Source of the DNA: Mycobacteriales bacterium
GTDB taxonomy: Bacteria; Actinomycetota; Actinomycetes; JAFAQI01
Direction: 5' to 3'
Assembly (NCBI GenBank): GCA_035504215.1
Contig: DATJSI010000036.1
Coordinates: forward strand, 62,001-126,000
Length of the DNA stretch: 64,000 bases
In this document: positions 1 to 64,000 of the stretch, one piece after another
Layout of the letters: each line of letters starts with the position of its first letter
Numbering within the stretch: position 1 is the stretch's first letter
Notes under the pieces: model-generated
Databases searched by the model: none
What the model was told of the DNA's origin: nothing
The model's input: the letters and a program-made list of their open reading frames with translations, nothing else
Made by a program: the position numbers and the translations under genes

Positions 1-668
1 ATGCCTCCGCCGTCGGACGTCGAGTCGCTTCCGCCCGTGGCGTGTGCTTCGTTGGCTGCCAATGTCGAGTGGACGATCTCGAGCCGCCCCGAGCTCCACA
101 CGCCGCCGCCCTGTGCCGTGCTGTCGTCGTCGCTTCCGTCGTACTGCCCGGCCAGCGCGCGGTTGTGCGCCACGGTGCACGAGTCGAGCGTCAACGACCC
201 GCCCGCGGCGTAGATGCCGCCGCCATCGGCGGTCGCCTCCGTGCCCGGCGTCGTGTTGGTGACGTAGGCGAGGTTGTCGTCGACGGTGACGTGGCTCAGG
301 TGCAACGTGGCCGAGCCTGCCGCAGCGATGCCGCCGCCGAGCGGGGCGTAGCCGTCGGTGATCGTCAGGTGCTCGAGCGTGACCTTTGCCGCGCCGTTGA
401 CCGTCAGTGTCGTGCCGATGCCGCCGCCGTCCAACGTCGCGGACGGAGCGCCCGCCAAGGTGAGGTCGACGCCGAGCGTGTAGTCGCCGACGCAGTCGCC
501 CTTCAGGTGGATGGTCGATCCCGGCTTCGCGCCCGACAGCACCGGCCCGAGCGGCGTCGTACTGCAGTTGACCGTGACCGATGCTGCGGCGGGCAGCGCG
601 GTCATCCAGCTCGAGGCGGCCAGGACTCCGATGATGAGCCCCACTCGGGCCCGGCGGGCACGGATCAC
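1..668 (-). CDS. Secreted right-handed beta-helix protein, N-terminal part (runs off window)
   Basis: The frame reads from a GTG at 668, preceded by a purine-rich AAAGGGGA ribosome site, and is still open at base 1, so about 222 residues are visible and the C-terminus is missing. It begins with basic residues (IRARRARVG), a hydrophobic stretch and an Ala-rich cleavage region, so it should be a Sec-exported protein. The mature part has short beta-strand repeats with recurring GGGI/GGGV turns (DGGGIGTTL, LGGGIAAAG, DGGGIYAAG), typical of parallel beta-helix proteins of the choice-of-anchor or polymorphic-membrane-protein type. It is similar in style to the large protein at 8335-11262. Function is unknown; adhesion or polysaccharide binding is only an inference. 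It lies just downstream of the 755-2008 gene on the same strand. Confidence 0.75.
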   Translation of the reverse strand, partial: MIRARRARVGLIIGVLAASSWMTALPAAASVTVNCSTTPLGPVLSGAKPGSTIHLKGDCVGDYTLGVDLTLAGAPSATLDGGGIGTTLTVNGAAKVTLEHLTITDGYAPLGGGIAAAGSATLHLSHVTVDDNLAYVTNTTPGTEATADGGGIYAAGGSLTLDSCTVAHNRALAGQYDGSDDDSTAQGGGVWSSGRLEIVHSTLAANEAHATGGSDSTSDGGG

Positions 669-754
669 GACAAGTCCCCTTTCGCCGGGGACATCCTGGC
701 AGCCGCCGTACGCCGCAACAAGCAGCCGTGCGGGTGCCGCCGGGTCGCGTGCTC

Positions 755-2008
755 CTACCGGCGCCCGACCGCGGTGTCTCCATAGCTGTCGCCGACCACG
801 CACAGCTTCGTCGACGCGCAAGCGAGATAGTCGATCCCGTTCTTGATCTTGTGCGACTTGGACAGGAACGTCGTGTCCCAGTGCCCCTTGGCCGGGTCGC
901 CCGACACCGAGATGAACTGCTCGCCCTTGGCGGTCACGCCACCGACTGCGCAGACGTCGCCGGTGCACTTGATCGCTCCGACGTCCGCGTGCTTTCCGAC
1001 CTTCGGCAACGTGACCGTCTTGAAGCCCTTCGGCCACGCCTTGACCGTCTTGCCGTGGGTACGCAGCAACGTGCCGTCATTGTCGATGAGGCACGCCCCC
1101 GGCCCGAAGCAGGCGATGTTCATGAGGTTGTACTTGTGCCCGAGGTTGGTGCGGTGCCAGGTCATGCCGGGGTCGTCCGGGTTCGTCGTCCAGGCAACAC
1201 TGCCCTTCGAGTTGCCGTCAACAAGGGCACAGAACGGGTTCGGCTGGCTCTTTGACCACTGCGCGCAGGAGATCGACCAGATGCCCGCGAACCCGGTGTC
1301 GTCCTTGAAGACGGTTGCGGTGGCTCGGACATTTGCACCTGCCGTGCTGAACACGATGCCGTTGTCGTTGATCTCGACGCACTGCACATTGACCCAGCAC
1401 GAGACACTGCCGAATGCTGCATATCCATTGAAGTTGTCGGCGCCCCAGTTCGCCGACGTCGGCGTGCCGGTCTGGAAGATCGTGCCGCCATAGCTCTCGT
1501 CGTAGCTGCCGATGACCGGCTCCTGGCCGGCGATGATGCAGTCGGTCGCCTTGCCGGCCGGCTCGCAGGCGATGTTGTCGAGGCTGCCGGAGTCGGACGG
1601 CTCGTAGTCCTCGTTCCACTTCGAGAACTTCCAGCCCTTCTCACCCTTCGCCGGGTCCGTCGCGTAGAAGTCGCCGGCCGGGGAGAAGGTGTAGGTGCCG
1701 CCGTTGTGGAACATCGGGATCACGCAGAGATGCGTGTCGGGGCAGGCCACGCCGGTGGTCTCGTACTGCAGGTGCTTCTTCAAGCCGGTGACCCGGCCGA
1801 GATTGAACTCCGGCGACCACTTCCAGCCGCCCGAGCTCTTCGCCGGCGCCTTCGCGGCCGTCGTCGGGGACGTCATGACCGCGTGCATGCGCTGGGGCGC
1901 GATCCGTGCCGCCGATGCGATCGCCGGTGCGCTCACCAACCCTCCGATCACGCCGAGCGTGAGCACCGCCGCGAGCAACGGACGGCGGCGTCGAGCAGAC
2001 TGCGACAT
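755..2008 (-). CDS. Secreted disulfide-paired propeller-like protein of unknown function
   Basis: 417 residues from ATG 2008, chosen because GGAGGGG lies about 8 bases upstream; the frame is open further upstream but without coding character. A signal peptide is clear (RRRRPLLAAVLTLGVIGGL followed by Ala-rich sequence). The mature protein contains about seven spaced Cys pairs (ACPDTHLC, ACEPAGKATDC, SCWVNVQC, SCAQWSKSQPNPFC, ACFGPGAC, KCTGDVC, ACASTKLC), each followed by hydrophobic strand-like sequence, roughly one per 45-60 residues. This is what a beta-propeller with a disulfide per blade would look like. No catalytic motif is visible. An extracellular binding role is inferred from architecture only. 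Confidence 0.8.
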   Translation of the reverse strand: MSQSARRRRPLLAAVLTLGVIGGLVSAPAIASAARIAPQRMHAVMTSPTTAAKAPAKSSGGWKWSPEFNLGRVTGLKKHLQYETTGVACPDTHLCVIPMFHNGGTYTFSPAGDFYATDPAKGEKGWKFSKWNEDYEPSDSGSLDNIACEPAGKATDCIIAGQEPVIGSYDESYGGTIFQTGTPTSANWGADNFNGYAAFGSVSCWVNVQCVEINDNGIVFSTAGANVRATATVFKDDTGFAGIWSISCAQWSKSQPNPFCALVDGNSKGSVAWTTNPDDPGMTWHRTNLGHKYNLMNIACFGPGACLIDNDGTLLRTHGKTVKAWPKGFKTVTLPKVGKHADVGAIKCTGDVCAVGGVTAKGEQFISVSGDPAKGHWDTTFLSKSHKIKNGIDYLACASTKLCVVGDSYGDTAVGRR

Positions 2009-2082
2009 GAGTTCCCCTCCCAAGCCCCTGTGGCTCGGGATCCTAGGGCGGGACCGGAAGCGCTGTCCGCCGTACCGGGCAG

Positions 2083-2345
2083 CTAGCCCTTCTTGTGGTG
2101 TTTCAGCGGTTTGAGCTCGTAGGCCCCGATGTCGCATTTCGGGCTCTGCGGCCGGTGCACGCCGCGCTGGTCGCTCGTCACGGCGCATGCCGACTTCGGT
2201 ACGGCGTTGACCGCGGGGCTGCTTGCCTTCAACGCCATCGTGTCGGTGGGGCCGCCGTTTGCGTGCAGCGCGTCCAGCTTCGGCTTGGCACCGACCTTGT
2301 CGGTCGGCCGCTTCGTGTAGGTGCAGCCGGACTTCGAGCGATGCG
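2083..2345 (-). pseudogene. 3' remnant of a choice-of-anchor beta-helix protein gene
   Basis: On the minus strand a frame ending in TAG at 2083 encodes NGGPTDTMALKASSPAVNAV, then DQRGVHRPQSPKCDIGAYEL and a Lys/His-rich tail. These are the C-terminal signature blocks of the beta-helix family also seen near the end of the 8335-11262 protein (DERGQSRPSNHCDAGAYQ). The frame is open only to about 2418, there is no start codon with a ribosome site, and residues upstream of about 2345 no longer resemble the family. The 5' part of the gene is therefore missing. I read it as a truncated gene left by deletion or recombination between related secreted-protein genes. Confidence 0.65.
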
Positions 2346-2405
2346 AGCCCCCCTGCCCGCACCCGGGTGATGTTTGAAGCCGCGGCTCGGTGCAATCATC
2401 GCGGG

Positions 2406-2921
2406 GTGGCAGCAGATCTCAACGAACCCGACCGGGCTGCACTTCTCGAGACGCTGGAGTACCAGCGCGCGTCCGTGCGGGCAATCGTCAACGGCCTGTC
2501 GGAGGAGCACTGGCACACCTCCGTCGTACCGTCCGGCTGGACTCCGGCCGGGATGGTGGCGCACATCGGCGGCGCCGAGCGGCACTGGGCGTACGTCATC
2601 CGCGACGAAGACACCGGGCACCCGTTCGATGCGGACTTCGACGACGAGGAGTACGACCCGAACGCTCCGTTCGTCATCGACTGGCCGTCGGAGAAGGTGC
2701 TCGCCTACTACGCCGACATGGGCAAGCGGACCGACGAGCTGCTCGCGGTCACTGCGCTCGACTCACCGCCGAAGGGCTCCCATGGCAGCCCCGATGCCGA
2801 GCAGCCGAAGACCGTGCGCGAGATCGTGCTGCACCTGATCGAGGAGACCGCCGCGCACACCGGACATCTCGAGATCGGCCGCGAGCTGCTGGACGGCCAG
2901 ACCCGGCTCGGCCTGCGCTGA
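2406..2921 (+). CDS. DinB/DUF664-family protein
   Basis: 171 residues from GTG 2406; an ATG at 2370 is possible, but neither has a strong ribosome site, so a leaderless start is plausible. The sequence has the four-helix DinB/DUF664 pattern: LLETLEYQRASVRAIVNGL (helix 1), WTPAGMVAHIGGAERHW (first metal-ligand His region), and HLIEETAAHTGHLEIGREL with the closely spaced His residues of the last helix. In actinobacteria this fold includes mycothiol- or bacillithiol-dependent S-transferases and detoxification enzymes acting in the cytoplasm. The substrate cannot be deduced here. It reads toward the PadR gene and away from the beta-helix remnant. Confidence 0.85.
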   Translation: MAADLNEPDRAALLETLEYQRASVRAIVNGLSEEHWHTSVVPSGWTPAGMVAHIGGAERHWAYVIRDEDTGHPFDADFDDEEYDPNAPFVIDWPSEKVLAYYADMGKRTDELLAVTALDSPPKGSHGSPDAEQPKTVREIVLHLIEETAAHTGHLEIGRELLDGQTRLGLR

Positions 2922-2982
2922 AGCGCCGTCCCGACCCCCGGTCTCGCGGTGGCGTCGAATCGAGCCAGCGAGGGAGCAAGCA

Positions 2983-3078
2983 ATGACCGGCAACGGCGGT
3001 GGCGACCGCTGCGACGCCGAGTCCCGGTGGGCTGAGCTGGTGCCCGGCTACCGGGCGCTCGCCGCCGATCTCGAGTAG
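2983..3078 (+). CDS. Possible 31-residue small protein
   Basis: ATG 2983 is preceded by GAGGGA at about 8 bases, a better ribosome site than that of the DinB gene upstream. The frame runs 31 codons to TAG and encodes a Trp/Glu/Leu-containing peptide (WAELVPGYRALAADLE) with no membrane segment. It overlaps the 3' end of the convergent PadR gene by about 30 bases. It could be a genuine small protein, or the surviving start of a longer gene cut off by insertion of the PadR/ABC region. No family recognised. Confidence 0.35.
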   Translation: MTGNGGGDRCDAESRWAELVPGYRALAADLE

Positions 3079-3677
3079 CGCGCCTTCCGCGTCGAAAGTG
3101 CGCCGGCGCTCTCGCCGGCGCTTTCCGAATGGCTCGCCCGGTCCGACTGGCCCGCTGCCGCCAGCCGGGCGCGCGCCGCGTGGGCAAGGTCGAGCAGCTT
3201 GAGGTCGGCCTCGTTGTGCAGGCGAGCAGCGTCGATCAGCAGCTGCACGAGCGCGTCGTCGGCATGCGACTCGCGAAGGTCGGCGAGGGTGCGAAGCTGC
3301 GCGAGCTGGTAGGCCCGCTGGCGGCTGACGACGCCGGTGACGGCCGCGGTGCCCTGGCGCGCGGCGACCAGCAGCTTGAAGAACAGCTCGTCGCGGTAGC
3401 CGTTGTTGCGCTCGGCCGGTTGCTCCAGCCACTCGGCCAGCTCGGTCCGGCCGACCGCGCTGAGGGTGAACATCCGTCGGTCCGGGCGTGTGTCGGCCAC
3501 CACCCGCTCGCTCGACACCAGGCCGTCGCGCTCGAGCCGGTCGAGGGTCTGGTAGAGGTGGCCGATGTTGAGCCGGCCCCACTGCGGGCCGATCGCGGCC
3601 TCGAACTTCGCCTTCAGCTCGTAGCCGTACGACGGGCCGTCCTCGAGCAGGCCCAGCACCGCGTGTTGTATCGGCAT
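3048..3677 (-). CDS. PadR-family transcriptional regulator
   Basis: 209 residues from ATG 3677, with GAGG about 9 bases upstream. The N-terminus is a canonical PadR winged helix: MPIQHAVLGLLEDGPSYGYE, then LKAKFEAAIGPQWGRLNIGHLYQTLDRLERDGLV and the wing with RRMFTLSAVGRTELAEWL. The C-terminal region is helical and presumably dimerises; the last 30 residues are Ala/Ser-rich. It is divergently transcribed from the ABC exporter at 3737-7257, with only 59 bp between start codons. By the usual logic of such pairs it probably represses the exporter and itself, with a drug or membrane stress signal releasing it. The effector is unknown. Confidence 0.9.
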   Translation of the reverse strand: MPIQHAVLGLLEDGPSYGYELKAKFEAAIGPQWGRLNIGHLYQTLDRLERDGLVSSERVVADTRPDRRMFTLSAVGRTELAEWLEQPAERNNGYRDELFFKLLVAARQGTAAVTGVVSRQRAYQLAQLRTLADLRESHADDALVQLLIDAARLHNEADLKLLDLAHAARARLAAAGQSDRASHSESAGESAGALSTRKARYSRSAASAR

Positions 3678-3736
3678 GGTCACGATCCTCGGTAGGTGGC
3701 TTGGCAGCGGGTCGACGTCATGGTTGCATACCGGCA

Positions 3737-4507
3737 ATGTATTCGGCGACCGGGCACCAGGCGGCGGCGGACGGCGCGGCGACGATCGAGCTCGACCGGG
3801 TGACCCGCCGGTTCGGCAGTGGCGCGACGACGATCACGGCGCTCGATGACGTGAGCTTCGAGATCGCGGCCGGCTCGATGGTTGCGCTGATGGGCCCGTC
3901 CGGGTCGGGCAAGTCGACGCTGCTGCAGCTGATCGGCGCGCTCGATGCCCCTGACGCAGGCAGGATCACCGTCGGCGGGGTCACCATCACCGCGGCCGGG
4001 CGCCGCGACCTCGTCGCCTACCGGCGTCGTACCGGGTTCGTCTTCCAGCGCTTCCACCTGCTGCCGGCCCTGACCGCGCTGGACAACGTGCTCGCGCCGG
4101 TGCTGCCCTACCGCGTCGAGTTCGACAAGGTGGCCCGCGCCGAGCAGCTGCTCGCCGAGGTCGGGCTGGGCGGCCGCGGCGGGGCACTGCCCTCGGAGCT
4201 GTCCGGGGGCGAGCAGCAGCGGGTGGCGATCGCACGGGCGCTGATCGGCTACCCCCACCTGCTGCTGGCCGACGAGCCCACCGGCAACCTCGACTCGGCG
4301 ACCGGCGCAGAGGTGATGGCGCTGATCGCGACGCTGCGCGCCGAGCACTCGATGACGGTGCTCGTCGCGACCCACGACCCGGGAATCGCAGCGCGGGCGG
4401 ACCGGGTGATCCACCTGTACGACGGCGCGGTCACCGACGACACCGAGATCGACCCGACGGCCGCGCCGGAGGAGCTGTTGGCGCGCATCAACGAACTGCG
4501 CCAGTAG
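3737..4507 (+). CDS. ABC transporter ATP-binding protein, MacB/LolD type
   Basis: 256 residues from ATG 3737; no ribosome site is evident, so the mRNA may be leaderless. Domain order is a standard nucleotide-binding domain: Walker A GPSGSGKST near residue 52, Q-loop VFQRFHLLPALTALDNV, signature LSGGEQQRVAIARAL near 154, Walker B LLLADEPTGNLDS near 175, and H-loop ATHDP near 212. The DEPTGNLD wording and the partner permease place it in the MacB/LolD/FtsE group, which drives mechanotransmission rather than classical uptake. The stop codon overlaps the permease start (TAGTG), indicating translational coupling. Likely controlled by the divergent PadR regulator. Confidence 0.95.
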   Translation: MYSATGHQAAADGAATIELDRVTRRFGSGATTITALDDVSFEIAAGSMVALMGPSGSGKSTLLQLIGALDAPDAGRITVGGVTITAAGRRDLVAYRRRTGFVFQRFHLLPALTALDNVLAPVLPYRVEFDKVARAEQLLAEVGLGGRGGALPSELSGGEQQRVAIARALIGYPHLLLADEPTGNLDSATGAEVMALIATLRAEHSMTVLVATHDPGIAARADRVIHLYDGAVTDDTEIDPTAAPEELLARINELRQ

Positions 4508-7257
4508 TGGGTGCACTTTGGCCGGCGAACCGCGGCCGGCTCGTTCTCGGCCAGATTCGCGGCGACCGGCCGCGGGTGGCGACAACGTTCGCGGCGATCG
4601 CGGTTGCCACTGCGTCGTTCGCCGTGCTGACCGGCGCCGCCGACACGTCGAAGGTTGTCGCCGACCAGAAGGTCGCGGCGAGTGGGCGTAGCGCCTACGA
4701 CATCCTGGTGCGACCGCGGGGGACGCAGACGCCGGTCGAGAAGGCGAGCGGCGAGGTCCGGCCGGGCTTCCTCGACGGTGTGTTCGGCGGGATCAGCCTC
4801 GCGCAGTGGCACGAGATCGAGAAGATCCCAGGCGTCTCGGTCGCGGCTCCGGTCGCGATGGTCGGATACACGATCCAGAACGTCTTCCTGCCGGTGCATC
4901 TCGCACCCATCGTCGGCTCGGGCTCACGCCAGCTGTTCTCGCTCTCGGTCGACACCGTCACCGATCGCGGGCTGTCACACATCCCCAGCCCGCCGTCGTA
5001 CCTGTACCTCACGCGGCACCGGCTGCAGGAGCCGCCGCGCTCCGGCACGCTGCCCCAGCTCAACGAGCCGGTCCGCGAGATCGAAGCGAACGGTCGCAAG
5101 GTGCCGGTGTGCAGCTCGTCCGGCAGGCACTATTCCAACCCGTACGACGCGGTGGCGCGCGAGTTCGACGAGTGCATCTCGCTAGCGGGCGGCCACCCCG
5201 ACCTGACCACCTCGTTGAAGGTTGCGGTGCCCTTGTTGATCGAGGCGATCAGCCCGACCGCCGAGGCCAAGCTCGACGGGCTCAACCACAGCATCGTCGC
5301 GGGCCGTTACCTGCGTGCCGGCGATGTGCCGTCGAGGGGCACCGGAGCCAATGGTGGCTCGACCGTCTTCCCGGTGATCGTCTCGAGCCGTAACTATCTC
5401 GATGACGCCTTCGACCTCGCGATCCGCCGGCTGCCGGCCTCCGCGGCGAACGGTGTCCTCACCCAGGAGCTCGCCTCGCACGACAACGCCTCGCGTGGCA
5501 CCGGTCCTGTGGTCGAGCGGCGGCGGGTTGGCATCAATGCGGCGTACCAGGTTCTGGTCCGCCAGCTGCGCGGGCTGGTGGACCGCGACGTGTTCAGCCC
5601 GGTCGACGGGCTGTGGCGGGTCGGCCCGGTGAGCTACGGGTCGTCGACGTCGGTGCTGCATCCGATCTCGACGGCGAACCCGGCGTCGGTGTGGAGGTCG
5701 CACTTCCAGTACGACGGGTTCGTCGCGGTGCCGCCGGACAACCAGGACACGGCGTTCCGCAAGGTGCACGAGCATCTCGCGTTCAACAACGCGGTGCCTG
5801 GGGCGCTGCCGGCGCCGACGGCCGTCGGGGTCTTCGACCCGAGCAAGATCGAGCCCTTCAACCCGTTGACCCACGTCCCGCTCGGCGGCTACGAGCCGAT
5901 CCAGGCGACTCCGGCCGATGCGAGCAGCCGGGCCGCGCTCAAGGGTCGGGACCTGTTGCCGAACGGCAACCTGGCGGGCTACCTCGCCCAACCGCCGCAG
6001 CTGGTGACGACGCTGTCGTCGTTGCCACTGCTGGAGAGTTCGCAGGCCTACGCCGGGAAGCTCGACGCGAGCCGGCCGATCAGCGCGATCCGGATCCGGG
6101 TGGCCGGCATCACGGGCCTCAACGCGTTGAGCCGCGCTCGGGTCAACCTGGTTGCGCAGGACATCATCCAGAAGACCGGCCTGCAGGTGGACATCACGTC
6201 GGGCTCGTCGCCGTCGACGCGGGCGACCGATCTGCCCGCGGGGAAGTTCGGCCGGCCGCCGCTCGCGATCGACGAGGGCTGGATCGTCAAGGGCGTCGCA
6301 CTGCAGATCCTGCGCGCGGTCGACCGCAAGAGCCTCGTGCTGTTCGTCCTCGTGCTGTTCGTGTGCGGCTTGTTCGTGCTCAACGCGACGACCGCGGCGG
6401 TCCGGGCTCGCCGCTCGGAGCTGGGCTTGCTGGCCTGCGTGGGCTGGTCACCGGCGCAGCTGTTCCTGACCGTGCTGACCGAGCAGGCCTTGGTCGGGTT
6501 GGTCGCCGGTGCAGTCGGGGTCGCTGTCGCGGTGCCGATCGCCCACGCGACCAACCTCCATGTCACCGCCGCGCGCATCGGCATCGCCGTGTTCGCTGCG
6601 GTGGTGCTGACGATGCTCGCGGGAATGGTGCCGGCGCGGGCAGCCGCTCGGGCGAGACCGCTGGAGGCGCTGCGTCCTGCGGTCGGTCGGTTCCGCTCCC
6701 GCCGCGCGGTGCGCGGCCGGCTCGGGCTCGCGACCCGCACTCTGGTTCGTACTCGCGGCCGCAGCCTGGTCGCGATCGCCGGCCTCGCGTTCGGGATCGC
6801 GTCGACCGTGTTGCTGCTCGCGGTCACGACCAGCTTCAACGGGCAGCTCGCCGGCGACCTGCTCGGTCAGGCGGTGACCGTGCGGGTACGCGGCGTCGAC
6901 TACGCGGCCGTGATCGTCATGCTGGCGATCGGGGTGTTCGGGATCGCGGACGTCCTCTATCTCAACGTCCGCGAGCGCGCCGCTGAGCTCGCGACCCTGC
7001 AGGCGGCGGGCTGGTCTCGAGTTGATGTGACCCGCTTGGTCGTGCTGGAAGGCGGGCTGCTCGGCCTGGCGGGGTCGTTGATCGGTGCGGCCGGTGGCGT
7101 CGTACTGATCAGCAACTTCACCAGCGAGCCGCTCGGCAACGCGATTGATCTGTCCGTGGTCGCGCTCGCGGCCGGGGTCGTCCTCGGCGCGGTCGCGGCG
7201 CTGCTGCCGGCCCAGACCCTGCCCCGGAGGCTGGCGGCGGCGCTCGCCGAGGACTGA
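4507..7257 (+). CDS. FtsX/MacB-type ABC transporter permease, large
   Basis: 916 residues from GTG 4507, which shares one base with the ATPase stop. One transmembrane helix sits near residues 28-45 (FAAIAVATASFAVLTGA), followed by a very long extracytoplasmic domain of roughly 570 residues. Three hydrophobic helices then lie near 615-720 (LVLFVLVLFVCGLFVLNAT and following), and a second FtsX-like core lies near 755-910. This two-core layout is that of large actinobacterial FtsX permeases. With the ATPase it probably exports or releases a lipid, peptide or antibiotic at the cell envelope. The substrate is not visible. Confidence 0.92.
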   Translation: MGALWPANRGRLVLGQIRGDRPRVATTFAAIAVATASFAVLTGAADTSKVVADQKVAASGRSAYDILVRPRGTQTPVEKASGEVRPGFLDGVFGGISLAQWHEIEKIPGVSVAAPVAMVGYTIQNVFLPVHLAPIVGSGSRQLFSLSVDTVTDRGLSHIPSPPSYLYLTRHRLQEPPRSGTLPQLNEPVREIEANGRKVPVCSSSGRHYSNPYDAVAREFDECISLAGGHPDLTTSLKVAVPLLIEAISPTAEAKLDGLNHSIVAGRYLRAGDVPSRGTGANGGSTVFPVIVSSRNYLDDAFDLAIRRLPASAANGVLTQELASHDNASRGTGPVVERRRVGINAAYQVLVRQLRGLVDRDVFSPVDGLWRVGPVSYGSSTSVLHPISTANPASVWRSHFQYDGFVAVPPDNQDTAFRKVHEHLAFNNAVPGALPAPTAVGVFDPSKIEPFNPLTHVPLGGYEPIQATPADASSRAALKGRDLLPNGNLAGYLAQPPQLVTTLSSLPLLESSQAYAGKLDASRPISAIRIRVAGITGLNALSRARVNLVAQDIIQKTGLQVDITSGSSPSTRATDLPAGKFGRPPLAIDEGWIVKGVALQILRAVDRKSLVLFVLVLFVCGLFVLNATTAAVRARRSELGLLACVGWSPAQLFLTVLTEQALVGLVAGAVGVAVAVPIAHATNLHVTAARIGIAVFAAVVLTMLAGMVPARAAARARPLEALRPAVGRFRSRRAVRGRLGLATRTLVRTRGRSLVAIAGLAFGIASTVLLLAVTTSFNGQLAGDLLGQAVTVRVRGVDYAAVIVMLAIGVFGIADVLYLNVRERAAELATLQAAGWSRVDVTRLVVLEGGLLGLAGSLIGAAGGVVLISNFTSEPLGNAIDLSVVALAAGVVLGAVAALLPAQTLPRRLAAALAED

Positions 7258-7298
7258 CCGCTACCGGGGTTCAGAGCGCACCCTGCGACGATGGGCGC

Positions 7299-8201
7299 GT
7301 GGTTGACCCGCGTCGGTCGCGCCGGGCGGCGTACGGCGACGCGACGGGTGCGCTCGGGCTGGTCTCCGCTGCCTGCGTCGTGCCACGGCTGGCTGCTGCC
7401 ACCGACCGGGTGTCGTCGTACTCCGGTGCACATTCGCGCGGTGGCGTCGGGCCGGTGCCCCGCCTGCACTACGCACCAGGGAGCAACTTCGGGCGGCATG
7501 GCGCCTACCTGCCGAAGGCCGACGGGTTCAACCTCGCCGATCTGAATACGCCGGGTGACCTGTCCCTGCTGCCTGCGCACGTGAAGGCGCTCGTCTACCT
7601 CGGGCTGTGCACCGGCGCGACGACGGAGTTCAAGAAGGCGGTCCGGCCGTTCGTCGGCAAGCAGAAGGTGTACGGCTTCTACCTGATGGACGAGCCGATC
7701 CCGCCGAAGTACTCCGGCTCTGCACCGGGCTGCCGGGCCGCGAGCCTGAAGGCAGAGTCCGGCTGGATCCACGCGCACGACCGCGGGGCGCTCACGTTCG
7801 TCGTGCTGGACGACCAGGGAACCGACACCAAGCCGATCTATCGAGGCACCTACTCGCCGAGCAACACGCACGTCGACCTGTTCGGCCTCGACCCCTACCC
7901 GTGCCAGCGGCAGTGGCACGGCTGCCACGACGGCATCATCAAGGCGGCGGTCAAGGCGGCGAGGGCGGACCACATCCGGGTCAAGCAGATCGTGCCGGTC
8001 TACCAGGCCTTTGGCGGCGGTGGCTACCGGCACTGGACGCTGCCCACGCCGAAGCAGGAGCGGGCAATCCTCGACAGCTGGCAGCGGTTGGTGCCGGCGC
8101 CCGACTTCGACTACGCCTACGCCTGGGGGCAGCAGAGCGGCGACCGCTCGCTCGCCGATGCGCCGAAGCTGCGTGCCGTGTTCGCCGAACACAACAGGTG
8201 A
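7299..8201 (+). CDS. Exported glycoside-hydrolase-like TIM-barrel protein
   Basis: 300 residues from GTG 7299; a nearby ATG at 7291 is out of frame. The N-terminus is basic (VDPRRSRRAAYG) followed by a modest hydrophobic stretch, suggesting export although the signal is weak. Features typical of TIM-barrel glycosidases are visible: YGFYLMDEP near residue 126, where an acidic pair ends a strand, HVDLFGLDPYPC near 190, and YAYAWGQQSG near the end. No specific GH family is certain. It follows the ABC permease after 41 bases on the same strand, so it could be co-transcribed, but functional linkage is speculative. Confidence 0.75.
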   Translation: MVDPRRSRRAAYGDATGALGLVSAACVVPRLAAATDRVSSYSGAHSRGGVGPVPRLHYAPGSNFGRHGAYLPKADGFNLADLNTPGDLSLLPAHVKALVYLGLCTGATTEFKKAVRPFVGKQKVYGFYLMDEPIPPKYSGSAPGCRAASLKAESGWIHAHDRGALTFVVLDDQGTDTKPIYRGTYSPSNTHVDLFGLDPYPCQRQWHGCHDGIIKAAVKAARADHIRVKQIVPVYQAFGGGGYRHWTLPTPKQERAILDSWQRLVPAPDFDYAYAWGQQSGDRSLADAPKLRAVFAEHNR

Positions 8202-8251
8202 CTCCCGCAGCGGCCTTGGGCGCATGGTCGGCGTCCCAGCGACAAGACGAA

Positions 8252-8288
8252 GAACGGCGCGACGCTCGAGCTGAGCGCCGCGCCGTTC
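8252..8288. terminator. Bidirectional hairpin terminator
   Basis: An inverted repeat with arms GAACGGCGCG and CGCGCCGTTC encloses a further GCTC/GAGC pairing. It sits midway between the convergent ends of the genes finishing at 8201 and 8335, so it can serve both strands. Confidence 0.7.
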
Positions 8289-8334
8289 CGCGTTACATGT
8301 GACTGAGGCTCGGTCGCCGCAGTCCTTGTCGCAC

Positions 8335-11262
8335 TTAGTAGCTGTAGTGCCCCTTCTTGCCGGTGCCGTCAGGTGAGGTCACCCACACCGAAACCGTGCC
8401 ACCGCCGGCCGGCACGGTCGCGACGATCTTGGTGTTGCTGACGACGCGGAACTTCGCCTTGTGCGAGCCGAAGTGCACGGCTGACGCGAACCTGAAGCCC
8501 GACCCGGTGATGGTGACGTGGCCGCCCGCGTGACCGCTGCCCTTCACATGGCTGACCGAAGCCGGTGCTCGCTGGTAGGCGCCGGCGTCGCAGTGGTTCG
8601 ACGGCCGCGACTGACCTCGTTCGTCGGTCGAGTCGCAGAACTGCGTGCCGCGACCCTTCGCCGGGCTCTTCGAGGTCAACGCCATCGTCGGGATGCCGCC
8701 GCCGTAGTTGTGCAGCTTGCGTAGGCCCGCCTTAGTCGTGATGACGTCGTGGGCACCCGGTGTCACGACGCACTTCGACTGGCCGAGGACGTTTGCGCCG
8801 AGCGAGTTGAGCATCGTCGCCGCATCGTCGTTCATGCAGTCGTTCTCGCCCTTCCCGTCGGCATTGTGGTTGTCGGAAACGATGGTCGACAGCAGGGTGC
8901 CGCCGTCACCGTCGGTGTAGATCCCGCCACCGTCCTTGGCCCGGTTGCCGGAGATCGTCGTGTACCGGGCGTCGATGTGGGCGTCGTCAGCGTAGAGCCC
9001 GCCGCCGTACCCCGGTTTCGAGGAGCTCGACACGACCCGGTTGTTCGCGATGGTTGTCTCGCTCAGCTGAAGCACTTCATCGACGTAGATGCCGCCGCCG
9101 TAGCCGTTGGCCGCCGAGCTGCCCGCGCTGTTGCCTGAGATGGTCGAGTTGGTGATGTACGTCTCTTCGTCGTCGCCGAAGATCGCTCCGCCCTCGGCGC
9201 CGGCGGTGTTCCCGGAGATCGTGACGCGGTTGTACCGAGAGCCGTTGTAGACCTCGCTGTAGATGGCACCGCCGTACCCCTCGTTGGTCGAGGGGCCCGC
9301 GCTGTTGTTGAGGATGCGGGTTCCGTCGAGGCGTACTGACATGTAGGTGAAGAAGGCGGCCGCGCCGCCTTCCGCGCTCTTGCCTTCTGCCTTGTTGCCG
9401 GAGAACACCGAACCTGAGTCGGAGATCGTGACGTAGTAGTAGGCCGTGAGAGCGCCGCCGTACCCAGGCGTCGTGCTCGTGCCCGCCTTGTTGTCAGTGA
9501 AGTGGTTGGAGGCGGACTGCAGGGAGATCGGCGCGTACTCGGCGTCGTCGAACAGGCCGACCGCGCCGCCGTAGCCGTCAGCGCCGGTCGAGTTGTGCGC
9601 GAAGGTCGAGTGCGTCAGCGAGACGCTGGCGCCGCCGTAGTAGTAGCCGACCACGTTCACGGCTCCACCGGAGTACACACCCGCGCTCGAGTTGTCGGTG
9701 ACCTTGTCGTGACTCATCGCGAGATTGGTCCCTGAGTACTCCTCAGCCAAGTCGCAGATCGCGCCGCCACAGCCGTAGCCCGTGTAGTAGCCGTTGTCGG
9801 CCTTGTCGTGGTTTCCCGACAGTGTGCTGTCGGTGATCGTGGTGTCGGCGTTTCCGTAGTAGCCGTAGACGTAGATCGCGCTGGCGTTAGAGCCGGTGAG
9901 CGAGCTGTTGTTCATGTCCAGCGCCGTGGGGTATTCGTAGGCGTACTCGTAGATCGCGCCGCCGCCATCGCCGGCCGCGCTTGTGCCGTGGACGACGTTG
10001 TCCTTCATCGTGAGATGGTGGAGGCCGATCTGGGCTCCGTACACGGCGTAGATCGCGCCGCCGTCGCCGCCGTCGTAGACGCTGTTGTGCGACATCGATC
10101 CGGCGGTGATGTCCAGCATTGCGAACTCGAGAAAGAACGCACCCCCGGCTCCGGATTCGGCGCCCGCAGACCCGGCGGAGTTGCCGTCGACCGTCACGCC
10201 ATCGAGCTCGATGTCGGAGTAGTCGTAGCCGAAGATGGCGCCGCCGTCGCCGCTCACGGTCGGCGTACCGGCGGTATTGTCGCTGATCGACCCGCCTTTC
10301 ATGTCAAACGTGCCGTACTCCATCCATACCCCGCCGCCCTCACCGTCGGTGGTCGCCGAGTTTCCGGTGAAGTGAGACCCGACGAAGTGGGCGTCCAAGA
10401 AGTACGCGTACATGCCGCCGCCCTCGGGCGCGGTGTTGCCGGACACCGTGACGTTCTTCATGTACATGGTGTTGGCGTCGGCGGCGTATATGCCGCCGCC
10501 CTCGTTCGTGGCCCCGTTGTTCGTGATGACGTCGTCGGTCAGCACGGCTGACGGCGCGCCGCTGCTGGAAGGGTCGTCGAGGTAGAGCCCACCACCGTCA
10601 TAGGCGTCGCCGTCAGTGATCTCGGCGTCGCTGAGGAACAGCAGGCCGGCGGACTTCCCCGAAACGGAAGAGACGTCGATCACACCGGAGCCGTCACCCT
10701 CGATCTTCGTGTGCGAGGCGCCCGCGCCGACGATGTCGGTGCCTCCCGGGTTGGTGACCAGGAGATATTCGGCGAGAGTGAGCTTGTAGGCGTGCTTGCC
10801 GAGGACGATCTTGACCGGTTTCTTCAGGTTGTTCGCCGCGTCGACGGCCGCGCGCAGCGAGCAGTGCGCGGTCGCCTCGCTGTCGACGCAGTGCGTGCTG
10901 GTGGCGCTCGCCAGGTCGTAGTCCGCGGTCGTATTGACGGTGAACGTCGCCGCCGGAACCTTCACGGCAGGCCTGACCGCGTTCGCCTCGTGGGTGCGAC
11001 GCTCCTTTGCCAGGGCCTTTGCGAAGGCCTGAGGCGAGCCGTGCATCGCCGGCAGGCGGCTCGTGCCCGGCGCCGCATGCGGCGCGGCGGTCACGCGCGG
11101 TGGCATGGCCGGGTGTGCAACGACCGGATGTGCAACGGCCGGGTGCGCGCTGGCGTGATTGGCCGCCTCGGCGATCGCCGGTGCGGTTGCGACCATCGCG
11201 ACGACGGTGCCCGCAACGGTGACGGCGGAGCCGATGGCGCGGATGACTGACGAAGTCTTCAT
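8335..11262 (-). CDS. Large secreted beta-helix repeat protein with TIG domain
   Basis: 975 residues from ATG 11262, with AGGGAA about 8 bases upstream. A signal peptide (IGSAVTVAGTVVAMVATAPA) is followed by a His/Pro/Ala linker (HPAVAHPVVAHPAMPP) that may span the cell wall. At about residue 130 comes HCSLRAAVDAANN, the CSLREA-type motif that opens choice-of-anchor beta-helix proteins. About 700 residues of repeats follow, with recurring GGAIY/GGGIY turns and STISGN or NNSA strands, and then the closing block DERGQSRPSNHCDAGAYQ. The last 85 residues form an IPT/TIG immunoglobulin-like domain (VTITGSGFRFASAVHFGS). Probably a cell-wall or extracellular adhesin or carbohydrate binder; no catalytic residues are recognisable. 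Confidence 0.9.
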   Translation of the reverse strand: MKTSSVIRAIGSAVTVAGTVVAMVATAPAIAEAANHASAHPAVAHPVVAHPAMPPRVTAAPHAAPGTSRLPAMHGSPQAFAKALAKERRTHEANAVRPAVKVPAATFTVNTTADYDLASATSTHCVDSEATAHCSLRAAVDAANNLKKPVKIVLGKHAYKLTLAEYLLVTNPGGTDIVGAGASHTKIEGDGSGVIDVSSVSGKSAGLLFLSDAEITDGDAYDGGGLYLDDPSSSGAPSAVLTDDVITNNGATNEGGGIYAADANTMYMKNVTVSGNTAPEGGGMYAYFLDAHFVGSHFTGNSATTDGEGGGVWMEYGTFDMKGGSISDNTAGTPTVSGDGGAIFGYDYSDIELDGVTVDGNSAGSAGAESGAGGAFFLEFAMLDITAGSMSHNSVYDGGDGGAIYAVYGAQIGLHHLTMKDNVVHGTSAAGDGGGAIYEYAYEYPTALDMNNSSLTGSNASAIYVYGYYGNADTTITDSTLSGNHDKADNGYYTGYGCGGAICDLAEEYSGTNLAMSHDKVTDNSSAGVYSGGAVNVVGYYYGGASVSLTHSTFAHNSTGADGYGGAVGLFDDAEYAPISLQSASNHFTDNKAGTSTTPGYGGALTAYYYVTISDSGSVFSGNKAEGKSAEGGAAAFFTYMSVRLDGTRILNNSAGPSTNEGYGGAIYSEVYNGSRYNRVTISGNTAGAEGGAIFGDDEETYITNSTISGNSAGSSAANGYGGGIYVDEVLQLSETTIANNRVVSSSSKPGYGGGLYADDAHIDARYTTISGNRAKDGGGIYTDGDGGTLLSTIVSDNHNADGKGENDCMNDDAATMLNSLGANVLGQSKCVVTPGAHDVITTKAGLRKLHNYGGGIPTMALTSKSPAKGRGTQFCDSTDERGQSRPSNHCDAGAYQRAPASVSHVKGSGHAGGHVTITGSGFRFASAVHFGSHKAKFRVVSNTKIVATVPAGGGTVSVWVTSPDGTGKKGHYSY

Positions 11263-11573
11263 GTGATTCCCTACCGCTTCTCTGGCGTAACTCCCAGCAC
11301 AGGGGTCACCTCAACCCCGATCCGAAGCGAACCTATTGCACTTCCGCCGAATTGCCGTGCTCCGAAAGTGGGATGTCGGAGGGAATTTCACCCGGTTGCC
11401 GGAGGCTCCGGCGCCGGTCCCGGGCCTGGACTCGTGCTGATCTTCGCGCCCGAGCCCGCCTTTTTGCGTGTCACGGCGTGACCCGCGGTGGCGCCGGTGA
11501 CGGCGGCGAAGATCAGCGGCCCGCGCGATTCCGCGGATGCGTCGAGGCAACCGATCGGGGCCTCGATGAGTCT
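11263..11573. other. Gene-free leader and junction region with a 12-bp inverted repeat
   Basis: This 311-bp stretch lies between the start of the beta-helix gene and the 3' end of tRNA-Phe. It must hold the promoter of the beta-helix gene, though no confident -10/-35 was found. GCTGATCTTCGC (11436-11447) pairs perfectly with GCGAAGATCAGC (11506-11517), and the intervening loop contains a smaller GTCAC/GTGAC hairpin. No credible coding frame. Confidence 0.5.
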
Positions 11574-11650
11574 TGGTGGGCAGGGGCGGGGTCGAACCGC
11601 CGACCTTCCGCTTTTCAGGCGGACGCTCGTACCAACTGAGCTACCTGCCC
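11574..11650 (-). tRNA. tRNA-Phe (GAA)
   Basis: Reading the minus strand, the acceptor GGGCAGG pairs with CCTGCCC. The D-arm GCTCAGTTGGTACGAGC, anticodon stem TCCGC/GCGGA with loop CTGAAAA (anticodon GAA) and T-arm GGCGGTTCGACCCCGCC are all intact, and the 3' CCA is encoded. Confidence 0.97.
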
Positions 11651-11705
11651 CGGAGGGGACCGATCGAGTCTAAGGGCAGGATGGACCGGGTGACGGCGAG
11701 GCGGC

Positions 11706-12902
11706 TTGGCTAGCGGGCTGCGGACCTCGCGCGGGCGCGTGCGGCCTCGCTCGCGGCGTACTCGGCTGGGTCGCGTGCCTGCTCCGCGCCGGCCGGCTCG
11801 CGGCGGCCTGTCCGGTGAGGTACGCCGCTGGCTGCGCCGGCACCCGATCGGCAAGGTGATCGTCGCGGCGGCCGGCCTGGTGGTCGTGGTCGCGATTGTG
11901 GTGGTGGGCATCGTCGTACTCGGGCCGTCGTCGGCGCCGAGCCGGCCGCTCGGGCCCGCGCCGATCGGCAGCCACGGGTACGACGTGTCGTGGCCGCAGT
12001 GCTCGGGTCTGACCGCCGGCACCGTGCCTCCTGGCCGGCCGCCGTATGTGTTGCTCGGGCTGACCCACGGTGACGGGCTGGAGGTCAACCCGTGCCTGGA
12101 CGCGCAGCTCGCGTGGGCGAGGCAGAACGGTGTGCGGGTCGGGGCGTACCTGGTCGTCTCCTACCCGAACGCGGCGCTCCGGACCGCGATCGCGGACCGG
12201 TTCACCTCGGCGTGCAACGGCAGTTCGCGGTGCCTGCTGCGTAAGGCGGGCAGCGCGCAAGCGCAGGTCGCGGTTTCGCTGCTGCACGGTGACGGACTGA
12301 CCGTGCCCCGGCTGTGGCTCGATGTCGAGGTGGGCAACTCGGTGCCGTGGTCGCCGCGCGTCACGCGCAACATCGCGGTGCTGCGCGGCGCGGTCGAGGG
12401 GCTGCGCGCGGCGGACGAGTCGGTCGGGGTCTACACGACGCCGGCGATGTGGACGCAGATCACGCGCGGCTGGCGGCTGGCCGTGCCGAACTGGCTGCCC
12501 AGCGGCGACGGGCGGCCGCATCACGCCGCGCGGTTGTGCCGGGCGACGGCGACCGGTGGGGTGACCTGGCTGGTGCAGTACACGAAGACGCTCGACTCGG
12601 ATCTGACCTGCCCGGTGCTCGCGGCGATTCCCGGCAAGCCGGGGCCGCTGTGGGCGTACCGGTCGTTGACGCTCGGCGCGGGTTCGTCGGGTGCGGCGGT
12701 GCGGGCGGTGCAGCAGCGGGTGGCGGCGCCGGTGACCGGCTCATACTTGTCGGCGACCGTGAGCGCAGTGAAGACCTGGCAGTCCGAGAACCACCTGCCG
12801 GTGACCGGGACGGTCTCGCCTCAGGACTGGCGGGCGATGGGAGCGGACCAGAAGGTCGGCGGCCGCCCACTCCAGTTGGCCCGCTTCGCCAGCTCGCCTT
12901 AG
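11706..12902 (+). CDS. Membrane-anchored GH25-like muramidase with peptidoglycan-binding-like domain
   Basis: 398 residues from a TTG at 11706 with GAGGCGGC just upstream; a GTG start about 11 codons later is an alternative. A basic N-terminus precedes one transmembrane helix near residues 52-72 (VIVAAAGLVVVVAIVVVGIV), giving a type II anchored protein. The external domain begins GYDVSWPQCSG and contains LWLDVEVGN near 200, resembling the strand-end acidic residues of GH25/DUF1906 lysozyme-like barrels. The C-terminal 60 residues (SLTLGAGSSGAAVRAVQQRV, VTGTVSPQDWRAM) match the PG_binding_1 repeat. A cell-wall remodelling role is inferred. Confidence 0.85.
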   Translation: MASGLRTSRGRVRPRSRRTRLGRVPAPRRPARGGLSGEVRRWLRRHPIGKVIVAAAGLVVVVAIVVVGIVVLGPSSAPSRPLGPAPIGSHGYDVSWPQCSGLTAGTVPPGRPPYVLLGLTHGDGLEVNPCLDAQLAWARQNGVRVGAYLVVSYPNAALRTAIADRFTSACNGSSRCLLRKAGSAQAQVAVSLLHGDGLTVPRLWLDVEVGNSVPWSPRVTRNIAVLRGAVEGLRAADESVGVYTTPAMWTQITRGWRLAVPNWLPSGDGRPHHAARLCRATATGGVTWLVQYTKTLDSDLTCPVLAAIPGKPGPLWAYRSLTLGAGSSGAAVRAVQQRVAAPVTGSYLSATVSAVKTWQSENHLPVTGTVSPQDWRAMGADQKVGGRPLQLARFASSP

Positions 12903-12908
12903 ACGCGG

Positions 12909-13880
12909 CTAGGGGATGAGGACGGTGCGCCGGCCGCCGGTGTCCGGCGTGCGCCAGGCTTGCTCGACATCTGCGAGCGGGACCGGGTGCGCGTCGATGG
13001 CGATCGTGCCGCGGTCGATCTCCTCGATTAGCGACGGCAGCTCGGCGAGGTAGCCCGCCGGCGAGACGGCGCCTTGGCCGTTGCCCTGGATCCGCAGGTT
13101 GGCTGAGCGCAGCGCGACGGACGGCAGCTCGATCGTGGGGCCGGCGATCGCGCCGATCTGGATCCAGTTCAGCTGGTGGCTGCGGTCCTCGCGGGCGCGG
13201 AGCATGGCCATCATCGCCGTCGTCGCGGGCTCACCCCAGAGATAGTCGATGACGATGTCGACGTCAGCGGCTGCTTCGGCGGCCCCCTTGGCGCCGACCT
13301 CGGGATCGTCGGTCAGGGCGACCACGTCGTCCGCTCCCAGACGGGTGAGGTCGGCCAGCCGCTCCGGGTTGCGGCCGGCGCCGACGACCCGGCCGGCGCC
13401 GAGCAGCTTGGCGACCTGGATCGCCATCGCACCGGCGTTGCCGGTCGCGCCGAGCACGAGCACCGACTGTCCCGCCTCGATCGGCACCCGGCGGCGCAGC
13501 GCGACCCACGACGACATCGCCGGGTTCATCGCCGCCGCGACCTGTACTGCATCGACGCTGTCCGGCAGCTCGAGGGTGCGCCGTACGTCGACAAGTGTTC
13601 GCTCGGCCATCGAGCCGAGGGTGTCGTCGTGGCTGAGGAAGTAGACCCGGCGACCGTCGGCGAGCCGGCCAACGCCGTCGATGCCGGGGATCATTGGCAG
13701 CGTGCCGCTGCTTGAGTAGTGCCGGCCGGAAGCGTCGGTGCGGACGCGCGGGTGCAGCCCGGCCGCGAGCACGTCGAGCACTGCCTCGTCCGGGCCGGTG
13801 GGCTCGGGGAGGTCGAAGGTCTCGTAACGCGGTGGGTGGTCGAAGGACCGCACCACTGCTGCATGCATCGTCGTGGCCAT
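12909..13880 (-). CDS. Quinone-oxidoreductase-like medium-chain dehydrogenase
   Basis: 323 residues from ATG 13880, with GGAG about 7 bases upstream. It shows the MDR fold: an N-terminal GroES-like domain (DLPEPTGPDEAVLDVLAAGL, IPGIDGVGRL) and a Rossmann domain with VLVLGATGNAGAMAIQVAKL near residue 150, where the AxxGxxG variant is typical of zinc-free NADPH:quinone reductases. The structural-zinc cysteines are absent, in keeping with that subgroup. It is divergent from the MarR gene at 13964, with paired operator sites between them. This suggests induction by a small electrophile or phenolic compound that inactivates the repressor. Confidence 0.88.
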   Translation of the reverse strand: MATTMHAAVVRSFDHPPRYETFDLPEPTGPDEAVLDVLAAGLHPRVRTDASGRHYSSSGTLPMIPGIDGVGRLADGRRVYFLSHDDTLGSMAERTLVDVRRTLELPDSVDAVQVAAAMNPAMSSWVALRRRVPIEAGQSVLVLGATGNAGAMAIQVAKLLGAGRVVGAGRNPERLADLTRLGADDVVALTDDPEVGAKGAAEAAADVDIVIDYLWGEPATTAMMAMLRAREDRSHQLNWIQIGAIAGPTIELPSVALRSANLRIQGNGQGAVSPAGYLAELPSLIEEIDRGTIAIDAHPVPLADVEQAWRTPDTGGRRTVLIP

Positions 13881-13905
13881 TGGTTGCTCCGGCGGGTTGG
13901 AGAAG

Positions 13906-13946
13906 TAGTTTGTGTTACCATCCACTATAGTTGGTGTCACGAACTA
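13906..13946. promoter_or_regulatory. MarR-type operator pair between divergent genes
   Basis: TAGTTGGTGTCACGAACTA (13928-13946) is a 19-bp palindrome of form TAGTT-n-GTG-n-CAC-n-AACTA. TAGTTTGTGTTAC (13906-13918) repeats the first 13 bases with two differences, 22 bp upstream. Both lie in the 83-bp gap between the oxidoreductase and MarR starts, where binding would block both promoters. Confidence 0.7.
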
Positions 13947-13963
13947 CCTCAAGAGGGGTACGG

Positions 13964-14458
13964 ATGCCGGCGATCGACCATCGAGTTGCGCTCACGCCCG
14001 TCCCGGGGTCGCGAAATCTCGGCCTGGTGGACGGGTTGGCGCAGCTGACCTTCGCGGTGCAGGGGGCGTTGACCCGGATCGCCGCGAGCCATGACGTGTC
14101 GGTGGTGCAGGCGCGGCTGCTCGGGATCCTGCGGGATCGCGAGCCGACGATCAAGGAGCTGGCCGCATTCCTGGGGCTGGACAAGTCGAGTGTGACCGGG
14201 CTGGTGGACCGGGCCGAAGAGCGCGGCCTGGTCCACCGGGTTCCGTCCACGGTCGACGGCCGCAGCGTGCACGTGCGGATCACCGCGCCGGGGCGGGCGC
14301 TGATCAAGCGGGCGACCGCACAGTTCGAGGCCGAGATCGGGGAACTGGTTGCTGGCCTCAGCGCCAGTCAGAGAAAGCAGCTGTCGGAGGCCGCAACGGT
14401 GATCGCCGCGTCGGATGCCGGCCGGCGAGGGGTCGACATCTTCGCCGTCCGGGAGTAG
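13964..14458 (+). CDS. MarR-family transcriptional regulator
   Basis: 164 residues from ATG 13964, with GAGGGG 6 bases upstream; an upstream TTG in the same frame lies inside the operator and was rejected. The winged helix is clear: VVQARLLGILRDREPTIKEL, then AAFLGLDKSSVTGLVDRAEERGLV as the recognition region, and the wing RVPSTVDGRSVHVRITAPGR. The C-terminal helix FEAEIGELVAGLSASQRKQL forms the dimer. Position and operator pattern indicate autorepression and repression of the divergent quinone reductase. The inducer is unknown. Confidence 0.92.
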   Translation: MPAIDHRVALTPVPGSRNLGLVDGLAQLTFAVQGALTRIAASHDVSVVQARLLGILRDREPTIKELAAFLGLDKSSVTGLVDRAEERGLVHRVPSTVDGRSVHVRITAPGRALIKRATAQFEAEIGELVAGLSASQRKQLSEAATVIAASDAGRRGVDIFAVRE

Positions 14459-14516
14459 CCGCCGGCTCGGTATGCGGCGACCGTGCGGGTGAGCGCCCTG
14501 CCTTGAGGTCTAACTG

Positions 14517-15812
14517 CTACGGCCTGATCGACGAGCTCGCGGTGGAGTAGCCGGCCTCATTGAAGGCGATGACGTCGTATGAGAAGCCCTTGTGCGGGTG
14601 GGACTTCGTGTACGACGGCTTGGTCGTGGTCTTGACGACCTTCCAGTGACCGCTCTTCTTGCGGTCGCGGACCTGGTAGCCGAGGATCCCGCCGCCCTTG
14701 ACCTTGGGCGTGGACCAGGTGAGGTGCAGCTTCTTCGTGGTGGCCTTGGCATGCACCGCCCGCGGCGCGCTGGGTGGGGCCATGAAGACCGCGATGCTGC
14801 CGGGATTGCTCGTCCGGTCGAGGAAAAGTCGCTCGGGGACGGCGTTGCCATGGGCGGTGGGCCCGAACCGAGCCACCTCGGAGTTCTCGGCGCTCGGCAC
14901 CCAGATGTCGCCGACTGCATCGAGCGCCTGCAGCACCGGGAGCTCGATACCGGTGTTGAATCCTGAGACGACAGTCGGCTTTGCATCCCCCCGCGCGCCC
15001 GGGGCGAACCGCAGAAGGCCGGAACTGCCCGCGACGTAGTTGACCGTGGTCGGATCGTTGCCGTCAACGCCGACCGTGATCCCGTTGGGGTCGTTCAGCT
15101 TGGTGTCGGGCCCGGAGATCTGCACGAGCGGTTTGGCGTCCCCGTGGGCGGAGCCGGCGTACTCGTTTAGTGAAGGGGTCTGGCTCCGGCTGCGGTACTC
15201 GCTGACCCAGACGCGTGTCCCCTCTGGGCTGACAGCGATTCCGGACAGGTCCGAGAGGGCGGTGTTGCTGCCGGCGATCGTGCGGATCGGGGCGACGTTG
15301 CCCTGCGCGCCGGCGCTGAATTCGACGATCGTGTTCACGCCGTCATTTGCTACCCACACGTCACCTCGCTGGGTCAGCGCCACCGCGATCGGCTGGTTCA
15401 ACCCGGTCTTGGAGCCGGCGATCGTGATGACCGGCGTCGCGTTGCCGTTGGCGTTCGCGGCAAAGACCACGATTGAGTTGGCTGAGGAGTTCGCGACCCA
15501 GAGCCGCCCCTGATGATCGATCGCCAGACCGTTCGGGTCGTCGAGCGTGGTGTTCGAGCCGCTGATGGTGGCGACCGCGGTCTGCGAGATGTTGGCGGTC
15601 GGCGGTGCGTACCGCGAGATGCTGCCGAGGAACGTCGCGGTGATCCAGAGCGTCCCGTACGCAGGCAGCCTCGCGGCCTTCTGAGGTCGAGCCGGTCGCG
15701 CATGCGCAGCGGGAGCGGATGCGACTGCCAGTGCGCCGATCAGGACGGCCACCGCTGCGCCTGAGCTTGGAATGAGACGAGAACGAAGCGACGGGGACAG
15801 ACTTCTGAGCAC
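14517..15812 (-). CDS. Secreted NHL-repeat propeller with C-terminal Fn3 domain (copy 1)
   Basis: 431 residues from GTG 15812, with GGGAG about 5 bases upstream. A signal peptide (GAAVAVLIGALAVASAPAAH) is followed by about six NHL/SMP-30-like blades, each with patterns such as LDDPNGLAIDHQGRLWVANS, LNQPIAVALTQRGDVWVAND and LNDPNGITVGVDG. From about residue 345 a fibronectin-III domain (PPSAPRAVHAKATTKKLHL to GYSTASSS) ends the protein. It is a tandem paralogue of the 15981-17291 gene, with the Fn3-coding DNA nearly identical. Extracellular binding or scaffold function is inferred; no enzyme motif is visible. Confidence 0.88.
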   Translation of the reverse strand: MLRSLSPSLRSRLIPSSGAAVAVLIGALAVASAPAAHARPARPQKAARLPAYGTLWITATFLGSISRYAPPTANISQTAVATISGSNTTLDDPNGLAIDHQGRLWVANSSANSIVVFAANANGNATPVITIAGSKTGLNQPIAVALTQRGDVWVANDGVNTIVEFSAGAQGNVAPIRTIAGSNTALSDLSGIAVSPEGTRVWVSEYRSRSQTPSLNEYAGSAHGDAKPLVQISGPDTKLNDPNGITVGVDGNDPTTVNYVAGSSGLLRFAPGARGDAKPTVVSGFNTGIELPVLQALDAVGDIWVPSAENSEVARFGPTAHGNAVPERLFLDRTSNPGSIAVFMAPPSAPRAVHAKATTKKLHLTWSTPKVKGGGILGYQVRDRKKSGHWKVVKTTTKPSYTKSHPHKGFSYDVIAFNEAGYSTASSSIRP

Positions 15813-15839
15813 AAGGACTCCCTGGCCCCCGGCGCACTG

Positions 15840-15845
15840 AATATA
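15840..15845 (-). promoter_or_regulatory. -10 element of NHL gene copy 1
   Basis: Minus-strand TATATT inside an otherwise GC-rich leader, 27 bp before the GTG start. The paralogous gene has the same hexamer (within ATATATT) at practically the same distance (26 bp). No convincing -35. Confidence 0.5.
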
Positions 15846-15980
15846 TCGGCGATCTGCCTGAGCGGTCAGTGCGCTGGCCAGACTCGAGCGCAGCTGCGTA
15901 GCGCGGATGCACCGGTTCTGGAGCTGTGAACCGTCGGACCGGTGCCCGGCGGCCGCCCGGCTCGTCGCGCTGCTTGTGGC

Positions 15981-17291
15981 TTAGACCTTTACCTTGAGCG
16001 ACGAGCTCGCCGTGGAGTAGCCGGCCTCGTTGAACGCGATGACGTCGTACGAGAAGCCCGTGTGCGGGTGGGACTTCGTGTACGACGGCTTGGCGGTGGT
16101 CTTGACGACCTTCCAGTGGCCGCCTTTCTTGCGGTCGCGGACCTCATAGCCGAGGATGCCGCCACCCTTCACCTTGGGAGCGGACCAGGTGAGGTGGAGC
16201 TTCTTCGAGGTGGCCTTTGCATGCATCGCCCGCGGTGCGCTCGGGGGCACGATGAACACCGCAAGGCTGCCCGGATTGTTGAGGTCGGTCCCCAGGAACA
16301 GCTTCTGCGGGGCGACGTTGCCGTGCTGTGTCGGCCCGAACCGCACGACCTCGCTGTTCTCGGGGTTCGGCACCCAGATGTTCCCGACCGCGTCGAGTCC
16401 TGGTAGCTGAGATTCCTCGAGCCCGGTGTTTTCTCCGCTGACCACGGTTCCCTTCGCGTTGCCATGAGCACCGGGCGCGAACCGCACGACCGCGGACTTC
16501 TCGTCGGTGGCAGCGTTGACGGCGATCGGGTCGGTGCCCGCGACGCCGACGACGACGCCGTTGGGTTGGTCCAGCCCGGTCTTGGAGCCGGTGATGACGG
16601 CGATCGGCTTGACGTTGCCGTGCGCGGAGCCGGAGTACTCGTCCAGCGACGGGCCGTCCTTGATGATGCGGGTCTCGCTGACCCAGACTCGTTTCCCGTC
16701 GGGGCTGACCGCGACGCCGGTCAGCTTGGCGAGCAGCGTGTTGCTGCCGGCGATCCTGCGTAGGGGCTTGGCGTCGCCATGCGAGCCGGCGGCATACTCG
16801 ACCAGCGAGTTGTCGCCGGTGTTGACCGCCCAGATGTTGCCCTTCTGGGTGAGCGCAACGTCGACCGGGGAGTTCAGGTGGGTGTCGGCGCCCGAGATGG
16901 TCACGACCGGCTTGGCGTCGCCGTTGGCGTTCGCGGCGAAGACTACGATCGAGTTGGCGGATTGGTTGGCGACCCAGAGCCGGCCCTGGTGGTCCATGGC
17001 CATGCCGCTCACGCCGTTCAGTGTGGTGTCGGCGCCCTCGATCGTGGCGATCGGATTGGGGAACCGGTTGCTGCCCGGAGGCGAGAACTCCAAGATGCTC
17101 TGGTCAGAGGGAGAACTGATCCAAAGCGTCCCGTACGCCGGCAACTTTTCCGCGGCAGGCGCGGGCCCGGCCAACCGAGCCTGCGCCGCAGGCGCCGCCG
17201 ACACGGTAAGCGCACCGGCAACGACGACAAGCGCGGCAGCACTGGGCACGCCGACGCGACGCAGCCGAGGCGCGTGCTGGTGAGCGCTCAT
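15981..17291 (-). CDS. Secreted NHL-repeat propeller with C-terminal Fn3 domain (copy 2)
   Basis: 436 residues from ATG 17291, with a GGGG-containing leader. Architecture matches the downstream paralogue: signal peptide (AALVVVAGALTVSAAPAAQA), NHL blades (LNGVSGMAMDHQGRLWVANQ, LNSPVDVALTQKGNIWAVNT, LDQPNGVVVGVAG) and an Fn3 domain ending in AGYSTASSSLKVKV. The blades of the two copies differ by many substitutions, while the final ~85 residues are nearly the same, which points to duplication followed by divergence or by gene conversion at the 3' end. 168 bp separate the genes and each has its own promoter-like element, so they are not a strict operon. Confidence 0.88.
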   Translation of the reverse strand: MSAHQHAPRLRRVGVPSAAALVVVAGALTVSAAPAAQARLAGPAPAAEKLPAYGTLWISSPSDQSILEFSPPGSNRFPNPIATIEGADTTLNGVSGMAMDHQGRLWVANQSANSIVVFAANANGDAKPVVTISGADTHLNSPVDVALTQKGNIWAVNTGDNSLVEYAAGSHGDAKPLRRIAGSNTLLAKLTGVAVSPDGKRVWVSETRIIKDGPSLDEYSGSAHGNVKPIAVITGSKTGLDQPNGVVVGVAGTDPIAVNAATDEKSAVVRFAPGAHGNAKGTVVSGENTGLEESQLPGLDAVGNIWVPNPENSEVVRFGPTQHGNVAPQKLFLGTDLNNPGSLAVFIVPPSAPRAMHAKATSKKLHLTWSAPKVKGGGILGYEVRDRKKGGHWKVVKTTAKPSYTKSHPHTGFSYDVIAFNEAGYSTASSSLKVKV

Positions 17292-17317
17292 GAGAACCCC
17301 CGGGATGGCGTGCCGGC

Positions 17318-17323
17318 AATATA
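17318..17323 (-). promoter_or_regulatory. -10 element of NHL gene copy 2
   Basis: Minus-strand TATATT, 26 bp before the ATG at 17291, aligned with the equivalent hexamer of copy 1. The surrounding bases are also similar (CG before, TGC/GCC after). Confidence 0.5.
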
Positions 17324-17437
17324 TCCGCGACGTGGCATCATGCGCTGCCGGACTATCTACGAATTAGTCACCGACTGTTACCAGACAACCCACCGGTGTC
17401 TTCACTCATGCTCGGACTTGAGCCTGAGGAGGAGATC

Positions 17438-17680
17438 ATGACGAGCCCTTCCAACGCGGAACTGATCCAGAGGGCAGCCCTCTTGCTAACCGGCGAGGGG
17501 CACACGCCATTTAGCCGGATAGAGGTATTTCGACGCATCTGGCAGCGCTACCCCGAGCGGCGGCGCCCGAGCCTCGATCCCACGTTCCAAGGGATGATCA
17601 GGAATGCTCCTGGAGGACCTCAGCCCGAACTTGGGGCGCCCCTGAGTCGCGTCGATCACGGTCTATACGTCCTGCGCTGA
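17438..17680 (+). CDS. Small DUF7669-like domain protein at island edge
   Basis: 80 residues from ATG 17438, with GAGGAGGAG immediately upstream; an in-frame upstream start at 17396 lacks a ribosome site. The protein has a helical N-terminus (NAELIQRAALLLTGEGHTPF), the core IEVFRRIWQRYPERRRPSLD and a closing LSRVDHGLYVLR. That last pattern, R-V-x-x-G-x-Y-x-L, resembles winged-helix-like DUF7669 modules found in restriction-associated proteins. The match is from memory of motif shape and is tentative. It opens the island of nuclease and helicase genes and reads in the same direction. Confidence 0.6.
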   Translation: MTSPSNAELIQRAALLLTGEGHTPFSRIEVFRRIWQRYPERRRPSLDPTFQGMIRNAPGGPQPELGAPLSRVDHGLYVLR

Positions 17681-17738
17681 TCGACTTCGAGGCGATATGC
17701 ATAACAACTGGCCGCACAGATGGCGATCTGGAAGATGA

Positions 17739-18187
17739 CCGAGGCAGGCCTTCGATGTGCCGCTTCCCGACGTGTTCAATCCCGCCCAACCGTTCATCGC
17801 GGGTGGCGGGCCCTGGTACTCGTAACCTCTCCGCAACCCGGTCGCGGGCAAGCGAATCTTCGCCTATGTAGGCGCTGCCGATGACGTCGGAGTCGGCGAG
17901 GTTATCGGAACGGCCACAGACTGCGCGATCTAGAGGTGTCTGACGCCGGCGTAGAGGTCAGGGTTGTAGACCGGCGGAGGTTGCCGAGCCCTGTCCGCGA
18001 ACGCGCAATGCCCGACGATGAGGATCAAACTGAGTACGCCGTGCCAGTGCGCTGGTTAGTGACCCGCGAACTCGACTCAGCCGTCACGGAACGTGGCCTG
18101 TTCGCCTCTCAGGTGTCGGTGTGCACGGTGCGAGACGAGCGAACCACGGATCTGGTCATTACCGCTTTCGACCTTCGAGGCGAGTAG
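17739..18187 (+). pseudogene. Decayed EVE/PUA-like domain gene
   Basis: In one frame, residues FDVPLPDVFNPAQPFIAGGG and then NPVAGKRIFAYVGAADDVGV are separated by an in-frame TAA at 17823. That frame stops again at 17932. The continuation, EYAVPVRWLVTRELDSAV followed by GLFASQVSVCTVRDERTTD, lies in a second frame (open 17936-18187). Joined, the pieces resemble EVE/PUA-like modules (RxFAYVxGxGxVGxGEVxG, then VPVxWLxTxxxxxAVxxxGLFAxQ) that read modified bases in restriction proteins. One nonsense codon plus one frameshift indicates an inactivated gene. The family assignment is by motif shape only. Confidence 0.5.
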
Positions 18188-18299
18188 CTCACTTACCTCC
18201 CGTCGAGCCCGGCCTTGTCGAAAGTTCGCTGACGCGGCACCATTCGCCGCACGAGGTCCGTGCGGGTTAGCCGGGCTACAGGCGCGCTGGAGGCGGCTG

Positions 18300-19235
18300 G
18301 TGAGGGCGTATGTCGGAGTCACCGACGCCGACTGGTACAGCTTCCTCGCCGCGCGGCCGCACATCACAGAAGTGAACTTCTGGCAGCCGAGTGGCGGACG
18401 CTCCTTTCGAATCCTTGAAACGGGGGAGCCGTTCTTCTTCAAGACGCACCATCCACACAACCGCGTTGTCGGCGGTGGATTCTTCAGCGGATTCGCCGTA
18501 CTGCCACTATCGGATGCATGGAACTTGCTCGGAGAGGCGAACGGCGCAGGAGACATTACGACGATGCGACAGAGGATAAGCCAGTATCGGAGCACTGCAA
18601 TCGCGCCGGATGAGGACCCACTGATCGGGTCGATCTTCGTTCGGGACGTGATGTTCTACCCACCGGGGCTCGAGATGGAGTCACCACCCGGGCTCGCCCG
18701 TAACGTCGTCCAGGGCAAGTCCTATCCACTCGCTGAGGAGCCGGCAGCGTCCTACTTCGACGAGGCGCTACGCAGGCTGCTTGGGCACGATCTTGATGGT
18801 GACCTCGAGCTGGCGTGGCGGCTGCCCGGACCAGTGTTCGGCGATCCTCGGCTAGCACCCCGACGGCTCGGACAGCAGGCCTTCCAGGCCGTAGTCGCGG
18901 GCGCCTACCACCGGCGGTGCGCGATCACAGGCGACCGCATCCGTCCGGTGCTGCAGGCGGCCCACATCAGACCGGTCTCGTCCGGTGGGGAGCATCGACT
19001 CGACAATGGCCTCCTGTTGCGCTCCGACGCGCACACCCTGTTTGACGCTGGCTATCTCGGCGTTGACCTGAAACACCGGCTACTAGTGAGCCCTCGGCTG
19101 CGAAGCGAGTTCGGCAACGGCGAGCAGTTCTACGCGCGTTCAGGGCGGCACATAGAACTGCCCGACCGTCGCGTAGACCGACCAGGACGTGAGTACCTGG
19201 AATGGCATCTTGACGAGAAGTTCCTTGCGTCGTAG
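18300..19235 (+). CDS. HNH endonuclease with N-terminal EVE-like domain
   Basis: 311 residues from GTG 18300, with GGAGG upstream; the open frame before it has no coding character. Residues 1-100 (AYVGVTDADWYSFLAARP, VNFWQPSGGRSF, NRVVGGGFFSGF) form a compact beta-rich domain that may be EVE/PUA-like. Residues about 200-250 carry the HNH core: YHRRCAITGDR, LQAAHIRPVSSGG with the metal His, LDNGLLLRSDAHTLFD with Asn and the second His. This is a well-populated family annotated as putative restriction endonuclease. Reader-plus-nuclease architecture suggests modification-dependent cleavage of foreign DNA. It lies 108 bp before the helicase gene, same strand. Confidence 0.88.
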   Translation: MRAYVGVTDADWYSFLAARPHITEVNFWQPSGGRSFRILETGEPFFFKTHHPHNRVVGGGFFSGFAVLPLSDAWNLLGEANGAGDITTMRQRISQYRSTAIAPDEDPLIGSIFVRDVMFYPPGLEMESPPGLARNVVQGKSYPLAEEPAASYFDEALRRLLGHDLDGDLELAWRLPGPVFGDPRLAPRRLGQQAFQAVVAGAYHRRCAITGDRIRPVLQAAHIRPVSSGGEHRLDNGLLLRSDAHTLFDAGYLGVDLKHRLLVSPRLRSEFGNGEQFYARSGRHIELPDRRVDRPGREYLEWHLDEKFLAS

Positions 19236-19343
19236 CCGTCCCGTACAGGAGATCGCCTAGGTATCGGCGTGACTTGCTCAGCTCTCGGCTGACGACGCCC
19301 GAATTCACAGTGACATCTCACGAGATAGGAGAGGCTGGCTGCC

Positions 19344-22300
19344 GTGTCAGGGCTCGAGCCAGGCGTTTACGAGACGCTCATCACTGGACGGCTCAAGCGA
19401 CTCCTATCCGACCTGGATCCGATGCTCGCTGCCGTCGTCGGTGATCTTCGCTCCTCAGACGCTGCCGACCGGCTCGCGCGGCACGTCGCGGGCCTCATAC
19501 GAGACGCCATCGACGCGCTGGCCGAGGAAGAGCGAGTGGCGGCCGCTACCGAGCTCGTGAGCGACGTCCTCGTTCGTCTCGCTGAGCGATCGGAGGGTGA
19601 GTTTGGGGGACCGCTGGATCAGCTCGTTGGGAAGGGTGAGGTTCTCGGTGAAGTTGCTCGCCTGAAACCTGATGGCTCAGCAACCCACCTGGAGCGACCT
19701 CTTACACCGTTGCTTGACACAACCATCCTGACCAACTCGCACGGCGAGCCGCAGGTCGCTCGTGAGTTGGTTGCAGAGTGCAGGTCGGCGAACCGAATCG
19801 ATGCACTTGTTGCGTTCGTCCGTTGGAGCGGTATCCGAACAATGCTCGATGCCCTTCGGGAGGCTCTGGAGCAGGGTCGGCGCGTGCGGCTGCTGACAAC
19901 GACGTACACCAACTCAACCGAGCCTCGCGCCTTGGACGCGCTCACGGCGCTTGGCGCGGAGGTGAAGGTCTCTTACGACACATCGTTGACGCGGCTGCAC
20001 GCGAAGGCGTGGTTATTTCATCGCGCGAGCGGCTATTCAACCGCGTACATCGGCTCCTCCAACCTGACCTTCGCCGCGCAACAGACAGGTCTCGAGTGGA
20101 ACGTGCGGGTTTCCGGCGCCCGGAATCCGGACGTTGTGGAGAAGATGACGGCTGTCTTCGATAGCTACTGGCAGAACGGGGACTTTGTCCCGTACGACCG
20201 GGACGAGTTTCTAGGACGTACGAGGCTCGAAAAGCAGGGTGCACTCCCGCTTCCGGGTGTCGAGCTGGTTCTCCGACCGTTCCAAGAGCAGCTGCTCGAG
20301 CAACTTGAGCTCGCCCGATCCCGCGGGCACCACCGAAACCTCGTGGTTGCAGCGACCGGTACTGGAAAGACGGTTATGGCGGCAGTGGACTACGCGCGGC
20401 TACGCCGCAGAATGCCGAGGGCACGGCTGCTGTTCGTTGCCCATCGCGATGAGATCCTCGGGCAAAGCCGCGCGACCTTCGCGCTCGCGCTACGCGATGC
20501 AAGTTTCGGCGAGCGTTGGGTCGGTGGCGATCGCCCAGAGCGCTTTGAGCACGTGTTTGCGTCAATCCAGAGCCTTCACGCAGCTGGCCTCGCGCACCTG
20601 CCACCCGACCACTTCGATGTGGTGATCGTTGACGAGTTCCACCATGCGGCGGCTCAGTCGTACCAGACGCTGCTTCGACACTTGCAGCCGAAGCAGCTTC
20701 TAGGCTTGACCGCGACCCCGGAACGTGCTGACGGTTTGGACGTTCTGAGTTTCTTCGACGGCCGGATCGCCGCCGAGCTGCGGCTCTGGGACGCGATCGA
20801 TCAACAGCATCTGTGTCCGTTCGACTATTTCGGCGCATTCGATGGTGCGGATCTCAGCCACGTGACATGGCGCAGGGGACAGGGTTATGACGCCTCGGAG
20901 CTGTCCAACCTCCTGACAGCCGATGATGTGTGGGCTAACCGAGTGATCGCGCAGGTCGATTCGACCGTGGCAGACCCCAAGCGTATGCGGGCTCTAGGGT
21001 TCTGCGTCGGCGTTGGTCATGCGACCTTCATGGCAGATCGGTTCAACGCGGCGGGGATTCCGGCTGTTGCGATCTCCGGACAGTCCTCGACTGAGGAGCG
21101 TCGTAAGGCACTGATAGACCTCCGAGATGGCCGTGTAGCGGTGGTCTTCACCGTTGACCTCTTCAACGAAGGCGTCGACCTGCCCACCATTGACACCTTG
21201 CTGATGCTTCGGCCGACCGACAGTGCAACGTTGTTCCTCCAGCAGCTCGGTCGCGGTCTGCGCAAGGCGATCGACAAGCCTGTCTGTACTGTCCTCGACT
21301 TCGTCTCGCTTCACCACAAGGAGTTTCGCTATGACCGTCGCTACATTGCGCTGGTCGGCGGCTCGCGCCGTTCGCTCGTGCAACAGGTCGAGTCCGGATT
21401 CCCGTTCTTGCCCGCGGGTTGTCAGATAACTCTCGATCGGGTTGCGCGCGACGTCGTCCTCAAGAGTATTAGAGAGTCCATCCCGAGCAGATGGCGGGAG
21501 AAATGCGAGGAGCTCAGGGCGATAGGCGATGTCAGCCTCTCCCGGTACATCGAGGAGTCCGGGCTCGACCTCGAGGACGTCTACGACAACGGTCACAGCT
21601 GGGGCGAAATAAGGCGGGCAGCCGGCTTCGAGCGTGGTGTGAAGACGCCGGAGGAGTTGGCCATGCTGCGTGCGGTGGGACGACTTGCTCATGTCGATGA
21701 CAACGAACGGATTCGCACGTACCAACGTTTGGCTGCAAGCCCAATACCGCCTGACCTGACCGACCTATCACTGCGGGAGCGCCGCCTCTTTCGCATGCTG
21801 CTGGCTTCAGTCACGACGCTGCCAAAGTCCTCGCCGATCGCGGCAGGTGCTGCGCAACTGTGGGCCAATCCCGTCGTGCGGAGCGAACTCGGCGAGCTGC
21901 TTTCCGTCCTGGAAGACCGGATCACACATGTCACCACGGCTCTCGAGCCCGCCGGAGCAGTGCCGTTGCAGGTGCACGCGCGCTACACCCGGGTCGAGGT
22001 TCTCTCGGCGCTCGGCTACGGCGACGGACTCAAGCCTATGACCTGGCAGACCGGCGTGCTCTGGGATGAAGACAACAGGACAGACCTGTTTGCCTTCACG
22101 TTGGACAAGAGCAGTGGTGGCTTCTCGCCATCCACGCGCTATAGGGACTACGCGATTAGCCGGGATCTCATTCATTGGGAGAGCCAGTCGACGACATCGG
22201 AAGCAGGGGAGGTGGGCCAGCGCTACATACATCACCGCGCCCGGGGCACTCGCATCCTCCTGTTCGCCCGACTGAACTCGAACGAACGCGCCTTCTGGTG

Positions 22301-22418
22301 CCTTGGACCCGCGACATACGTTAGTCACCAAGGCGAGCGGCCGATCTCGTTCACCTGGCGCCTTGAACACGCCCTCCCCGCGGACCTCTATATGGCCTTC
22401 GCTGCCGCCGTTGCGTGA
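19344..22418 (+). CDS. PLD-nuclease / SF2 helicase / DUF3427 protein
   Basis: 1024 residues from GTG 19344 (GGAGAGG about 10 bases upstream). Order of parts: helical N-terminus; phospholipase-D-like domain about 120-290 with LHAKAWLFHR near 217 and AYIGSSNLTFAAQ after it; SF2 helicase core with AATGTGKTVMAAVDYARL (Walker A, about 335), VDEFHHAAA (DExH, about 429), LGLTATPERADG (motif III, about 455) and LGRGLRKA (motif VI, about 632); C-terminal DUF3427-like region about 840-1024 (GYGDGLKPMTWQTGVLW). Only one HxK motif is visible, so an active PLD site would need dimerisation. Such proteins are thought to degrade or unwind invading DNA. Codons are less GC-biased than in neighbouring genes. 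Confidence 0.93.
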   Translation: MSGLEPGVYETLITGRLKRLLSDLDPMLAAVVGDLRSSDAADRLARHVAGLIRDAIDALAEEERVAAATELVSDVLVRLAERSEGEFGGPLDQLVGKGEVLGEVARLKPDGSATHLERPLTPLLDTTILTNSHGEPQVARELVAECRSANRIDALVAFVRWSGIRTMLDALREALEQGRRVRLLTTTYTNSTEPRALDALTALGAEVKVSYDTSLTRLHAKAWLFHRASGYSTAYIGSSNLTFAAQQTGLEWNVRVSGARNPDVVEKMTAVFDSYWQNGDFVPYDRDEFLGRTRLEKQGALPLPGVELVLRPFQEQLLEQLELARSRGHHRNLVVAATGTGKTVMAAVDYARLRRRMPRARLLFVAHRDEILGQSRATFALALRDASFGERWVGGDRPERFEHVFASIQSLHAAGLAHLPPDHFDVVIVDEFHHAAAQSYQTLLRHLQPKQLLGLTATPERADGLDVLSFFDGRIAAELRLWDAIDQQHLCPFDYFGAFDGADLSHVTWRRGQGYDASELSNLLTADDVWANRVIAQVDSTVADPKRMRALGFCVGVGHATFMADRFNAAGIPAVAISGQSSTEERRKALIDLRDGRVAVVFTVDLFNEGVDLPTIDTLLMLRPTDSATLFLQQLGRGLRKAIDKPVCTVLDFVSLHHKEFRYDRRYIALVGGSRRSLVQQVESGFPFLPAGCQITLDRVARDVVLKSIRESIPSRWREKCEELRAIGDVSLSRYIEESGLDLEDVYDNGHSWGEIRRAAGFERGVKTPEELAMLRAVGRLAHVDDNERIRTYQRLAASPIPPDLTDLSLRERRLFRMLLASVTTLPKSSPIAAGAAQLWANPVVRSELGELLSVLEDRITHVTTALEPAGAVPLQVHARYTRVEVLSALGYGDGLKPMTWQTGVLWDEDNRTDLFAFTLDKSSGGFSPSTRYRDYAISRDLIHWESQSTTSEAGEVGQRYIHHRARGTRILLFARLNSNERAFWCLGPATYVSHQGERPISFTWRLEHALPADLYMAFAAAVA

Positions 22419-22670
22419 TGTCGCGTGCCGAGGCACGCAACCCCTGCCACCCCCTGTGCCGGAGCTCGTGTCGAGTCCCACCGATGACCTGCAGCTGCTC
22501 TCGCTCATGAAGGAGATCCGCAAGACCTTCGCGTCTTAGGCGAATCAGTGCGCAGCCGGCTGCTCGACGGCGGGGCCAAATGCGGCGGCATCACGCCGTG
22601 CCCCAGGGGATGTCAAGACCGACCGCAGAGTTGCCGATTCACATGGTGCGTGCGGAAAGGAAACAGCCAG

Positions 22671-23252
22671 ATGACCACGTCCATCGGCGGTCCGGGACCC
22701 GAAGCACCATCACGAACCCCGAACCCGCGAGATGAGCAACCAGGCCGAGGTACGCCGGCCGGTCGTCGGACCCGCGCGCAGAAGAGGCGATGGGCTGAGT
22801 GGAATCGCAAGCTCCAGTCACCGCCGCCGTCGGCACCAGCGCATGCGACCCGCGCGCCCAACGCCACTTGGCAGGCCCCTCCCGCGTGGTACCCGGATCC
22901 GTGCGACCCTCGCCAGTTGAGATGGTGGGACGGCGTTCAATGGACCGAGGCGGTTCAGTGGTCCATGCACGTCGCGGCTCCCCCACAGGTCGCAGTTGAC
23001 GACGTGGCGGGCGTGGGCGTGTTCGGGGTCAACGGGTTTGCGGTGGCGTCGTTCGTATTGTCGCTGCTGTGGCTGTTCTGGATCGGTTCTCTTCTTGGTA
23101 CGGTCTTTGGCTTCGTGGCCCTCAGTCAGTTCCGGAACGCCGGAGACAAGAAACGCGGGCGGGGCCTGGCTATCGCGGGCACGGTGCTCGGCGTTGTGGG
23201 ATTGCTCATCTTCGTCGCGGCGCTCGTCGGCGGTGCTCGGCGCGGAAGCTAG
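22671..23252 (+). CDS. DUF2510-DUF4190 membrane protein
   Basis: 193 residues from ATG 22671, with GGAAAGGA about 9 bases upstream. A Pro-rich, charged N-terminus leads to the DUF2510 motif WYPDPCDPRQLRWWDG near residue 75, a short beta module common in actinobacterial envelope proteins. Two transmembrane helices follow (FAVASFVLSLLWLFWIGSLL and GLAIAGTVLGVVGLLIFVAA) with the DUF4190 loop FGFVALSQFRNAGDKKRGRG between them. Function is unknown; a membrane tether or envelope stress role is possible. The 252 bp before it hold no convincing gene, only a possible degraded 3' end near 22450-22539. Confidence 0.85.
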   Translation: MTTSIGGPGPEAPSRTPNPRDEQPGRGTPAGRRTRAQKRRWAEWNRKLQSPPPSAPAHATRAPNATWQAPPAWYPDPCDPRQLRWWDGVQWTEAVQWSMHVAAPPQVAVDDVAGVGVFGVNGFAVASFVLSLLWLFWIGSLLGTVFGFVALSQFRNAGDKKRGRGLAIAGTVLGVVGLLIFVAALVGGARRGS

Positions 23253-23426
23253 CCAAGGTTCGGTGCGGCAACACTCCGAGCCCTAGGCCGAGCCGCGACC
23301 GTTGGTTGGATCGGAGCACTGGCGGCACCGATACCTTCTGAGTCGCTGCCCATCTCCTCACGGGTCGGCGCGGCTCAACACCAGGCTCGCGCAAGCCGAT
23401 GACCAGAGGGCGGTCTGAAGGAGCGG

Positions 23427-24524
23427 GTGCCCCTATCAGGTTCCGCCGCTGCGTTGGGTCGACCGATAGGAGAAGCACTGTTGGCGCTTGCAGCGATTTC
23501 GAGCCGCCGCCGGAGATCTGCACTCGCGTCAGACGCGAGAGCAGGTCGCTATTCACGTTGGCGCTACCGCCGAGAGACGCGGTCATACCTTCGCGAGTAC
23601 TGGCCGTCTCTTGCTCGGGCGTCATGGCCGCCTTTCCTTGCGGTGGGAGCAGCGGCCGCTGTCGCTCGTGACCCGCTCGTTCGCGGCCTTCTCGTTGGCG
23701 CGGGTGTCACAGCCACGGCGTCCGCAATCATGATGTGGATCGTCCTCGACTCTGGCGTCGGGCCTCGCTACATGGGGGAGGTTGCCGAGCAGCGAACGGC
23801 CGCTGAGCTGCGGCGCATAAAGGGCGCACGTCTCGTCAACCACTTTGGTCTCGATGGTGGTGATGTTGACCATTTGCTCGTCGGAGCCGCCGGAGTCTTC
23901 GTCGTCGAAACGAAATGGTCAGCGAGCGATTGGAAACGTGGTCGCATCGATGTACGGCGCCTTGAGACGGCCAGGGTCGAAGCAGTGGGCGTCGCCAAGA
24001 AGCTCGCGCTGTGGGAGCCGTACAAACGGCTTGGGTTGCCCGCGCCACACGCCGTCGTTGCACTGTGGGGCCCTGGAGCGGAGGAACTGACCGCTCAACT
24101 TGGTACGTCCGATGTCGTTGCCGGGTCGCAGCTCCGATCTCGACTAGAGGGTTTCGGCATGCTCGTCCGAACGCTGACGCCTGATCAGATTGATGCGGTC
24201 TGGCGGGTGCTCAGCGATCACCTCGTGGGCCGTGACCGTGAAGAGCGAGCGGCGCGGCCAATGCCCCCCTCGATCGCAGGTCTGGGAGCGCGCGTGCTCG
24301 TCGGCACCCTGGCTGGGTTAGTCGGGTTCCTAGGTGCTGCAGGAGGTACGAGCCTTCCCCTTCCGCTTTGGGCGTGGGCAATCGCAGTGTGCGCCACGGC
24401 GTGCGCCGCGGCGCCCGTGCGTCACTGGGCGCGCTTGCGCATCGCAGTCTCAGGTTTGTGGGCCGGCCTTGCCGTCGCCCTGAGTCTGGCTGCAGTCTCA
24501 GCTGGCGGCCAGCTTCTGCGTTAG
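23427..24524 (+). CDS. NERD-domain membrane protein
   Basis: 365 residues from GTG 23427 (GGAG just upstream). Two hydrophobic stretches near residues 68-110 are followed by a NERD nuclease-related domain: EVAEQRTAAELRRI, then DVDHLLVGAAGVFVVETKWS near 145-165, with the conserved Asp and the Glu-x-Lys of the PD-(D/E)xK-like fold. The C-terminal 90 residues hold further transmembrane helices (LGARVLVGTLAGLVGFLGAA and following). A membrane-tethered nuclease-like protein is the straightforward reading. It is the fourth intact nuclease- or helicase-associated gene in this stretch and converges on another NERD gene. Confidence 0.85.
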   Translation: MPLSGSAAALGRPIGEALLALAAISSRRRRSALASDARAGRYSRWRYRRETRSYLREYWPSLARASWPPFLAVGAAAAVARDPLVRGLLVGAGVTATASAIMMWIVLDSGVGPRYMGEVAEQRTAAELRRIKGARLVNHFGLDGGDVDHLLVGAAGVFVVETKWSASDWKRGRIDVRRLETARVEAVGVAKKLALWEPYKRLGLPAPHAVVALWGPGAEELTAQLGTSDVVAGSQLRSRLEGFGMLVRTLTPDQIDAVWRVLSDHLVGRDREERAARPMPPSIAGLGARVLVGTLAGLVGFLGAAGGTSLPLPLWAWAIAVCATACAAAPVRHWARLRIAVSGLWAGLAVALSLAAVSAGGQLLR

Positions 24525-24649
24525 GCGGTCACGACAACCGGAGCCCGTGGCTTGCGGACGTCTGCAGGACGACCGATGTCACGCTAAGGCGAGGCGACCA
24601 CAGATCGCCGAACGCGCTACATAGTTGCGCTGCGCGACCGTCTGCCGGG

Positions 24650-25474
24650 CTAGTCGCACCGACAGGCCCTGGTCCACGTCGTGCAGCGCCGTGCTGCGTC
24701 GAAGAGTACGGCGACCTCCTTCGGGTTGAGCGTCGCTGGCCGTCGTCTGAAATCGGTGGGCACGTTCAGGCTGCCCATGACGAGAACGTCCGGTGGTCGT
24801 TGCTTGACGTGCATCTCGCCGTACGCAAAAACCAGTGCCGGTGTCACCGGCACCGGGAGACCTGTGACAGCGAAGAGCAGTTTCTCCGCACGCTCGGCCT
24901 CACGCCGCGACTTGTAGAGGTAGTCCGTCGGGTGGCCGTCGATCCGGATTGAGCGCGACGCAACCCAGATCCGGTGCCCGGGATGGTTCTTCGTATTGAC
25001 CGTGATCACGCCGCCGGGACCGATCAGGACGTGGTCGATGTCGCAGCTGTTCGAGCCGACCGGAATCGAGTGCAGGACATGCCACCCACCGGGCCGCAGT
25101 CGTTCTAGCCGCGTGCCAACGGTCTCCTCGCCTCTGGCCCCCACCCGCCAGTTTCGCTCCACCGTCTTCTGGTCGGTCACACGCGCTACGAAGGTGGCGA
25201 CCTTCGAGCGGTTCAGCGCCGCCTCCTCCAGCAGAGCACGCTCCCGCGCTCCCACGCCGGGACGGTTCAGTGCGAGGTCGTGCCAGGCCGGAGGCGCGGT
25301 GTCGGCGAACCAGCCACGGATGGCTGCGTCGAACGCCGCTTCGTTCGCCGGGTTGTTGACCCTGCGCGTGTTGGTCTGGAGATCAACCCAACCGATCTGG
25401 CTGCCGTCCGGCCCGTTCACATAGAGCCGATCCTTGCCGTACCTCTTCCACGGGTTCACCTGGTATCCGGACAT
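24650..25474 (-). CDS. Soluble NERD-domain protein
   Basis: 274 residues if started at ATG 25474; the ribosome site is weak (GGACGT) and the open frame before it is non-coding shadow. The N-terminal part (VNPWKRYGKDRLYVNGPDGS, IGWVDLQTNTRRV) looks like a small beta domain. The NERD domain spans about 135-250: WRVGARGEETVGTRLERL, CDIDHVLIGPGGVITVNTKN with the catalytic-type Asp and T-x-K, and ALVFAYGEMHV. No membrane helix is visible. It converges with the other NERD gene, giving two distinct family members within 2 kb. Confidence 0.85.
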   Translation of the reverse strand: MSGYQVNPWKRYGKDRLYVNGPDGSQIGWVDLQTNTRRVNNPANEAAFDAAIRGWFADTAPPAWHDLALNRPGVGARERALLEEAALNRSKVATFVARVTDQKTVERNWRVGARGEETVGTRLERLRPGGWHVLHSIPVGSNSCDIDHVLIGPGGVITVNTKNHPGHRIWVASRSIRIDGHPTDYLYKSRREAERAEKLLFAVTGLPVPVTPALVFAYGEMHVKQRPPDVLVMGSLNVPTDFRRRPATLNPKEVAVLFDAARRCTTWTRACRCD

Positions 25475-25672
25475 ACGTCCATGTCGGGCACTGAATCGCT
25501 CTGCTATAGCCGAACCGGTCGATACCACCCAGATGCCGTAGCGAGGCTCATGGCAGCCCGCGCCGGAAGGTGGCAGGCCGCCGAGCCGTGAAAGCGCGGA
25601 AATTGGCGTGCGTGCCGACGAGCGCGTTGCCATACTCCGGCGGCTGATTTTCTTTGAAGGGAGGTGACAGCC

Positions 25673-26146
25673 ATGAAGCTGGCAGAGGCACTCGCGCTGC
25701 GGTCCGACGCGGTCAAGCGCGTCGAGCAGCTGCGTGCGCGGGTGCAGACGAACGCCCGCTACCAGGAGGGTGAGGAGCCGACCGAGGACGCCAACGCGCT
25801 GCTCGCGGAGGCCGGCCGGGTGCTCGACCAACTCGAGGACCTGATCCGCCGGGTCAACCGCACCAACGCGACCGCGACGGTCGAGGACGGCATGACGCTC
25901 ACCGACGCGCTCGCGCGTCGCGACGTGCTCCGGCTGCGGCACGCGTTCTGGAGCCGCGCCGCCGACGCGGCGTCCGGGCGCGAGTCGAGCTCCGGCGGGT
26001 TCCGGCAGCTTCGTTCCGAGCTGCGCACGCTTCCGGCGCTCCCGGTCCGCGAGCTGCGTACGGCGGTCGACGAGCTGGCTCGCGAGCACCGCGAGCTCGA
26101 CGTCAAGATCCAGCGGGCCAACTGGCAGGCGGATCTCGTCGACTGA
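25673..26146 (+). CDS. DIP1984 (septicolysin-like) family protein
   Basis: 157 residues from ATG 25673, with GGGAGG about 10 bases upstream. The whole length is helical and charged: MKLAEALALRSDAVKRVEQL, GEEPTEDANALLAEAGRVLD, INRTN-like IRRVNRTNATATVEDGMTLT, and LARRDVLRLRHAFWSRAADA. These match the conserved blocks of the DIP1984 family, cytoplasmic proteins of unknown function. It is divergent from the NERD gene and ends at an intergenic region carrying the 31-bp repeat array. Confidence 0.88.
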   Translation: MKLAEALALRSDAVKRVEQLRARVQTNARYQEGEEPTEDANALLAEAGRVLDQLEDLIRRVNRTNATATVEDGMTLTDALARRDVLRLRHAFWSRAADAASGRESSSGGFRQLRSELRTLPALPVRELRTAVDELAREHRELDVKIQRANWQADLVD

Positions 26147-26514
26147 GTGAAGGCAACCGCATGAGTCGGTAGCCGTCGATCGAGAAGTGAACACCGAACC
26201 GCTCTTGCGCCGGCGGTTAACTCACGGCGCAACCTGGCGCGCGATGGGCAGCGCAATCGGTTCAACTCCGGACCCACAGGGCAGCCCAGTACGGCGTACC
26301 GGGGACAGGGCAAGGCGCACGACGCACTACCTGGTGTTGGTCTCGATCGACGGTGAGGGTGGGTCAGGGGACTGCGGTTGCTCCACTCGAGAGACGTACA
26401 ACCCCCACGCATGGCCCATACGTGGTGCCATAGCCCCACCGATGGGCCATGCGTGGGGCCACAGCACCACCGATGGGCCATGCGTGCGACGCGGCTAGGG
26501 GCCGATCGGCTGGG
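26147..26514. other. Gene-free convergent junction holding a repeat array
   Basis: 368 bp between the 3' ends of the DIP1984 and hemerythrin genes. The only structure seen is the palindromic array at 26407-26485; the first 250 bp show no coding frame with a ribosome site. Confidence 0.6.
26407..26485. repeat. REP-like array, family A: one inverted plus two direct units
   Basis: ACGCATGGCCCAT (26407-26419) is followed by its exact complement ATGGGCCATGCGT at 26442-26454 and again at 26473-26485, a 31-bp period. The first two units form a 48-nt hairpin. The same arrangement recurs at 37774-37914. It lies between converging genes. Confidence 0.85.
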
Positions 26515-27168
26515 TTACGCCACGCGGGTGTCGAGGCCGCGCCAGGTCGGGGCGATCGTACGGCGATAGTTGCGGCCGCCGATCCGGACGATCATCGCCA
26601 GCACCGGCGGCGGGATCGTCTCGCGCAGCCCGCGGGCATCGGCATCGCTCGCGCCGTCGAGCAGCCAGGCGAAGAAGGTGCCCGTGTTGCCGCGATGCGC
26701 CCGGCGCACGGCCTTCTGCGCGTTCTTCATCTGCGACGAGTCTTCGTGCTCCGCGGCGAACGGGTCGAGGTCGGCCTCCTCGTGGTCGAGGTGGCTGGTC
26801 AGTACGGCGGCAAGCTCACCGACCGAGATGCGCGCGCCGCCCGCCGAGTCGGCGGAGGGAAAGGTCCGGTAGGACTGCATCGCGGCAGTTGCCTTGTCCA
26901 GCGCGGTCAGCATCTGCGCATGCTCGCTCTCGAGCTCGCCGGCAAGCGTCGTATCGACACCGAGCGACCGGACCGCCGGCCAGAAGATGTTCTCCTCGTC
27001 CTCGTGGTGGTCGTGCAGCTGCTTGGCGAAGTTGTCCCACGCGACCGACAGCTGGTCGGCCCGCTGCGGGTTGGCCGCGCCCGGATCCGCCAGCGCAACG
27101 TCGAAGCGCCGCAGGTCACGGCGGAATGCGTCGTGAATGATCGAGTTCATCGATTTGTGCTCTGTCAT
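26515..27168 (-). CDS. Hemerythrin HHE-domain protein
   Basis: 217 residues from ATG 27168, with GGAGG 7 bases upstream. A four-helix hemerythrin fold with iron-ligand residues is visible: IHDAFRRDLRRF near 11, LHDHHEDEENIFWP near 52 (HxxxE cluster), ELESEHAQML near 79, and LTSHLDHEEADLDPF near 123. The last 60 residues are an extra helical region seen in actinobacterial members. Likely binds a di-iron centre and senses or buffers oxygen, NO or iron in the cytoplasm. No co-transcribed partner. Confidence 0.9.
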   Translation of the reverse strand: MTEHKSMNSIIHDAFRRDLRRFDVALADPGAANPQRADQLSVAWDNFAKQLHDHHEDEENIFWPAVRSLGVDTTLAGELESEHAQMLTALDKATAAMQSYRTFPSADSAGGARISVGELAAVLTSHLDHEEADLDPFAAEHEDSSQMKNAQKAVRRAHRGNTGTFFAWLLDGASDADARGLRETIPPPVLAMIVRIGGRNYRRTIAPTWRGLDTRVA

Positions 27169-27443
27169 CGTCTGGCCTCCAGCGGCGTCATCACTCGAAC
27201 GTATGCACCCACGCCCAAGCGCCCTCATCCACCCTGCCCCGGGTCGAAGGTCATTAACGCGGGGGCCAGAGCGCCGAAGGGCCGATCGATTCGCGCGAAT
27301 TGGTGATGCTTTCCGCGCCAGCGGCCGCAGAGTCGGCTAGGTGGCGCTTCGACCCGAGCCAGGAAAGCGGATTCTGTGAATTCGCTGAATACCGAATGTG
27401 CTGCCGCTAGGCTGCGCGCGCCGGGGGCGCTCGGGAGGCGCGC

Positions 27444-30011
27444 ATGACCGATCCGTCGCTCACGTTGTCGCATCCACTCCGCCGATTCGGCCGGCGGTCA
27501 CCACTCGTCGTCGCGATCATCGCGGCCGTCGCCGTACTCATGGCGCAGGCGCAGGGCGAGGCAATCACAAAGACGGCCGCGTCCGCTAAGACTCCGACCT
27601 ACTCGCAAGCGCTTGTTCTGAACAAGGACGCTAACGGCTCGAGTACGACGGTCGCGAGCAAGGATCTCAACGGTGACGGGCGGCCCGACATCGTCAGCGG
27701 CGACAGCGCAGGCAAGGTCGAGGTAGAGCTCAACCTGGGCAACGGCAGGTTCGGCAACTCGAGGACGTACTCCGTCGACGGTAACGTCACGACGCTGGTC
27801 GTCGCCGACGTGAACGGCGACGGCCATCCCGACATCGTCACTGCCGACGACTCCTCGGGAAACGTCGCCGTACTGCTGAACAAGGGCAACGGCACCTTCG
27901 ACGCACCGGTCTTCTACTCCACCGGTGGCAAGCCGTGGGGGCTCGCTGTCGGCGATGTGACCGGCGACGGGCGCCCGGACATCGTGACCTCCGACCAGAC
28001 CACGGAGCAGATCTCGGTGCTCGCCGGCAAGGGCAACGGCACGTTCGGTACGGCGAAGACCTACAGCAACGGGCTGACGAGCGACTACCCGGCGCCGCAG
28101 GGTCTGGCGCTCGGTGACTTCCAGGGCAACGGCCGGCTCGATGTCGTCGTCGCCGACGGCGGCACCGGATCGGCCGGTGGGACGTACGTCACCTACCTGG
28201 CGAACAACGGGCACGGCGCCTTCCCGACGGCCGACACGATGGAGGTCGGCGACACCTATCAGGATCCGGCCGCGATCGTCACCGGCGACTTCAATGGCGA
28301 TGGCCACCTCGACTACGCTGTCGATCTCGAAGGTGGCTGCTTCGGCGTCGGGGACGGCGACGTCCTGATCTACCTCGGCAACGGGCATGGAACGTTCACC
28401 GGAGGCAAGGGGATCGGGACCGACTGCAACTACGGCACCGTTGTGACCGACGTCAACGGCGACGGCATCCCGGACCTGGTGACGGCGGTCGGCAACTTCT
28501 TCGCCGGCGGCAGCTACGTCGAGGTCAACATCGGCAAGGGCGACGGCACCTTCTATCCGGGGGTGATCACGCCGGTCGACTCTCTGGCGTCACCCAACGG
28601 CATCGCATTGGCGGCCCTGACCGGGCACGGTGGGCACGACGTCGTCATCCCGGCGCAGAACGGCGACATCTCGGCCGTCTTCGACGAGCACTCCGGCGGT
28701 CCCGACCTGCTGCTCGGAACGGTGCGGCAGAGCAACACCGCGGTCGCGGGCGCGCCGGTGCAGGTCTGCCATGCGACGTCGGGGGCCCAGCCCTCAGCCT
28801 GTCGCGACGCCGGCCAGTCCTCGCAGGCGGGCGACTTCGCGGAAACCGTGTCGCGCGGTGACACGTACGGCGTGACCGCCTTCCCGCCGTCCGACTCGGA
28901 CGGCCTGGCGCCTCGCACCGTCGGCCCGATCAAGATCGACCAGCACGTCACGGTCACCGCGGCGGACTTCACCGCGACTCTGCCACCGAGCGGCAGCATG
29001 TTGACCACGGCCGCCGGCAACGTCGAGCAGAACGAGGTGCCGACGATCAACTGGGGCGAGCCGAGCACCTACTCGACGACCGGTTGCAGCGGTGGGTTCG
29101 GCGATCTCCTGGTCGGTGCGACCAACACCGCAACCGGACAGCCCGAGACCGAGGCGTTCCCGATGCCGGAGGACCCCTCCGGGTCGGGCACGTACGTCTC
29201 GCACATCCCCGCGCTAGCGCCGTTGCACGGCGACGGTGGAGTGCAGCAGTTCGTGACCTGCCCCGAGGCAACCCACCTCGCGCCCGATGGCGGCTCGCCC
29301 ACCGGCGGCACGTACGTTCTCGTGACCGGCAGCGGGTTCAGCGGTGCCACTGCCGTGCATTTCGGCAGCACCCGGGCGACGTCGTACACCGTGCTGGGTG
29401 ACGACTTGATCGATGCGGTCGCGCCGGCGGGAACCGGCTCCGTGACCGTGACAGTGACCAAGTCCGGCGGCGGGACGGAGACCGTCGGCAGCTACGGGTA
29501 CGTCGGTGTCAGCTCGCTCGACATGACGTCGGGCCCGGCGGCCGGCGGCACCTCCGTCACCATTCACGGGTCTGGCTTCACGCACGTGGGCGGCGTGATC
29601 TTCGGCGTCGTGCCAGCGGCATCGTTCAGCGTCGTCAACTCCACCGAGATCCAGGCGACCTCGCCGGAAGGTGTCGGCACTGTGCAGGTGCAGGTCGTCA
29701 ACAACGAGTCGGTCACCGCGCCGAGCAACAACAGTGCGTTCCGCTTCTCGGAGGTCCGGCCGGGACGTCGGGCATCGTCGAAGGAACCGGTGCCGACGGC
29801 CTCCGGCAGTACGTCGAGGCCGTCGACGCGGTCGGCGCATCGGGCGCCTCGACGTCCTCGGATGTCACACCCGCTGCTCGCGGCCACATGCGATCCGCCG
29901 ACGACGGGGACGACAGCGGTGGCGGGTTGGACTGCTCGCAGTCGCTGCAAGCCGAGCAGGAGACGGGTATTGCATTTGGGCAGATGTGCGGCTACGTCAA
30001 CCAAGCCGTGA
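27444..30011 (+). CDS. Secreted FG-GAP/TIG protein, 5' portion before an apparent frameshift
   Basis: Starts at ATG 27444 with GGGAGG upstream and a signal peptide (SPLVVAIIAAVAVLMAQAQG). Residues about 60-380 contain at least six FG-GAP/VCBS blades with Ca-binding-like loops (DLNGDGRPDIV, DVNGDGHPDIV, DVTGDGRPDIV, DFNGDGHLDYA, DVNGDGIPDLV). Two IPT/TIG domains follow near 610-770. After about base 29750 (residue 768) this frame turns into Arg/Ser-rich nonsense, while the sensible sequence continues in the frame of the next entry. The pair therefore looks like one ~1390-residue integrin-like extracellular protein carrying a single-base deletion, or a sequencing error. Confidence 0.8.
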   Translation: MTDPSLTLSHPLRRFGRRSPLVVAIIAAVAVLMAQAQGEAITKTAASAKTPTYSQALVLNKDANGSSTTVASKDLNGDGRPDIVSGDSAGKVEVELNLGNGRFGNSRTYSVDGNVTTLVVADVNGDGHPDIVTADDSSGNVAVLLNKGNGTFDAPVFYSTGGKPWGLAVGDVTGDGRPDIVTSDQTTEQISVLAGKGNGTFGTAKTYSNGLTSDYPAPQGLALGDFQGNGRLDVVVADGGTGSAGGTYVTYLANNGHGAFPTADTMEVGDTYQDPAAIVTGDFNGDGHLDYAVDLEGGCFGVGDGDVLIYLGNGHGTFTGGKGIGTDCNYGTVVTDVNGDGIPDLVTAVGNFFAGGSYVEVNIGKGDGTFYPGVITPVDSLASPNGIALAALTGHGGHDVVIPAQNGDISAVFDEHSGGPDLLLGTVRQSNTAVAGAPVQVCHATSGAQPSACRDAGQSSQAGDFAETVSRGDTYGVTAFPPSDSDGLAPRTVGPIKIDQHVTVTAADFTATLPPSGSMLTTAAGNVEQNEVPTINWGEPSTYSTTGCSGGFGDLLVGATNTATGQPETEAFPMPEDPSGSGTYVSHIPALAPLHGDGGVQQFVTCPEATHLAPDGGSPTGGTYVLVTGSGFSGATAVHFGSTRATSYTVLGDDLIDAVAPAGTGSVTVTVTKSGGGTETVGSYGYVGVSSLDMTSGPAAGGTSVTIHGSGFTHVGGVIFGVVPAASFSVVNSTEIQATSPEGVGTVQVQVVNNESVTAPSNNSAFRFSEVRPGRRASSKEPVPTASGSTSRPSTRSAHRAPRRPRMSHPLLAATCDPPTTGTTAVAGWTARSRCKPSRRRVLHLGRCAATSTKP

Positions 30012-31621
30012 GCAGTTACGGCCCGATGGGTGACATCCAGACGCAGGTGGTCACCGGCTCCATCATCGGCGGGGCGGGGACGCTCGCGCTGGCCGGCCTC
30101 GCCGTGCCCGGGATCGACGCCGTGGTCGCGGCGTTGATCGTTGCCGCCTTCATCTACGGCTTCCTCACCGACTGGACGTTCAAGATCGACCCGAGCGGCA
30201 CTGTGGTCGACACCGCCGGCAACCCGATCGCCGGTGCGACCGCAACGTTACAGAGCTACGACCGCAGCAGCGGGCACTATGCGAAGACACCCGCGAGCGC
30301 GGACTACATCGACCCCGCGACCAACCCGGAGCAAACGACATCGGCCGGCGGGTTCGACTGGGATGCGATCGCGGGGACCTATCGCATCACCGCGAGCGCA
30401 AGTGGCTGCCACGCGCCGGGTCACGGCGGGCAGAAGAGCGTGGCTACCACGCCGTTCACCCTGCCGCCCCCGGCGGTCGGCTTGCTGCTCACGCTTCAGT
30501 GCGCGCACGCCGAGGTGCCGAAGCCGACCGTGACTGCGCTCTCGCCTTCGTCTGCGCTAGGTACCGGCGGTTACGTGATCCAGATCGACGGCACCGGGTT
30601 GACTCACGTCACCGCCGTCCACTTCGGCAAGGCCAAGGCGAGCGGGATCCACGTGTTGTCGCCGTACGCGATCGACGTTACTGCGCCGGCCGGCAGCGGC
30701 TCGACCCACGTCACCGTCACCTCGTCCGGTGGCACCAGCAGCAAGACCTCGGCCTCGAAGTTCGACTGGCTGAAGGCGCCGAAGGACTCGCGGCGTCCGA
30801 AGGTCACCCACATCGGCCCGGCGCACGGTCCGATCACCGGCGGTACGACGATCACCGTCCGCGGCTCGCACTTCGAGAGCACGGCAACCGTCGCGGTCGG
30901 TGGACTGCCCGCGACCGATGTGCGGGTGAAGGGCCCATCGAGGCTCACGGCTCTCGTCCCGGCAGCCTCTGCGGCCGGCCGCGCGAGCGTGACCGTCACG
31001 ACAGCGCATGGGACGTCGACCCCGATGTCGCGGTCGCGCTATGAGTACACCAAGCCGGCGCTTGCCGGGGTCCTGTCGAGAGTCCGGCATCTGAGCGTCG
31101 TACCGTCTCTTACCGGCAAAGGCGTGGCACATGTGAAGGTGCACTGGAGCTTGCCCAAGCGTGCGAGCAGAGCGCTGGTGTGCCTCACCCCGGGCCGCTC
31201 GGCGGCGGCGCAGAGCTGCACGACTCGCGTGCGGGCGGGCCACTCCGCGACGCTCGTGGACAGGCACCTCGGTCAACCTGTGACGGTCACGGTCTATGCG
31301 CGCGACTCCCTGGGTGACTTGTCGGTCCCGGCCGTCATCAGGCTGGATGCGACGACGATCGGGATCTCGGCGCGCGGCGCGGGATCGCGCGACGAGATCA
31401 CCGCGTTCGTCAAGGACACGACCACGCATCATCGGGTCGGGAGCGGCCGGATCCAGCTGTGGCGCCGGGTCGGTTCGCATGGCTGGCAACGCGTCGCGAC
31501 GGCCCACCTTCGCAACGGCAGGGCGACGGTGTCCGTGGCCGCGCAGGCGGTATACCAGTGGCGGTATCCCGGGCAGCGCGATCGGCTCCAGCCTGCGCTG
31601 TCGCACCCCCACCGTGGCTGA
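29888..31621 (+). CDS. 3' portion of the FG-GAP/TIG protein (second frame)
   Basis: The first start codon of this frame is ATG 29888, but coding-like sequence (GTSGIVEGTGADGLRQYVEA) extends back to about 29750 without a start. That supports its being the continuation of the preceding gene rather than a separate one. It has no signal peptide of its own; it contains a hydrophobic stretch (GIDAVVAALIVAAFIYGFL), a carboxypeptidase-regulatory-like fold (GTVVDTAGNPIAGATATLQS), two TIG domains (TALSPSSALGTGGYVIQIDG and THIGPAHGPITGGTTITVRG) and a C-terminal Ig-like part. If the frameshift is real the protein is truncated or this part is untranslated. Confidence 0.7.
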   Translation: MRSADDGDDSGGGLDCSQSLQAEQETGIAFGQMCGYVNQAVSSYGPMGDIQTQVVTGSIIGGAGTLALAGLAVPGIDAVVAALIVAAFIYGFLTDWTFKIDPSGTVVDTAGNPIAGATATLQSYDRSSGHYAKTPASADYIDPATNPEQTTSAGGFDWDAIAGTYRITASASGCHAPGHGGQKSVATTPFTLPPPAVGLLLTLQCAHAEVPKPTVTALSPSSALGTGGYVIQIDGTGLTHVTAVHFGKAKASGIHVLSPYAIDVTAPAGSGSTHVTVTSSGGTSSKTSASKFDWLKAPKDSRRPKVTHIGPAHGPITGGTTITVRGSHFESTATVAVGGLPATDVRVKGPSRLTALVPAASAAGRASVTVTTAHGTSTPMSRSRYEYTKPALAGVLSRVRHLSVVPSLTGKGVAHVKVHWSLPKRASRALVCLTPGRSAAAQSCTTRVRAGHSATLVDRHLGQPVTVTVYARDSLGDLSVPAVIRLDATTIGISARGAGSRDEITAFVKDTTTHHRVGSGRIQLWRRVGSHGWQRVATAHLRNGRATVSVAAQAVYQWRYPGQRDRLQPALSHPHRG

Positions 31622-31675
31622 GCCGCTTGGCCAGCCGGGGACGGCCAGTCGGGCAGCACGTCAGACGGTCGGCGC

Positions 31676-32659
31676 TTAGGCGGCGAAGGTGCGGCGGTAG
31701 GCGTGCGGCGAGGTGTGCAGCACGCGGGAGAAGTGCTTGCGCAGGTTGACCGCGCTGACGAAGCCGCTGCGCTCGGCGACCGAGTCGACGGTCAGGTCGG
31801 TGGTCTCGAGCAGCCGTTGCGCGAAGTGCAGCCGGCGGCGCAGCAGCCACTGGTACGGCGTCACGCCCACCGTCGCGGTGAACCGCCGGATGAACGTGCG
31901 CCGGCTCATCGCCGACCGCCGAGCCAGGTCGTCGATCGTCACCTGCTGGTCGAGGTTCGCCTCCATCCAGGCCAGGGTCTGCTGGAACGGATCGTCGAGG
32001 TGCGGGCGCGGCATCGGCGCTTCGATGTACTGCGCCTGCCCGCCTTCTCGATGCGGAGGTACGACGAGGTCGCGCGCGATGTGGCTCGCAACCTCGGCGC
32101 CGAAGTCCTGCCGGACCACGGACAGGCACAGGTCGATGCCGGCCGCGCTGCCGGCGGAGGTGAGGATGTCGCCGTCGTCGGTGTAGAGGACCTTCGGGTC
32201 GACGTCGAGGCGCGGGAAGGACCGCTTCAGCTGCTCGCACTCGGCCCAGTGCGTGGTCACCCGACGACCGTCGAGCAGTCCGGCCTCGGCGAGGGTGAAC
32301 GCGGCGCTGCACAGCGACACCAGCCGCACGCCGCGCTCGTGCGCCCGGCGTAACGCGCGCAGCACGGCTTCCGGTGCTTCCCGAACCGGCTCGGTCGGGA
32401 GGACCACGATCGTGTCGGCGCGTTCGAGGGCGCGCAACCCGTTCGGCACATGCAGCACGAGCCCGGCGTCGGTCGTCACCGGCCCGCGCTGCGCGGCGCA
32501 GACGACCGCGTCGTACCACGTCGGCCCGCGATGGTCCTCGCAGCGATGGCCGAACACCGCGTGCGCGATGCCGAACTCGAACGTCGAGAGGTCGTCGAAG
32601 ACCAGGATCGCCAGGGTTCTCGGGGGCGCCGCAACGACGTTGGCATCTTTCGAGCGCAT
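31676..32659 (-). CDS. GlxA/AraC-family transcriptional regulator (DJ-1/PfpI-like sensor)
   Basis: 327 residues from ATG 32659. The N-terminal half is a DJ-1/PfpI-like domain (RTLAILVFDDLSTFEFGIAH; VRLVSLCSAAFTLAEAGLLD with the nucleophile-elbow Cys; TTHWAECEQL). The C-terminal half is an AraC-type double helix-turn-helix (VTIDDLARRSAMSRRTFIRR, then VDSVAERSGFVSAVNLRKHF). Such regulators activate catabolic or stress genes. An 18-bp palindrome directly precedes the start codon, so self-control is likely. It is divergent from the 32712 gene, its probable target. No ribosome site is visible, so the mRNA may be leaderless. Confidence 0.9.
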   Translation of the reverse strand: MRSKDANVVAAPPRTLAILVFDDLSTFEFGIAHAVFGHRCEDHRGPTWYDAVVCAAQRGPVTTDAGLVLHVPNGLRALERADTIVVLPTEPVREAPEAVLRALRRAHERGVRLVSLCSAAFTLAEAGLLDGRRVTTHWAECEQLKRSFPRLDVDPKVLYTDDGDILTSAGSAAGIDLCLSVVRQDFGAEVASHIARDLVVPPHREGGQAQYIEAPMPRPHLDDPFQQTLAWMEANLDQQVTIDDLARRSAMSRRTFIRRFTATVGVTPYQWLLRRRLHFAQRLLETTDLTVDSVAERSGFVSAVNLRKHFSRVLHTSPHAYRRTFAA

Positions 32660-32677
32660 AGTGACAATATTGCCACT
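32660..32677. promoter_or_regulatory. 18-bp palindrome, probable operator
   Basis: AGTGACAATATTGCCACT is palindromic except for one symmetrical mismatch pair. It abuts the start codon of the GlxA/AraC gene and lies 34 bp before the divergent 32712 gene. The AATATT core is AT-rich in a GC-rich context. Confidence 0.6.
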
Positions 32678-32711
32678 CGTTTCGGTACGCCGCAAGGCGC
32701 ATCGTGGCCTT

Positions 32712-33206
32712 ATGACGGCGACATGGGTGCTCTACATCTCGGCAGCCGGGCTCACCGAACGACCGGTGCGTCCCTGGCATCGCGGGCTGGTCCGGCTGCG
32801 TGGCGACAACCTCGACCGGCGGATCGCCGCGGGCGAGTCGACCGACAGCGGTCGGCTGATCGCCGCGCGCGCTCGCGAGCTCATGAGCGACGGTTATCGC
32901 GCCGAGCTCGCCACCTTCTGGGAGGACGTCCTGCTGCGCGCAGATCGTCAGCTGCCGCCGAGGCGGCACGAGGTCGCGGTGTCGCGGTCGCAGGTGCACG
33001 CCGCCGAACGCGAGGTCGATGAGCTGGTCGAGCTGCTGCGCTCCCGGCGTCCGGTGTCCGCGCGCGGCATAGCGATGGCGTCGCTCCTGCTGAGCGACGG
33101 CGCCGGCCCGGTGTTCCGGCGTACCGCGCCGCGCCTGTCCGGCGTGCTTCGCGCGGTCATCGACGTGACCGGCTTCGCCAGCGTGCGGGGCAGCTTCGCC
33201 GCCTGA
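32712..33206 (+). CDS. Hypothetical protein divergent from AraC-type regulator
   Basis: 164 residues from ATG 32712; no strong ribosome site. The protein is Arg-rich and mostly helical (SGRLIAARARELMSDGYRAE, SQVHAAEREVDELVELLRSR), with no signal peptide, membrane helix or recognised motif. Codon composition is like that of neighbouring genes and the frame is long for this strand, so it is probably real. The shared control region suggests regulation by the adjacent GlxA-type protein. Confidence 0.6.
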   Translation: MTATWVLYISAAGLTERPVRPWHRGLVRLRGDNLDRRIAAGESTDSGRLIAARARELMSDGYRAELATFWEDVLLRADRQLPPRRHEVAVSRSQVHAAEREVDELVELLRSRRPVSARGIAMASLLLSDGAGPVFRRTAPRLSGVLRAVIDVTGFASVRGSFAA

Positions 33207-33268
33207 GCCTTTGCCAGCCGCGTGGCGAGGTGCGAGGCTGCTGGCGAGCGTCGTACGGGGGAGGCGAT

Positions 33269-34459
33269 ATGCGGATCCACGCGCGCTGGGCGTGTCTCGC
33301 GGCTTCCGGCCTGGTGGCGTTCGGCTTGCTGAGTGTGTCGAACGCCGGCGTTGCCGCCACTCGGCATCCCGCCTCGCCGGCGGCGACCGCTTCGGCCGCG
33401 CCGCTCAAACACTCGCAGATCTTCTCGGTCAGCGTGGTGCCGCACTCGACGTCCGCGTGGGCGCTCGCCGCGCACCCGGTGTCGATCAGCAAGGCCTATT
33501 TCTATGCGCTGCACCGCGTCGGCGGCGGTCATTGGTCGGTGCACGCCCTGCCGCGGCCGAAGAAGCTGAACCTCGAGCAGGTCTACGCACCGTCCGCGCA
33601 CTCGATCTGGATCGACGGCACCCTCGGCAGCGGCCGCAAGGCCGCGCCATACCTCTTGCACTCCACCGGCGGCGCCTTCCATCGAGTCGCGATCCCCGGT
33701 CTCCCGCACGGCATCCTCAACGCGATCGGTGGCTCGTCGACGCACGACATCTGGGCCGGCGGCGCGACGACCGTGAACGAGCCGACGCCGATCTCGCTGC
33801 ACTACAACGGCAAGAAGTGGTCGGTCGTGCCGTTCGCCGGCGAGCCGTCCGACAGCGGACTGGTCGCGGTGGCGTCTTCGGGCGCGCACAACGCGTGGGC
33901 GATCTCGGAGAGCGGCTACTCGATCGACGACCTGTCGCCGTCGACGTACCACTGGAACGGTACGTCGTGGACCGAGATGGCGATCCCGAACCCGGACGCG
34001 GCTTTGGGTGCGATCGCGACGACGGGTACGTCGCACGCGTGGGCGGTCGGTTCGAACGTGCTCACCAGCGGCCGGCTCGTGACCTACCTGCTGTCGTGGA
34101 ACGGCCACGCCTGGGTGCACGCGCACACCGCGTCGCCGAGCAAGACCAACAACGTGCTGCAGGATGTCGCGGCCGCGGGCAAGCGGGTGTGGGCCGTCGG
34201 CTACCGCGACCAGGGTGCGGCGTTCGAGAACCCGATCGTCGAGCGGCTGGTCGGCGCGAAGTGGAAGGTCGTCGCTGCACCGCACATCGGCCGGAAGACC
34301 TACCTCAGTGCGGTCGGCGTCTCGTCCAAGGCGGTCGTCGGCGTCGGCTACTACTACCCGGGCAGTCGCAAGTTCATCATCGGCGGCTCCGACAGCCCGG
34401 CGCCGCTGGTCGAAGGACCGCACGGCTCGCACTGGGCGATCGAGTCCGCCCCGCATTGA
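33269..34459 (+). CDS. Secreted beta-propeller protein (paralogue of 40692-41825)
   Basis: 396 residues from ATG 33269, with GGGGGAGG about 5 bases upstream. A signal peptide (CLAASGLVAFGLLSVSNAG) leads into repeats of about 45-50 residues with HYNGKKWSVVP, HWNGTSWTEM and SWNGHAWVHA, each preceded by an AWAV/IWAG strand. These W-N-G-x-x-W blades form a propeller like those in sialidase- or WD-like extracellular proteins. It shares the opening block SVxVVPHSTxAWA and the WNGKKW motifs with the 40692-41825 protein. Function unknown. Confidence 0.87.
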   Translation: MRIHARWACLAASGLVAFGLLSVSNAGVAATRHPASPAATASAAPLKHSQIFSVSVVPHSTSAWALAAHPVSISKAYFYALHRVGGGHWSVHALPRPKKLNLEQVYAPSAHSIWIDGTLGSGRKAAPYLLHSTGGAFHRVAIPGLPHGILNAIGGSSTHDIWAGGATTVNEPTPISLHYNGKKWSVVPFAGEPSDSGLVAVASSGAHNAWAISESGYSIDDLSPSTYHWNGTSWTEMAIPNPDAALGAIATTGTSHAWAVGSNVLTSGRLVTYLLSWNGHAWVHAHTASPSKTNNVLQDVAAAGKRVWAVGYRDQGAAFENPIVERLVGAKWKVVAAPHIGRKTYLSAVGVSSKAVVGVGYYYPGSRKFIIGGSDSPAPLVEGPHGSHWAIESAPH

Positions 34460-34474
34460 GCCGCCCGCCCTTTC

Positions 34475-34533
34475 GTGATCTTGACGTTGGAGGCGCACAA
34501 ATCGCGTTTGTGCGCCTCCAACGTCAAGATCAC
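34475..34533. repeat. REP-like perfect hairpin, family B, copy 1
   Basis: 27-bp arms (34475-34501 and 34507-34533, beginning GTGATCTTGACGTTGG) are perfectly complementary around the 5-base loop TCGCG. It lies 15 bp after one stop codon and 26 bp before the convergent stop codon. A second copy in inverted orientation is at 36491-36547. Likely acts as a terminator. Confidence 0.9.
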
Positions 34534-34559
34534 CGAAGGCGCTGCCTTGCGCCGAGCGC

Positions 34560-36578
34560 TCAGACGCAGTAGTGCTTCGGTCGCTTGTAGACGGTCAGCG
34601 TGCCGCCGGTCGCCTGCTTCATCGCGTACGTCACCGTCCAGAGCCGGGCGCCTCGGGCGCTGAGTACGGCGGCCTCGCCGTGCGGGGTCGACGCTGCGTT
34701 GCGCCAGCCGCCGCCCGCGATCTCCTCGACGGGCGGGGCGGTCTGCGCGATCAGCGCGATGTCGCTGCACGAGTGCCCGGTGAGCCGGGCACCGGCGGAC
34801 CACGCCGACGCCGTACCCGACAAGGTGTGCACGAGCCGCGAGTAGTAGCGCTTGCCCGTGCTTCCGTGGAAGGCGACAAGCCGGGTCTTGCCCTTGTCGG
34901 CGTGGGTCTGCAGCAGGTCGACGAGCTTGCCCTTGCGCAGGCTGCCGTCGGCCGGAGAGTCGAACACGACGCTGTGGAATGCGCCGGTCCGGCCGCTGAT
35001 GATCCCGTCTTTGACGTGTACGACCCGCTTCGCCGCCGGCGAGCCGGCGATCAGCGAGTACTCCGGCTCGTTGTCGATGGTCACGTGTACGTCGGCGGTG
35101 CCGTCACCGTTCACGTCGCCAATCGCGCCGATCGTCGCGTGAGTGAAGTAGGCGGCGGTGCCGGGGTTGTCGATGGTGGCGGTGACGTGCCTGGCGTAGA
35201 GCACCTTGTTCGCCGCCGAGATCGTGGAGTAGTGCCAGGTCTCGGAGTATTTCGATGCCGAGGACGAGGTCGACATCGTCGCGAGCATCACGGCGGGAGT
35301 CTTGTGCGATCCCACTTTGCCGATCGTCATCATGTCGTCGGCCTCGCGCTGCCAGAGCAGGTGCCCCATCGATGCTCCCGAGAGCACGGTGTACTCGAAG
35401 CGCGGGTGGAGCGGGCCGGCGTAGGACGCCAGTACGACGTCGGGGACGTGCGGGTGGCTGTAGTCCGGAATCGTGCTGACCTCGGTGGTGGAGTCCGGAG
35501 AGATCGTCGTGTTCCACAGCTGGACCCCGGTCGGGCTCGCGCCGCTCAGCGCCTGCACGTCGCTGCCCTCGCTGTCGACGACCACGTCCTCGAAGCCGTC
35601 TCGATTGAGGTCCGGCACGACCGTCTCGGTCGGGAAGCTGTTGTCGACTGCGAACGACCCCGCGAAGCTTTGCACCGACCCGTCGACGCCTGACATCAAC
35701 TCGCCCTGGGTCTGGTCTTCGGGGCTGACCAGTGTGGTGAGCAACGGCACGAGGAAGTCGATGGCCTTGTGATGCGAGTCGCGGAACGGCTGCACGTTGA
35801 AGGCGACCCCGCTCTCGGAGAAGGTGTTCGTGTCGTAGATGCCGTCGAACGATTGGGTCCACAGCACCGATCCGCTCTTGCCGGACAGCGCGGTGACTTG
35901 GAGGTCGTCGTCGAAATCGTCGGTATAGACCGGGTCCGGAGTCGAGGTCCACTGCTCGACCAGCACGCCGTCGAGCCCCTTGGCGCCGAGCGGTTCGACG
36001 AGGACGTCGACGCCGTCGACGTAGGAGCCCGTGAAGGTGGCGTGCCAGTACGCGTGACCGGTACTGCCCGCCCTGGCGGTGATCCCGACCGTGCCCTCGG
36101 CTGCGCCGGGCGCGGTGTCACGGATGTCGAGCACGGCGACCTGCTTGCGCCCGCCGAGATGACCGGCCGGCAGCAGATGGTCGATCTGCTGAACTTCGGA
36201 GCTGTTCGCTCTCGGGGCGAGCAACGTCGCCGGGGCATGAGCGGCCTCCGCGCTGGCTGCGCTGGCCGCGCTCGCGGCCCGCACCCAACCGAGCCCTGAC
36301 GTCGCAGCGGCGAGGCGGGCAGTGGCGAGGCGGGCAGCGGTGGTGCGGTCGGCGACGCCCGGTCGGTCGGCGCCGGCAGCGGCGGCCGGCGCGCCGACGA
36401 CGCCGAACCCGACGAGCGCAAGGCTCGTGGCCGCGGCGATCGACCGGCGTACCGACCATGGCGCGACTGACCGCCGTACCCCTGGTTCGCTGATCTTGAC
36501 GTTGGAGGCGCACAAACGCGATTTGTGCGCCTCCAACGTCAAGATCACGGATGGAAGGTGACGGTGTGGCCGCGACAT
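34560..36578 (-). CDS. Secreted FG-GAP-like repeat protein with hairpin element in its 5' end
   Basis: 672 residues from ATG 36578, the only ATG/GTG with a plausible GGGGG ribosome site. Residues about 11-30 are encoded by the family B hairpin, which stays in frame. The signal peptide then follows (RRSIAAATSLALVGFGVVGA), an unusually late position near residue 45. The mature part has repeats with SGKSGSVLWTQSF, DLNRDGFEDVVVDSEGSDVQ, DVNGDGTADVHV and similar FG-GAP/PQQ-like blades. No ATG or GTG lies between the hairpin and the signal peptide; only TTG codons within the hairpin could serve instead. Extracellular propeller, function unknown. Confidence 0.85.
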   Translation of the reverse strand: MSRPHRHLPSVILTLEAHKSRLCASNVKISEPGVRRSVAPWSVRRSIAAATSLALVGFGVVGAPAAAAGADRPGVADRTTAARLATARLAAATSGLGWVRAASAASAASAEAAHAPATLLAPRANSSEVQQIDHLLPAGHLGGRKQVAVLDIRDTAPGAAEGTVGITARAGSTGHAYWHATFTGSYVDGVDVLVEPLGAKGLDGVLVEQWTSTPDPVYTDDFDDDLQVTALSGKSGSVLWTQSFDGIYDTNTFSESGVAFNVQPFRDSHHKAIDFLVPLLTTLVSPEDQTQGELMSGVDGSVQSFAGSFAVDNSFPTETVVPDLNRDGFEDVVVDSEGSDVQALSGASPTGVQLWNTTISPDSTTEVSTIPDYSHPHVPDVVLASYAGPLHPRFEYTVLSGASMGHLLWQREADDMMTIGKVGSHKTPAVMLATMSTSSSASKYSETWHYSTISAANKVLYARHVTATIDNPGTAAYFTHATIGAIGDVNGDGTADVHVTIDNEPEYSLIAGSPAAKRVVHVKDGIISGRTGAFHSVVFDSPADGSLRKGKLVDLLQTHADKGKTRLVAFHGSTGKRYYSRLVHTLSGTASAWSAGARLTGHSCSDIALIAQTAPPVEEIAGGGWRNAASTPHGEAAVLSARGARLWTVTYAMKQATGGTLTVYKRPKHYCV
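36491..36547. repeat. REP-like perfect hairpin, family B, copy 2
   Basis: 26-bp arms (36491-36516 and 36522-36547) around loop CGCGA; the reverse complement of copy 1. Unlike copy 1 it falls within the predicted 5' coding region of the 34560-36578 gene. Confidence 0.9.
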
Positions 36579-36723
36579 TGGGTACCCCCGCTCCGGTCGC
36601 GCGGTGTCCCCGGGATGCGTCGACCTAACCCGAGATAATGCCGCAATCCCTCGTCGGCGCAACCCGTCGAGCCCGAGATCACGCGCGACCGAGACCTGCC
36701 GCTCGGGCGCGGGGTACGGCGGG

Positions 36724-37458
36724 CTAGCGGCCGATCAGATGGTCACGGACCGCGTCGAGGTGGCGGCTCATCCGGGATACCGCGGTGTCGGCGTCGCCGG
36801 CGAGGACGGCCTCTGCGATCCGCTCGTGTGCCCGGTGTGCTTCCTGCTCCTTCTGTTTCGACGTCCTCTCGCGCGGCTCCTGCTCGCCGAGGACCCGGTT
36901 GATCATCTGGACGAAGACGCCCATCGCCGGGTTGCCGGTCAGCCTCGCGAGCAGCAGGTGAAAGTCGGGAAACACCAGCTGGCCGCTACCGTGCTGGCGC
37001 GTGCCGCGGCGGCCGACCTGCTTGTGTTCGTCGTCGAGAGAGGCGCGCACCTGCTCCGCGCCCGCCGGCGTGATGCGCTCCGCGGCGAGCCGCACGCAGG
37101 TCAGGTCCAGTGCGTTGCGGGCCTCGGCGACCTGGCCGGGGCTGATCTTCTGGAACCGCAGGTGCAGGGACACCGCGCGTACCCCAGCCTCGATGTCCGG
37201 CTCCGTGATCATCAGCCCGCCGCGGGGCCCGCGCCGCATCGCGGCGACGCCGTGATGATCGACCAGCCGCATCGCTTCACGGAACACGGCGCGGCTCACG
37301 CCGTACCTCGCCATCAGCTCGGCCTCGGAGCCGACCACGGTCCCGACCGGCCAGTCGCCGGAGATGATCTCGTCCTCGATGTGCTGGGCGAGGATCTCGC
37401 CCAGCTTGCGCTCGCCGCCGCTCTTGCGCACGGGAGGCTCGTGGCGGCCGGCCGGCAT
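36724..37458 (-). CDS. FadR/GntR-family transcriptional regulator
   Basis: 244 residues from ATG 37458; upstream there is no ribosome site but a TACATT -10-like hexamer lies about 10 bases away, so leaderless translation is likely. The N-terminus is a GntR winged helix (LAQHIEDEIISGDWPVGTVV, then GSEAELMARYGVSRAVFREA and RRGPRGGLMI). The rest is the all-helical FCD/FadR effector domain (EARNALDLTCVRLAAERITP; FHLLLARLTGNPAMGVFVQM). Members bind fatty acyl-CoA or small organic acids. It is divergent from the small ferredoxin gene, a possible target. Confidence 0.9.
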   Translation of the reverse strand: MPAGRHEPPVRKSGGERKLGEILAQHIEDEIISGDWPVGTVVGSEAELMARYGVSRAVFREAMRLVDHHGVAAMRRGPRGGLMITEPDIEAGVRAVSLHLRFQKISPGQVAEARNALDLTCVRLAAERITPAGAEQVRASLDDEHKQVGRRGTRQHGSGQLVFPDFHLLLARLTGNPAMGVFVQMINRVLGEQEPRERTSKQKEQEAHRAHERIAEAVLAGDADTAVSRMSRHLDAVRDHLIGR

Positions 37459-37564
37459 GGGGAGCAATGTAGTAGTCGTTCCGGCCTTAGTGCGTCGTCT
37501 CGACCCTTCTGCCGCTATCGCGTCGCAGGAGTACTGTCGGCCCTGTACCGAGAGGTTGATGGCG

Positions 37565-37762
37565 ATGCGAGCGCTCGTTGACACCAGGATCTGCCAGGGT
37601 CACAACTTGTGCGCCGCCGCCGCTCCCGAGGTCTTCGCGCCGGATGAGGACGACGGCCACGCGATCGTCACGCTCGATCTGATCCCGGCCGAGTTCGAGG
37701 AGTCGGTGCGCAAGGCGGCGGCGAACTGCCCGGAGTCCGCGATCGAGGTCCTCGACGACTGA
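37565..37762 (+). CDS. Single-cluster ferredoxin of the P450 redox-partner type
   Basis: 65 residues from ATG 37565, with GAGAGG about 9 bases upstream; an ATG two codons earlier is possible. Ligand pattern is C10-x2-H13-x2-C16 and C55-P (RICQGHNLCAAAAPEVF; NCPESAIEV), the CxxHxxC...CP form of 3Fe-4S-type ferredoxins that usually donate electrons to cytochromes P450. No P450 or reductase gene is in the window, so the partner is elsewhere. Cytoplasmic, acidic. Followed by the long family A repeat array. Confidence 0.92.
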   Translation: MRALVDTRICQGHNLCAAAAPEVFAPDEDDGHAIVTLDLIPAEFEESVRKAAANCPESAIEVLDD

Positions 37763-37773
37763 GGCTCCTCCGT

Positions 37774-37914
37774 ACGCATGGCCCATAAGGGGTGCTATCG
37801 CACCACCCATGGGCCATGCGTGGGGCCGGAGCACCACCCATGGGCCATGCGTGGGGCCGGAGCACCACTGATGGGCCATGCGTGGCGCCGGAGCACCACC
37901 GATGGGCCATGCGT
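37774..37914. repeat. REP-like array, family A: one inverted plus four direct units
   Basis: ACGCATGGCCCAT (37774-37786) is followed by ATGGGCCATGCGT at 37809, 37840, 37871 and 37902, an exact 31-bp period with nearly identical spacers (GGGGCCGGAGCACCA-like). The inverted unit and first direct unit form a 48-nt stem-loop with inner GGTGC/GCACC pairing. The array fills the gap between convergent stop codons, ending 6 bp from one. Confidence 0.9.
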
Positions 37915-37919
37915 TCCAG

Positions 37920-39560
37920 TCAGTCGTAGTGGCGGAGGCTCGGCCACATCTGACCCCACGGATGGCGCGGGCCGGTGCACAGGTAGACGTGCCCGCCCCA
38001 CTCCTGGTTGTGGATCCCGTACGGGTTACGCAACGTCGCGACCACGCGCACGCTGGTGAAGTAGTGCCGCAGGAACCCGCCGTACCCGGTCGTGTCCACC
38101 GGTCCCGGTGCCACCGCCAGCACCGTGGTCGCGTTCGGGTTGCCCGGCCCCCACCACCATTCGTTGTTGTGCCCGCTCATCGCGGTCGGCAGCCCGTCGC
38201 CGCGGCCGAGTTCGTTGATCGCGCCGGCCTCGCCGTACTCCGCGGTGAAGATCACCGCGTTCGCCCGCGTCGCCGGCGGGAGCGCGTCCCACTGGGTCTT
38301 GACGGTCTGCACGAGCTGCGGCCAGCCGAGTGACTCGCCCGGCACCTGGTTGATGCCGTAGGTCCAGCCGATGTCGCTCGGCGGCAGCACCGGCAGCGTG
38401 AGCGGGAGCGAGCCGAGCGCCGTGATGGCCGCGAGCCAGTAGAACCTCCGTAGCCGCCGCGGGTGCTCGTCGAAGGACTTGTCGACCGCGACCGCGCCGG
38501 CCGCGATCAGGTAGATGTACGCACCCGCGAGGTAGTAGATCTTGCCGCCGGTCGTGACGGCGAAGAAGACGAACAGCAAGCCGTAGGCCCACGCGAGCGA
38601 CCGCCAGAGCGGCCGGCCGGACTTCCAGAGCCAGCGCAACCCCTTGACCCAGACCCAGATGAACGCGAACGTCGTCATGAGCAGCTGGCCGAAGATCCAG
38701 TTGCCGATGTTGCCGGCGCCGCCGTTCTCCTGGTTGAGCCGCCGCGTCATCGCGATGGTCGCCCAGTTGTGCCCCGCCTGCCAGACCAGGTCCGGTACGG
38801 CGAAGACCCCCGCGATCAGCGCGCCGGCGAGGAACCACCAGTTGAGGACCTGCTTGCGCCCACCGCTGAGCAGCGCGCCTACCAGCATCGCGATCGCCAG
38901 GAAGACGACACTGTGCTTGTTGGTCAGCCCGAGCCCGAGCACGACACCGCCGAGCAGCCACCAGCGCGGATTGCCGGTGCGGCCGACACGCAGCACCACC
39001 AGCGCGAGGCCGGACCACGCGAGCAGGTCGAACGCCGTCGGCCCCTCGAGATGGTCGACCGCGAGCAGCACGGGCGTCGTCGCGGCACCGATCGCGGTGA
39101 GCAGCTGGGCGCGCCGGCCGCCGCCGAGCTCGCGCGCGGTGAGCCCCGCGACGGTGATCGTTGCGAACGCCGCCAGCGCCGGCCAGAGTCGCAAGCCGGG
39201 CAGCGAGACGCCGAACAGGTCGATGGTGAGCCGGGCGAGCAGCGGCGTGAAGATCGGCTGGTCGACGTACCCGCCCTGCAGGTGCCGCCCGGAGTCGAGG
39301 AAGTACAGCTCGTCGCGATGCCAGCCGTACCACGGCGACAGGATCATCAGTACGGCGAAGACGATCGCCGCGACAATGAGGATGCGGCGGTCGAACGCCG
39401 GAAGCTCGGCGAGGTCGGCGCTGCACTCGTCGGCGCTGCCCTTGTCGGTATCGGTCCGCTCGGCGGGCGGCTCCGAGCCAACCGGCGGCTCACCGGCACC
39501 CGGCGACGCCGCGCCCGTGGAGCGGCGACGCAGCCGTCGTACGCCGAGTCCGCCCGTCAT
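37920..39560 (-). CDS. GT39/ArnT-like membrane glycosyltransferase
   Basis: 546 residues from ATG 39560, with GGAGGG 8 bases upstream. After an 55-residue charged tail come about a dozen transmembrane helices. The first loop has WYGWHRDELYFLDSGRHLQG and YVDQPIFTPLLARL, matching the acidic catalytic loop of GT-C enzymes of the PMT/ArnT class. The final 110 residues are soluble (NAVIFTAEYGEAGAINELGR, GHNNEWWWGP) and probably extracellular. It would move a sugar from a polyprenyl-phosphate donor to lipid, protein or polymer at the outer face. Acceptor unknown. Confidence 0.9.
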   Translation of the reverse strand: MTGGLGVRRLRRRSTGAASPGAGEPPVGSEPPAERTDTDKGSADECSADLAELPAFDRRILIVAAIVFAVLMILSPWYGWHRDELYFLDSGRHLQGGYVDQPIFTPLLARLTIDLFGVSLPGLRLWPALAAFATITVAGLTARELGGGRRAQLLTAIGAATTPVLLAVDHLEGPTAFDLLAWSGLALVVLRVGRTGNPRWWLLGGVVLGLGLTNKHSVVFLAIAMLVGALLSGGRKQVLNWWFLAGALIAGVFAVPDLVWQAGHNWATIAMTRRLNQENGGAGNIGNWIFGQLLMTTFAFIWVWVKGLRWLWKSGRPLWRSLAWAYGLLFVFFAVTTGGKIYYLAGAYIYLIAAGAVAVDKSFDEHPRRLRRFYWLAAITALGSLPLTLPVLPPSDIGWTYGINQVPGESLGWPQLVQTVKTQWDALPPATRANAVIFTAEYGEAGAINELGRGDGLPTAMSGHNNEWWWGPGNPNATTVLAVAPGPVDTTGYGGFLRHYFTSVRVVATLRNPYGIHNQEWGGHVYLCTGPRHPWGQMWPSLRHYD

Positions 39561-39769
39561 CGTCAGCCCTCCGCGCGCGTCTGCGGTCGCTCCGGCAGGA
39601 TCAACCAACCACACCGGATCGGGGTCGGGCAGCCGGTGGCGAGTAACGACATGGCCTCAGATCCGCCGGAGCCGGCCAATCCAGCGCCGACCAGACGCGG
39701 GGTATTCGGGTCCGATCGAGGCGGCCGAGCGGCTGTCACGATCCGCGCCCGCGTTCTAACGTCGGGGCC

Positions 39770-40390
39770 ATGACCGAATCAGCACACGACTGGGACCAGT
39801 CGTACGAGCGGCAGGGCCACGCGCCGTGGGACATCGGCCGCCCGCAGGCCGCGTTCGTGGCGCTCGCCGACGCCGGCCGGCTCCGTGGCGAGGTGCTCGA
39901 CGCGGGATGCGGGACCGGCGAGCACGCGCTGCTCGTGGCGAGTCGCGGCGGTCGGGCGACCGGGGTCGACGTGTCGCAGGCGGCGATCCGCTTTGCCCGG
40001 CAGAAGGCGGTCGACCGCGCGCTGGATGCGACGTTCGAGGCCGGCGACATCCTGACCATGACCCTGCCGGGTGACGGGTTCGACACCGTGATTGACAGCG
40101 GGCTGTTCCACGTCTTCGACGACGAGCAACGTGCGCAGTACGTGGAGGTCCTCGCCGGCGCGGTCCGCCCGGGCGGCAGCGCCTTCGTCATCTGCTTCAG
40201 TGACCGGCAGCCGGGCGACTGGGGCCCGCGGCGGGTCACCAGGGACGAGCTCGAGGCCGCGTTCGCGGACGGTTGGGCGATCGAGCAGATCGAGCCTGCG
40301 CTGTTCGACATCAACCCGGTCTTCGAGATCGATCCGGCCGGTGGCCTCACGACCGCGTCGGCATGGCTGGCCGAGGTCCGGCGTACCTGA
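39770..40390 (+). CDS. Class I SAM-dependent methyltransferase
   Basis: 206 residues from ATG 39770. The Rossmann methyltransferase motifs are ordered as expected: WDIGRPQAAFVALADAG, motif I VLDAGCGTGEHALLVA near residue 42, acidic end of strand 2 ATGVDVSQAAI, motif II/III FEAGDILTMTLPGDGFDTVI, and GLFHVFDDEQRAQYVEVLAG. The WDIGRPQ opening is shared with thiopurine-methyltransferase-like proteins that act on small thiol or metalloid substrates. Substrate not determinable. Stands alone; the 300 bp downstream hold only an inverted-repeat element. Confidence 0.9.
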   Translation: MTESAHDWDQSYERQGHAPWDIGRPQAAFVALADAGRLRGEVLDAGCGTGEHALLVASRGGRATGVDVSQAAIRFARQKAVDRALDATFEAGDILTMTLPGDGFDTVIDSGLFHVFDDEQRAQYVEVLAGAVRPGGSAFVICFSDRQPGDWGPRRVTRDELEAAFADGWAIEQIEPALFDINPVFEIDPAGGLTTASAWLAEVRRT

Positions 40391-40691
40391 CGCTCGCCGC
40401 CGACGGGTTCGGCATTCGCCCCATTTGAGGCGTGGTCGGCGACTTAGGATCGCGTCGTGCCGGACGGGAGGGGGCCAGCGCGTACGTTTCAGCACACAAC
40501 TGTGCCGGTACGCCGTACTCGAACCGGACTTGGCCCGCGCCGTCGGCACGAACGTCCGAGCGTTGTGTGCTGAAACGAACGCGCTTCGCCCGCGCCTCCG
40601 CGAACCTTTCAGCAGTACGCCGGTCTCGCCCGGCATGACCCGATCGTGGCGCAGTACACCTAGCTCATTGCATGCGGTCGGTCGCGGAGCG
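40391..40691. other. Gene-free convergent junction with inverted-repeat element
   Basis: 301 bp between the ends of the methyltransferase and propeller genes. Apart from the dyad at 40485-40577 and a partial third TTTCAGCA block near 40610, nothing coding was found. Confidence 0.55.
40485..40577. repeat. Inverted-repeat element, family C
   Basis: CGTTTCAGCACACAAC (40485-40500) and GTTGTGTGCTGAAACG (40562-40577) are perfectly complementary over 16 bp. The 61-bp interior contains a nested GTGCCG/CGGCAC pairing. It lies in a convergent junction like families A and B but is unrelated in sequence. Confidence 0.75.
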
Positions 40692-41825
40692 TCAGCTCAC
40701 GGTTTGCACGTGCCAGCCATGCCCGCTCGTCGCGATCACATAGGGATGGCTGACATACGTCACGCGGTTGTACGTGTCGCCAACAACGGTCGCCTTCTTA
40801 GCCGAGGCTGCGGAGACGGAAAACAACTCGTACTTTGCTTTGGGGGTGAACTGGATCTTCCAGGGGCCGCCGGTGCTGTGGAGGACGACGCTGTGAGTGC
40901 CTTTGCCGCCGACGAGCCAACCACTGCTACCCGAGGTCGAGATCGCGTCAAACCTCGACGGCTTGCTGTGCTTCGCGAACGCAACCTTTGACCAGGTGGT
41001 GCCATTGAACTTCAGGAGTGACGAGCCGCCCACCGCATAAATTGTCTTCCCCGGGCCTTGAGCAATCTTGAATGGATCGGTGTTCGTGGGCGCGGTCGAG
41101 ACGACTGTCCATTCCGTGCCGGTCCACTTGAGTAGCTCGGCAGAGTCGTCGAGTGCCCACGTCCCGTTGGCCTTGGTCGAGATGACGCTGATCAGCGGAC
41201 CGGTCGGTGTGTTGACCTGACTCCACTTCTTCCCGTTCCAATGAAGAGCGACGGAGTTTAGGTCGGTCAATGTCGAGAAGATCGCGCCAACGGCCCACGC
41301 GTTGTTCGGCCCGCTCGCGGCGATGGACGTCACACCGTCGGCCCCGTTGCCGAGGTTGGGGGTGCTCATCTCGACGAAGCGGTGGCCATTCCATCGCCAG
41401 ATTGTGGGGATTTCCTGAATCGAGCCGTGCCCGACTTCGCGCCCGCCGCCAAGCCAGACGGTGCGCGCCGAGCCGGCCCCCAGGGACAGCAGCGTTCCGT
41501 ACCGGCCATTGAGCTTGGGTGCCTTGACCAGATGCCAGTGGGTGCCCTTTCGCATCGCGATGTGGTAGACCGTGTTCGCCGTGGTGCCGTTGCCGTCTAT
41601 GGCGAACGCCTCCGTGGAGTGCGGCACAGTCGTTACGGTCAGGAGCTGACCGTGGACCTGCGCCGCGGACGGCGGGCGGACGACGTGGGTGCCCAGTGGG
41701 CGAGCTCCCGGCGCCGCGTACCCGCTCTGCGCGAATCCACCTGAGGCGGCTGCGACCGCGACCGCACCGCAGATCGCCGCACCCGCTGCGAGGGATCGGG
41801 CCGAGAAGAACGAGCGCTGCATCAT
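40692..41825 (-). CDS. Secreted beta-propeller protein (paralogue of 33269-34459)
   Basis: 377 residues from ATG 41825; AGGAGG is so close that the second ATG (41822) may be used instead. A signal peptide (SLAAGAAICGAVAVAAASGG) precedes blades such as IWRWNGHRFVEMS, ALHWNGKKWSQVN, LLKWTGTEWTVVS and LLKFNGTTWSKVA with intervening AWAVG strands. It shares TVTTVPHSTEAFA-like opening sequence and blade motifs with the other propeller. Extracellular, no catalytic residues evident. Confidence 0.87.
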   Translation of the reverse strand: MMQRSFFSARSLAAGAAICGAVAVAAASGGFAQSGYAAPGARPLGTHVVRPPSAAQVHGQLLTVTTVPHSTEAFAIDGNGTTANTVYHIAMRKGTHWHLVKAPKLNGRYGTLLSLGAGSARTVWLGGGREVGHGSIQEIPTIWRWNGHRFVEMSTPNLGNGADGVTSIAASGPNNAWAVGAIFSTLTDLNSVALHWNGKKWSQVNTPTGPLISVISTKANGTWALDDSAELLKWTGTEWTVVSTAPTNTDPFKIAQGPGKTIYAVGGSSLLKFNGTTWSKVAFAKHSKPSRFDAISTSGSSGWLVGGKGTHSVVLHSTGGPWKIQFTPKAKYELFSVSAASAKKATVVGDTYNRVTYVSHPYVIATSGHGWHVQTVS

Positions 41826-42066
41826 GCCTCCTGCCGAGACCCCCGCCGTGATCCTCGACGCCTAGCTGCGCCGGTGTCACGCGAATCACGAAACATAGTT
41901 CGAACGACGTCCGGTCGGATAAGGCAAAGAGGGCAAACGGGAACTCCACACTCACGACGATGGACGCTCGGTCCATCTTGGCGCGGCCGGCGTAGAGGCC
42001 CCGCTGGGCCCTGCGCCCGCCGTACATTCGGGCTGTTCACCACTCGCGGCCATGGATGGAGCAGGC

Positions 42067-42444
42067 GTGAAGATCCACCGGCGCATCGTCGTGTTCGACG
42101 CGCGCGATGTCGAGGCTGAGAGCACCTTCTGGGCAGGATTGCTGGACGGCGAGGTCTTCCGGGACGAGGGCTGGCACAGCGTCGCCGTTGACGGAAAGTG
42201 GGTGATCGGCGTCCAGCACGCACCGAACCACGTGTCGCCGGACTGGCCGAGCGGCGCTCAGCAGCAACAGATGCACCTCGACCTGCACGTTGACGACCTG
42301 GAGGCGGCCGGTCGACGCGCGATCCAGCTCGGTGCGCGACAGCTTCAGGTCGCGAAGGCGCCGGCTGACAACCCCGACGGAGACGAGCGGTTCGCCGTGT
42401 ACGCCAGCCCGGCCGGCCACCCGTTCTGTTTCGGGATCCACTGA
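42067..42444 (+). CDS. VOC-superfamily (glyoxalase/dioxygenase fold) protein
   Basis: 125 residues from GTG 42067, with GGAG 6 bases upstream; ATG 42052 is in frame but lacks a site. Two beta-alpha-beta-beta-beta modules are visible: VVFDARDVEAESTFWAGLLD and MHLDLHVDDLEAAGRRAIQL, ending with YASPAGHPFCFGIH. The MHLDLHVDDLEAA and GHPFC wording is typical of the actinobacterial glyoxalase-like group. Metal ligands and substrate are uncertain. It precedes the Asp/Glu tRNA pair on the opposite strand. Confidence 0.85.
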   Translation: MKIHRRIVVFDARDVEAESTFWAGLLDGEVFRDEGWHSVAVDGKWVIGVQHAPNHVSPDWPSGAQQQQMHLDLHVDDLEAAGRRAIQLGARQLQVAKAPADNPDGDERFAVYASPAGHPFCFGIH

Positions 42445-42475
42445 CCGCGAACTGCGGCCCGGCTCGGATGCTGAG

Positions 42476-42549
42476 CGGTCCCGACGGGACTTGAACCCGC
42501 GACCTCCGCCTTGACAGGGCGGCGAGCACTCCAACTGCTCCACGGGACC
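42476..42549 (-). tRNA. tRNA-Asp (GTC)
   Basis: Acceptor GGTCCCG pairs with CGGGACC; anticodon stem CGCC/GGCG with loop CTGTCAA gives anticodon GTC; T-arm GCGGGTTCAAGTCCCGT is present. CCA is not encoded. 11 bp from tRNA-Glu, same strand. Confidence 0.95.
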
Positions 42550-42560
42550 TCGAAAGGTCG

Positions 42561-42633
42561 TGCCCCCAACGGGATTCGAACCCGTGCTACCGCCTTGAAA
42601 GGGCGGCGTCCTAGGCCTCTAGACGATGAGGGC
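42561..42633 (-). tRNA. tRNA-Glu (TTC)
   Basis: Acceptor GCCCTCA pairs with TGGGGGC (one G-T); anticodon loop CTTTCAA gives anticodon TTC; T-arm ACGGGTTCGAATCCCGT is intact. CCA is not encoded. It lies upstream of tRNA-Asp and is probably co-transcribed with it. Confidence 0.95.
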
Positions 42634-42757
42634 AAATCCACGCCTCGGCGTCCGCCGTCGGGGACCGAGCCAGTGTAGGGGACGATGCGGTGATCGTGCT
42701 CGGTCGTATCGGCGGCGGGCCGGATCGAGCGCGGTACGGCGATCAACGGGAGGCTCG

Positions 42758-43507
42758 ATGGCGGTCGACGAGGTACGCGTGGAGCGGGTCGGGGCGGCCA
42801 CCCTGGTCACGATCGACCGCCAGCACCGGCGCAACGCGATCAATGGTCCGACCGCGGACGCGCTCGTTGCGGCGCTGGACGGTTTCGAGGCGGATGACGC
42901 ATCGCGGGTGCTCGTCCTCACCGGCGCCGGCGGCGCGTTCTGCGCGGGCGCCGACCTCACCGAGCTCGAGTCGCTGACCCCGCGGCTGCTCGCGGGTGAG
43001 GGGCCGCTCGGTTTCACCCGCCGGGTCGCGACCAAGCCGACGATCGCCGCGATCGACGGGTGGGCGGTTGCGGGCGGGCTTGAGCTGGCGATCTGGTGCG
43101 ACCTGAGGGTGGCGTCGCCGGGATCGCAGTTCGGCTGCCTCGAGCGCCGGTTCGGCGTACCGCTGGTAGATGGAGGCACCTGGCGGTTGCCGCGGCTGGT
43201 CGGCCTCGGCCGCGCACTCGATCTGATCCTCACCGGGCGGACCGTCGCGGCCGACGAGGCGCTGGCGATCGGGCTGCTGACCGAGATCGCCGACGATCCC
43301 TTGGCTCGCGCGCTGGAGCTCGCCGAGCTGCTGGCCGCACACCCGCAGCCGACGATGCTGTCCGACCGCGCGTCGGTCTACGACGGGTACGGCCTCAGCC
43401 GCGAGGAGGCGCTCGCCCTTGAAGGCCGGTACGGCGTGGCTGTGCTCGCAGACGCCGAGAACGGAGCGGGAAGGTTCTCCGGCGGCGAAGGCCGCAGCGG
43501 CCGCTGA
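42758..43507 (+). CDS. Enoyl-CoA hydratase/isomerase (crotonase) family
   Basis: 249 residues from ATG 42758, with GGGAGG upstream. Crotonase signatures: RQHRRNAINGPTADALVAAL at the N-terminus, oxyanion-hole segment TGAGGAFCAGADLTELES near residue 60, and the second oxyanion strand AAIDGWAVAGGLELAIWCDL near 100, followed by FGCLERRFGVPLVDGGTWRL. Glu in ERRFGVP is in the position of a catalytic acid. Cytoplasmic acyl-CoA metabolism, probably beta-oxidation; exact substrate unknown. No fatty-acid operon around it. Confidence 0.92.
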   Translation: MAVDEVRVERVGAATLVTIDRQHRRNAINGPTADALVAALDGFEADDASRVLVLTGAGGAFCAGADLTELESLTPRLLAGEGPLGFTRRVATKPTIAAIDGWAVAGGLELAIWCDLRVASPGSQFGCLERRFGVPLVDGGTWRLPRLVGLGRALDLILTGRTVAADEALAIGLLTEIADDPLARALELAELLAAHPQPTMLSDRASVYDGYGLSREEALALEGRYGVAVLADAENGAGRFSGGEGRSGR

Positions 43508-43588
43508 GCACCTGGCCTGCGGTGCCGACGTGGGGGAAATGTCGCATATCAAGCCGTAGAAGTCCCCGGCCAACGTAGGGTGCCCGGC

Positions 43589-45259
43589 ATGGGATCGGAT
43601 CGGGTGGGGCGGATGACGGCTGCGTCGGCGGCGATGGCGGTTGCGCTCGGGGCGATGGTCGGCTTGGCGCCGGCGCCGGCAGCGGCGGCGGGGTCACCCA
43701 AGCCAGTCCCGTATGTGCTGACCACGCGGCTCGCGGTCACGACCGCCGCGCGGATGGTCTACGCCAACGGCAAGCTCTTCGTCACTTCGGGCTCGCTCGG
43801 CTCGGACGTCTACGTCTACTCGACGATCGGGAAGCTGCTGCACACAGTGACCGGCGAGCCCGGCGCGCTGGGCATCGTCGCGTCCGCGGATGGAAGTGAG
43901 GTGTACGTAGCACAGTCCTCGGGCTCCGCGATCGGAGTGATCGACACCACGACGTACGCGACGAGCACGCTCGCCGAGGGCGCGGCCTGCCCGAACTACG
44001 TTGCGTTGGCTAACGGCTGGCTCTACTACGCCTGGGGCTGCCAGTCGACGTACGGCCAGTTCATGGACGGCATCTCGAGCGTCAACCCCGCCACGGATGC
44101 AACGCCGACGGCCGACGTCACGGGCGACTACGCACCGTCTCTTATCGCCGGCGGCGGTGACACGCTCGTGGTGAGCGACCAGGGCGAGGAGCCGTCGACG
44201 CTGGAGTCCTACACCGCTAGTGACGGAAACGTGTCGGACATGGTCTCTACCCAGCAGCGGCTTGACGGCTACGGGCTGGCCGACATGGCGGTGAGCTCGA
44301 ACGGGTCGGAGGTGCTGCTGCCGGGAGTGACGCTGAACGGCGTCGCCGAGTACTCCACGGCGACCATGACGCAGACGAAGAAGTTCAGCGCCGCCGCCAA
44401 CTCGAGCGCGGTTGCATTCTCACCCGATGGCACGCACGTGGCCGGCGGCTACGGCGGTAGCGATCTCGCGTGTCTCTACACGACCTCGAGCAGCACGCCA
44501 CTGTGGTCGCGGATCGGCGCATCGACCTCGCCGAGCACGTGGTCCTCGGGCTCCAACAACCAGCTCCTGCCGGGCACCTTGACGTTCTCCTCTGACGGCT
44601 CGGAGGTCTTCGGGCTGGTGTCACCGACCTCCGGGACGAAGGCGTACCTGTTCTCCAGCACGCTCGATCCCAAGAAGACCAGCCTGCACTTGTCGTTGAA
44701 GCGGTTGACGTCGTCACACCAGGTCATCGCGACGGCGCACTTGTCGTCACCGGGAACGGTTGTGTTCAAGCAACGAGTCGCAGGCCACACCTACGACGTG
44801 GGTGTCGGGAACACCGGCCCGGGCGGGCAGCTGAGCATCAAGTTCGGTGCGCCGTACTCCGCCCTGGTGGCAGCTGAGTTCGAGGGCTCGCCGTCGCGCT
44901 ATCCGTCCGACGCACAGAAGTCGTTCACGATGCCGTCCAGGGCGCGCCTCAAGCTGTCCGGCTACTACGCGGTCTCGCACGGCGTACGTCTGTTCCATAG
45001 CCGGAAGAAGGTGCGCTTCACCGCGAGCGTGCTGCCGGTAGTGATCAACCGCCCGGTGACGTTCGACCTGCAGTTCCTCCACAACGGCAAATGGCGAGTG
45101 GTCGGCACCGCGAGCGATGTTCTCAACAAGCACGGCATGTTCAAGCTGCGGCTGGGTCCGACTGCGACCAACCAGGTACAGCGGGTCAAGCTGATCTTCA
45201 AGGGGGACAAGTTCAACCCCGCGTCGCACGCCTACAGCCCACCGCTGGAGATTACGTAG
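43589..45259 (+). CDS. Secreted YVTN/lactonase-like propeller protein with Ig-like tail
   Basis: 556 residues from ATG 43589 (AGGG 8 bases upstream; GTG 43580 is an alternative). A signal peptide (AAMAVALGAMVGLAPAPAAA) leads into propeller strands like MVYANGKLFVTSG, GIVASADGSEVYVAQ, AVAFSPDGTHVAGGYGG and TFSSDGSEVFGLV, the SPDGxxV style of YVTN beta-propellers. The last 190 residues (SLKRLTSSHQVIATAHLSSP, PVTFDLQFLHNGKWRVVGTA) resemble Ig-like modules. Extracellular, function unknown. Confidence 0.85.
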   Translation: MGSDRVGRMTAASAAMAVALGAMVGLAPAPAAAAGSPKPVPYVLTTRLAVTTAARMVYANGKLFVTSGSLGSDVYVYSTIGKLLHTVTGEPGALGIVASADGSEVYVAQSSGSAIGVIDTTTYATSTLAEGAACPNYVALANGWLYYAWGCQSTYGQFMDGISSVNPATDATPTADVTGDYAPSLIAGGGDTLVVSDQGEEPSTLESYTASDGNVSDMVSTQQRLDGYGLADMAVSSNGSEVLLPGVTLNGVAEYSTATMTQTKKFSAAANSSAVAFSPDGTHVAGGYGGSDLACLYTTSSSTPLWSRIGASTSPSTWSSGSNNQLLPGTLTFSSDGSEVFGLVSPTSGTKAYLFSSTLDPKKTSLHLSLKRLTSSHQVIATAHLSSPGTVVFKQRVAGHTYDVGVGNTGPGGQLSIKFGAPYSALVAAEFEGSPSRYPSDAQKSFTMPSRARLKLSGYYAVSHGVRLFHSRKKVRFTASVLPVVINRPVTFDLQFLHNGKWRVVGTASDVLNKHGMFKLRLGPTATNQVQRVKLIFKGDKFNPASHAYSPPLEIT

Positions 45260-45325
45260 CGCGGGAGCTATCCGGTCGGTGCGTCGTCGCCGCTCTTGTG
45301 GACGGCGGCTGCGCGGTGGCCGGTG

Positions 45326-45345
45326 AAGGGTCATAGAGGACCCTT
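45326..45345. terminator. Hairpin terminator between convergent genes
   Basis: AAGGGTC and GACCCTT pair around a 6-base loop, between the ends of genes at 45259 and 45407. No long T run, so efficiency is uncertain. Confidence 0.5.
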
Positions 45346-45406
45346 ATCTCGCCATGGCGAATCCGCCGTCCACAGCCGAGCGGCGCCAGCGGTCGCGGCA
45401 GAGCGG

Positions 45407-45991
45407 CTACTGAGGTTGCGTGGCTCTTGCCGCGGCCTTCAACTGTTTCTTGTAGTCGCGCACCTTCGCCAGGGAGGCGGCGTCGACGATGTCGGCGACG
45501 GAGAGATAGGAGCCCGCATCGCCGAAGGCGCCGGCCGCCTCGCGCCACCCCTTGGGCCGTACGCCGTACTGCTTGCCGAGCAACGCGACGAAGATCCTCG
45601 CCTTGTGCCGGCCGAACCCGGGAAGTGCCTCGATGCGTTTCAGTAGCTCGTCGCCGTCCTTGACGCCCGACCAGATGTGTCCGGGTACGCCGTCGTAGTC
45701 CGCCACGATGATCCGGCAGAGCTGCTGGACCCGCGCGGCCATCGAGCTCGGAAACCGATGTACGGCGGGCGGCGTCGCGAAGACCTTCGCCAGGGCATCC
45801 GGGTCGCGATCCGCGAGATCGGCCGCGTCAAGGTCCCGGCCGAGCCGGGTCGCGATCGTCAGCGGCCCGGTGAACGCCCATTCGAGCGGGATCTGCTGGT
45901 CCAGCACCATCCCGATCAGGAGCGCGAGCGGGCTGGTGGAGAGCAGGGCATCCGCTTTGGGGTTCTGCGCGAGGCAGATCGTCGTACCCAC
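45407..45991 (-). CDS. HhH-GPD family base-excision DNA repair protein
   Basis: 194 residues from GTG 45991, chosen because homology-like sequence starts at ICLAQNPKADALL; a longer frame upstream is Arg-rich shadow. The core SPLALLIGMVLDQQIPLEWA is the N-terminal helix block, RIEALPGFGRHKARIFVALL is the helix-hairpin-helix, and the C-terminal helices close the domain. The usual C-terminal FeS cysteines are lacking. It is likely a small DNA glycosylase-like protein; lesion unknown. Confidence 0.88.
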   Translation of the reverse strand: MGTTICLAQNPKADALLSTSPLALLIGMVLDQQIPLEWAFTGPLTIATRLGRDLDAADLADRDPDALAKVFATPPAVHRFPSSMAARVQQLCRIIVADYDGVPGHIWSGVKDGDELLKRIEALPGFGRHKARIFVALLGKQYGVRPKGWREAAGAFGDAGSYLSVADIVDAASLAKVRDYKKQLKAAARATQPQ

Positions 45992-46092
45992 CCGGCAACG
46001 GTAACCGCTCGGCACGTCCGGCTCACCTGCGCGACGATCGCGAGGTCGCCCGCCCGCTAGCCTTTGATCCGTGCCGATGCCTCGCATCGCGA

Positions 46093-46168
46093 GGGCCGTT
46101 AGCTCAACTGGCAGAGCAGCGGACTTTTAATCCGCGGGTTCCGGGTTCGATCCCCGGGCGGCCCACCA
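46093..46168 (+). tRNA. tRNA-Lys (TTT)
   Basis: Acceptor GGGCCGT/GCGGCCC, D-arm AGCTCAACTGGCAGAGC, anticodon stem GCGGA/TCCGC with loop CTTTTAA (anticodon TTT), T-arm CCGGGTTCGATCCCCGG, encoded CCA at 46166-46168. Confidence 0.97.
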
Positions 46169-46206
46169 CTGGCTGTGTGACTTCGGCTGCTGCCACTCAC
46201 TCGAGC

Positions 46207-46243
46207 TTCGGGTGATGGGTGTCAGTGTTTCGGGTGATGGGTG
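46207..46243. repeat. Tandem direct repeat next to tRNA-Lys
   Basis: TTCGGGTGATGGGTG occurs at 46207-46221 and 46229-46243, a 22-bp period, followed by GACACC. Read in reverse, GGTGTCACCCATCACCCGAA resembles the ends of some actinobacterial insertion sequences, but no transposase is nearby. Could also be a binding-site pair. Confidence 0.4.
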
Positions 46244-46331
46244 ACACCTACTTCGGCTGATCCTCGACACCTCGTTCTACCTCTTCCGTCGCGCTCGCAC
46301 AGCGGCTGCGGTTGTCGCGCCGAGGAAATAA

Positions 46332-46400
46332 TGAAAACGGGTCCCGTATCCGTTAGTGTGGTGGTAGGCCCTAACGACATCGGATACCATTACCACTAAC
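46332..46400. promoter_or_regulatory. Zinc-operon leader with candidate Zur site and overlapping dyads
   Basis: TGAAAACGGGTCCCGTATC (46332-46350) contains an ACGGGTCCCGT palindrome and the TGAAAACG start of known actinobacterial Zur boxes. GTATCCG (46346) pairs with CGGATAC (46381), and GTTAGTG (46352) pairs with CACTAAC (46394). The two pairings interleave, so they are mutually exclusive or pseudoknotted. The GGGAG ribosome site follows at once. Confidence 0.5.
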
Positions 46401-46411
46401 TGGGAGTGCCC

Positions 46412-47368
46412 GTGATTCCCCTTCGCTCGACTTGGACTCGGACCGTTGTTGGCGCCTCGATGAGTGCAGTGGCCCTATGGGGCGCGGCCGGCTGCTCGTC
46501 CTCCTCTTCGGCGGGCAGCCCGGCGGCGACGGGCACCGGGTCGCCGATCGTGGCGGTCGGGGCAGAGAACGAGTACGCGAACGTGATCGCCCAGATCGGC
46601 GGCAAGGACGTGACGGTCAGCGCGGTGGAGAGTAACCCGAACACTGACCCGCACACGTTCGAGGCGAGCCCGCAGGTGGCGGAGGAGGTCAGCAAGGCGC
46701 AGCTGGTGGTGCAGAACGGCGTCGGCTACGACACCTACATGAACAAGATCGAGTCGGCCGCGCCGAACTCGAGTCGCAAGGTGATCGACGTGCAGACCCT
46801 CCTCGGCCTGCCGGACAGCACACCGAATCCTCATCTCTGGTACAAGCCCACCACGATGCCAGCAGTGGCGAAGCAGGTCGCGGCGGACCTGTCGAGCCTG
46901 CGACCCGCGCAGGCGACTTACTTCCAAGCCAATGTCACGAAGTTCGACGACTCGTTGAAGCCGTGGCTGGCGGAGATCGCGAAGGTGAAGTCGACGTACC
47001 CGAGCGCTCCGGTCGCGGCGACCGAGCCGGTCGGGGACTACATGCTGGAGGCTGCCGGCACGGACAACCTGACGCCGTTCACGTTGCAGGCAGCGATCAT
47101 GAACGGCACCGATCCCTCGCCACAGAACGTGACCTTGCAGAACGGCCTGTTCACGAACAAGAAGGTGAAGGTCTTCGTGTACAACCAGCAGGTGACGGAT
47201 TCGATCACCCAGTCGTTCCTGAAGTTGGCGCGGCAGAACGACGTGCCGGTGCTCGGGGTTTACGAGACGATGCCGACCCCTGGCTACACCTACCAGTCGT
47301 GGATGTTGGCGGAGACCACCGGCCTGTACAACGCGCTGCGCAACGGCACCTCGACGACGACGCTGTGA
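46412..47368 (+). CDS. Zinc/manganese ABC transporter substrate-binding lipoprotein
   Basis: 318 residues from GTG 46412, with GGGAG 5 bases upstream; GTG 46406 would overlap that site. A lipoprotein signal ends at WGAAGCSSSS, so the mature Cys is lipid-anchored outside the membrane. The ZnuA-type fold shows metal-site segments ESNPNTDPHTFEASP (first His), STPNPHLWYKPTTM (second His) and TEPVGDYMLEAAG, where a Glu sits in place of the frequent third His. The His-rich loop of Gram-negative ZnuA is absent. First gene of a four-gene uptake operon. Confidence 0.93.
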   Translation: MIPLRSTWTRTVVGASMSAVALWGAAGCSSSSSAGSPAATGTGSPIVAVGAENEYANVIAQIGGKDVTVSAVESNPNTDPHTFEASPQVAEEVSKAQLVVQNGVGYDTYMNKIESAAPNSSRKVIDVQTLLGLPDSTPNPHLWYKPTTMPAVAKQVAADLSSLRPAQATYFQANVTKFDDSLKPWLAEIAKVKSTYPSAPVAATEPVGDYMLEAAGTDNLTPFTLQAAIMNGTDPSPQNVTLQNGLFTNKKVKVFVYNQQVTDSITQSFLKLARQNDVPVLGVYETMPTPGYTYQSWMLAETTGLYNALRNGTSTTTL

Positions 47369-48219
47369 CCGAGATGGCAATGATCCCCACCGACACCGCC
47401 CTCATCTCCTCGGATGAGGCGATCCTGTCGGTCGAAGGGGTCGGCGTCCGCTTCGGCACTCGCACCGTCCTCGACGAGGTGAGCTTCACGATCCGGCCCG
47501 GTGAGTTCACCGGGCTGATCGGGTCGAACGGCGCTGGCAAGACGACGCTGCTGCGCGTCATCCTGGGACTGCAGCCGGCGACCGGCACTGTCCTGATCGG
47601 TGGCCGGCCGCGACGAGGACGGGACCGGCTGGTCGGCTACGTTCCGCAGAAGATTGCGCTCGACCCCGATATCCCGCTTCGGGCTCGTGACGTCGTCGGG
47701 CTCGGGCTCGACGGCCACCGCCTCGGCGTTCCGCTGCCGACCCGCCGCCGCCGTGCGCTGGTCGCCGAGGCGCTTGACGCGGTGGACGCCACCCGCTTCG
47801 CCGACGCCCGAATCGGGAACCTCTCCGGCGGTGAGCAGCAGCGGGTCCTGATCGCGCATGCCCTGATCAGCCGGCCGCGGCTGCTGTTGCTCGACGAGCC
47901 GCTGGCCAACCTCGACGTCCGCAGCGAGCACGCCGTCGTCGACCTGCTGTCCCGGATCGCCCGCGACCGCCGGATCGGGGTGCTCCTCTCCGCGCACGAC
48001 ATGAACCCCCTGCTCGATGCGATGGACCGGGTCGTGTACATCGCGGATGGGCATGCCGCGAGCGGTCCTACCGATGAGGTGGTTCAGTCCGACGTCCTGA
48101 GCCGTCTCTACGGGCACCACGTCGACGTCATCCGCCTCCACGACCGGATCCTGGTCAGTGTCGGGCGGGTCGACCGGCCCGATGAGCCCTCGGAGCACGG
48201 CCCGATCGTGGTGCCATGA
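47365..48219 (+). CDS. Zinc/manganese ABC transporter ATP-binding protein
   Basis: 284 residues from GTG 47365, overlapping the receptor stop as GTGA. Motifs: Walker A GSNGAGKTTLLRVILGL near residue 53, Q-loop VGYVPQKIALDPDIPLRARD, signature LSGGEQQRVLIAHAL near 154, Walker B LLLLDEPLANLDV near 173, H-loop LSAHDMNPLLDAMDR. The VPQK and HDMNPL wording matches metal-uptake ATPases. It also overlaps the next permease (ATGA), so all genes are translationally coupled. Start could instead be ATG 47374 or 47380. Confidence 0.95.
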   Translation: MTEMAMIPTDTALISSDEAILSVEGVGVRFGTRTVLDEVSFTIRPGEFTGLIGSNGAGKTTLLRVILGLQPATGTVLIGGRPRRGRDRLVGYVPQKIALDPDIPLRARDVVGLGLDGHRLGVPLPTRRRRALVAEALDAVDATRFADARIGNLSGGEQQRVLIAHALISRPRLLLLDEPLANLDVRSEHAVVDLLSRIARDRRIGVLLSAHDMNPLLDAMDRVVYIADGHAASGPTDEVVQSDVLSRLYGHHVDVIRLHDRILVSVGRVDRPDEPSEHGPIVVP

Positions 48220-49091
48220 CCGGCTTCTGGCAGGGCGTCGTCGAACCCGGCTTCTTCTCCAGCGCCCCGGTCCACTCCGCGGTCGCGGTCGGCGCGATCG
48301 TCGCTGTCGTCTCCGGCATGACCGGGGTGTTCACCGTCATCCGAGGCCACTCCTTCGCCGGGGAAGCGCTCGGCGATATCGGCAGCACGGGCGGCTCCGC
48401 CTCCTACCTGCTCGGGATCAACCCGCTGATCGGCTTCCTCGGCCTGTCCGTCCTCGGCGCGGGTCTGATGTCGGCGACGGGCGCCCGCACCCGCAAGGCC
48501 CGCGACGTCGAGACCGGGATCGTCGTCGGTGGCGCGCTCGGACTGGCCGCCCTGTTCCTGTACCTCGACACGACCAGGACCAGCACCACCGGCGCGCCGG
48601 TCACCATCCTGTTCGGGTCGATCTTCACGGTCCCGTCCAGCACGCTGCCGATCGTTGCCGTCCTCGGTGGGGTGACGCTGACGATCCTGCTGGCGCTGTA
48701 CCGGATGCTGCTGCTTACCTCGCTGAATCCCGGCCTCGCCGCAGCCCGCGGCACCTCGGTTCGCCTTGTCGCGGTCGCGTATCTCGCGCTCCTCGCGGTG
48801 GCGGTGTCGCTGTCCGCGATCACGATCGGCACGATCCTGTCCACCGCGCTGCTCATCGGCCCGCCGGCCACCGCGCTGCGCCTCACCGACTCGCCGGGCC
48901 GCGCCACCGTGCTCGCCGCTGTGATCGGCGTGGCCAGTACCTGGCTCGGGATCCTGCTCGCCTACGACAGCGACTACTGGCCCCGCCAGCACGGCTGGCC
49001 CGCCAGCTTCCTCATCGTCACGATCATCGTCGCCGGCTACCTCCTTGCCCGGGTCTTCGGCCGCGACATCCGCCAACCGGCCTTCGGATAA
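48216..49091 (+). CDS. Metal ABC transporter permease (ZnuB family), first
   Basis: 291 residues from ATG 48216, overlapping the ATPase stop by 4 bases. About eight hydrophobic helices are visible (AVAVGAIVAVVSGMTGVFTV, LALLAVAVSLSAITIGTILS). The early sequence VFTVIRGHSFAGEALGDIGS is the conserved RGHSFAGEALGD block of ABC-3 permeases. Pairs with the following permease to form a probable heterodimeric channel for zinc or manganese in the cytoplasmic membrane. Confidence 0.93.
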   Translation: MTGFWQGVVEPGFFSSAPVHSAVAVGAIVAVVSGMTGVFTVIRGHSFAGEALGDIGSTGGSASYLLGINPLIGFLGLSVLGAGLMSATGARTRKARDVETGIVVGGALGLAALFLYLDTTRTSTTGAPVTILFGSIFTVPSSTLPIVAVLGGVTLTILLALYRMLLLTSLNPGLAAARGTSVRLVAVAYLALLAVAVSLSAITIGTILSTALLIGPPATALRLTDSPGRATVLAAVIGVASTWLGILLAYDSDYWPRQHGWPASFLIVTIIVAGYLLARVFGRDIRQPAFG

Positions 49092-49100
49092 GTCGCGGCG

Positions 49101-49937
49101 ATGTTCTCGACGTTCTATATCAACACCTGGTACGCCGCGACGATGGTTGCCTTCGTCGCCGGCACCATCGGCTTCTTCGCCGTCATCCGCGGCTCGGCGT
49201 TCCCCGCACACGCCCTCCCGCAGGGCGCATTCGCCGGCGCCGCCGGGGCCAGCCTGATCGGGGTCAACACCATCCTCGGACTCGGCGTCTTCGCGCTGTT
49301 AGGAGCGATCGGGATCGGCGTCCTCGGCGACCGCGAACGCCACGACGTCGCCACCGCCCTCACCTTCGTGCTCATGCTCGGTCTCGGTGCGTTCTTCCTA
49401 TCGCTGACTACCGAGTACGCACCCGAGATCTACTCGCTACTGTTCGGCGAGATCCTTGGCGTCGCGCACAGCGAACTGCTCCCGATCGCTCTGATCGGCG
49501 TGGTCTGCCTGGCCGCCATCACCATCCTGTACCGGCCGATGCTGCACTCCTCGTTCTCCCCCGAGCTCGCCGAGGTCAACGGCACCAGCCGCCGACGGAT
49601 CGACCTCGCATTCCTGATCATCCTCGGCCTCGTCACCACCATGACCGTCCCCGTCGTCGGCGCCCTGTTGATGTTCAGCCTCACCATCGCCCCTGCCGCC
49701 ACCGCCCGACAGTTCACGGCGCGACCAGCGCTCGCGCTCGCTCTCTCGATCCTCATCGCCCTCGCGACGGTGTGGACCGCGATCGCCATCTCCTATGAGA
49801 CGAACTACCCGATCGGATTCTTCGTCGGCGCCATTGGCACCACCAGCTACACCCTGGTCAAGACCGTCAAAGGCGCGTACCGGCGCTACGCCTCAGGTCG
49901 CCACGTGATGACCGCGGCACCTGCGGCCACGACATGA
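49101..49937 (+). CDS. Metal ABC transporter permease (ZnuB family), second
   Basis: 278 residues from ATG 49101, 9 bp after the first permease. It repeats the ABC-3 pattern (FFAVIRGSAFPAHALPQGAF in place of the RGHSFAGEA block; MFSLTIAPAATARQFTARPA late). Eight helices. The two permeases differ too much for a recent duplication. Two-permease systems of this kind are known in actinobacterial zinc/manganese loci. Confidence 0.92.
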   Translation: MFSTFYINTWYAATMVAFVAGTIGFFAVIRGSAFPAHALPQGAFAGAAGASLIGVNTILGLGVFALLGAIGIGVLGDRERHDVATALTFVLMLGLGAFFLSLTTEYAPEIYSLLFGEILGVAHSELLPIALIGVVCLAAITILYRPMLHSSFSPELAEVNGTSRRRIDLAFLIILGLVTTMTVPVVGALLMFSLTIAPAATARQFTARPALALALSILIALATVWTAIAISYETNYPIGFFVGAIGTTSYTLVKTVKGAYRRYASGRHVMTAAPAATT

Positions 49938-50124
49938 CAGGCAGGCCCGGGGGGCCGGAGAGTCGCGAACGAGATCTCGCAACCCAATCACCAGGTCGAA
50001 TATCGTCACACGAATAACAACCGCGCCCACGACAACAATCGGACAACCACTGAGCCCCGCCCGACGACCGCCAGCTCCGGCACCGGACACCCCGGAACTG
50101 CCGGAGCATCGCCCTGCCGCGCGA

Positions 50125-50544
50125 CTGCGCGCCACGCGACAAGGCGCCGCCATCGACACGGTCCTCGCAGCCGCCGACGGCTTCATGACCGCGCACGAAC
50201 TCCACGACGAACTCCGCAAACGCGGCGAGTCCGTCGGGATGACCACTGTCTACCGACAGCTGAAGACGCTCGCGGACTCCGGCGTCCTCGACGTCGTCTC
50301 CCGACCCGACGGCGAAGCCAGCTACCGGGTATGTGGGCCTGGGTCGGCGAACGAGTCGTCGGAGCACCACCACCACCTGGTCTGCCAGATCTGCGGCTAC
50401 ACGGTCGAGGTCGAAGGCCCCGAGGTGGAGGCCTGGGCCGACCGCGTCGCCAGCGACGCCGGCTTTACCGATGTCACTCACACGCTGGAGATCTTCGGGA
50501 CCTGTAACCGACACCCCTCGCGCCCTCGACGTAACAGCCGCTAG
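50125..50544 (+). CDS. zur: Fur-family regulator, probable Zur
   Basis: The clear Fur-type N-terminus RATRQGAAIDTVLAAADGFM extends upstream of the first ATG (50185), and no ATG, GTG or TTG exists in that frame back into the permease. A CTG at 50125 or 50050 is the likeliest start, or there is an upstream sequence error; from ATG 50185 the protein would be 119 residues. Winged helix: ESVGMTTVYRQLKTLADSGV. Zinc features: SSEHHHHLVCQICGYTVEVE (His cluster plus CxxC) and FGTCNRH, where the usual second CxxC is CxxH. Position after the uptake operon supports zinc-dependent repression. Confidence 0.85.
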   Translation: MRATRQGAAIDTVLAAADGFMTAHELHDELRKRGESVGMTTVYRQLKTLADSGVLDVVSRPDGEASYRVCGPGSANESSEHHHHLVCQICGYTVEVEGPEVEAWADRVASDAGFTDVTHTLEIFGTCNRHPSRPRRNSR

Positions 50545-50646
50545 AGCACCGATCCGGCGTGTCGCGTCCGATAGCGGAGGGCGGGAACGCGATGGCCAGG
50601 ACTTTTGGCTCTACTGCGCGCACCCTGTTCGCGGTTCAGCGGTCTC

Positions 50647-51690
50647 ATGAAGGCTCTCGTATACGAAGCGCCAGGTCGCCGCGCCTGGCAGGACGCTCCG
50701 GACCCCGTGATCCTCGACCCAACCGACGCGATCGTCGGGATCGAGACCACCACAATCTGCGGCACGGATCTGCACATCCTCAAAGGTGACGTTCCTGAGG
50801 TGACGCCCGGGCGCATCCTCGGTCATGAGGCGGTCGGCGTGGTCGAGGCGGTCGGCAGTGCGGTGACCGTCGTCCGCCCGGGTGACCGGGTGCTGGTGTC
50901 ATGCATCAGCGCGTGCGGGCGATGCCGGTTCTGCCGGGAGGGCAGGTACGGGCAGTGCCTCGGCGGCGGGGGCTGGATCCTGGGCCATCTGATCGACGGA
51001 ACCCAGGCCGACTACGTGCGTGTCCCGTTCGCCGACACCTCGCTGCACCCGCTACCTGCGACGGTGCCGAGCGACAGCGCGGTGATGCTGTCCGACATCC
51101 TTCCGACCTCCTACGAGGTCGGAGTCCTCAGTGGGGTCGTACGCCCCGCGGACGTCGTAGCGATCGTCGGTGCGGGGCCGATCGGGCTTGCCGCGGCGCT
51201 GACCGCGCGGCTGTTCAGCCCGCGGCACGTTCTCCTGGTTGACGTCGCTGACGCCCGGCTCGATGCAGCGAAGCAGTTCGGCGCGGACCTCGTTGCGAAC
51301 AGCACCCGAGAGGACGTTCGTGCCCGGGTCGACGCCGTTACCGACGGCCTCGGGGCGGACGTGGTCATCGAGGCGGTCGGCGTGCCGGAGACGTTCGAAC
51401 TCTGCACCCAGCTGGTCCGCCCGGGTGGCCATGTCGCAAACGTCGGAGTACACGGCAAGCCGGCGTCACTTGCCCTGGACAAACTGTGGATCAAGGACGT
51501 CACCATCACAACCGGCCTGGTGGACACCTCGAGTACGCCGACGTTGCTGGCGATGGTAGCTTCCGGGCAACTCGACGTCTCCGGCTTCGCGACCCACAGC
51601 TTCGACCTCGGCGACATCGAAGCCGCCTATGACACCTTCGCCGACGCGGCTGGATCCGGGGCACTCAAGGTCCTGCTGAACGCGCAGTAG
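50647..51690 (+). CDS. Zinc-dependent alcohol dehydrogenase
   Basis: 347 residues from ATG 50647. Catalytic zinc ligands: C38 in TTICGTDLHILKGD and the GHEAVGVVEAVG His; structural-zinc cysteines in CISACGRCRFCREGRYGQC. The NAD-binding Rossmann motif VAIVGAGPIGLAAALTARL is near residue 180, and DVADARLDAAKQFGADLVAN follows. Domain order and length are standard for class III-like medium-chain dehydrogenases acting on alcohols or aldehydes. Needing two zinc ions per subunit, it sits just after the zinc operon, though co-regulation is not shown. A hairpin terminator follows. Confidence 0.94.
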   Translation: MKALVYEAPGRRAWQDAPDPVILDPTDAIVGIETTTICGTDLHILKGDVPEVTPGRILGHEAVGVVEAVGSAVTVVRPGDRVLVSCISACGRCRFCREGRYGQCLGGGGWILGHLIDGTQADYVRVPFADTSLHPLPATVPSDSAVMLSDILPTSYEVGVLSGVVRPADVVAIVGAGPIGLAAALTARLFSPRHVLLVDVADARLDAAKQFGADLVANSTREDVRARVDAVTDGLGADVVIEAVGVPETFELCTQLVRPGGHVANVGVHGKPASLALDKLWIKDVTITTGLVDTSSTPTLLAMVASGQLDVSGFATHSFDLGDIEAAYDTFADAAGSGALKVLLNAQ

Positions 51691-51695
51691 GCCCG

Positions 51696-51720
51696 ACGCC
51701 TCGGGATCACCGAGCGGCGT
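51696..51720. terminator. Hairpin after alcohol dehydrogenase gene
   Basis: ACGCCTCGG and CCGA(GC)GGCGT form a stem with a two-base bulge around loop GATCA, 6 bp after the stop codon and before the convergent gene ending at 51745. Confidence 0.55.
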
Positions 51721-51744
51721 GCTCGTAGAGTTCGGATCGACGGC

Positions 51745-51963
51745 TCAAGCGGCCCGGCGCGTCAGCCGGGTCAGTTGGGTCCTGACCGCGCTCTCGGTCG
51801 CGGCGAGCAGGTTGTCGTGAACTCCCATCGCGATGAGATACCAGCGCACCCGAGACACCCGACGAATCACCGAGCCAGCGGGAACGATGCCGGCGAACTC
51901 GGCGATCAAGCGGTCGACGAGCTCGAGCATTTCGTCGTACGACTCGGGAGCCGTCGTGGTCAT
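51745..51963 (-). CDS. Small conserved helical protein
   Basis: 72 residues from ATG 51963, with GGAG 7 bases upstream. The sequence SYDEMLELVDRLIAEFAGIV, PAGSVIRRVSRVRWYLIAMG and LLAATESAVRTQLTRLTRRA is that of a short three-helix protein often seen in mycobacteria and relatives, commonly annotated as hypothetical. It has no cysteines and no signal. The longer frame upstream is not coding. The region 51970-52185 between it and the DUF2277 gene holds only a possible degraded fragment. Confidence 0.6.
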   Translation of the reverse strand: MTTTAPESYDEMLELVDRLIAEFAGIVPAGSVIRRVSRVRWYLIAMGVHDNLLAATESAVRTQLTRLTRRAA

Positions 51964-52185
51964 CGTCACACTCCGCGCCTTTGCGAGAGAAGCGATCCAC
52001 ACTGCGTCGTCGGCCACGTAGAACAAGCGGGGTCCCGTCTGAGGGCCTGCGGGGCGGCGGCTCCGTTCGAGTGCGGCAGCACGCGTTCGCGACCGCTGCG
52101 GGCGTTGTAGATCACGATGCGATGCTCGGCGTACCAGTCGTCGAAATCCGGCGAGGTTGGCGGCAGTGTCGCTTACGCTCGGCGT

Positions 52186-52455
52186 ATGTGCCGCAGCATC
52201 AAGCCCTTGCACAACTTCGAGCCGCCGGCGACGGCTGACGAGGCGCACGCTGCCGCCTTGCAGTTCGTGCGGAAGATCAGCGGGTCGGCCAAGCCGTCTC
52301 AGGCCAACGCAGCCGTCTTCGAGCAGGCGGTCGAAGACATCACCTCGATCACGATTCGGCTGTTAGGGGAGCTGACGACGTCCGCACCGCCGAAGAACCG
52401 TGAAGAAGAGGCGGCGAAGGCGCGCGCTCGCGCCGCCCAGCGCTACGCCTCGTGA
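52186..52455 (+). CDS. DUF2277 family protein
   Basis: 89 residues from ATG 52186. The conserved N-terminus MCRSIKPLHNFEPPATADEA, the middle LQFVRKISGSAKPSQANAAV and the end TSAPPKNREEEAAKARARAA are diagnostic of DUF2277. No ribosome site; TTACGCT about 12 bases upstream could be the -10 of a leaderless mRNA. Function is unknown; family members are small cytoplasmic proteins widespread in actinobacteria. Confidence 0.92.
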   Translation: MCRSIKPLHNFEPPATADEAHAAALQFVRKISGSAKPSQANAAVFEQAVEDITSITIRLLGELTTSAPPKNREEEAAKARARAAQRYAS

Positions 52456-52500
52456 CGTAGCCGACCTAGCCGACGGTCCCTCTATTAGGTATTAGGGCTG

Positions 52501-53766
52501 GTGCCGGTGATCTGTCCGAGCTGCCAAGCGCAGGTCGCGGTCGAAGGCGGCTGGACGCCGTGGTGCGAGGCCTGTGGGTGGAACGTCGATCCGAATCCAC
52601 CCGACCCGAGCCCGTTCCGGATGGTGCGCTGGTGGCAGCGTCGGATCAACCGCGAGGAGCGGCACGAGCTCGAGGCGTTGCTCGCCAGGCCTGAGATCGT
52701 GCCGCCGGGTAGCCCGATGAGTGGACTCGCCTTCGCGATCGCGATCACGATCCAGCTCGGAACCGTGGTCGTCGCAGCGCTCGCGGTTGCGGTGTGGTTC
52801 ACCGGATTCGCGGCGGTGCTGAAGGTCGTCGTTTCGGTGATCCTCGGACTGCTGGTGGTCGGCGTAGTTCCGGTACGACGGCGACAACCGCGTCCTAACG
52901 GCTGGGTACGTTCCGACGCCCCGGCGCTCTTCGCGCTTTTGGACGCGGTCGGTGCGGCAATCGGGTCGAGGGCGCCGGATCGGGTCGTGGTGGACGCCGA
53001 GATCCAGGCTGCAGTGGGCCGGTTGCGGGGTGAGATCGTCCTCACCATCGGGCTGCCGCTGTGGTTGCTGCTTGACGACGACGGCCGGGTTGCCGTGCTC
53101 GGTCATGAGCTCGGACATCTGGTCAACGACGATATCCGGCGTCGTTGGTTGATCGTTTGGTCACGGCGCTCGGCAAGCAAGTGGGTCAACCTGTTCTGGC
53201 CCGGCCCATCTCCGACCCAGCAGAAGATGCAGCGCCGGCGCTACCGGATCGGGCGGAGCGGCGCCGGCGGGTTGGCCGGCTACATTCAGCACCTGGTTTT
53301 GGCACCGTTCTTCGCGGCTGCGCTCGCTGGCGCATCGACGTACCGTGCCGTCCTGACCCGTGCCGGGCATCGTGCGGAGTACCGGGCGGATCGGATCGGC
53401 GCGCTGGCCGGTGGGACCAACGGCATGGCAGGCGCGATCGACGTGTTGTGGATCCGGGACATCGTCGCCGCGAGCTTGCGGACCGCTGCACGTCGTGGCG
53501 ATGAGCATCCGCTCCTAGACCTTCCGCGGCTTGTCGCTGAGGTCCCCGAGCAAGAGCGAGAACGGTTGCGGCGGCGGGCGGCGCTGCGGTTGCAGCGAGT
53601 CGACGATGACCATCCACCGACTGCGATGCGGGCGGAGTACATCGCGGCCACTCCGCTCGAGCCCGCGACCCGCCTCGATGGGAGCCTGGTCGCTGCTGCA
53701 GACGCCGAGGTGCGGTCCGCGCTCCCTGAGGTGGAGCGCGAACTCCGCACATTGATGTTGCGCTGA
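52501..53766 (+). CDS. M48-like membrane metalloprotease with zinc-ribbon N-terminus
   Basis: 421 residues from GTG 52501. Residues 5-25 form a CxxC...CxxC zinc ribbon (CPSCQ, CEACGW). Two transmembrane helices lie near 78-123. The peptidase core has VAVLGHELGHLVNDDIRRRW with HELGH near residue 201 and the third ligand in HRAEYRADRIGALAGG near 292. This is the HtpX/M48 arrangement, active in envelope quality control at the cytoplasmic membrane. The zinc-ribbon fusion is uncommon. Starts 45 bp after the DUF2277 gene, same strand. Confidence 0.9.
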   Translation: MPVICPSCQAQVAVEGGWTPWCEACGWNVDPNPPDPSPFRMVRWWQRRINREERHELEALLARPEIVPPGSPMSGLAFAIAITIQLGTVVVAALAVAVWFTGFAAVLKVVVSVILGLLVVGVVPVRRRQPRPNGWVRSDAPALFALLDAVGAAIGSRAPDRVVVDAEIQAAVGRLRGEIVLTIGLPLWLLLDDDGRVAVLGHELGHLVNDDIRRRWLIVWSRRSASKWVNLFWPGPSPTQQKMQRRRYRIGRSGAGGLAGYIQHLVLAPFFAAALAGASTYRAVLTRAGHRAEYRADRIGALAGGTNGMAGAIDVLWIRDIVAASLRTAARRGDEHPLLDLPRLVAEVPEQERERLRRRAALRLQRVDDDHPPTAMRAEYIAATPLEPATRLDGSLVAAADAEVRSALPEVERELRTLMLR

Positions 53767-53910
53767 CGAGCGAGCGAAGGCGCGGCGACCCCGCCCGCGC
53801 TCCGCGATGCGCTCGATCGCACGGCGCGGCTGGGTCAGCCATTCAGATCCCGCGGATCGGGCTCCCAGCGTGGTTATCTGATGGCACGCCGGGTGATCGC
53901 TGGAGGGGAC

Positions 53911-55119
53911 ATGAAGATCCGCCGGGCATTGGTAGCCGTCGCGTCGGTTGCGGCGCTGATCGGCGCCTGGGCCATCACGTCGTCGGAGCCGGCCGCGGCC
54001 GTCTCCCATCCTGCGGGTACCGCGTATCCCCAGGACTGGTGCTCGTACCCGAAGGCCCCGCCGTGCGTCGTGTCGATGACCCAGGACGGGAACGCGATCC
54101 CGAGCAGCAGTACGACGTGGGTCGCTTCCATCGGGAACGACTACGTTACCGACGGCGACACCGAAGTGCAGTGGTCGGTGAGCAACGAGAACGACGGCGT
54201 CATGGACCAGGGCTCGGAGTACGAGTCGATGGGACCCGACCAGACCTCGCACCTGTGGAGCATGACCGTGCGGGTCGACAGCGATCCGCGTTCATTGTCC
54301 GGGTACCTGGACCAGATGCAGACGTCGGTGGTCGACAACGGCAACGGCACATGGGACGTCACGACCACCGGTTATCCGGTGACCACCGGAGTGAACGCCG
54401 AATGCCAGCCGGTCACGCCGGAGAGCTGCCCGTTCGAGGCGGGAGCGGACGTCACGATCTTCCAGGCGCAGTCGGATGACTTCCAGTACTCGTCCATCCC
54501 GTCGAGCGAGTGGAACGACTACAACGGCTTGCGCGAGTGGACGAACGTCGAGCTGTCCGACCTTCCGCCGGAGGTCAGTGGCGACCCGCTCCAAATCACC
54601 GAGCAGCTCACGAACTCGCACGAGCTGTCGACCGGCGCGGTGTTCCAGGGCTTCTTCCACGCCGTACTTCCCAACGCGTTCCTCGTCGACATGGGCATCG
54701 ACGATCCATCGACGATCGACCCCGGCAGCATCTCGACGTCGATCGGGAGTGGCACGATCGCGGTAGTGCCGGGAGCGTCCTCGACCGAGGTAGACATCAC
54801 CGGCATCACGTTCACCCACCGCGTGCTGAAGATCAAACGCGGCACGATCACGCCGACCCGGCCGAAGATCACCAAGACCACGCGTACGGCGCACCGCGTG
54901 CACGTGCACTTCGCGAAGTCGCACCCACGCGGCTCGCACATCGTGCGGTACGAGGCGCGTTGCATGGCGTCGCACCACGCCACCCGCACAGCGACCGGTA
55001 AGCACTCACCCGTCGTCGTGAAGGGCCTGGCCGGTGGAGTCGCCTACGGCTGCGAGGTCCGCGCCAAGTCGAAAGCGGGATACGGCCACTGGTCGAAGAA
55101 GCACACGATCCGGAAGTAA
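53911..55119 (+). CDS. Secreted protein with C-terminal Fn3-like domain
   Basis: 402 residues from ATG 53911, with GGAGGGG just upstream. A signal peptide (ALVAVASVAALIGAWAITSS) precedes a Ser/Thr/Asp-rich region with four cysteines (DWCSYPKAPPC; NAECQPVTPESC) and strand-forming sequence, then an Fn3 domain from about 315 (TTRTAHRVHVHFAKSHP, YGCEVRAKSKAGYGHWS). The Fn3 end resembles in style that of the two NHL proteins. The central part is not recognised. Extracellular; role unknown. Confidence 0.8.
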   Translation: MKIRRALVAVASVAALIGAWAITSSEPAAAVSHPAGTAYPQDWCSYPKAPPCVVSMTQDGNAIPSSSTTWVASIGNDYVTDGDTEVQWSVSNENDGVMDQGSEYESMGPDQTSHLWSMTVRVDSDPRSLSGYLDQMQTSVVDNGNGTWDVTTTGYPVTTGVNAECQPVTPESCPFEAGADVTIFQAQSDDFQYSSIPSSEWNDYNGLREWTNVELSDLPPEVSGDPLQITEQLTNSHELSTGAVFQGFFHAVLPNAFLVDMGIDDPSTIDPGSISTSIGSGTIAVVPGASSTEVDITGITFTHRVLKIKRGTITPTRPKITKTTRTAHRVHVHFAKSHPRGSHIVRYEARCMASHHATRTATGKHSPVVVKGLAGGVAYGCEVRAKSKAGYGHWSKKHTIRK

Positions 55120-55161
55120 CGCGAGCGAGCGGGACGACGCCGCGCGACGAGGGGCCGTCGC

Positions 55162-55923
55162 TCAGGGATCGTGGAGGATCCAGACGTTCGGCTCCCAGTA
55201 CTGACCGACACCGGCGGTTACCGTCAACGGCGCCAGACCGCCGGGAAAGACGTACTCGCCGTCCTCGGGAAGGCTCAGGCCGATCCACCGTTCCCAGTCG
55301 CTGACCGGGTGCACGATCTCCATCGACCTCGGCTCGCCGCGAAGGATCCTGCCGCCCACCCGCACGTGCAGCCGGATCCAGGGGTCGAACGGCGACCCGT
55401 CCTGACGGGTCCAGAGCGCGTACCGGTCGATCGGCGTCAGCGGATAGCGGTCCTTCCAGGTCGGCCGCACCGGTGCGACCAGCGGCGCCAGCCCGCGTGC
55501 GCTCGCGGCCGCGGCCATCGCTTGAATCACCAAGCCGCTCAGGCCTTGACCCTGGTACGCCGCATCCACCTCTGCGGCCAACGCGGAGAGTGCGGTCGGC
55601 TCCGCCTGCTCTTCGATCGCGCGAATGCCGACCGCGTCGATCCCGGTGGGGAGGTCCTCGAGGCTGCCGTCCCAGCGGAAGGGGATCGTGCGCCCGCGCG
55701 CGACCACCGCCTCGGTGCGGGTGTCGATCACGAGCAGTTGAACGTCGGCATGCTGGGGGAACAGCGCGCCGAAGTAGCGCGGAGCATGGTTGCCGTAGAG
55801 GTTGTACTCGGGCCACAGCGACGCGAAGGCGTCCTCATCGCGCGCCGCTTCCCAAAGGTCCGGTCGCTCCGCCGCGGTCACGATGTCGGCCCATTCCGGC
55901 GCTCCGGCAACACGGATACTCAC
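55162..55923 (-). CDS. GNAT-like acetyltransferase-fold protein
   Basis: 253 residues from GTG 55923, with AGGAGG about 11 bases upstream. A central GNAT segment is visible: DVQLLVIDTRTEAVVARGRT (strands 2-4) and AEVDAAYQGQGLSGLVIQAM, the Q/RxxGxG/A-like acetyl-CoA loop near residue 122. The following LAPLVAPVRPTWKDRYPLTP and the final 80 residues form an extra domain common in actinobacterial GNAT-like proteins of unknown substrate. Confidence 0.8.
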   Translation of the reverse strand: MSIRVAGAPEWADIVTAAERPDLWEAARDEDAFASLWPEYNLYGNHAPRYFGALFPQHADVQLLVIDTRTEAVVARGRTIPFRWDGSLEDLPTGIDAVGIRAIEEQAEPTALSALAAEVDAAYQGQGLSGLVIQAMAAAASARGLAPLVAPVRPTWKDRYPLTPIDRYALWTRQDGSPFDPWIRLHVRVGGRILRGEPRSMEIVHPVSDWERWIGLSLPEDGEYVFPGGLAPLTVTAGVGQYWEPNVWILHDP

Positions 55924-56058
55924 GTATTCATTGTCCTCCTACTGAGCGCGCGCGCCGGCGCTGCCTGCACTTCGGGCGCTCGACCTAGACCGGAGTCGAA
56001 CGGCCGTCCGACTGCGGGCGGCAGCGACAGCGCTCGCGGCCGTGAATACGGTGAGGGG

Positions 56059-56736
56059 GTGTCGGCCGGGGTTCGCGTCATGCTCGAGCGCGGCAAGAAG
56101 AAGCGGGACGTCGCGTGCGCATTCGACTGGCCCGGTTGGGATCGCAGCGCCCGCAAGGGTCAGGACCTGCTTGCGGTGCTGGCCGCCTATCGGCCGCGGT
56201 ACGCCAAGGTCGCCGAGACCGCCGGTCTCGGTACGGCGTTCAAGCGCGCCGGGGAGCTCGCGGTCGTCGAGGAGGTCGACGGCATCGGGATGACCGACTA
56301 CTACGGGTTGTCGGGTCGCGCCGCGAGCGCCGAGAAGGAACCGATCAGCGACGCCGAACTGGAGCGCAAGCTCGCCCTGCTCCAGGCCTGCTGGAAGACG
56401 TTCGATCTAACCGCCGAGCGGGTCTCCGCCGAGCTGCGCAAGGGTCCGCGCGGCGGCGGATGGGAGAAGGATCGGATCATCCGCCACGTGAACGGCGCAG
56501 AAATCGACGAGTTCGCGCCGAAGGTGGGGGTGAAGGTGGCGTTGGAGACCCGGGACGACGCGCAGGCGCTTGCGGCGTACCGGACGGCGGTCGTCGAGGC
56601 GATCCGTGACCATCACGCGCGCGGGTTACCAGCCCGCTCGTGGGAGCTGCAGTTCCTCATCCGTCGCTGTGCCTGGCACATGCTCGACCACGCCTGGGAA
56701 CTCGAGGACCGCGACCTGACGAGCACCACGGACTAA
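56059..56736 (+). CDS. Conserved actinobacterial protein of unknown function
   Basis: 225 residues from GTG 56059; ATG 56080 (GGGG 8 bases before) is a good alternative. The opening VRVMLERGKKKRDVACAFDW and the segments RPRYAKVAETAGL, DGIGMTDYYGLSGRA, ELRKGPRGGGWEKDRIIRHV and FLIRRCAWHMLDHAWELEDR are highly conserved-looking, with many invariant-type Trp, Gly, Asp and His residues suggesting an enzyme. The fold may be DinB-like at the C-terminus (HMLDHAWE). No name assigned. Confidence 0.8.
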   Translation: MSAGVRVMLERGKKKRDVACAFDWPGWDRSARKGQDLLAVLAAYRPRYAKVAETAGLGTAFKRAGELAVVEEVDGIGMTDYYGLSGRAASAEKEPISDAELERKLALLQACWKTFDLTAERVSAELRKGPRGGGWEKDRIIRHVNGAEIDEFAPKVGVKVALETRDDAQALAAYRTAVVEAIRDHHARGLPARSWELQFLIRRCAWHMLDHAWELEDRDLTSTTD

Positions 56737-56805
56737 GTAGCGCGGTAGCGCAGCGCCTCGTCCGTGGAGGAGCTGCGCGCTACTCCGGTCGGCCTACCGG
56801 CCGAC
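56736..56805. terminator. Double hairpin terminator
   Basis: AGTAGCGC (56736) pairs with GCGCTACT (56777-56784) with further internal GCGCAG/CTGCGC pairing. A second stem, GTCGGCC/GGCCGAC with a 4-base loop, is at 56788-56805. They directly follow the stop codon. Confidence 0.65.
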
Positions 56806-56933
56806 AAACGCCCTCGTGCTTTGTCCATTTCACGGGTAGTTTGGCCGACTTTGCTGTCTCAAGGATGTCCGCCGCCCACCGATAGCGATCGAACAGGGTG
56901 ATCACCGCAATCGCGCAGGGAGGGGGAGGCGGC

Positions 56934-57095
56934 ATGGACTATGGCAAGCCAGGTGCGGCTGGCGCCGGAATCATTGTCCTCGGCACCTTCGTGAGCGCGT
57001 GGTGGTTGGCCATCGCAGTGGTCGCGGTTGTGTTGGTCGCGGGTCTGTCGATCCGGTTGTTCTGGCGCCGGGGTCGACTCCCCGGCCAGCCGTGA
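56934..57095 (+). CDS. Small single-pass membrane protein of EPS cluster
   Basis: 53 residues from ATG 56934, with GGAGG about 8-10 bases upstream; GTG 56898 in the same frame is possible. One transmembrane helix (AWWLAIAVVAVVLVAGLSI) is flanked by a Gly-rich N-terminus and a basic C-terminus (RLFWRRGRLPGQP). The stop codon overlaps the next gene (GTGA), so it is coupled to the GT2 synthase and may assist or anchor it. No known family. Confidence 0.7.
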   Translation: MDYGKPGAAGAGIIVLGTFVSAWWLAIAVVAVVLVAGLSIRLFWRRGRLPGQP

Positions 57096-58423
57096 GATCG
57101 GGACATCTGCGTTCGCGTTACCTCACCAGCATCGCAGCGGCGACCCTGCTCGCGGTTGCCGCTTGGGCGCTCAGGCATGCGAACACGCTCCGACACCCGG
57201 ATCGCGGCGGCATACCTCTGCATGCGGCGTACAACCTCACGTTTGCGATGCTCGCGATCCAGGTGCTGCTCTACTCCGCAGAGCGACCTCGTCGCGCATC
57301 GCGGCGTAACCGCCGCTACCTCGACACGCTGAAGGTCGCCATCCTGGTCCCGCTCTACAACGAGGACCCGTACGTCGTTCAGTCATCGATCCTGTCGATG
57401 CTCCAGCAGACCAGGCCGCCGCAGCACATCGTCGTGATCGACGACGGATCAACGCAGGTCTACTACTCGCCGCTTGCGGCCTGGGCCCAGGAGACCGCGG
57501 CCTCCAGAGGCATCACGTTGGTCTGGCAGCGCACGCCGAACGGCGGCAAGCGGCATGCCCAGGTCGTCGGTGCCCGGTTGGCGCCCGACGCCGATGTCTA
57601 CGTCACTGTCGACTCGGACACGATGCTCGATGCCCGCGCGCTCGAGCAGCTGCTGCTTCCGATGGCGGACGACAAGGTGCAGTCGGTTGCCGGCGTCGTC
57701 GTCGCCGCGAACAGCCAGCGCAACCTCTTGACCCGCTTCACCGACGTTTGGTTCGTCTGCACGCAGCTGGTCGACCGCTCCGCGCTGTCGGTCGTGTCGT
57801 CGGTGCTCGTCAACTGCGGCGGCCTCGCGGCCTATCGCGCACCGATCTTGCGCGACAACCTCGACGGCTACCTCAACGAGACGTTCTTCGGCCGGCCGGT
57901 GCCGTTCAGCGACGACTCGTTGCTGACCACGTATGCCAAGCTGCGCGGTCGGACCGTCCAGCAGCCGTCGGCGATCTGCTTCTCCATGATGCCGGACCGG
58001 CTCAGCCACCACCTGAGGCAGTACCTGCGCTGGATGCGCGGGTCGACCATCCGCTCGTGGTGGCGCTTCAAGTACCTGCCGTTTCGCAGTGTCGCCTACT
58101 GGGCGCACGTCATGAACTGGGTCGAGACGGTGCTCGGTGGTTGCGTGTTTCTCGTCCTCTACCTCTGGTACCCGTTTGTCGTGCATCAGATCTCACCGGT
58201 CATACTCGTCGTACCGATCCTGATCGGCTACGCGCACGCCTTGCGCTATCTGGTGATCGCGCGGTCGGACGTCAAGCTTCGCTCGCAGCTGGTGAACTGG
58301 CTGCTCTCACCGGTGGCAACGCTCTGGGCGTTCTTCGTGCTGCGGCCGCTGCACTGGTTCGGCGCGTTCACCTGCATGCGCACCGGTTGGGGCACTCGCC
58401 GTGTCGTCGAGGTACGCCTGTAG
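57092..58423 (+). CDS. Processive GT2 polysaccharide synthase (hyaluronan/cellulose-synthase-like)
   Basis: 443 residues from GTG 57092, which overlaps the preceding stop by 4 bases. Two N-terminal transmembrane helices are followed by a GT-A domain with VAILVPLYNEDPYVVQSSIL, IVVIDDGS, DVYVTVDSDTMLDARALEQL (DxD) and PFSDDSLLTTYAKLRG. The processivity motif QYLRWMRGSTIRSWWRFKYL is the Q/RxxRW type. Four more helices end the protein. It should polymerise a sugar nucleotide and extrude the chain through the membrane. Together with the GH26-like gene after it this forms an exopolysaccharide locus. Confidence 0.93.
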   Translation: MRSGHLRSRYLTSIAAATLLAVAAWALRHANTLRHPDRGGIPLHAAYNLTFAMLAIQVLLYSAERPRRASRRNRRYLDTLKVAILVPLYNEDPYVVQSSILSMLQQTRPPQHIVVIDDGSTQVYYSPLAAWAQETAASRGITLVWQRTPNGGKRHAQVVGARLAPDADVYVTVDSDTMLDARALEQLLLPMADDKVQSVAGVVVAANSQRNLLTRFTDVWFVCTQLVDRSALSVVSSVLVNCGGLAAYRAPILRDNLDGYLNETFFGRPVPFSDDSLLTTYAKLRGRTVQQPSAICFSMMPDRLSHHLRQYLRWMRGSTIRSWWRFKYLPFRSVAYWAHVMNWVETVLGGCVFLVLYLWYPFVVHQISPVILVVPILIGYAHALRYLVIARSDVKLRSQLVNWLLSPVATLWAFFVLRPLHWFGAFTCMRTGWGTRRVVEVRL

Positions 58424-58545
58424 GTGGCAAACCTGATTCCGCCGACTTGATCGGCCGTTCGGGTGAACTTCCGTCGCCGGCGACCGGCGTGCGGCGAAAG
58501 TCCGTACGTTGAGATGGACCGCAATGTGCCCCCGTTGAATGGTCC

Positions 58546-59559
58546 GTGCCGATGCTTGCCCGCCGTCGGTTCCGCCGCTGGTCTGCCGGCGCGGCCGTTG
58601 CCGCGCTGACCGGTGCCGCGATCATGGGAGTCATGGTCGATGCCGGTGCGCAGCCGAGCAGGTCGACACCGCCCGTCGCCGGTCCTACGGCTCGATCGGA
58701 CCAGGCGTCCGGGCATCGCATGTTCGGGCTGTCCGCCGATGGTCCGGAACGCGGGTTGCGCAACGCCCTTCGGCTTTCATCGTCCCTGCACCACCCGCTG
58801 GACCTGCTCAACTTCTACCTCAACTGGCCGGACCGCTTTCCGACCTCGTCCGTGCGCACGATCGCTAGCGCCGGAGTGACGCCCGAGATCACCTGGCAGC
58901 CGTGGTTGTCGCGACCTGACGGTTCGCATCGTGGCGTCCCGCTGCGCGCGATCGCGGACGGCCAGTACGACGCGTTCATCCGGCAGTGGGCGCAGGCCGC
59001 GGCGAGCTGCGACCGGCCGATCTACCTCCGCTTCGCGCATGAGATGAACAGCAACGGCCTGCCCTGGAGCGCGAGTGCGCCCGGCAACTCCGCACACCTG
59101 TACGTCGATGCCTACCGGCACGTGGTCGACATGTTCCGTGCGGCCGGCGCGAGCAACGTGCGCTGGATCTGGAGCCCGAACGTCGCCTACCGCGGGTCGA
59201 CACCACTTGCCGCGGTCTATCCGGGCCGCAGCTACGTGGACATGGTCGGCCTCGATGGTTACAACAGCGGAACCGCGGTCGCCGGCAGCACCTGGCGGAC
59301 TCCCGCCCAGGTGTTCGGCGAAACGCTTGAACAGGTGCGGTCACTGGCCCCGGACACCCCCGTCCTGATCACCGAGACCGCGTCGAGCGCGGCCGGGGGC
59401 AGCAAGCCACGCTGGATCCGGCAGCTGTTCGCCTACCTCGGCGCACAGCCCGAGGTGGTCGGCGTGGTGTGGTTCAACCTGGTCACCCGCGCGGACTGGC
59501 TGCTGAACAGCTCGCCGGCTGACCTCGCTGCGGCCCGCGTGGGGCTGCGCACCTTCTAG
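58546..59559 (+). CDS. Secreted GH26-like glycanase
   Basis: 337 residues from GTG 58546 (ATG 58552 equally possible). A signal peptide (WSAGAAVAALTGAAIMGVMV) leads into a TIM barrel with PEITWQPWLSRPDGS, PIYLRFAHEMNSNGLPWSAS near residue 165 (acid/base Glu of the HEMN motif), WIWSPNVAYRGSTPLAAVYP, YVDMVGLDGYNSGT and VLITETASSAAGGSKPRW near 275 (nucleophile Glu). This is the GH26/endoglucanase-like pattern used in bacterial EPS loci to trim the polymer. Substrate (mannan, glucan, other) uncertain. Confidence 0.92.
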   Translation: MPMLARRRFRRWSAGAAVAALTGAAIMGVMVDAGAQPSRSTPPVAGPTARSDQASGHRMFGLSADGPERGLRNALRLSSSLHHPLDLLNFYLNWPDRFPTSSVRTIASAGVTPEITWQPWLSRPDGSHRGVPLRAIADGQYDAFIRQWAQAAASCDRPIYLRFAHEMNSNGLPWSASAPGNSAHLYVDAYRHVVDMFRAAGASNVRWIWSPNVAYRGSTPLAAVYPGRSYVDMVGLDGYNSGTAVAGSTWRTPAQVFGETLEQVRSLAPDTPVLITETASSAAGGSKPRWIRQLFAYLGAQPEVVGVVWFNLVTRADWLLNSSPADLAAARVGLRTF

Positions 59560-59608
59560 CCCTGGGCCGGCGCTTGTCCCGCTCACGATTTTCGCCCGCA
59601 CCGAGGTG

Positions 59609-59660
59609 TTGACAAGGACTCTTGTGACAAGTAATGTTGTGACAACGGTTCTTGTGAGAG
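59609..59660 (+). promoter_or_regulatory. Sigma-70-like promoter with TTGTGACAA operator repeats
   Basis: -35 TTGACA (59609-59614) and -10 TAATGT (59632-59637) are 17 bp apart. TTGTGACAA occurs at 59622-59630 and 59637-59645, with TTGTGAGAG at 59652-59660, an exact 15-bp period. One repeat lies in the spacer and the next starts at the -10, so a bound repressor would block polymerase. Confidence 0.75.
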
Positions 59661-59681
59661 AGCAGATGTGAGGAGGCGGCG

Positions 59682-59870
59682 ATGCACCCGGCATTCGCGA
59701 ACGAGTTGGTCAAGCAGCGTGTGGACGAGATGCAGCGGCGGCCGATCCGCCGTACCGAGTACGGCGAGCGCGGTCTGCACCGCGTCCGGCGCTCGACCGG
59801 ATGGTTCCTCGTCAATGTCGGCCTGCGGCTCGCCGCGCCGAGGACGTCACTGTCGCCGGCCGCGCGATGA
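59682..59870 (+). CDS. Small basic protein co-transcribed with ArsR-like regulator
   Basis: 62 residues from ATG 59682, with GAGGAGG 7 bases upstream. Rich in Arg (VKQRVDEMQRRPIRRTEYGE, RGLHRVRRSTGWFLVNVGLR), with a weakly hydrophobic C-terminal half but no full membrane helix. Its stop overlaps the regulator start (ATGA). The promoter and repeats directly upstream indicate tight regulation, possibly as target and partner of the regulator. Confidence 0.75.
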   Translation: MHPAFANELVKQRVDEMQRRPIRRTEYGERGLHRVRRSTGWFLVNVGLRLAAPRTSLSPAAR

Positions 59871-60526
59871 GCCCCGCAAGACCCAAGGCAGACCCGGCCA
59901 AACCTCAGGCGGACGCGGCCGACCCGAAGGCAGGCGAGAACGTCGCGAGGCGGGACGTTCGCAACGTGTCGGACCCGCGAGCGATGCGCGCCCTCGCCCA
60001 CCCGATGCGAATTGCGTTGCTCGAGGCGCTGTCCAGGGAGGGTCCGCTCACGGCCACTCGCGCGGCCGAGATCCTGAACGACTCGCCCGGCAACATGTCC
60101 TGGCACCTGCAGACCCTCGCGAAGTACGGCTTCGTCGAAGAGGCCGGCGGGGGCCGCGGCCGCAGCCGGCCGTGGCAGGCCGTCAACGTCACCTACAACT
60201 TCGAGACGGCGATGGCCGAGGGTGACGTGGCGACCGCCGGCGAGGCCTTGGAGGCGACCATCCACGAGGCCAACAACCAGCGGTTGCGGGAGTGGTGGGC
60301 ACAGCGCCGGTCGTTCCCCGTCAAGTGGCGCCGGGCGGCGTACTCGTCGAACTCGATCACCTATCTGACCGCGAAAGAGCTCGAGCAGCTCGGCGAAGCC
60401 TTCGCCGGCCTGCTGATCCAGTACAGCGACCGGCACGACAAGTCCAAGCGGCCGGCGGGTGCGCTCCCTGTCCATCTCGTGACCTACGGGCACCCGCTGC
60501 CCACCATCTCGCCGCGGGTCGAGTAA
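59867..60526 (+). CDS. ArsR/HTH_20-type transcriptional regulator
   Basis: 219 residues from ATG 59867, coupled to the preceding small gene. After a 30-residue Lys/Ala-rich tail comes the winged helix (MRALAHPMRIALLEALSREG, LTATRAAEILNDSPGNMSWH, LQTLAKYGFVEEAGG). The remaining ~120 residues are helical (ATIHEANNQRLREWWAQRRS) with a C-terminal LTAKELEQLGEAFAGLLIQY, resembling repressors that control MFS exporters. No metal-binding cysteines, so not a metal sensor. The TTGTGACAA repeats are its likely operator. Confidence 0.9.
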   Translation: MSPARPKADPAKPQADAADPKAGENVARRDVRNVSDPRAMRALAHPMRIALLEALSREGPLTATRAAEILNDSPGNMSWHLQTLAKYGFVEEAGGGRGRSRPWQAVNVTYNFETAMAEGDVATAGEALEATIHEANNQRLREWWAQRRSFPVKWRRAAYSSNSITYLTAKELEQLGEAFAGLLIQYSDRHDKSKRPAGALPVHLVTYGHPLPTISPRVE

Positions 60527-60574
60527 CTGCGTTGAGCAACCGCGCTGAATAACCGCGCTGATTGACGCGGTGCG

Positions 60575-60919
60575 TCAGCCCTCAGCCGCTGCGGAGCGAG
60601 TGCCGTACGCCGGGCCGAACACGACCAGCAGCGCAAGGTCCTCGAGGATGTCGACGAAGCGGTGCTCTTCGCCGGCCGGCACGAAGATCACCGAGCCGGT
60701 GCTCACCTCGGCCGATCCGCTGGGCGTCACGATCCGGGCTCGGCCACCGGTCACGACGTAGATCTCGTCCTCCGTGTGGGGGTCCTGGTCGTCCACGCCA
60801 CCGGTCGGCAGGCAGTAGGTGCCGACCGACAGGGCAGGCACCTCGAACTGCTCACGCCAATCCGTGTTCTCGCCCGCTGCCGGCGCCGACCACTGCCCTG
60901 CACCCTCGATGATCTGCAC
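60575..60919 (-). CDS. Cupin-domain protein
   Basis: 114 residues from GTG 60919 (AGGA about 7 bases upstream). The single cupin barrel has DPHTEDEIYVVTGGRARIVT as motif 1, where only one His of the usual HxH is kept, and GSVIFVPAGEEHRFVDILED as motif 2 with the conserved His. It probably binds a metal and a small molecule; reaction unknown. It ends convergent with the regulator at 60526. Confidence 0.9.
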   Translation of the reverse strand: MQIIEGAGQWSAPAAGENTDWREQFEVPALSVGTYCLPTGGVDDQDPHTEDEIYVVTGGRARIVTPSGSAEVSTGSVIFVPAGEEHRFVDILEDLALLVVFGPAYGTRSAAAEG

Positions 60920-61000
60920 GAGCGAATCCTAGGCGGCACGCGTGCTCGGGCACCGAAATTGACTCGCGAGGCAGTCACCGGCGACGGATAGGGTCGATCC

Positions 61001-63103
61001 ATGGATCGAGCATGGTCGGGAATGTTGGTCGGGCGCCGCACCAAGTTCGCCGTTCTCATCTTCTGGTTGATCGTCGTTGCCCTCACCGGGCCGCTCGCGA
61101 AGAACCTCACCAACGCCGAGCACAACGACTCGACCGCGTGGTTGCCGGGCAGTGCTGAGTCGACGCAGCTGCTGAAGGAGCTGGGGCCGTTCCAGTCGCC
61201 GAATACGTTCCCCGCGGTCGTCGTCTACGTTCGGCCGACCGGTCTCACTGCGACCGACAAGTCGGCGATCGCGTCGGACGCACAGCACTTCGCGACGGTC
61301 GGGCCGATCGATGGCCGGATCACCGGCCCGGTCTACTCATCCGACGGCAAGGCAGCCGAGATCACCGTGCCGTTCAACCTCGGCAACAACGGCTGGAACA
61401 AGGCCGCGAAGATCGTCGACTCGATGCGTACGACGGCAAAACAGGCGGCGCCCGGTCTCGAGACCCACGTGACCGGTCAAGCCGGATATGCGGCCGACTC
61501 GTCGAACGCCTTCAAGGGCATCGACGGCACCTTGTTGCTCGCGGCAGGCGCCGTGGTGATCGTGATCCTCCTGCTCACCTACCGCAGCCCGTTCCTCTGG
61601 CTGCTGCCTGTCATCTCCGCGATCGTGGCCCTGTTCACGGCGGAGGGTGTGATCTACCTGCTCGCCAAGCACGCAGGCCTCACGGTGAACGCGCAGAGCG
61701 CGGGCATTCTCACTGTGCTCGTCTTCGGCGCAGGGACGGACTGTGCCCTGCTGCTGGTGGCGAGATACCGCGAGGAGCTACGCCGGCACACCGACCGGCA
61801 CGAGGCGATGGCGATCGCTCTGCACCGCGCCGGTCCGGCGGTCTTCGCCAGCGCCGGCACGGTCGTGCTCGGGATGCTCTGCCTGCTGGTCGCCGAGACC
61901 AACTCGACGCGTGGGCTCGGATCGGTCGCCGCGATCGGCATCGTCATCGCGCTCGCATCGATGAGCACGTTGCTACCGGCCCTGCTCGTGATCTGCGGGC
62001 GTTGGGTGTTCTGGCCGGCCAAGCCGACGGTCGGATCCGCCGAGCCGACCGCGACCGGCGTGTGGGCGCGGACCGGAACGCGAATTGCGCGGCACCCGCG
62101 CCGGGTGTGGGTCACCACCGCGCTCGTTCTCGGTGTGTTCGCTATCGGCGTGATCGACCTGAACGCGAACGGCCTGAGCAACGCCGGCTCCTACCGCGGG
62201 CATCCGGACTCCGTCATCGGCGAGCAGCAGCTGTCCCTGCACTTCCCGGCGGGCGAGGGCAGTCCGGTGCAGGTGATCGCGCCAGCGGCAGAGGCCGCGA
62301 GCGCGCATTCCGCGCTGGCCGGCTCGAGCGGTGTCACCGGGGTGACGTCGCCGGTGGTTCGGGACAACGAGGCCTACATCCAGGGCACGCTCACGGCCGC
62401 GCCGGACAGCCAGACGGCGTACGACGCGGTTGATCGCATCCGTGCCTCGGTGCATGCGGCCGCACCGGGAGCGAAGGTCGGCGGCGACTCCGCGGTCAAC
62501 CTCGACATCGCGCGCGCCGCACGGCACGACCGCGAGATCATCATCCCGCTGATCCTGGTCGTCGTACTGATCGTGCTGGCGTTGTTGCTGCGCTGTCTGC
62601 TCGCGCCGGTCATCCTGATCGCGACCGTCGTGCTGTCGTTCTCGGCCGCGATCGGGCTGTCGGGCGTCTTCTTCAAGCACGTCTTCCACTACGAAGGCGC
62701 CGACACTGCGTTCCCGCTGTTCGTGTTCGTGTTCCTCGTCGCCCTCGGCATCGACTACAACATCTTCTTGATGACGCGGGTGCGCGAGGAGGCGCACAAA
62801 CACGGGACCCGGATCGGTGCGCTCACCGGCCTGGCGGCAACCGGCGGGGTCATCACCAGTGCCGGGCTGGTGCTGGCAGGGACGTTCGCGGCGCTCGGAA
62901 CCCTTCCGGTCACGGCGTTCTCCGAGATCGGGTTCGCGGTCGCGCTCGGCGTCCTGCTCGACACCCTGGTCGTCCGTTCCGTGCTGGTCACGGCACTCAA
63001 CCTCGACATCGGCCGCTACATCTGGTGGCCGAGCAAGCTCATGCAGCACTACGACGTCGACGAGCCGGCCGGGCTCGACCCGGAGTCGGTCGAGGCGGGT
63101 TAG
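61001..63103 (+). CDS. MMPL-family RND transporter
   Basis: 700 residues from ATG 61001. Two repeats of the RND layout: one helix (FAVLIFWLIVVALTGPLA), a periplasm-like external domain (residues 40-180), then a six-helix bundle; then helix near 375-395, external domain (400-510) and another bundle. The MMPL signature segments are VLVFGAGTDCALLLVARYRE near 247 and FLVALGIDYNIFLMTRVREE near 583, with the proton-relay acidic residues. Such proteins export lipids or drugs using the proton gradient. The mycobacterial long C-terminal tail is absent. No lipid-synthesis neighbours. Confidence 0.94.
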   Translation: MDRAWSGMLVGRRTKFAVLIFWLIVVALTGPLAKNLTNAEHNDSTAWLPGSAESTQLLKELGPFQSPNTFPAVVVYVRPTGLTATDKSAIASDAQHFATVGPIDGRITGPVYSSDGKAAEITVPFNLGNNGWNKAAKIVDSMRTTAKQAAPGLETHVTGQAGYAADSSNAFKGIDGTLLLAAGAVVIVILLLTYRSPFLWLLPVISAIVALFTAEGVIYLLAKHAGLTVNAQSAGILTVLVFGAGTDCALLLVARYREELRRHTDRHEAMAIALHRAGPAVFASAGTVVLGMLCLLVAETNSTRGLGSVAAIGIVIALASMSTLLPALLVICGRWVFWPAKPTVGSAEPTATGVWARTGTRIARHPRRVWVTTALVLGVFAIGVIDLNANGLSNAGSYRGHPDSVIGEQQLSLHFPAGEGSPVQVIAPAAEAASAHSALAGSSGVTGVTSPVVRDNEAYIQGTLTAAPDSQTAYDAVDRIRASVHAAAPGAKVGGDSAVNLDIARAARHDREIIIPLILVVVLIVLALLLRCLLAPVILIATVVLSFSAAIGLSGVFFKHVFHYEGADTAFPLFVFVFLVALGIDYNIFLMTRVREEAHKHGTRIGALTGLAATGGVITSAGLVLAGTFAALGTLPVTAFSEIGFAVALGVLLDTLVVRSVLVTALNLDIGRYIWWPSKLMQHYDVDEPAGLDPESVEAG

Positions 63104-64000
63104 CCGACCCGCAGGCGTTCCGCGTGGCGCTCGCCCACGGCGCAGCGGCTCGCGATGGCGTCCTCGATCTCGGGCGCGGACACCGGCCGGCCGAGCAGGT
63201 AGCCCTGCCCGACCGTGCAACCGAGGCGCCGCAGCAGGTCGAGCTGGGCCGGCGTCTCGATCCCCTCGGGGATCACCTGCAGCTCCAGCGTGTGGCCAAG
63301 GGTCACGATGCCGTCCAGGATCGCCGTGCTCTGAGCGTCTCCGGGAGTCCCGGCGACGAACGTCCGGTCGACCTTCAGGATGTCGACCGGGAGCCGGCGC
63401 AGGTAGCCCAGGCTCGAGTAGCCGGTGCCGAAGTCGTCGATGGCGACCCGCACGCCGAGTTTCCGCAGCTCGGCGAGGTTCTCCGCCGCGGTGCCGCTCG
63501 GGTTGACCAGAACCGACTCGGTGACCTCGATCACGAGTGCGGCGGGCGGCAATCCGGTCTTGCGCAGCATCGCCTCGAACGCGGTCGCGAAGCCGGGTAG
63601 CTCGACTTGTCGCGCCGAGACGTTCACCGATAGGCAGAGCTGGTGCTGTCCGTAGCGGGTCTGCCAGTACCTCACCTGGCGAGCTGCCCGCACCAGCACC
63701 GTCTCGCCGATGTCGCTGATCGCACCGGTCGACTCGGCAATCGGGATGAACTTGGCCGGCGGCAGCAGGCCGCGGGTGGGGTGCTGCCATCGCACGAGTG
63801 CCTCGACCCCGATGATCGCGCGGGTCCGCAGGTCGACCAGCGGCTGGTAGTCGACGACCAGCTGGTCCTGCCGCGCCGCGTTGAGGATCTCGTTGCTGAG
63901 CCTGGAGCACTCGTCGGCAGCGTGCTCGAGGTCCTCGTCGTACACCTCGACCCGGTTCTTTCCCTTGCCCTTCGCGCTGTACATCGCGAGGTCGGCCTTG
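63100..64000 (-). CDS. GGDEF-EAL protein, C-terminal part (runs off window)
   Basis: The frame is open from the right edge to TAA at 63100, with 300 residues visible. The first visible residues KADLAMYSAKGKGKNRVEVY are the end of a GGDEF domain. The rest is an EAL phosphodiesterase: IIGVEALVRWQHPTRGLLPP (EAL), LSVNVSARQ, VIEVTESVLV, VAIDDFGTGYSSLGYLRRLP (DDFGTGYSS) and VIPEGIETPAQLDLLRRLGC. Catalytic residues appear complete, so it should hydrolyse cyclic di-GMP. Its last codon overlaps the convergent MMPL stop by 4 bases. Confidence 0.95.
   Translation of the reverse strand, partial: KADLAMYSAKGKGKNRVEVYDEDLEHAADECSRLSNEILNAARQDQLVVDYQPLVDLRTRAIIGVEALVRWQHPTRGLLPPAKFIPIAESTGAISDIGETVLVRAARQVRYWQTRYGQHQLCLSVNVSARQVELPGFATAFEAMLRKTGLPPAALVIEVTESVLVNPSGTAAENLAELRKLGVRVAIDDFGTGYSSLGYLRRLPVDILKVDRTFVAGTPGDAQSTAILDGIVTLGHTLELQVIPEGIETPAQLDLLRRLGCTVGQGYLLGRPVSAPEIEDAIASRCAVGERHAERLRVG

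Follow-up and report, generated by a model that had tools for sequence, protein, structure and literature searches.

The window (the whole stretch of DNA analysed, 64,000 nucleotides) comes from a draft genome of 150 contigs and 3.47 Mb that is 96% complete, and it holds at 17438-24524 a plus-strand segment encoding, in order, a DUF7669 protein, a broken EVE-like gene, an HNH endonuclease, a 1024-residue protein with PLD, SF2 and DUF3427 domains, a DUF2510/DUF4190 protein and a NERD protein (Table 1). Loci common to the class sample and to named records suggest that the class of this genome is Actinomycetes. The first-pass annotation had listed the DUF7669, HNH, 1024-residue PLD/SF2 and membrane NERD proteins as lying in one direction, and Pfam recovered all of them there. 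It had also described their codons as less GC-rich than those of the flanks, as they are: GC3 is 0.72, 0.72, 0.78 and 0.66 in the four main genes of the segment vs a mean of 0.87 in most other window genes, a foreign composition. The segment was probably acquired horizontally and is probably partly decayed. Among the window's main genes, PADLOC added to the two restriction enzymes discussed below mad2/mad3 matches alone, so the proposed defence island stands as two restriction enzymes in a small cluster rather than as a large island. A promoter and terminator scan returned signals no more than chance, and an Rfam scan returned a tRNA and nothing else.

Table 1. Features of the plus-strand segment, with window coordinates and supporting evidence.
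Feature	Position	Strand	Evidence
Small DUF7669-domain protein, 80 aa	17438..17680, ATG 17438	+	PF24706 E 7.9e-9
Pseudogene, remnant of the EVE-like C-terminal half of a ~350-370 aa protein	17799..18187	+	tblastn of intact relatives
HNH endonuclease of 311 aa with predicted PUA-superfamily (ASCH/EVE-like) reader	18300..19235	+	PF13391 E 1.5e-11, AlphaFold/Foldseek
Predicted base-reader domain, aa 1-162	18300..18785	+	AlphaFold, Foldseek
HNH nuclease domain, aa 190-311	18867..19232	+	Alignment with VcaM4I
SauUSI-type type IV restriction enzyme, 1024 aa: PLD, SF2 translocase, coupler, DUF3427 SRA-like	19344..22418	+	Pfam, PADLOC, 7clg profile
PLD nuclease domain, aa 165-276; H219-x-K221, GSSN 237-240	19836..20171	+	PF13091
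SF2 ATPase, aa 308-660	20265..21323	+	PF04851, PF00271
DUF3427/SRA-like target recognition domain, aa 841-1019	21864..22400	+	PF11907
DUF2510-DUF4190 membrane protein, between helicase and NERD	about 22671..23252	+	PF13828 E 5e-16, PF10708
Membrane NERD-domain protein, hydrophobic segments	23427..24524	+	PF08378 E 6.1e-7

Around the two enzymes lie several smaller features. The frame of the DUF7669 gene is open from GTG 17396; the domain matched in 2 of 148 class genomes, the window's own included, and none lay near the best 80 of 447 HNH loci, an absence of association in both samples for which we dropped the protein as a partner. The pieces of the EVE-like gene (about 17799-17918 and 18014-18184) lie in two frames, with an in-frame stop inside the first, and align by tblastn with the C-terminal half of a single family of intact proteins, about 350-370 aa long, from related genomes (L230-L236; 36-49% identity, E to 3e-14). 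The decayed gene reported by the first-pass annotation is thus a real pseudogene, while its EVE-like character is a resemblance seen by eye, with zero Pfam matches on the pieces. Three genomes (G109:C106; G063:C1 3264617-3267437; G001:C8 127203-129520) have an SF2 helicase frame of about 1120-1170 aa some 1-2 kb away from the intact relative, which may be a recurrent pair. The DUF2510-DUF4190 protein is an uncertain member of the cluster, and a relative of the NERD protein also occurs two genes past the helicase in L075/L156. On the right flank, a second NERD-domain protein runs on the minus strand from 24650 to about 25600 (PF08378 E 5.2e-16); its true start lies further in, since the frame extends a long way upstream, into a convincing DUF6847 gene on the opposite strand (25664-26146). 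Between the DUF6847 gene and a hemerythrin gene sits a 40-nt inverted repeat (26403-26486; 83% complementary, 1-nt spacer) that overlaps a 31-nt tandem repeat. Directly upstream of the segment, on the minus strand, tandem paralogues (14517-15752 and 15981-17291) carry NHL repeats and a C-terminal fn3 domain and are probably secreted.

The 1024-residue protein belongs securely to the SauUSI-type family, its exact base specificity being less than secure. PLD, SF2 ATPase and DUF3427/SRA-like domains all reside in a single polypeptide (Pfam; 7clg profile), whereas CglI and NgoAVII, which likewise combine a PLD nuclease with an SF2 helicase, place them in separate subunits (PMC7913695). The PADLOC model mREase_IV (type IV methyl-directed restriction enzyme) matches aa 115-1021 at E 5.6e-265, in agreement with the restriction function first suggested for the locus, and the protein is nearer to PDLC03659 than to PDLC03658, the latter having the length of SauUSI. 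By sequence, 7clg is the best solved relative and the sole one matching beyond the helicase core; from length, name and match, it is taken to be the published SauUSI structure (PMC7913695), that of a Staphylococcus aureus type IV enzyme. A family profile built from 15 sequences aligns with it over almost full length (E 5.9e-130, profile 115-1002 on chain 29-920), leaving about 100 additional N-terminal residues in the window protein. SauUSI combines a PLD dimer and an SF2 motor with a coupler and an SRA-fold domain at its C-terminus; it reads S(5mC)NGS, translocates and shreds DNA, and is active as a lone polypeptide (PMC7913695, PMC3874153).

The two proteins share their domain order, the PLD His and Lys, and the Asp and Trp of the base pocket. 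Specifically, the HxK of the window protein, H219-A-K221, corresponds to SauUSI H119/K121, with the His invariant in 15 relatives and the Lys kept in all but one, and D935 and W945, both invariant in the family, correspond to the pocket residues D858 and W868. The SF2 motifs are GTGKT (339-343), DEFH (430-433), TATPER (456-461) and QQLGRGLR (633-640). Missing is the Glu of the H(x)K(x)4E motif, which was described for SauUSI and is not established as family-defining: Glu126 falls on His226, a position where most members of the clade have Arg or His. Further, an invariant Val905 takes the place of the methyl-contacting Tyr831, and because of these two replacements 5mC recognition by the helicase is not assured. 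RadD, XPB and a type I R subunit were set aside as identities, their matches being far weaker than those to SauUSI-type proteins, and a plasmid DNA search gave short matches only, several of them inside helicase genes.

For the HNH gene, we moved the start from 18093 to GTG 18300 because relatives begin at the equivalent position, opening with M(K/R)AYVGVTD; the 69 codons from 18093 traverse the pseudogene in another frame and lie outside the HNH protein. The AlphaFold model, computed from 61 sequences in place of a 16-sequence model of pLDDT 57, has a pLDDT of 83.8 overall and about 90 across aa 1-160. Together with the Foldseek matches, it predicts that the N-terminal half adopts a PUA-superfamily fold, ASCH- or EVE-like, in line with the modified-base-reading N-terminus that had been proposed. 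No Pfam, NCBIfam or PADLOC model matched this half. Among the 61 relatives, Pfam HNH_2 was found in all and Pfam EVE in none. With the whole model, Foldseek placed VcaM4I best (E 9.4e-8), with ASCH domains from 6e-5 and TagI at 1.9e-4; with the reader domain taken alone, the match was nearer to ASCH than to EVE, and a late sixth strand, a candidate for the one that EVE domains place beside strand 1, is predicted at aa 139-143. A profile search with the family likewise returned VcaM4I (3.3e-14) and TagI (0.0034), sequence searches detecting the HNH half alone.

VcaM4I (PDB 6yex), an EVE-HNH enzyme, also has an N-terminal PUA-superfamily reader and a C-terminal HNH domain in about 310 aa, with the active-site quartet in register: H222, N236, H245 and D249 align with VcaM4I H224, N241, D250 and D254 (active site from PMC7897488), and these columns are invariant across the 61 relatives. 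It differs in having D250 where the window protein has H245, in a sequence match limited to the HNH half, and in a reader that is EVE where ours, taken alone, is nearer ASCH. The full HNH model superposes poorly on it (TM 0.27), so a shared domain arrangement is putative. TagI, ScoMcrA and PT-DNA_restrict similarly place an HNH nuclease behind a modification reader; unlike that of the window protein, their readers are SRA or sulfur-binding domains. An assignment to the PT-dependent SBD-HNH proteins was rejected, the window protein scoring 68.9 bits against an NF045808 cut-off of 180, over the HNH part only. EVE-HNH enzymes are already known (PMC7897488, PMC7641849) and a REase-ASCH fusion is on record (PMC10853773); the term ASCH-HNH was not met in the literature searched. 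The HNH protein is probably an NTP-independent modification-dependent restriction enzyme, and the modest new element is an ASCH/EVE-like reader without a domain model, carried by HNH proteins that are widespread and repeatedly neighbour other type IV enzymes.

Cleavage by SauUSI-type enzymes depends on ATP and on 5mC/5hmC, and an enzyme that depends on 5mC is expected to be scarce in hosts that have C5-methyltransferases. The window's genome gave no match to PF00145, a search to which 10 of 14 control genomes responded. Strong matches (E<1e-30) occurred in 11 of 53 carriers of a SauUSI-type protein (21%) vs 152 of 342 other genomes (44%; P 9e-4, phylogeny ignored); at E<1e-3, the difference was not significant (P 0.11, phylogeny again ignored), and within one family the depletion had P 0.003-0.06, depending on unseen genomes, and is suggestive only. 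HNH carriers showed no depletion, 8 of 16 having a strong PF00145 match. These results provisionally support a helicase that reads cytosine-5 marks and suggest, also provisionally, an HNH protein that recognises another mark or a more restricted context; given that helicase carriers are depleted in C5-methyltransferases and HNH carriers are not, the two enzymes may read different marks.

We consider it likely that the locus holds two type IV (modification-dependent) restriction enzymes, each complete in itself, adjacent on a small, probably acquired and partly decayed segment. Each gene appears to encode a reader and a nuclease of its own, and each enzyme is probably sufficient alone. By analogy with SauUSI, its homologue would form a PLD-linked dimer in which a modified cytosine, flipped out by the SRA-like domain at the C-terminus, switches on the SF2 motor, whereupon translocating molecules would pile up and the PLD site would shred the DNA. 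The HNH protein would work without ATP, its N-terminal PUA-superfamily domain flipping and checking a modified base and its C-terminal HNH domain cutting nearby, as in VcaM4I and TagI. The two would not be subunits of one machine; their shared neighbourhood could reflect the tendency of such genes to gather in defence islands, where two readers may widen the range of modified phages attacked.

The first-pass annotation had instead suggested one two-gene system that recognises, unwinds and cuts foreign DNA; on such a reading the HNH protein would recognise modified DNA and recruit the helicase, which would unwind or translocate and shred it. In the window the two genes run in the same direction, 108 bp apart, and the adjacency is real yet not conserved: the helicase adjoins 3 of the best 80 of 447 HNH loci (L156, L177, L181), as against about 0.004 expected by chance assuming about 5000 genes per genome, a roughly 700-fold excess, but an HNH orthologue adjoins only 1 of 52 other helicase loci. 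That locus is again L156, which repeats the order HNH-helicase-x-NERD of the window, while the two genes are divergent in L177 (Segeticoccus) and the HNH gene lies downstream in L181 (Nostocoides). In a quick helicase tree (SH-aLRT support only), pairing at the four loci takes four separate changes to explain, that is, four independent pairings in three gene orders. These at least four assemblies of the pair, and the shared direction and 108 bp gap of the window genes, are what one would expect were joint action sometimes favoured. However, 77 of these 80 HNH loci lack the partner next door, as do 51 of the 52 helicase loci; the pairing is thus rare elsewhere, an outcome that the first-pass annotation had named beforehand as counting against its proposal. 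Further, among 395 class genomes, 16 with a full HNH protein and 53 with a near-full-length SauUSI-type protein, the helicase occurred in 2 of 16 HNH carriers vs 51 of 379 others (13%), which is chance level, the genes being adjacent in both genomes that carry the two. With orientation variable, a reader and nuclease in each protein, and SauUSI working alone (PMC3874153), we discard the two-gene system as very unlikely and retain from that claim a looser clustering with at least four origins. Independent enzymes that share islands would show this pattern. Further type IV or sulfur-reading enzymes (GmrSD, Mrr, PT-DNA HNH) are found close to relatives of both genes, MazG-like and SLFN-group-3 helicase genes close to those of the HNH gene, and HNH nucleases with a sulfur-binding-type N-terminus occur beside or near other SauUSI-type genes (L106, L063). 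Phosphorothioation genes are reported to have both PLD(HKD)-SF2 nucleases and reader-HNH nucleases as recurrent neighbours (PMC10853773); dndC had no match in the window's genome.

Two other readings bear on the enzymes taken singly. The HNH protein could be an ordinary or regulatory nuclease, with RNA or unmodified DNA as the ligand of its ASCH-like domain, since the domain alone is closest to ASCH proteins, one of them (Zymomonas) with RNase activity, and matches more weakly YqfB, an ac4C amidohydrolase (PMC7641849, PMC12707154), and since the reading of DNA modifications by ASCH domains is predicted and largely unproven (PMC11037411). The protein as a whole, though, has its best match in VcaM4I, a PUA-HNH enzyme whose cutting depends on 5mC/5hmC, and relatives of the window protein sit near GmrSD, Mrr and SauUSI-type enzymes, so that we regard this reading as unlikely. 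The segment might also be a decaying remnant in which neither enzyme functions in this strain, as the broken EVE-like gene, the isolated DUF7669 protein and the GC3 below that of the flanks would allow; both enzymes are nevertheless full length with intact catalytic motifs, and the host lacks a cytosine-5 methyltransferase match, a condition for carrying an active 5mC-dependent enzyme, which makes such inactivity quite improbable.

On the preferred reading of two separate enzymes, what was a vague candidate defence island is narrowed to two specific, testable ones. The SauUSI homologue would bar transformation of this host with methylated DNA. If confirmed, the HNH family would add an ASCH-type reader, a role so far predicted, to the domains that direct the cutting of modified DNA, and could become a tool to detect a DNA modification. 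Going further, we tentatively entertain, at somewhat less than even chances, that the ASCH/EVE-like-HNH proteins form an undescribed modification-dependent family that reads a non-5mC mark and is repeatedly paired with SauUSI-type enzymes, the complementary readers serving against differently modified phages.

The HNH family extends well beyond this locus. A GTDB scan confirmed 447 related stretches, and relatives also occur on viral contigs and a few plasmids, plasmid and phage protein searches giving mostly HNH-domain-only matches. Relatives on IMG/VR contigs classed as viral (L212-L218) share 38-41% identity, mostly over full length, with no SauUSI-type gene nearby in the available contig DNA. 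MazG-like and SLFN-group-3 helicase genes seem to recur together on both the helicase side (L064, L066, L090, L109) and the HNH side (L131, L199), the Pfam assignment being made on representatives from the HNH side only. In three genomes (L142, L150, L205), a small protein of 102-175 aa with no Pfam match adjoins the HNH relative and, by eye, resembles an EVE-type domain. Finally, tandem copies of the HNH family in MAGs of Acidimicrobiaceae and other actinomycetes (L184, L187, L188) suggest local duplication of the reader-nuclease.
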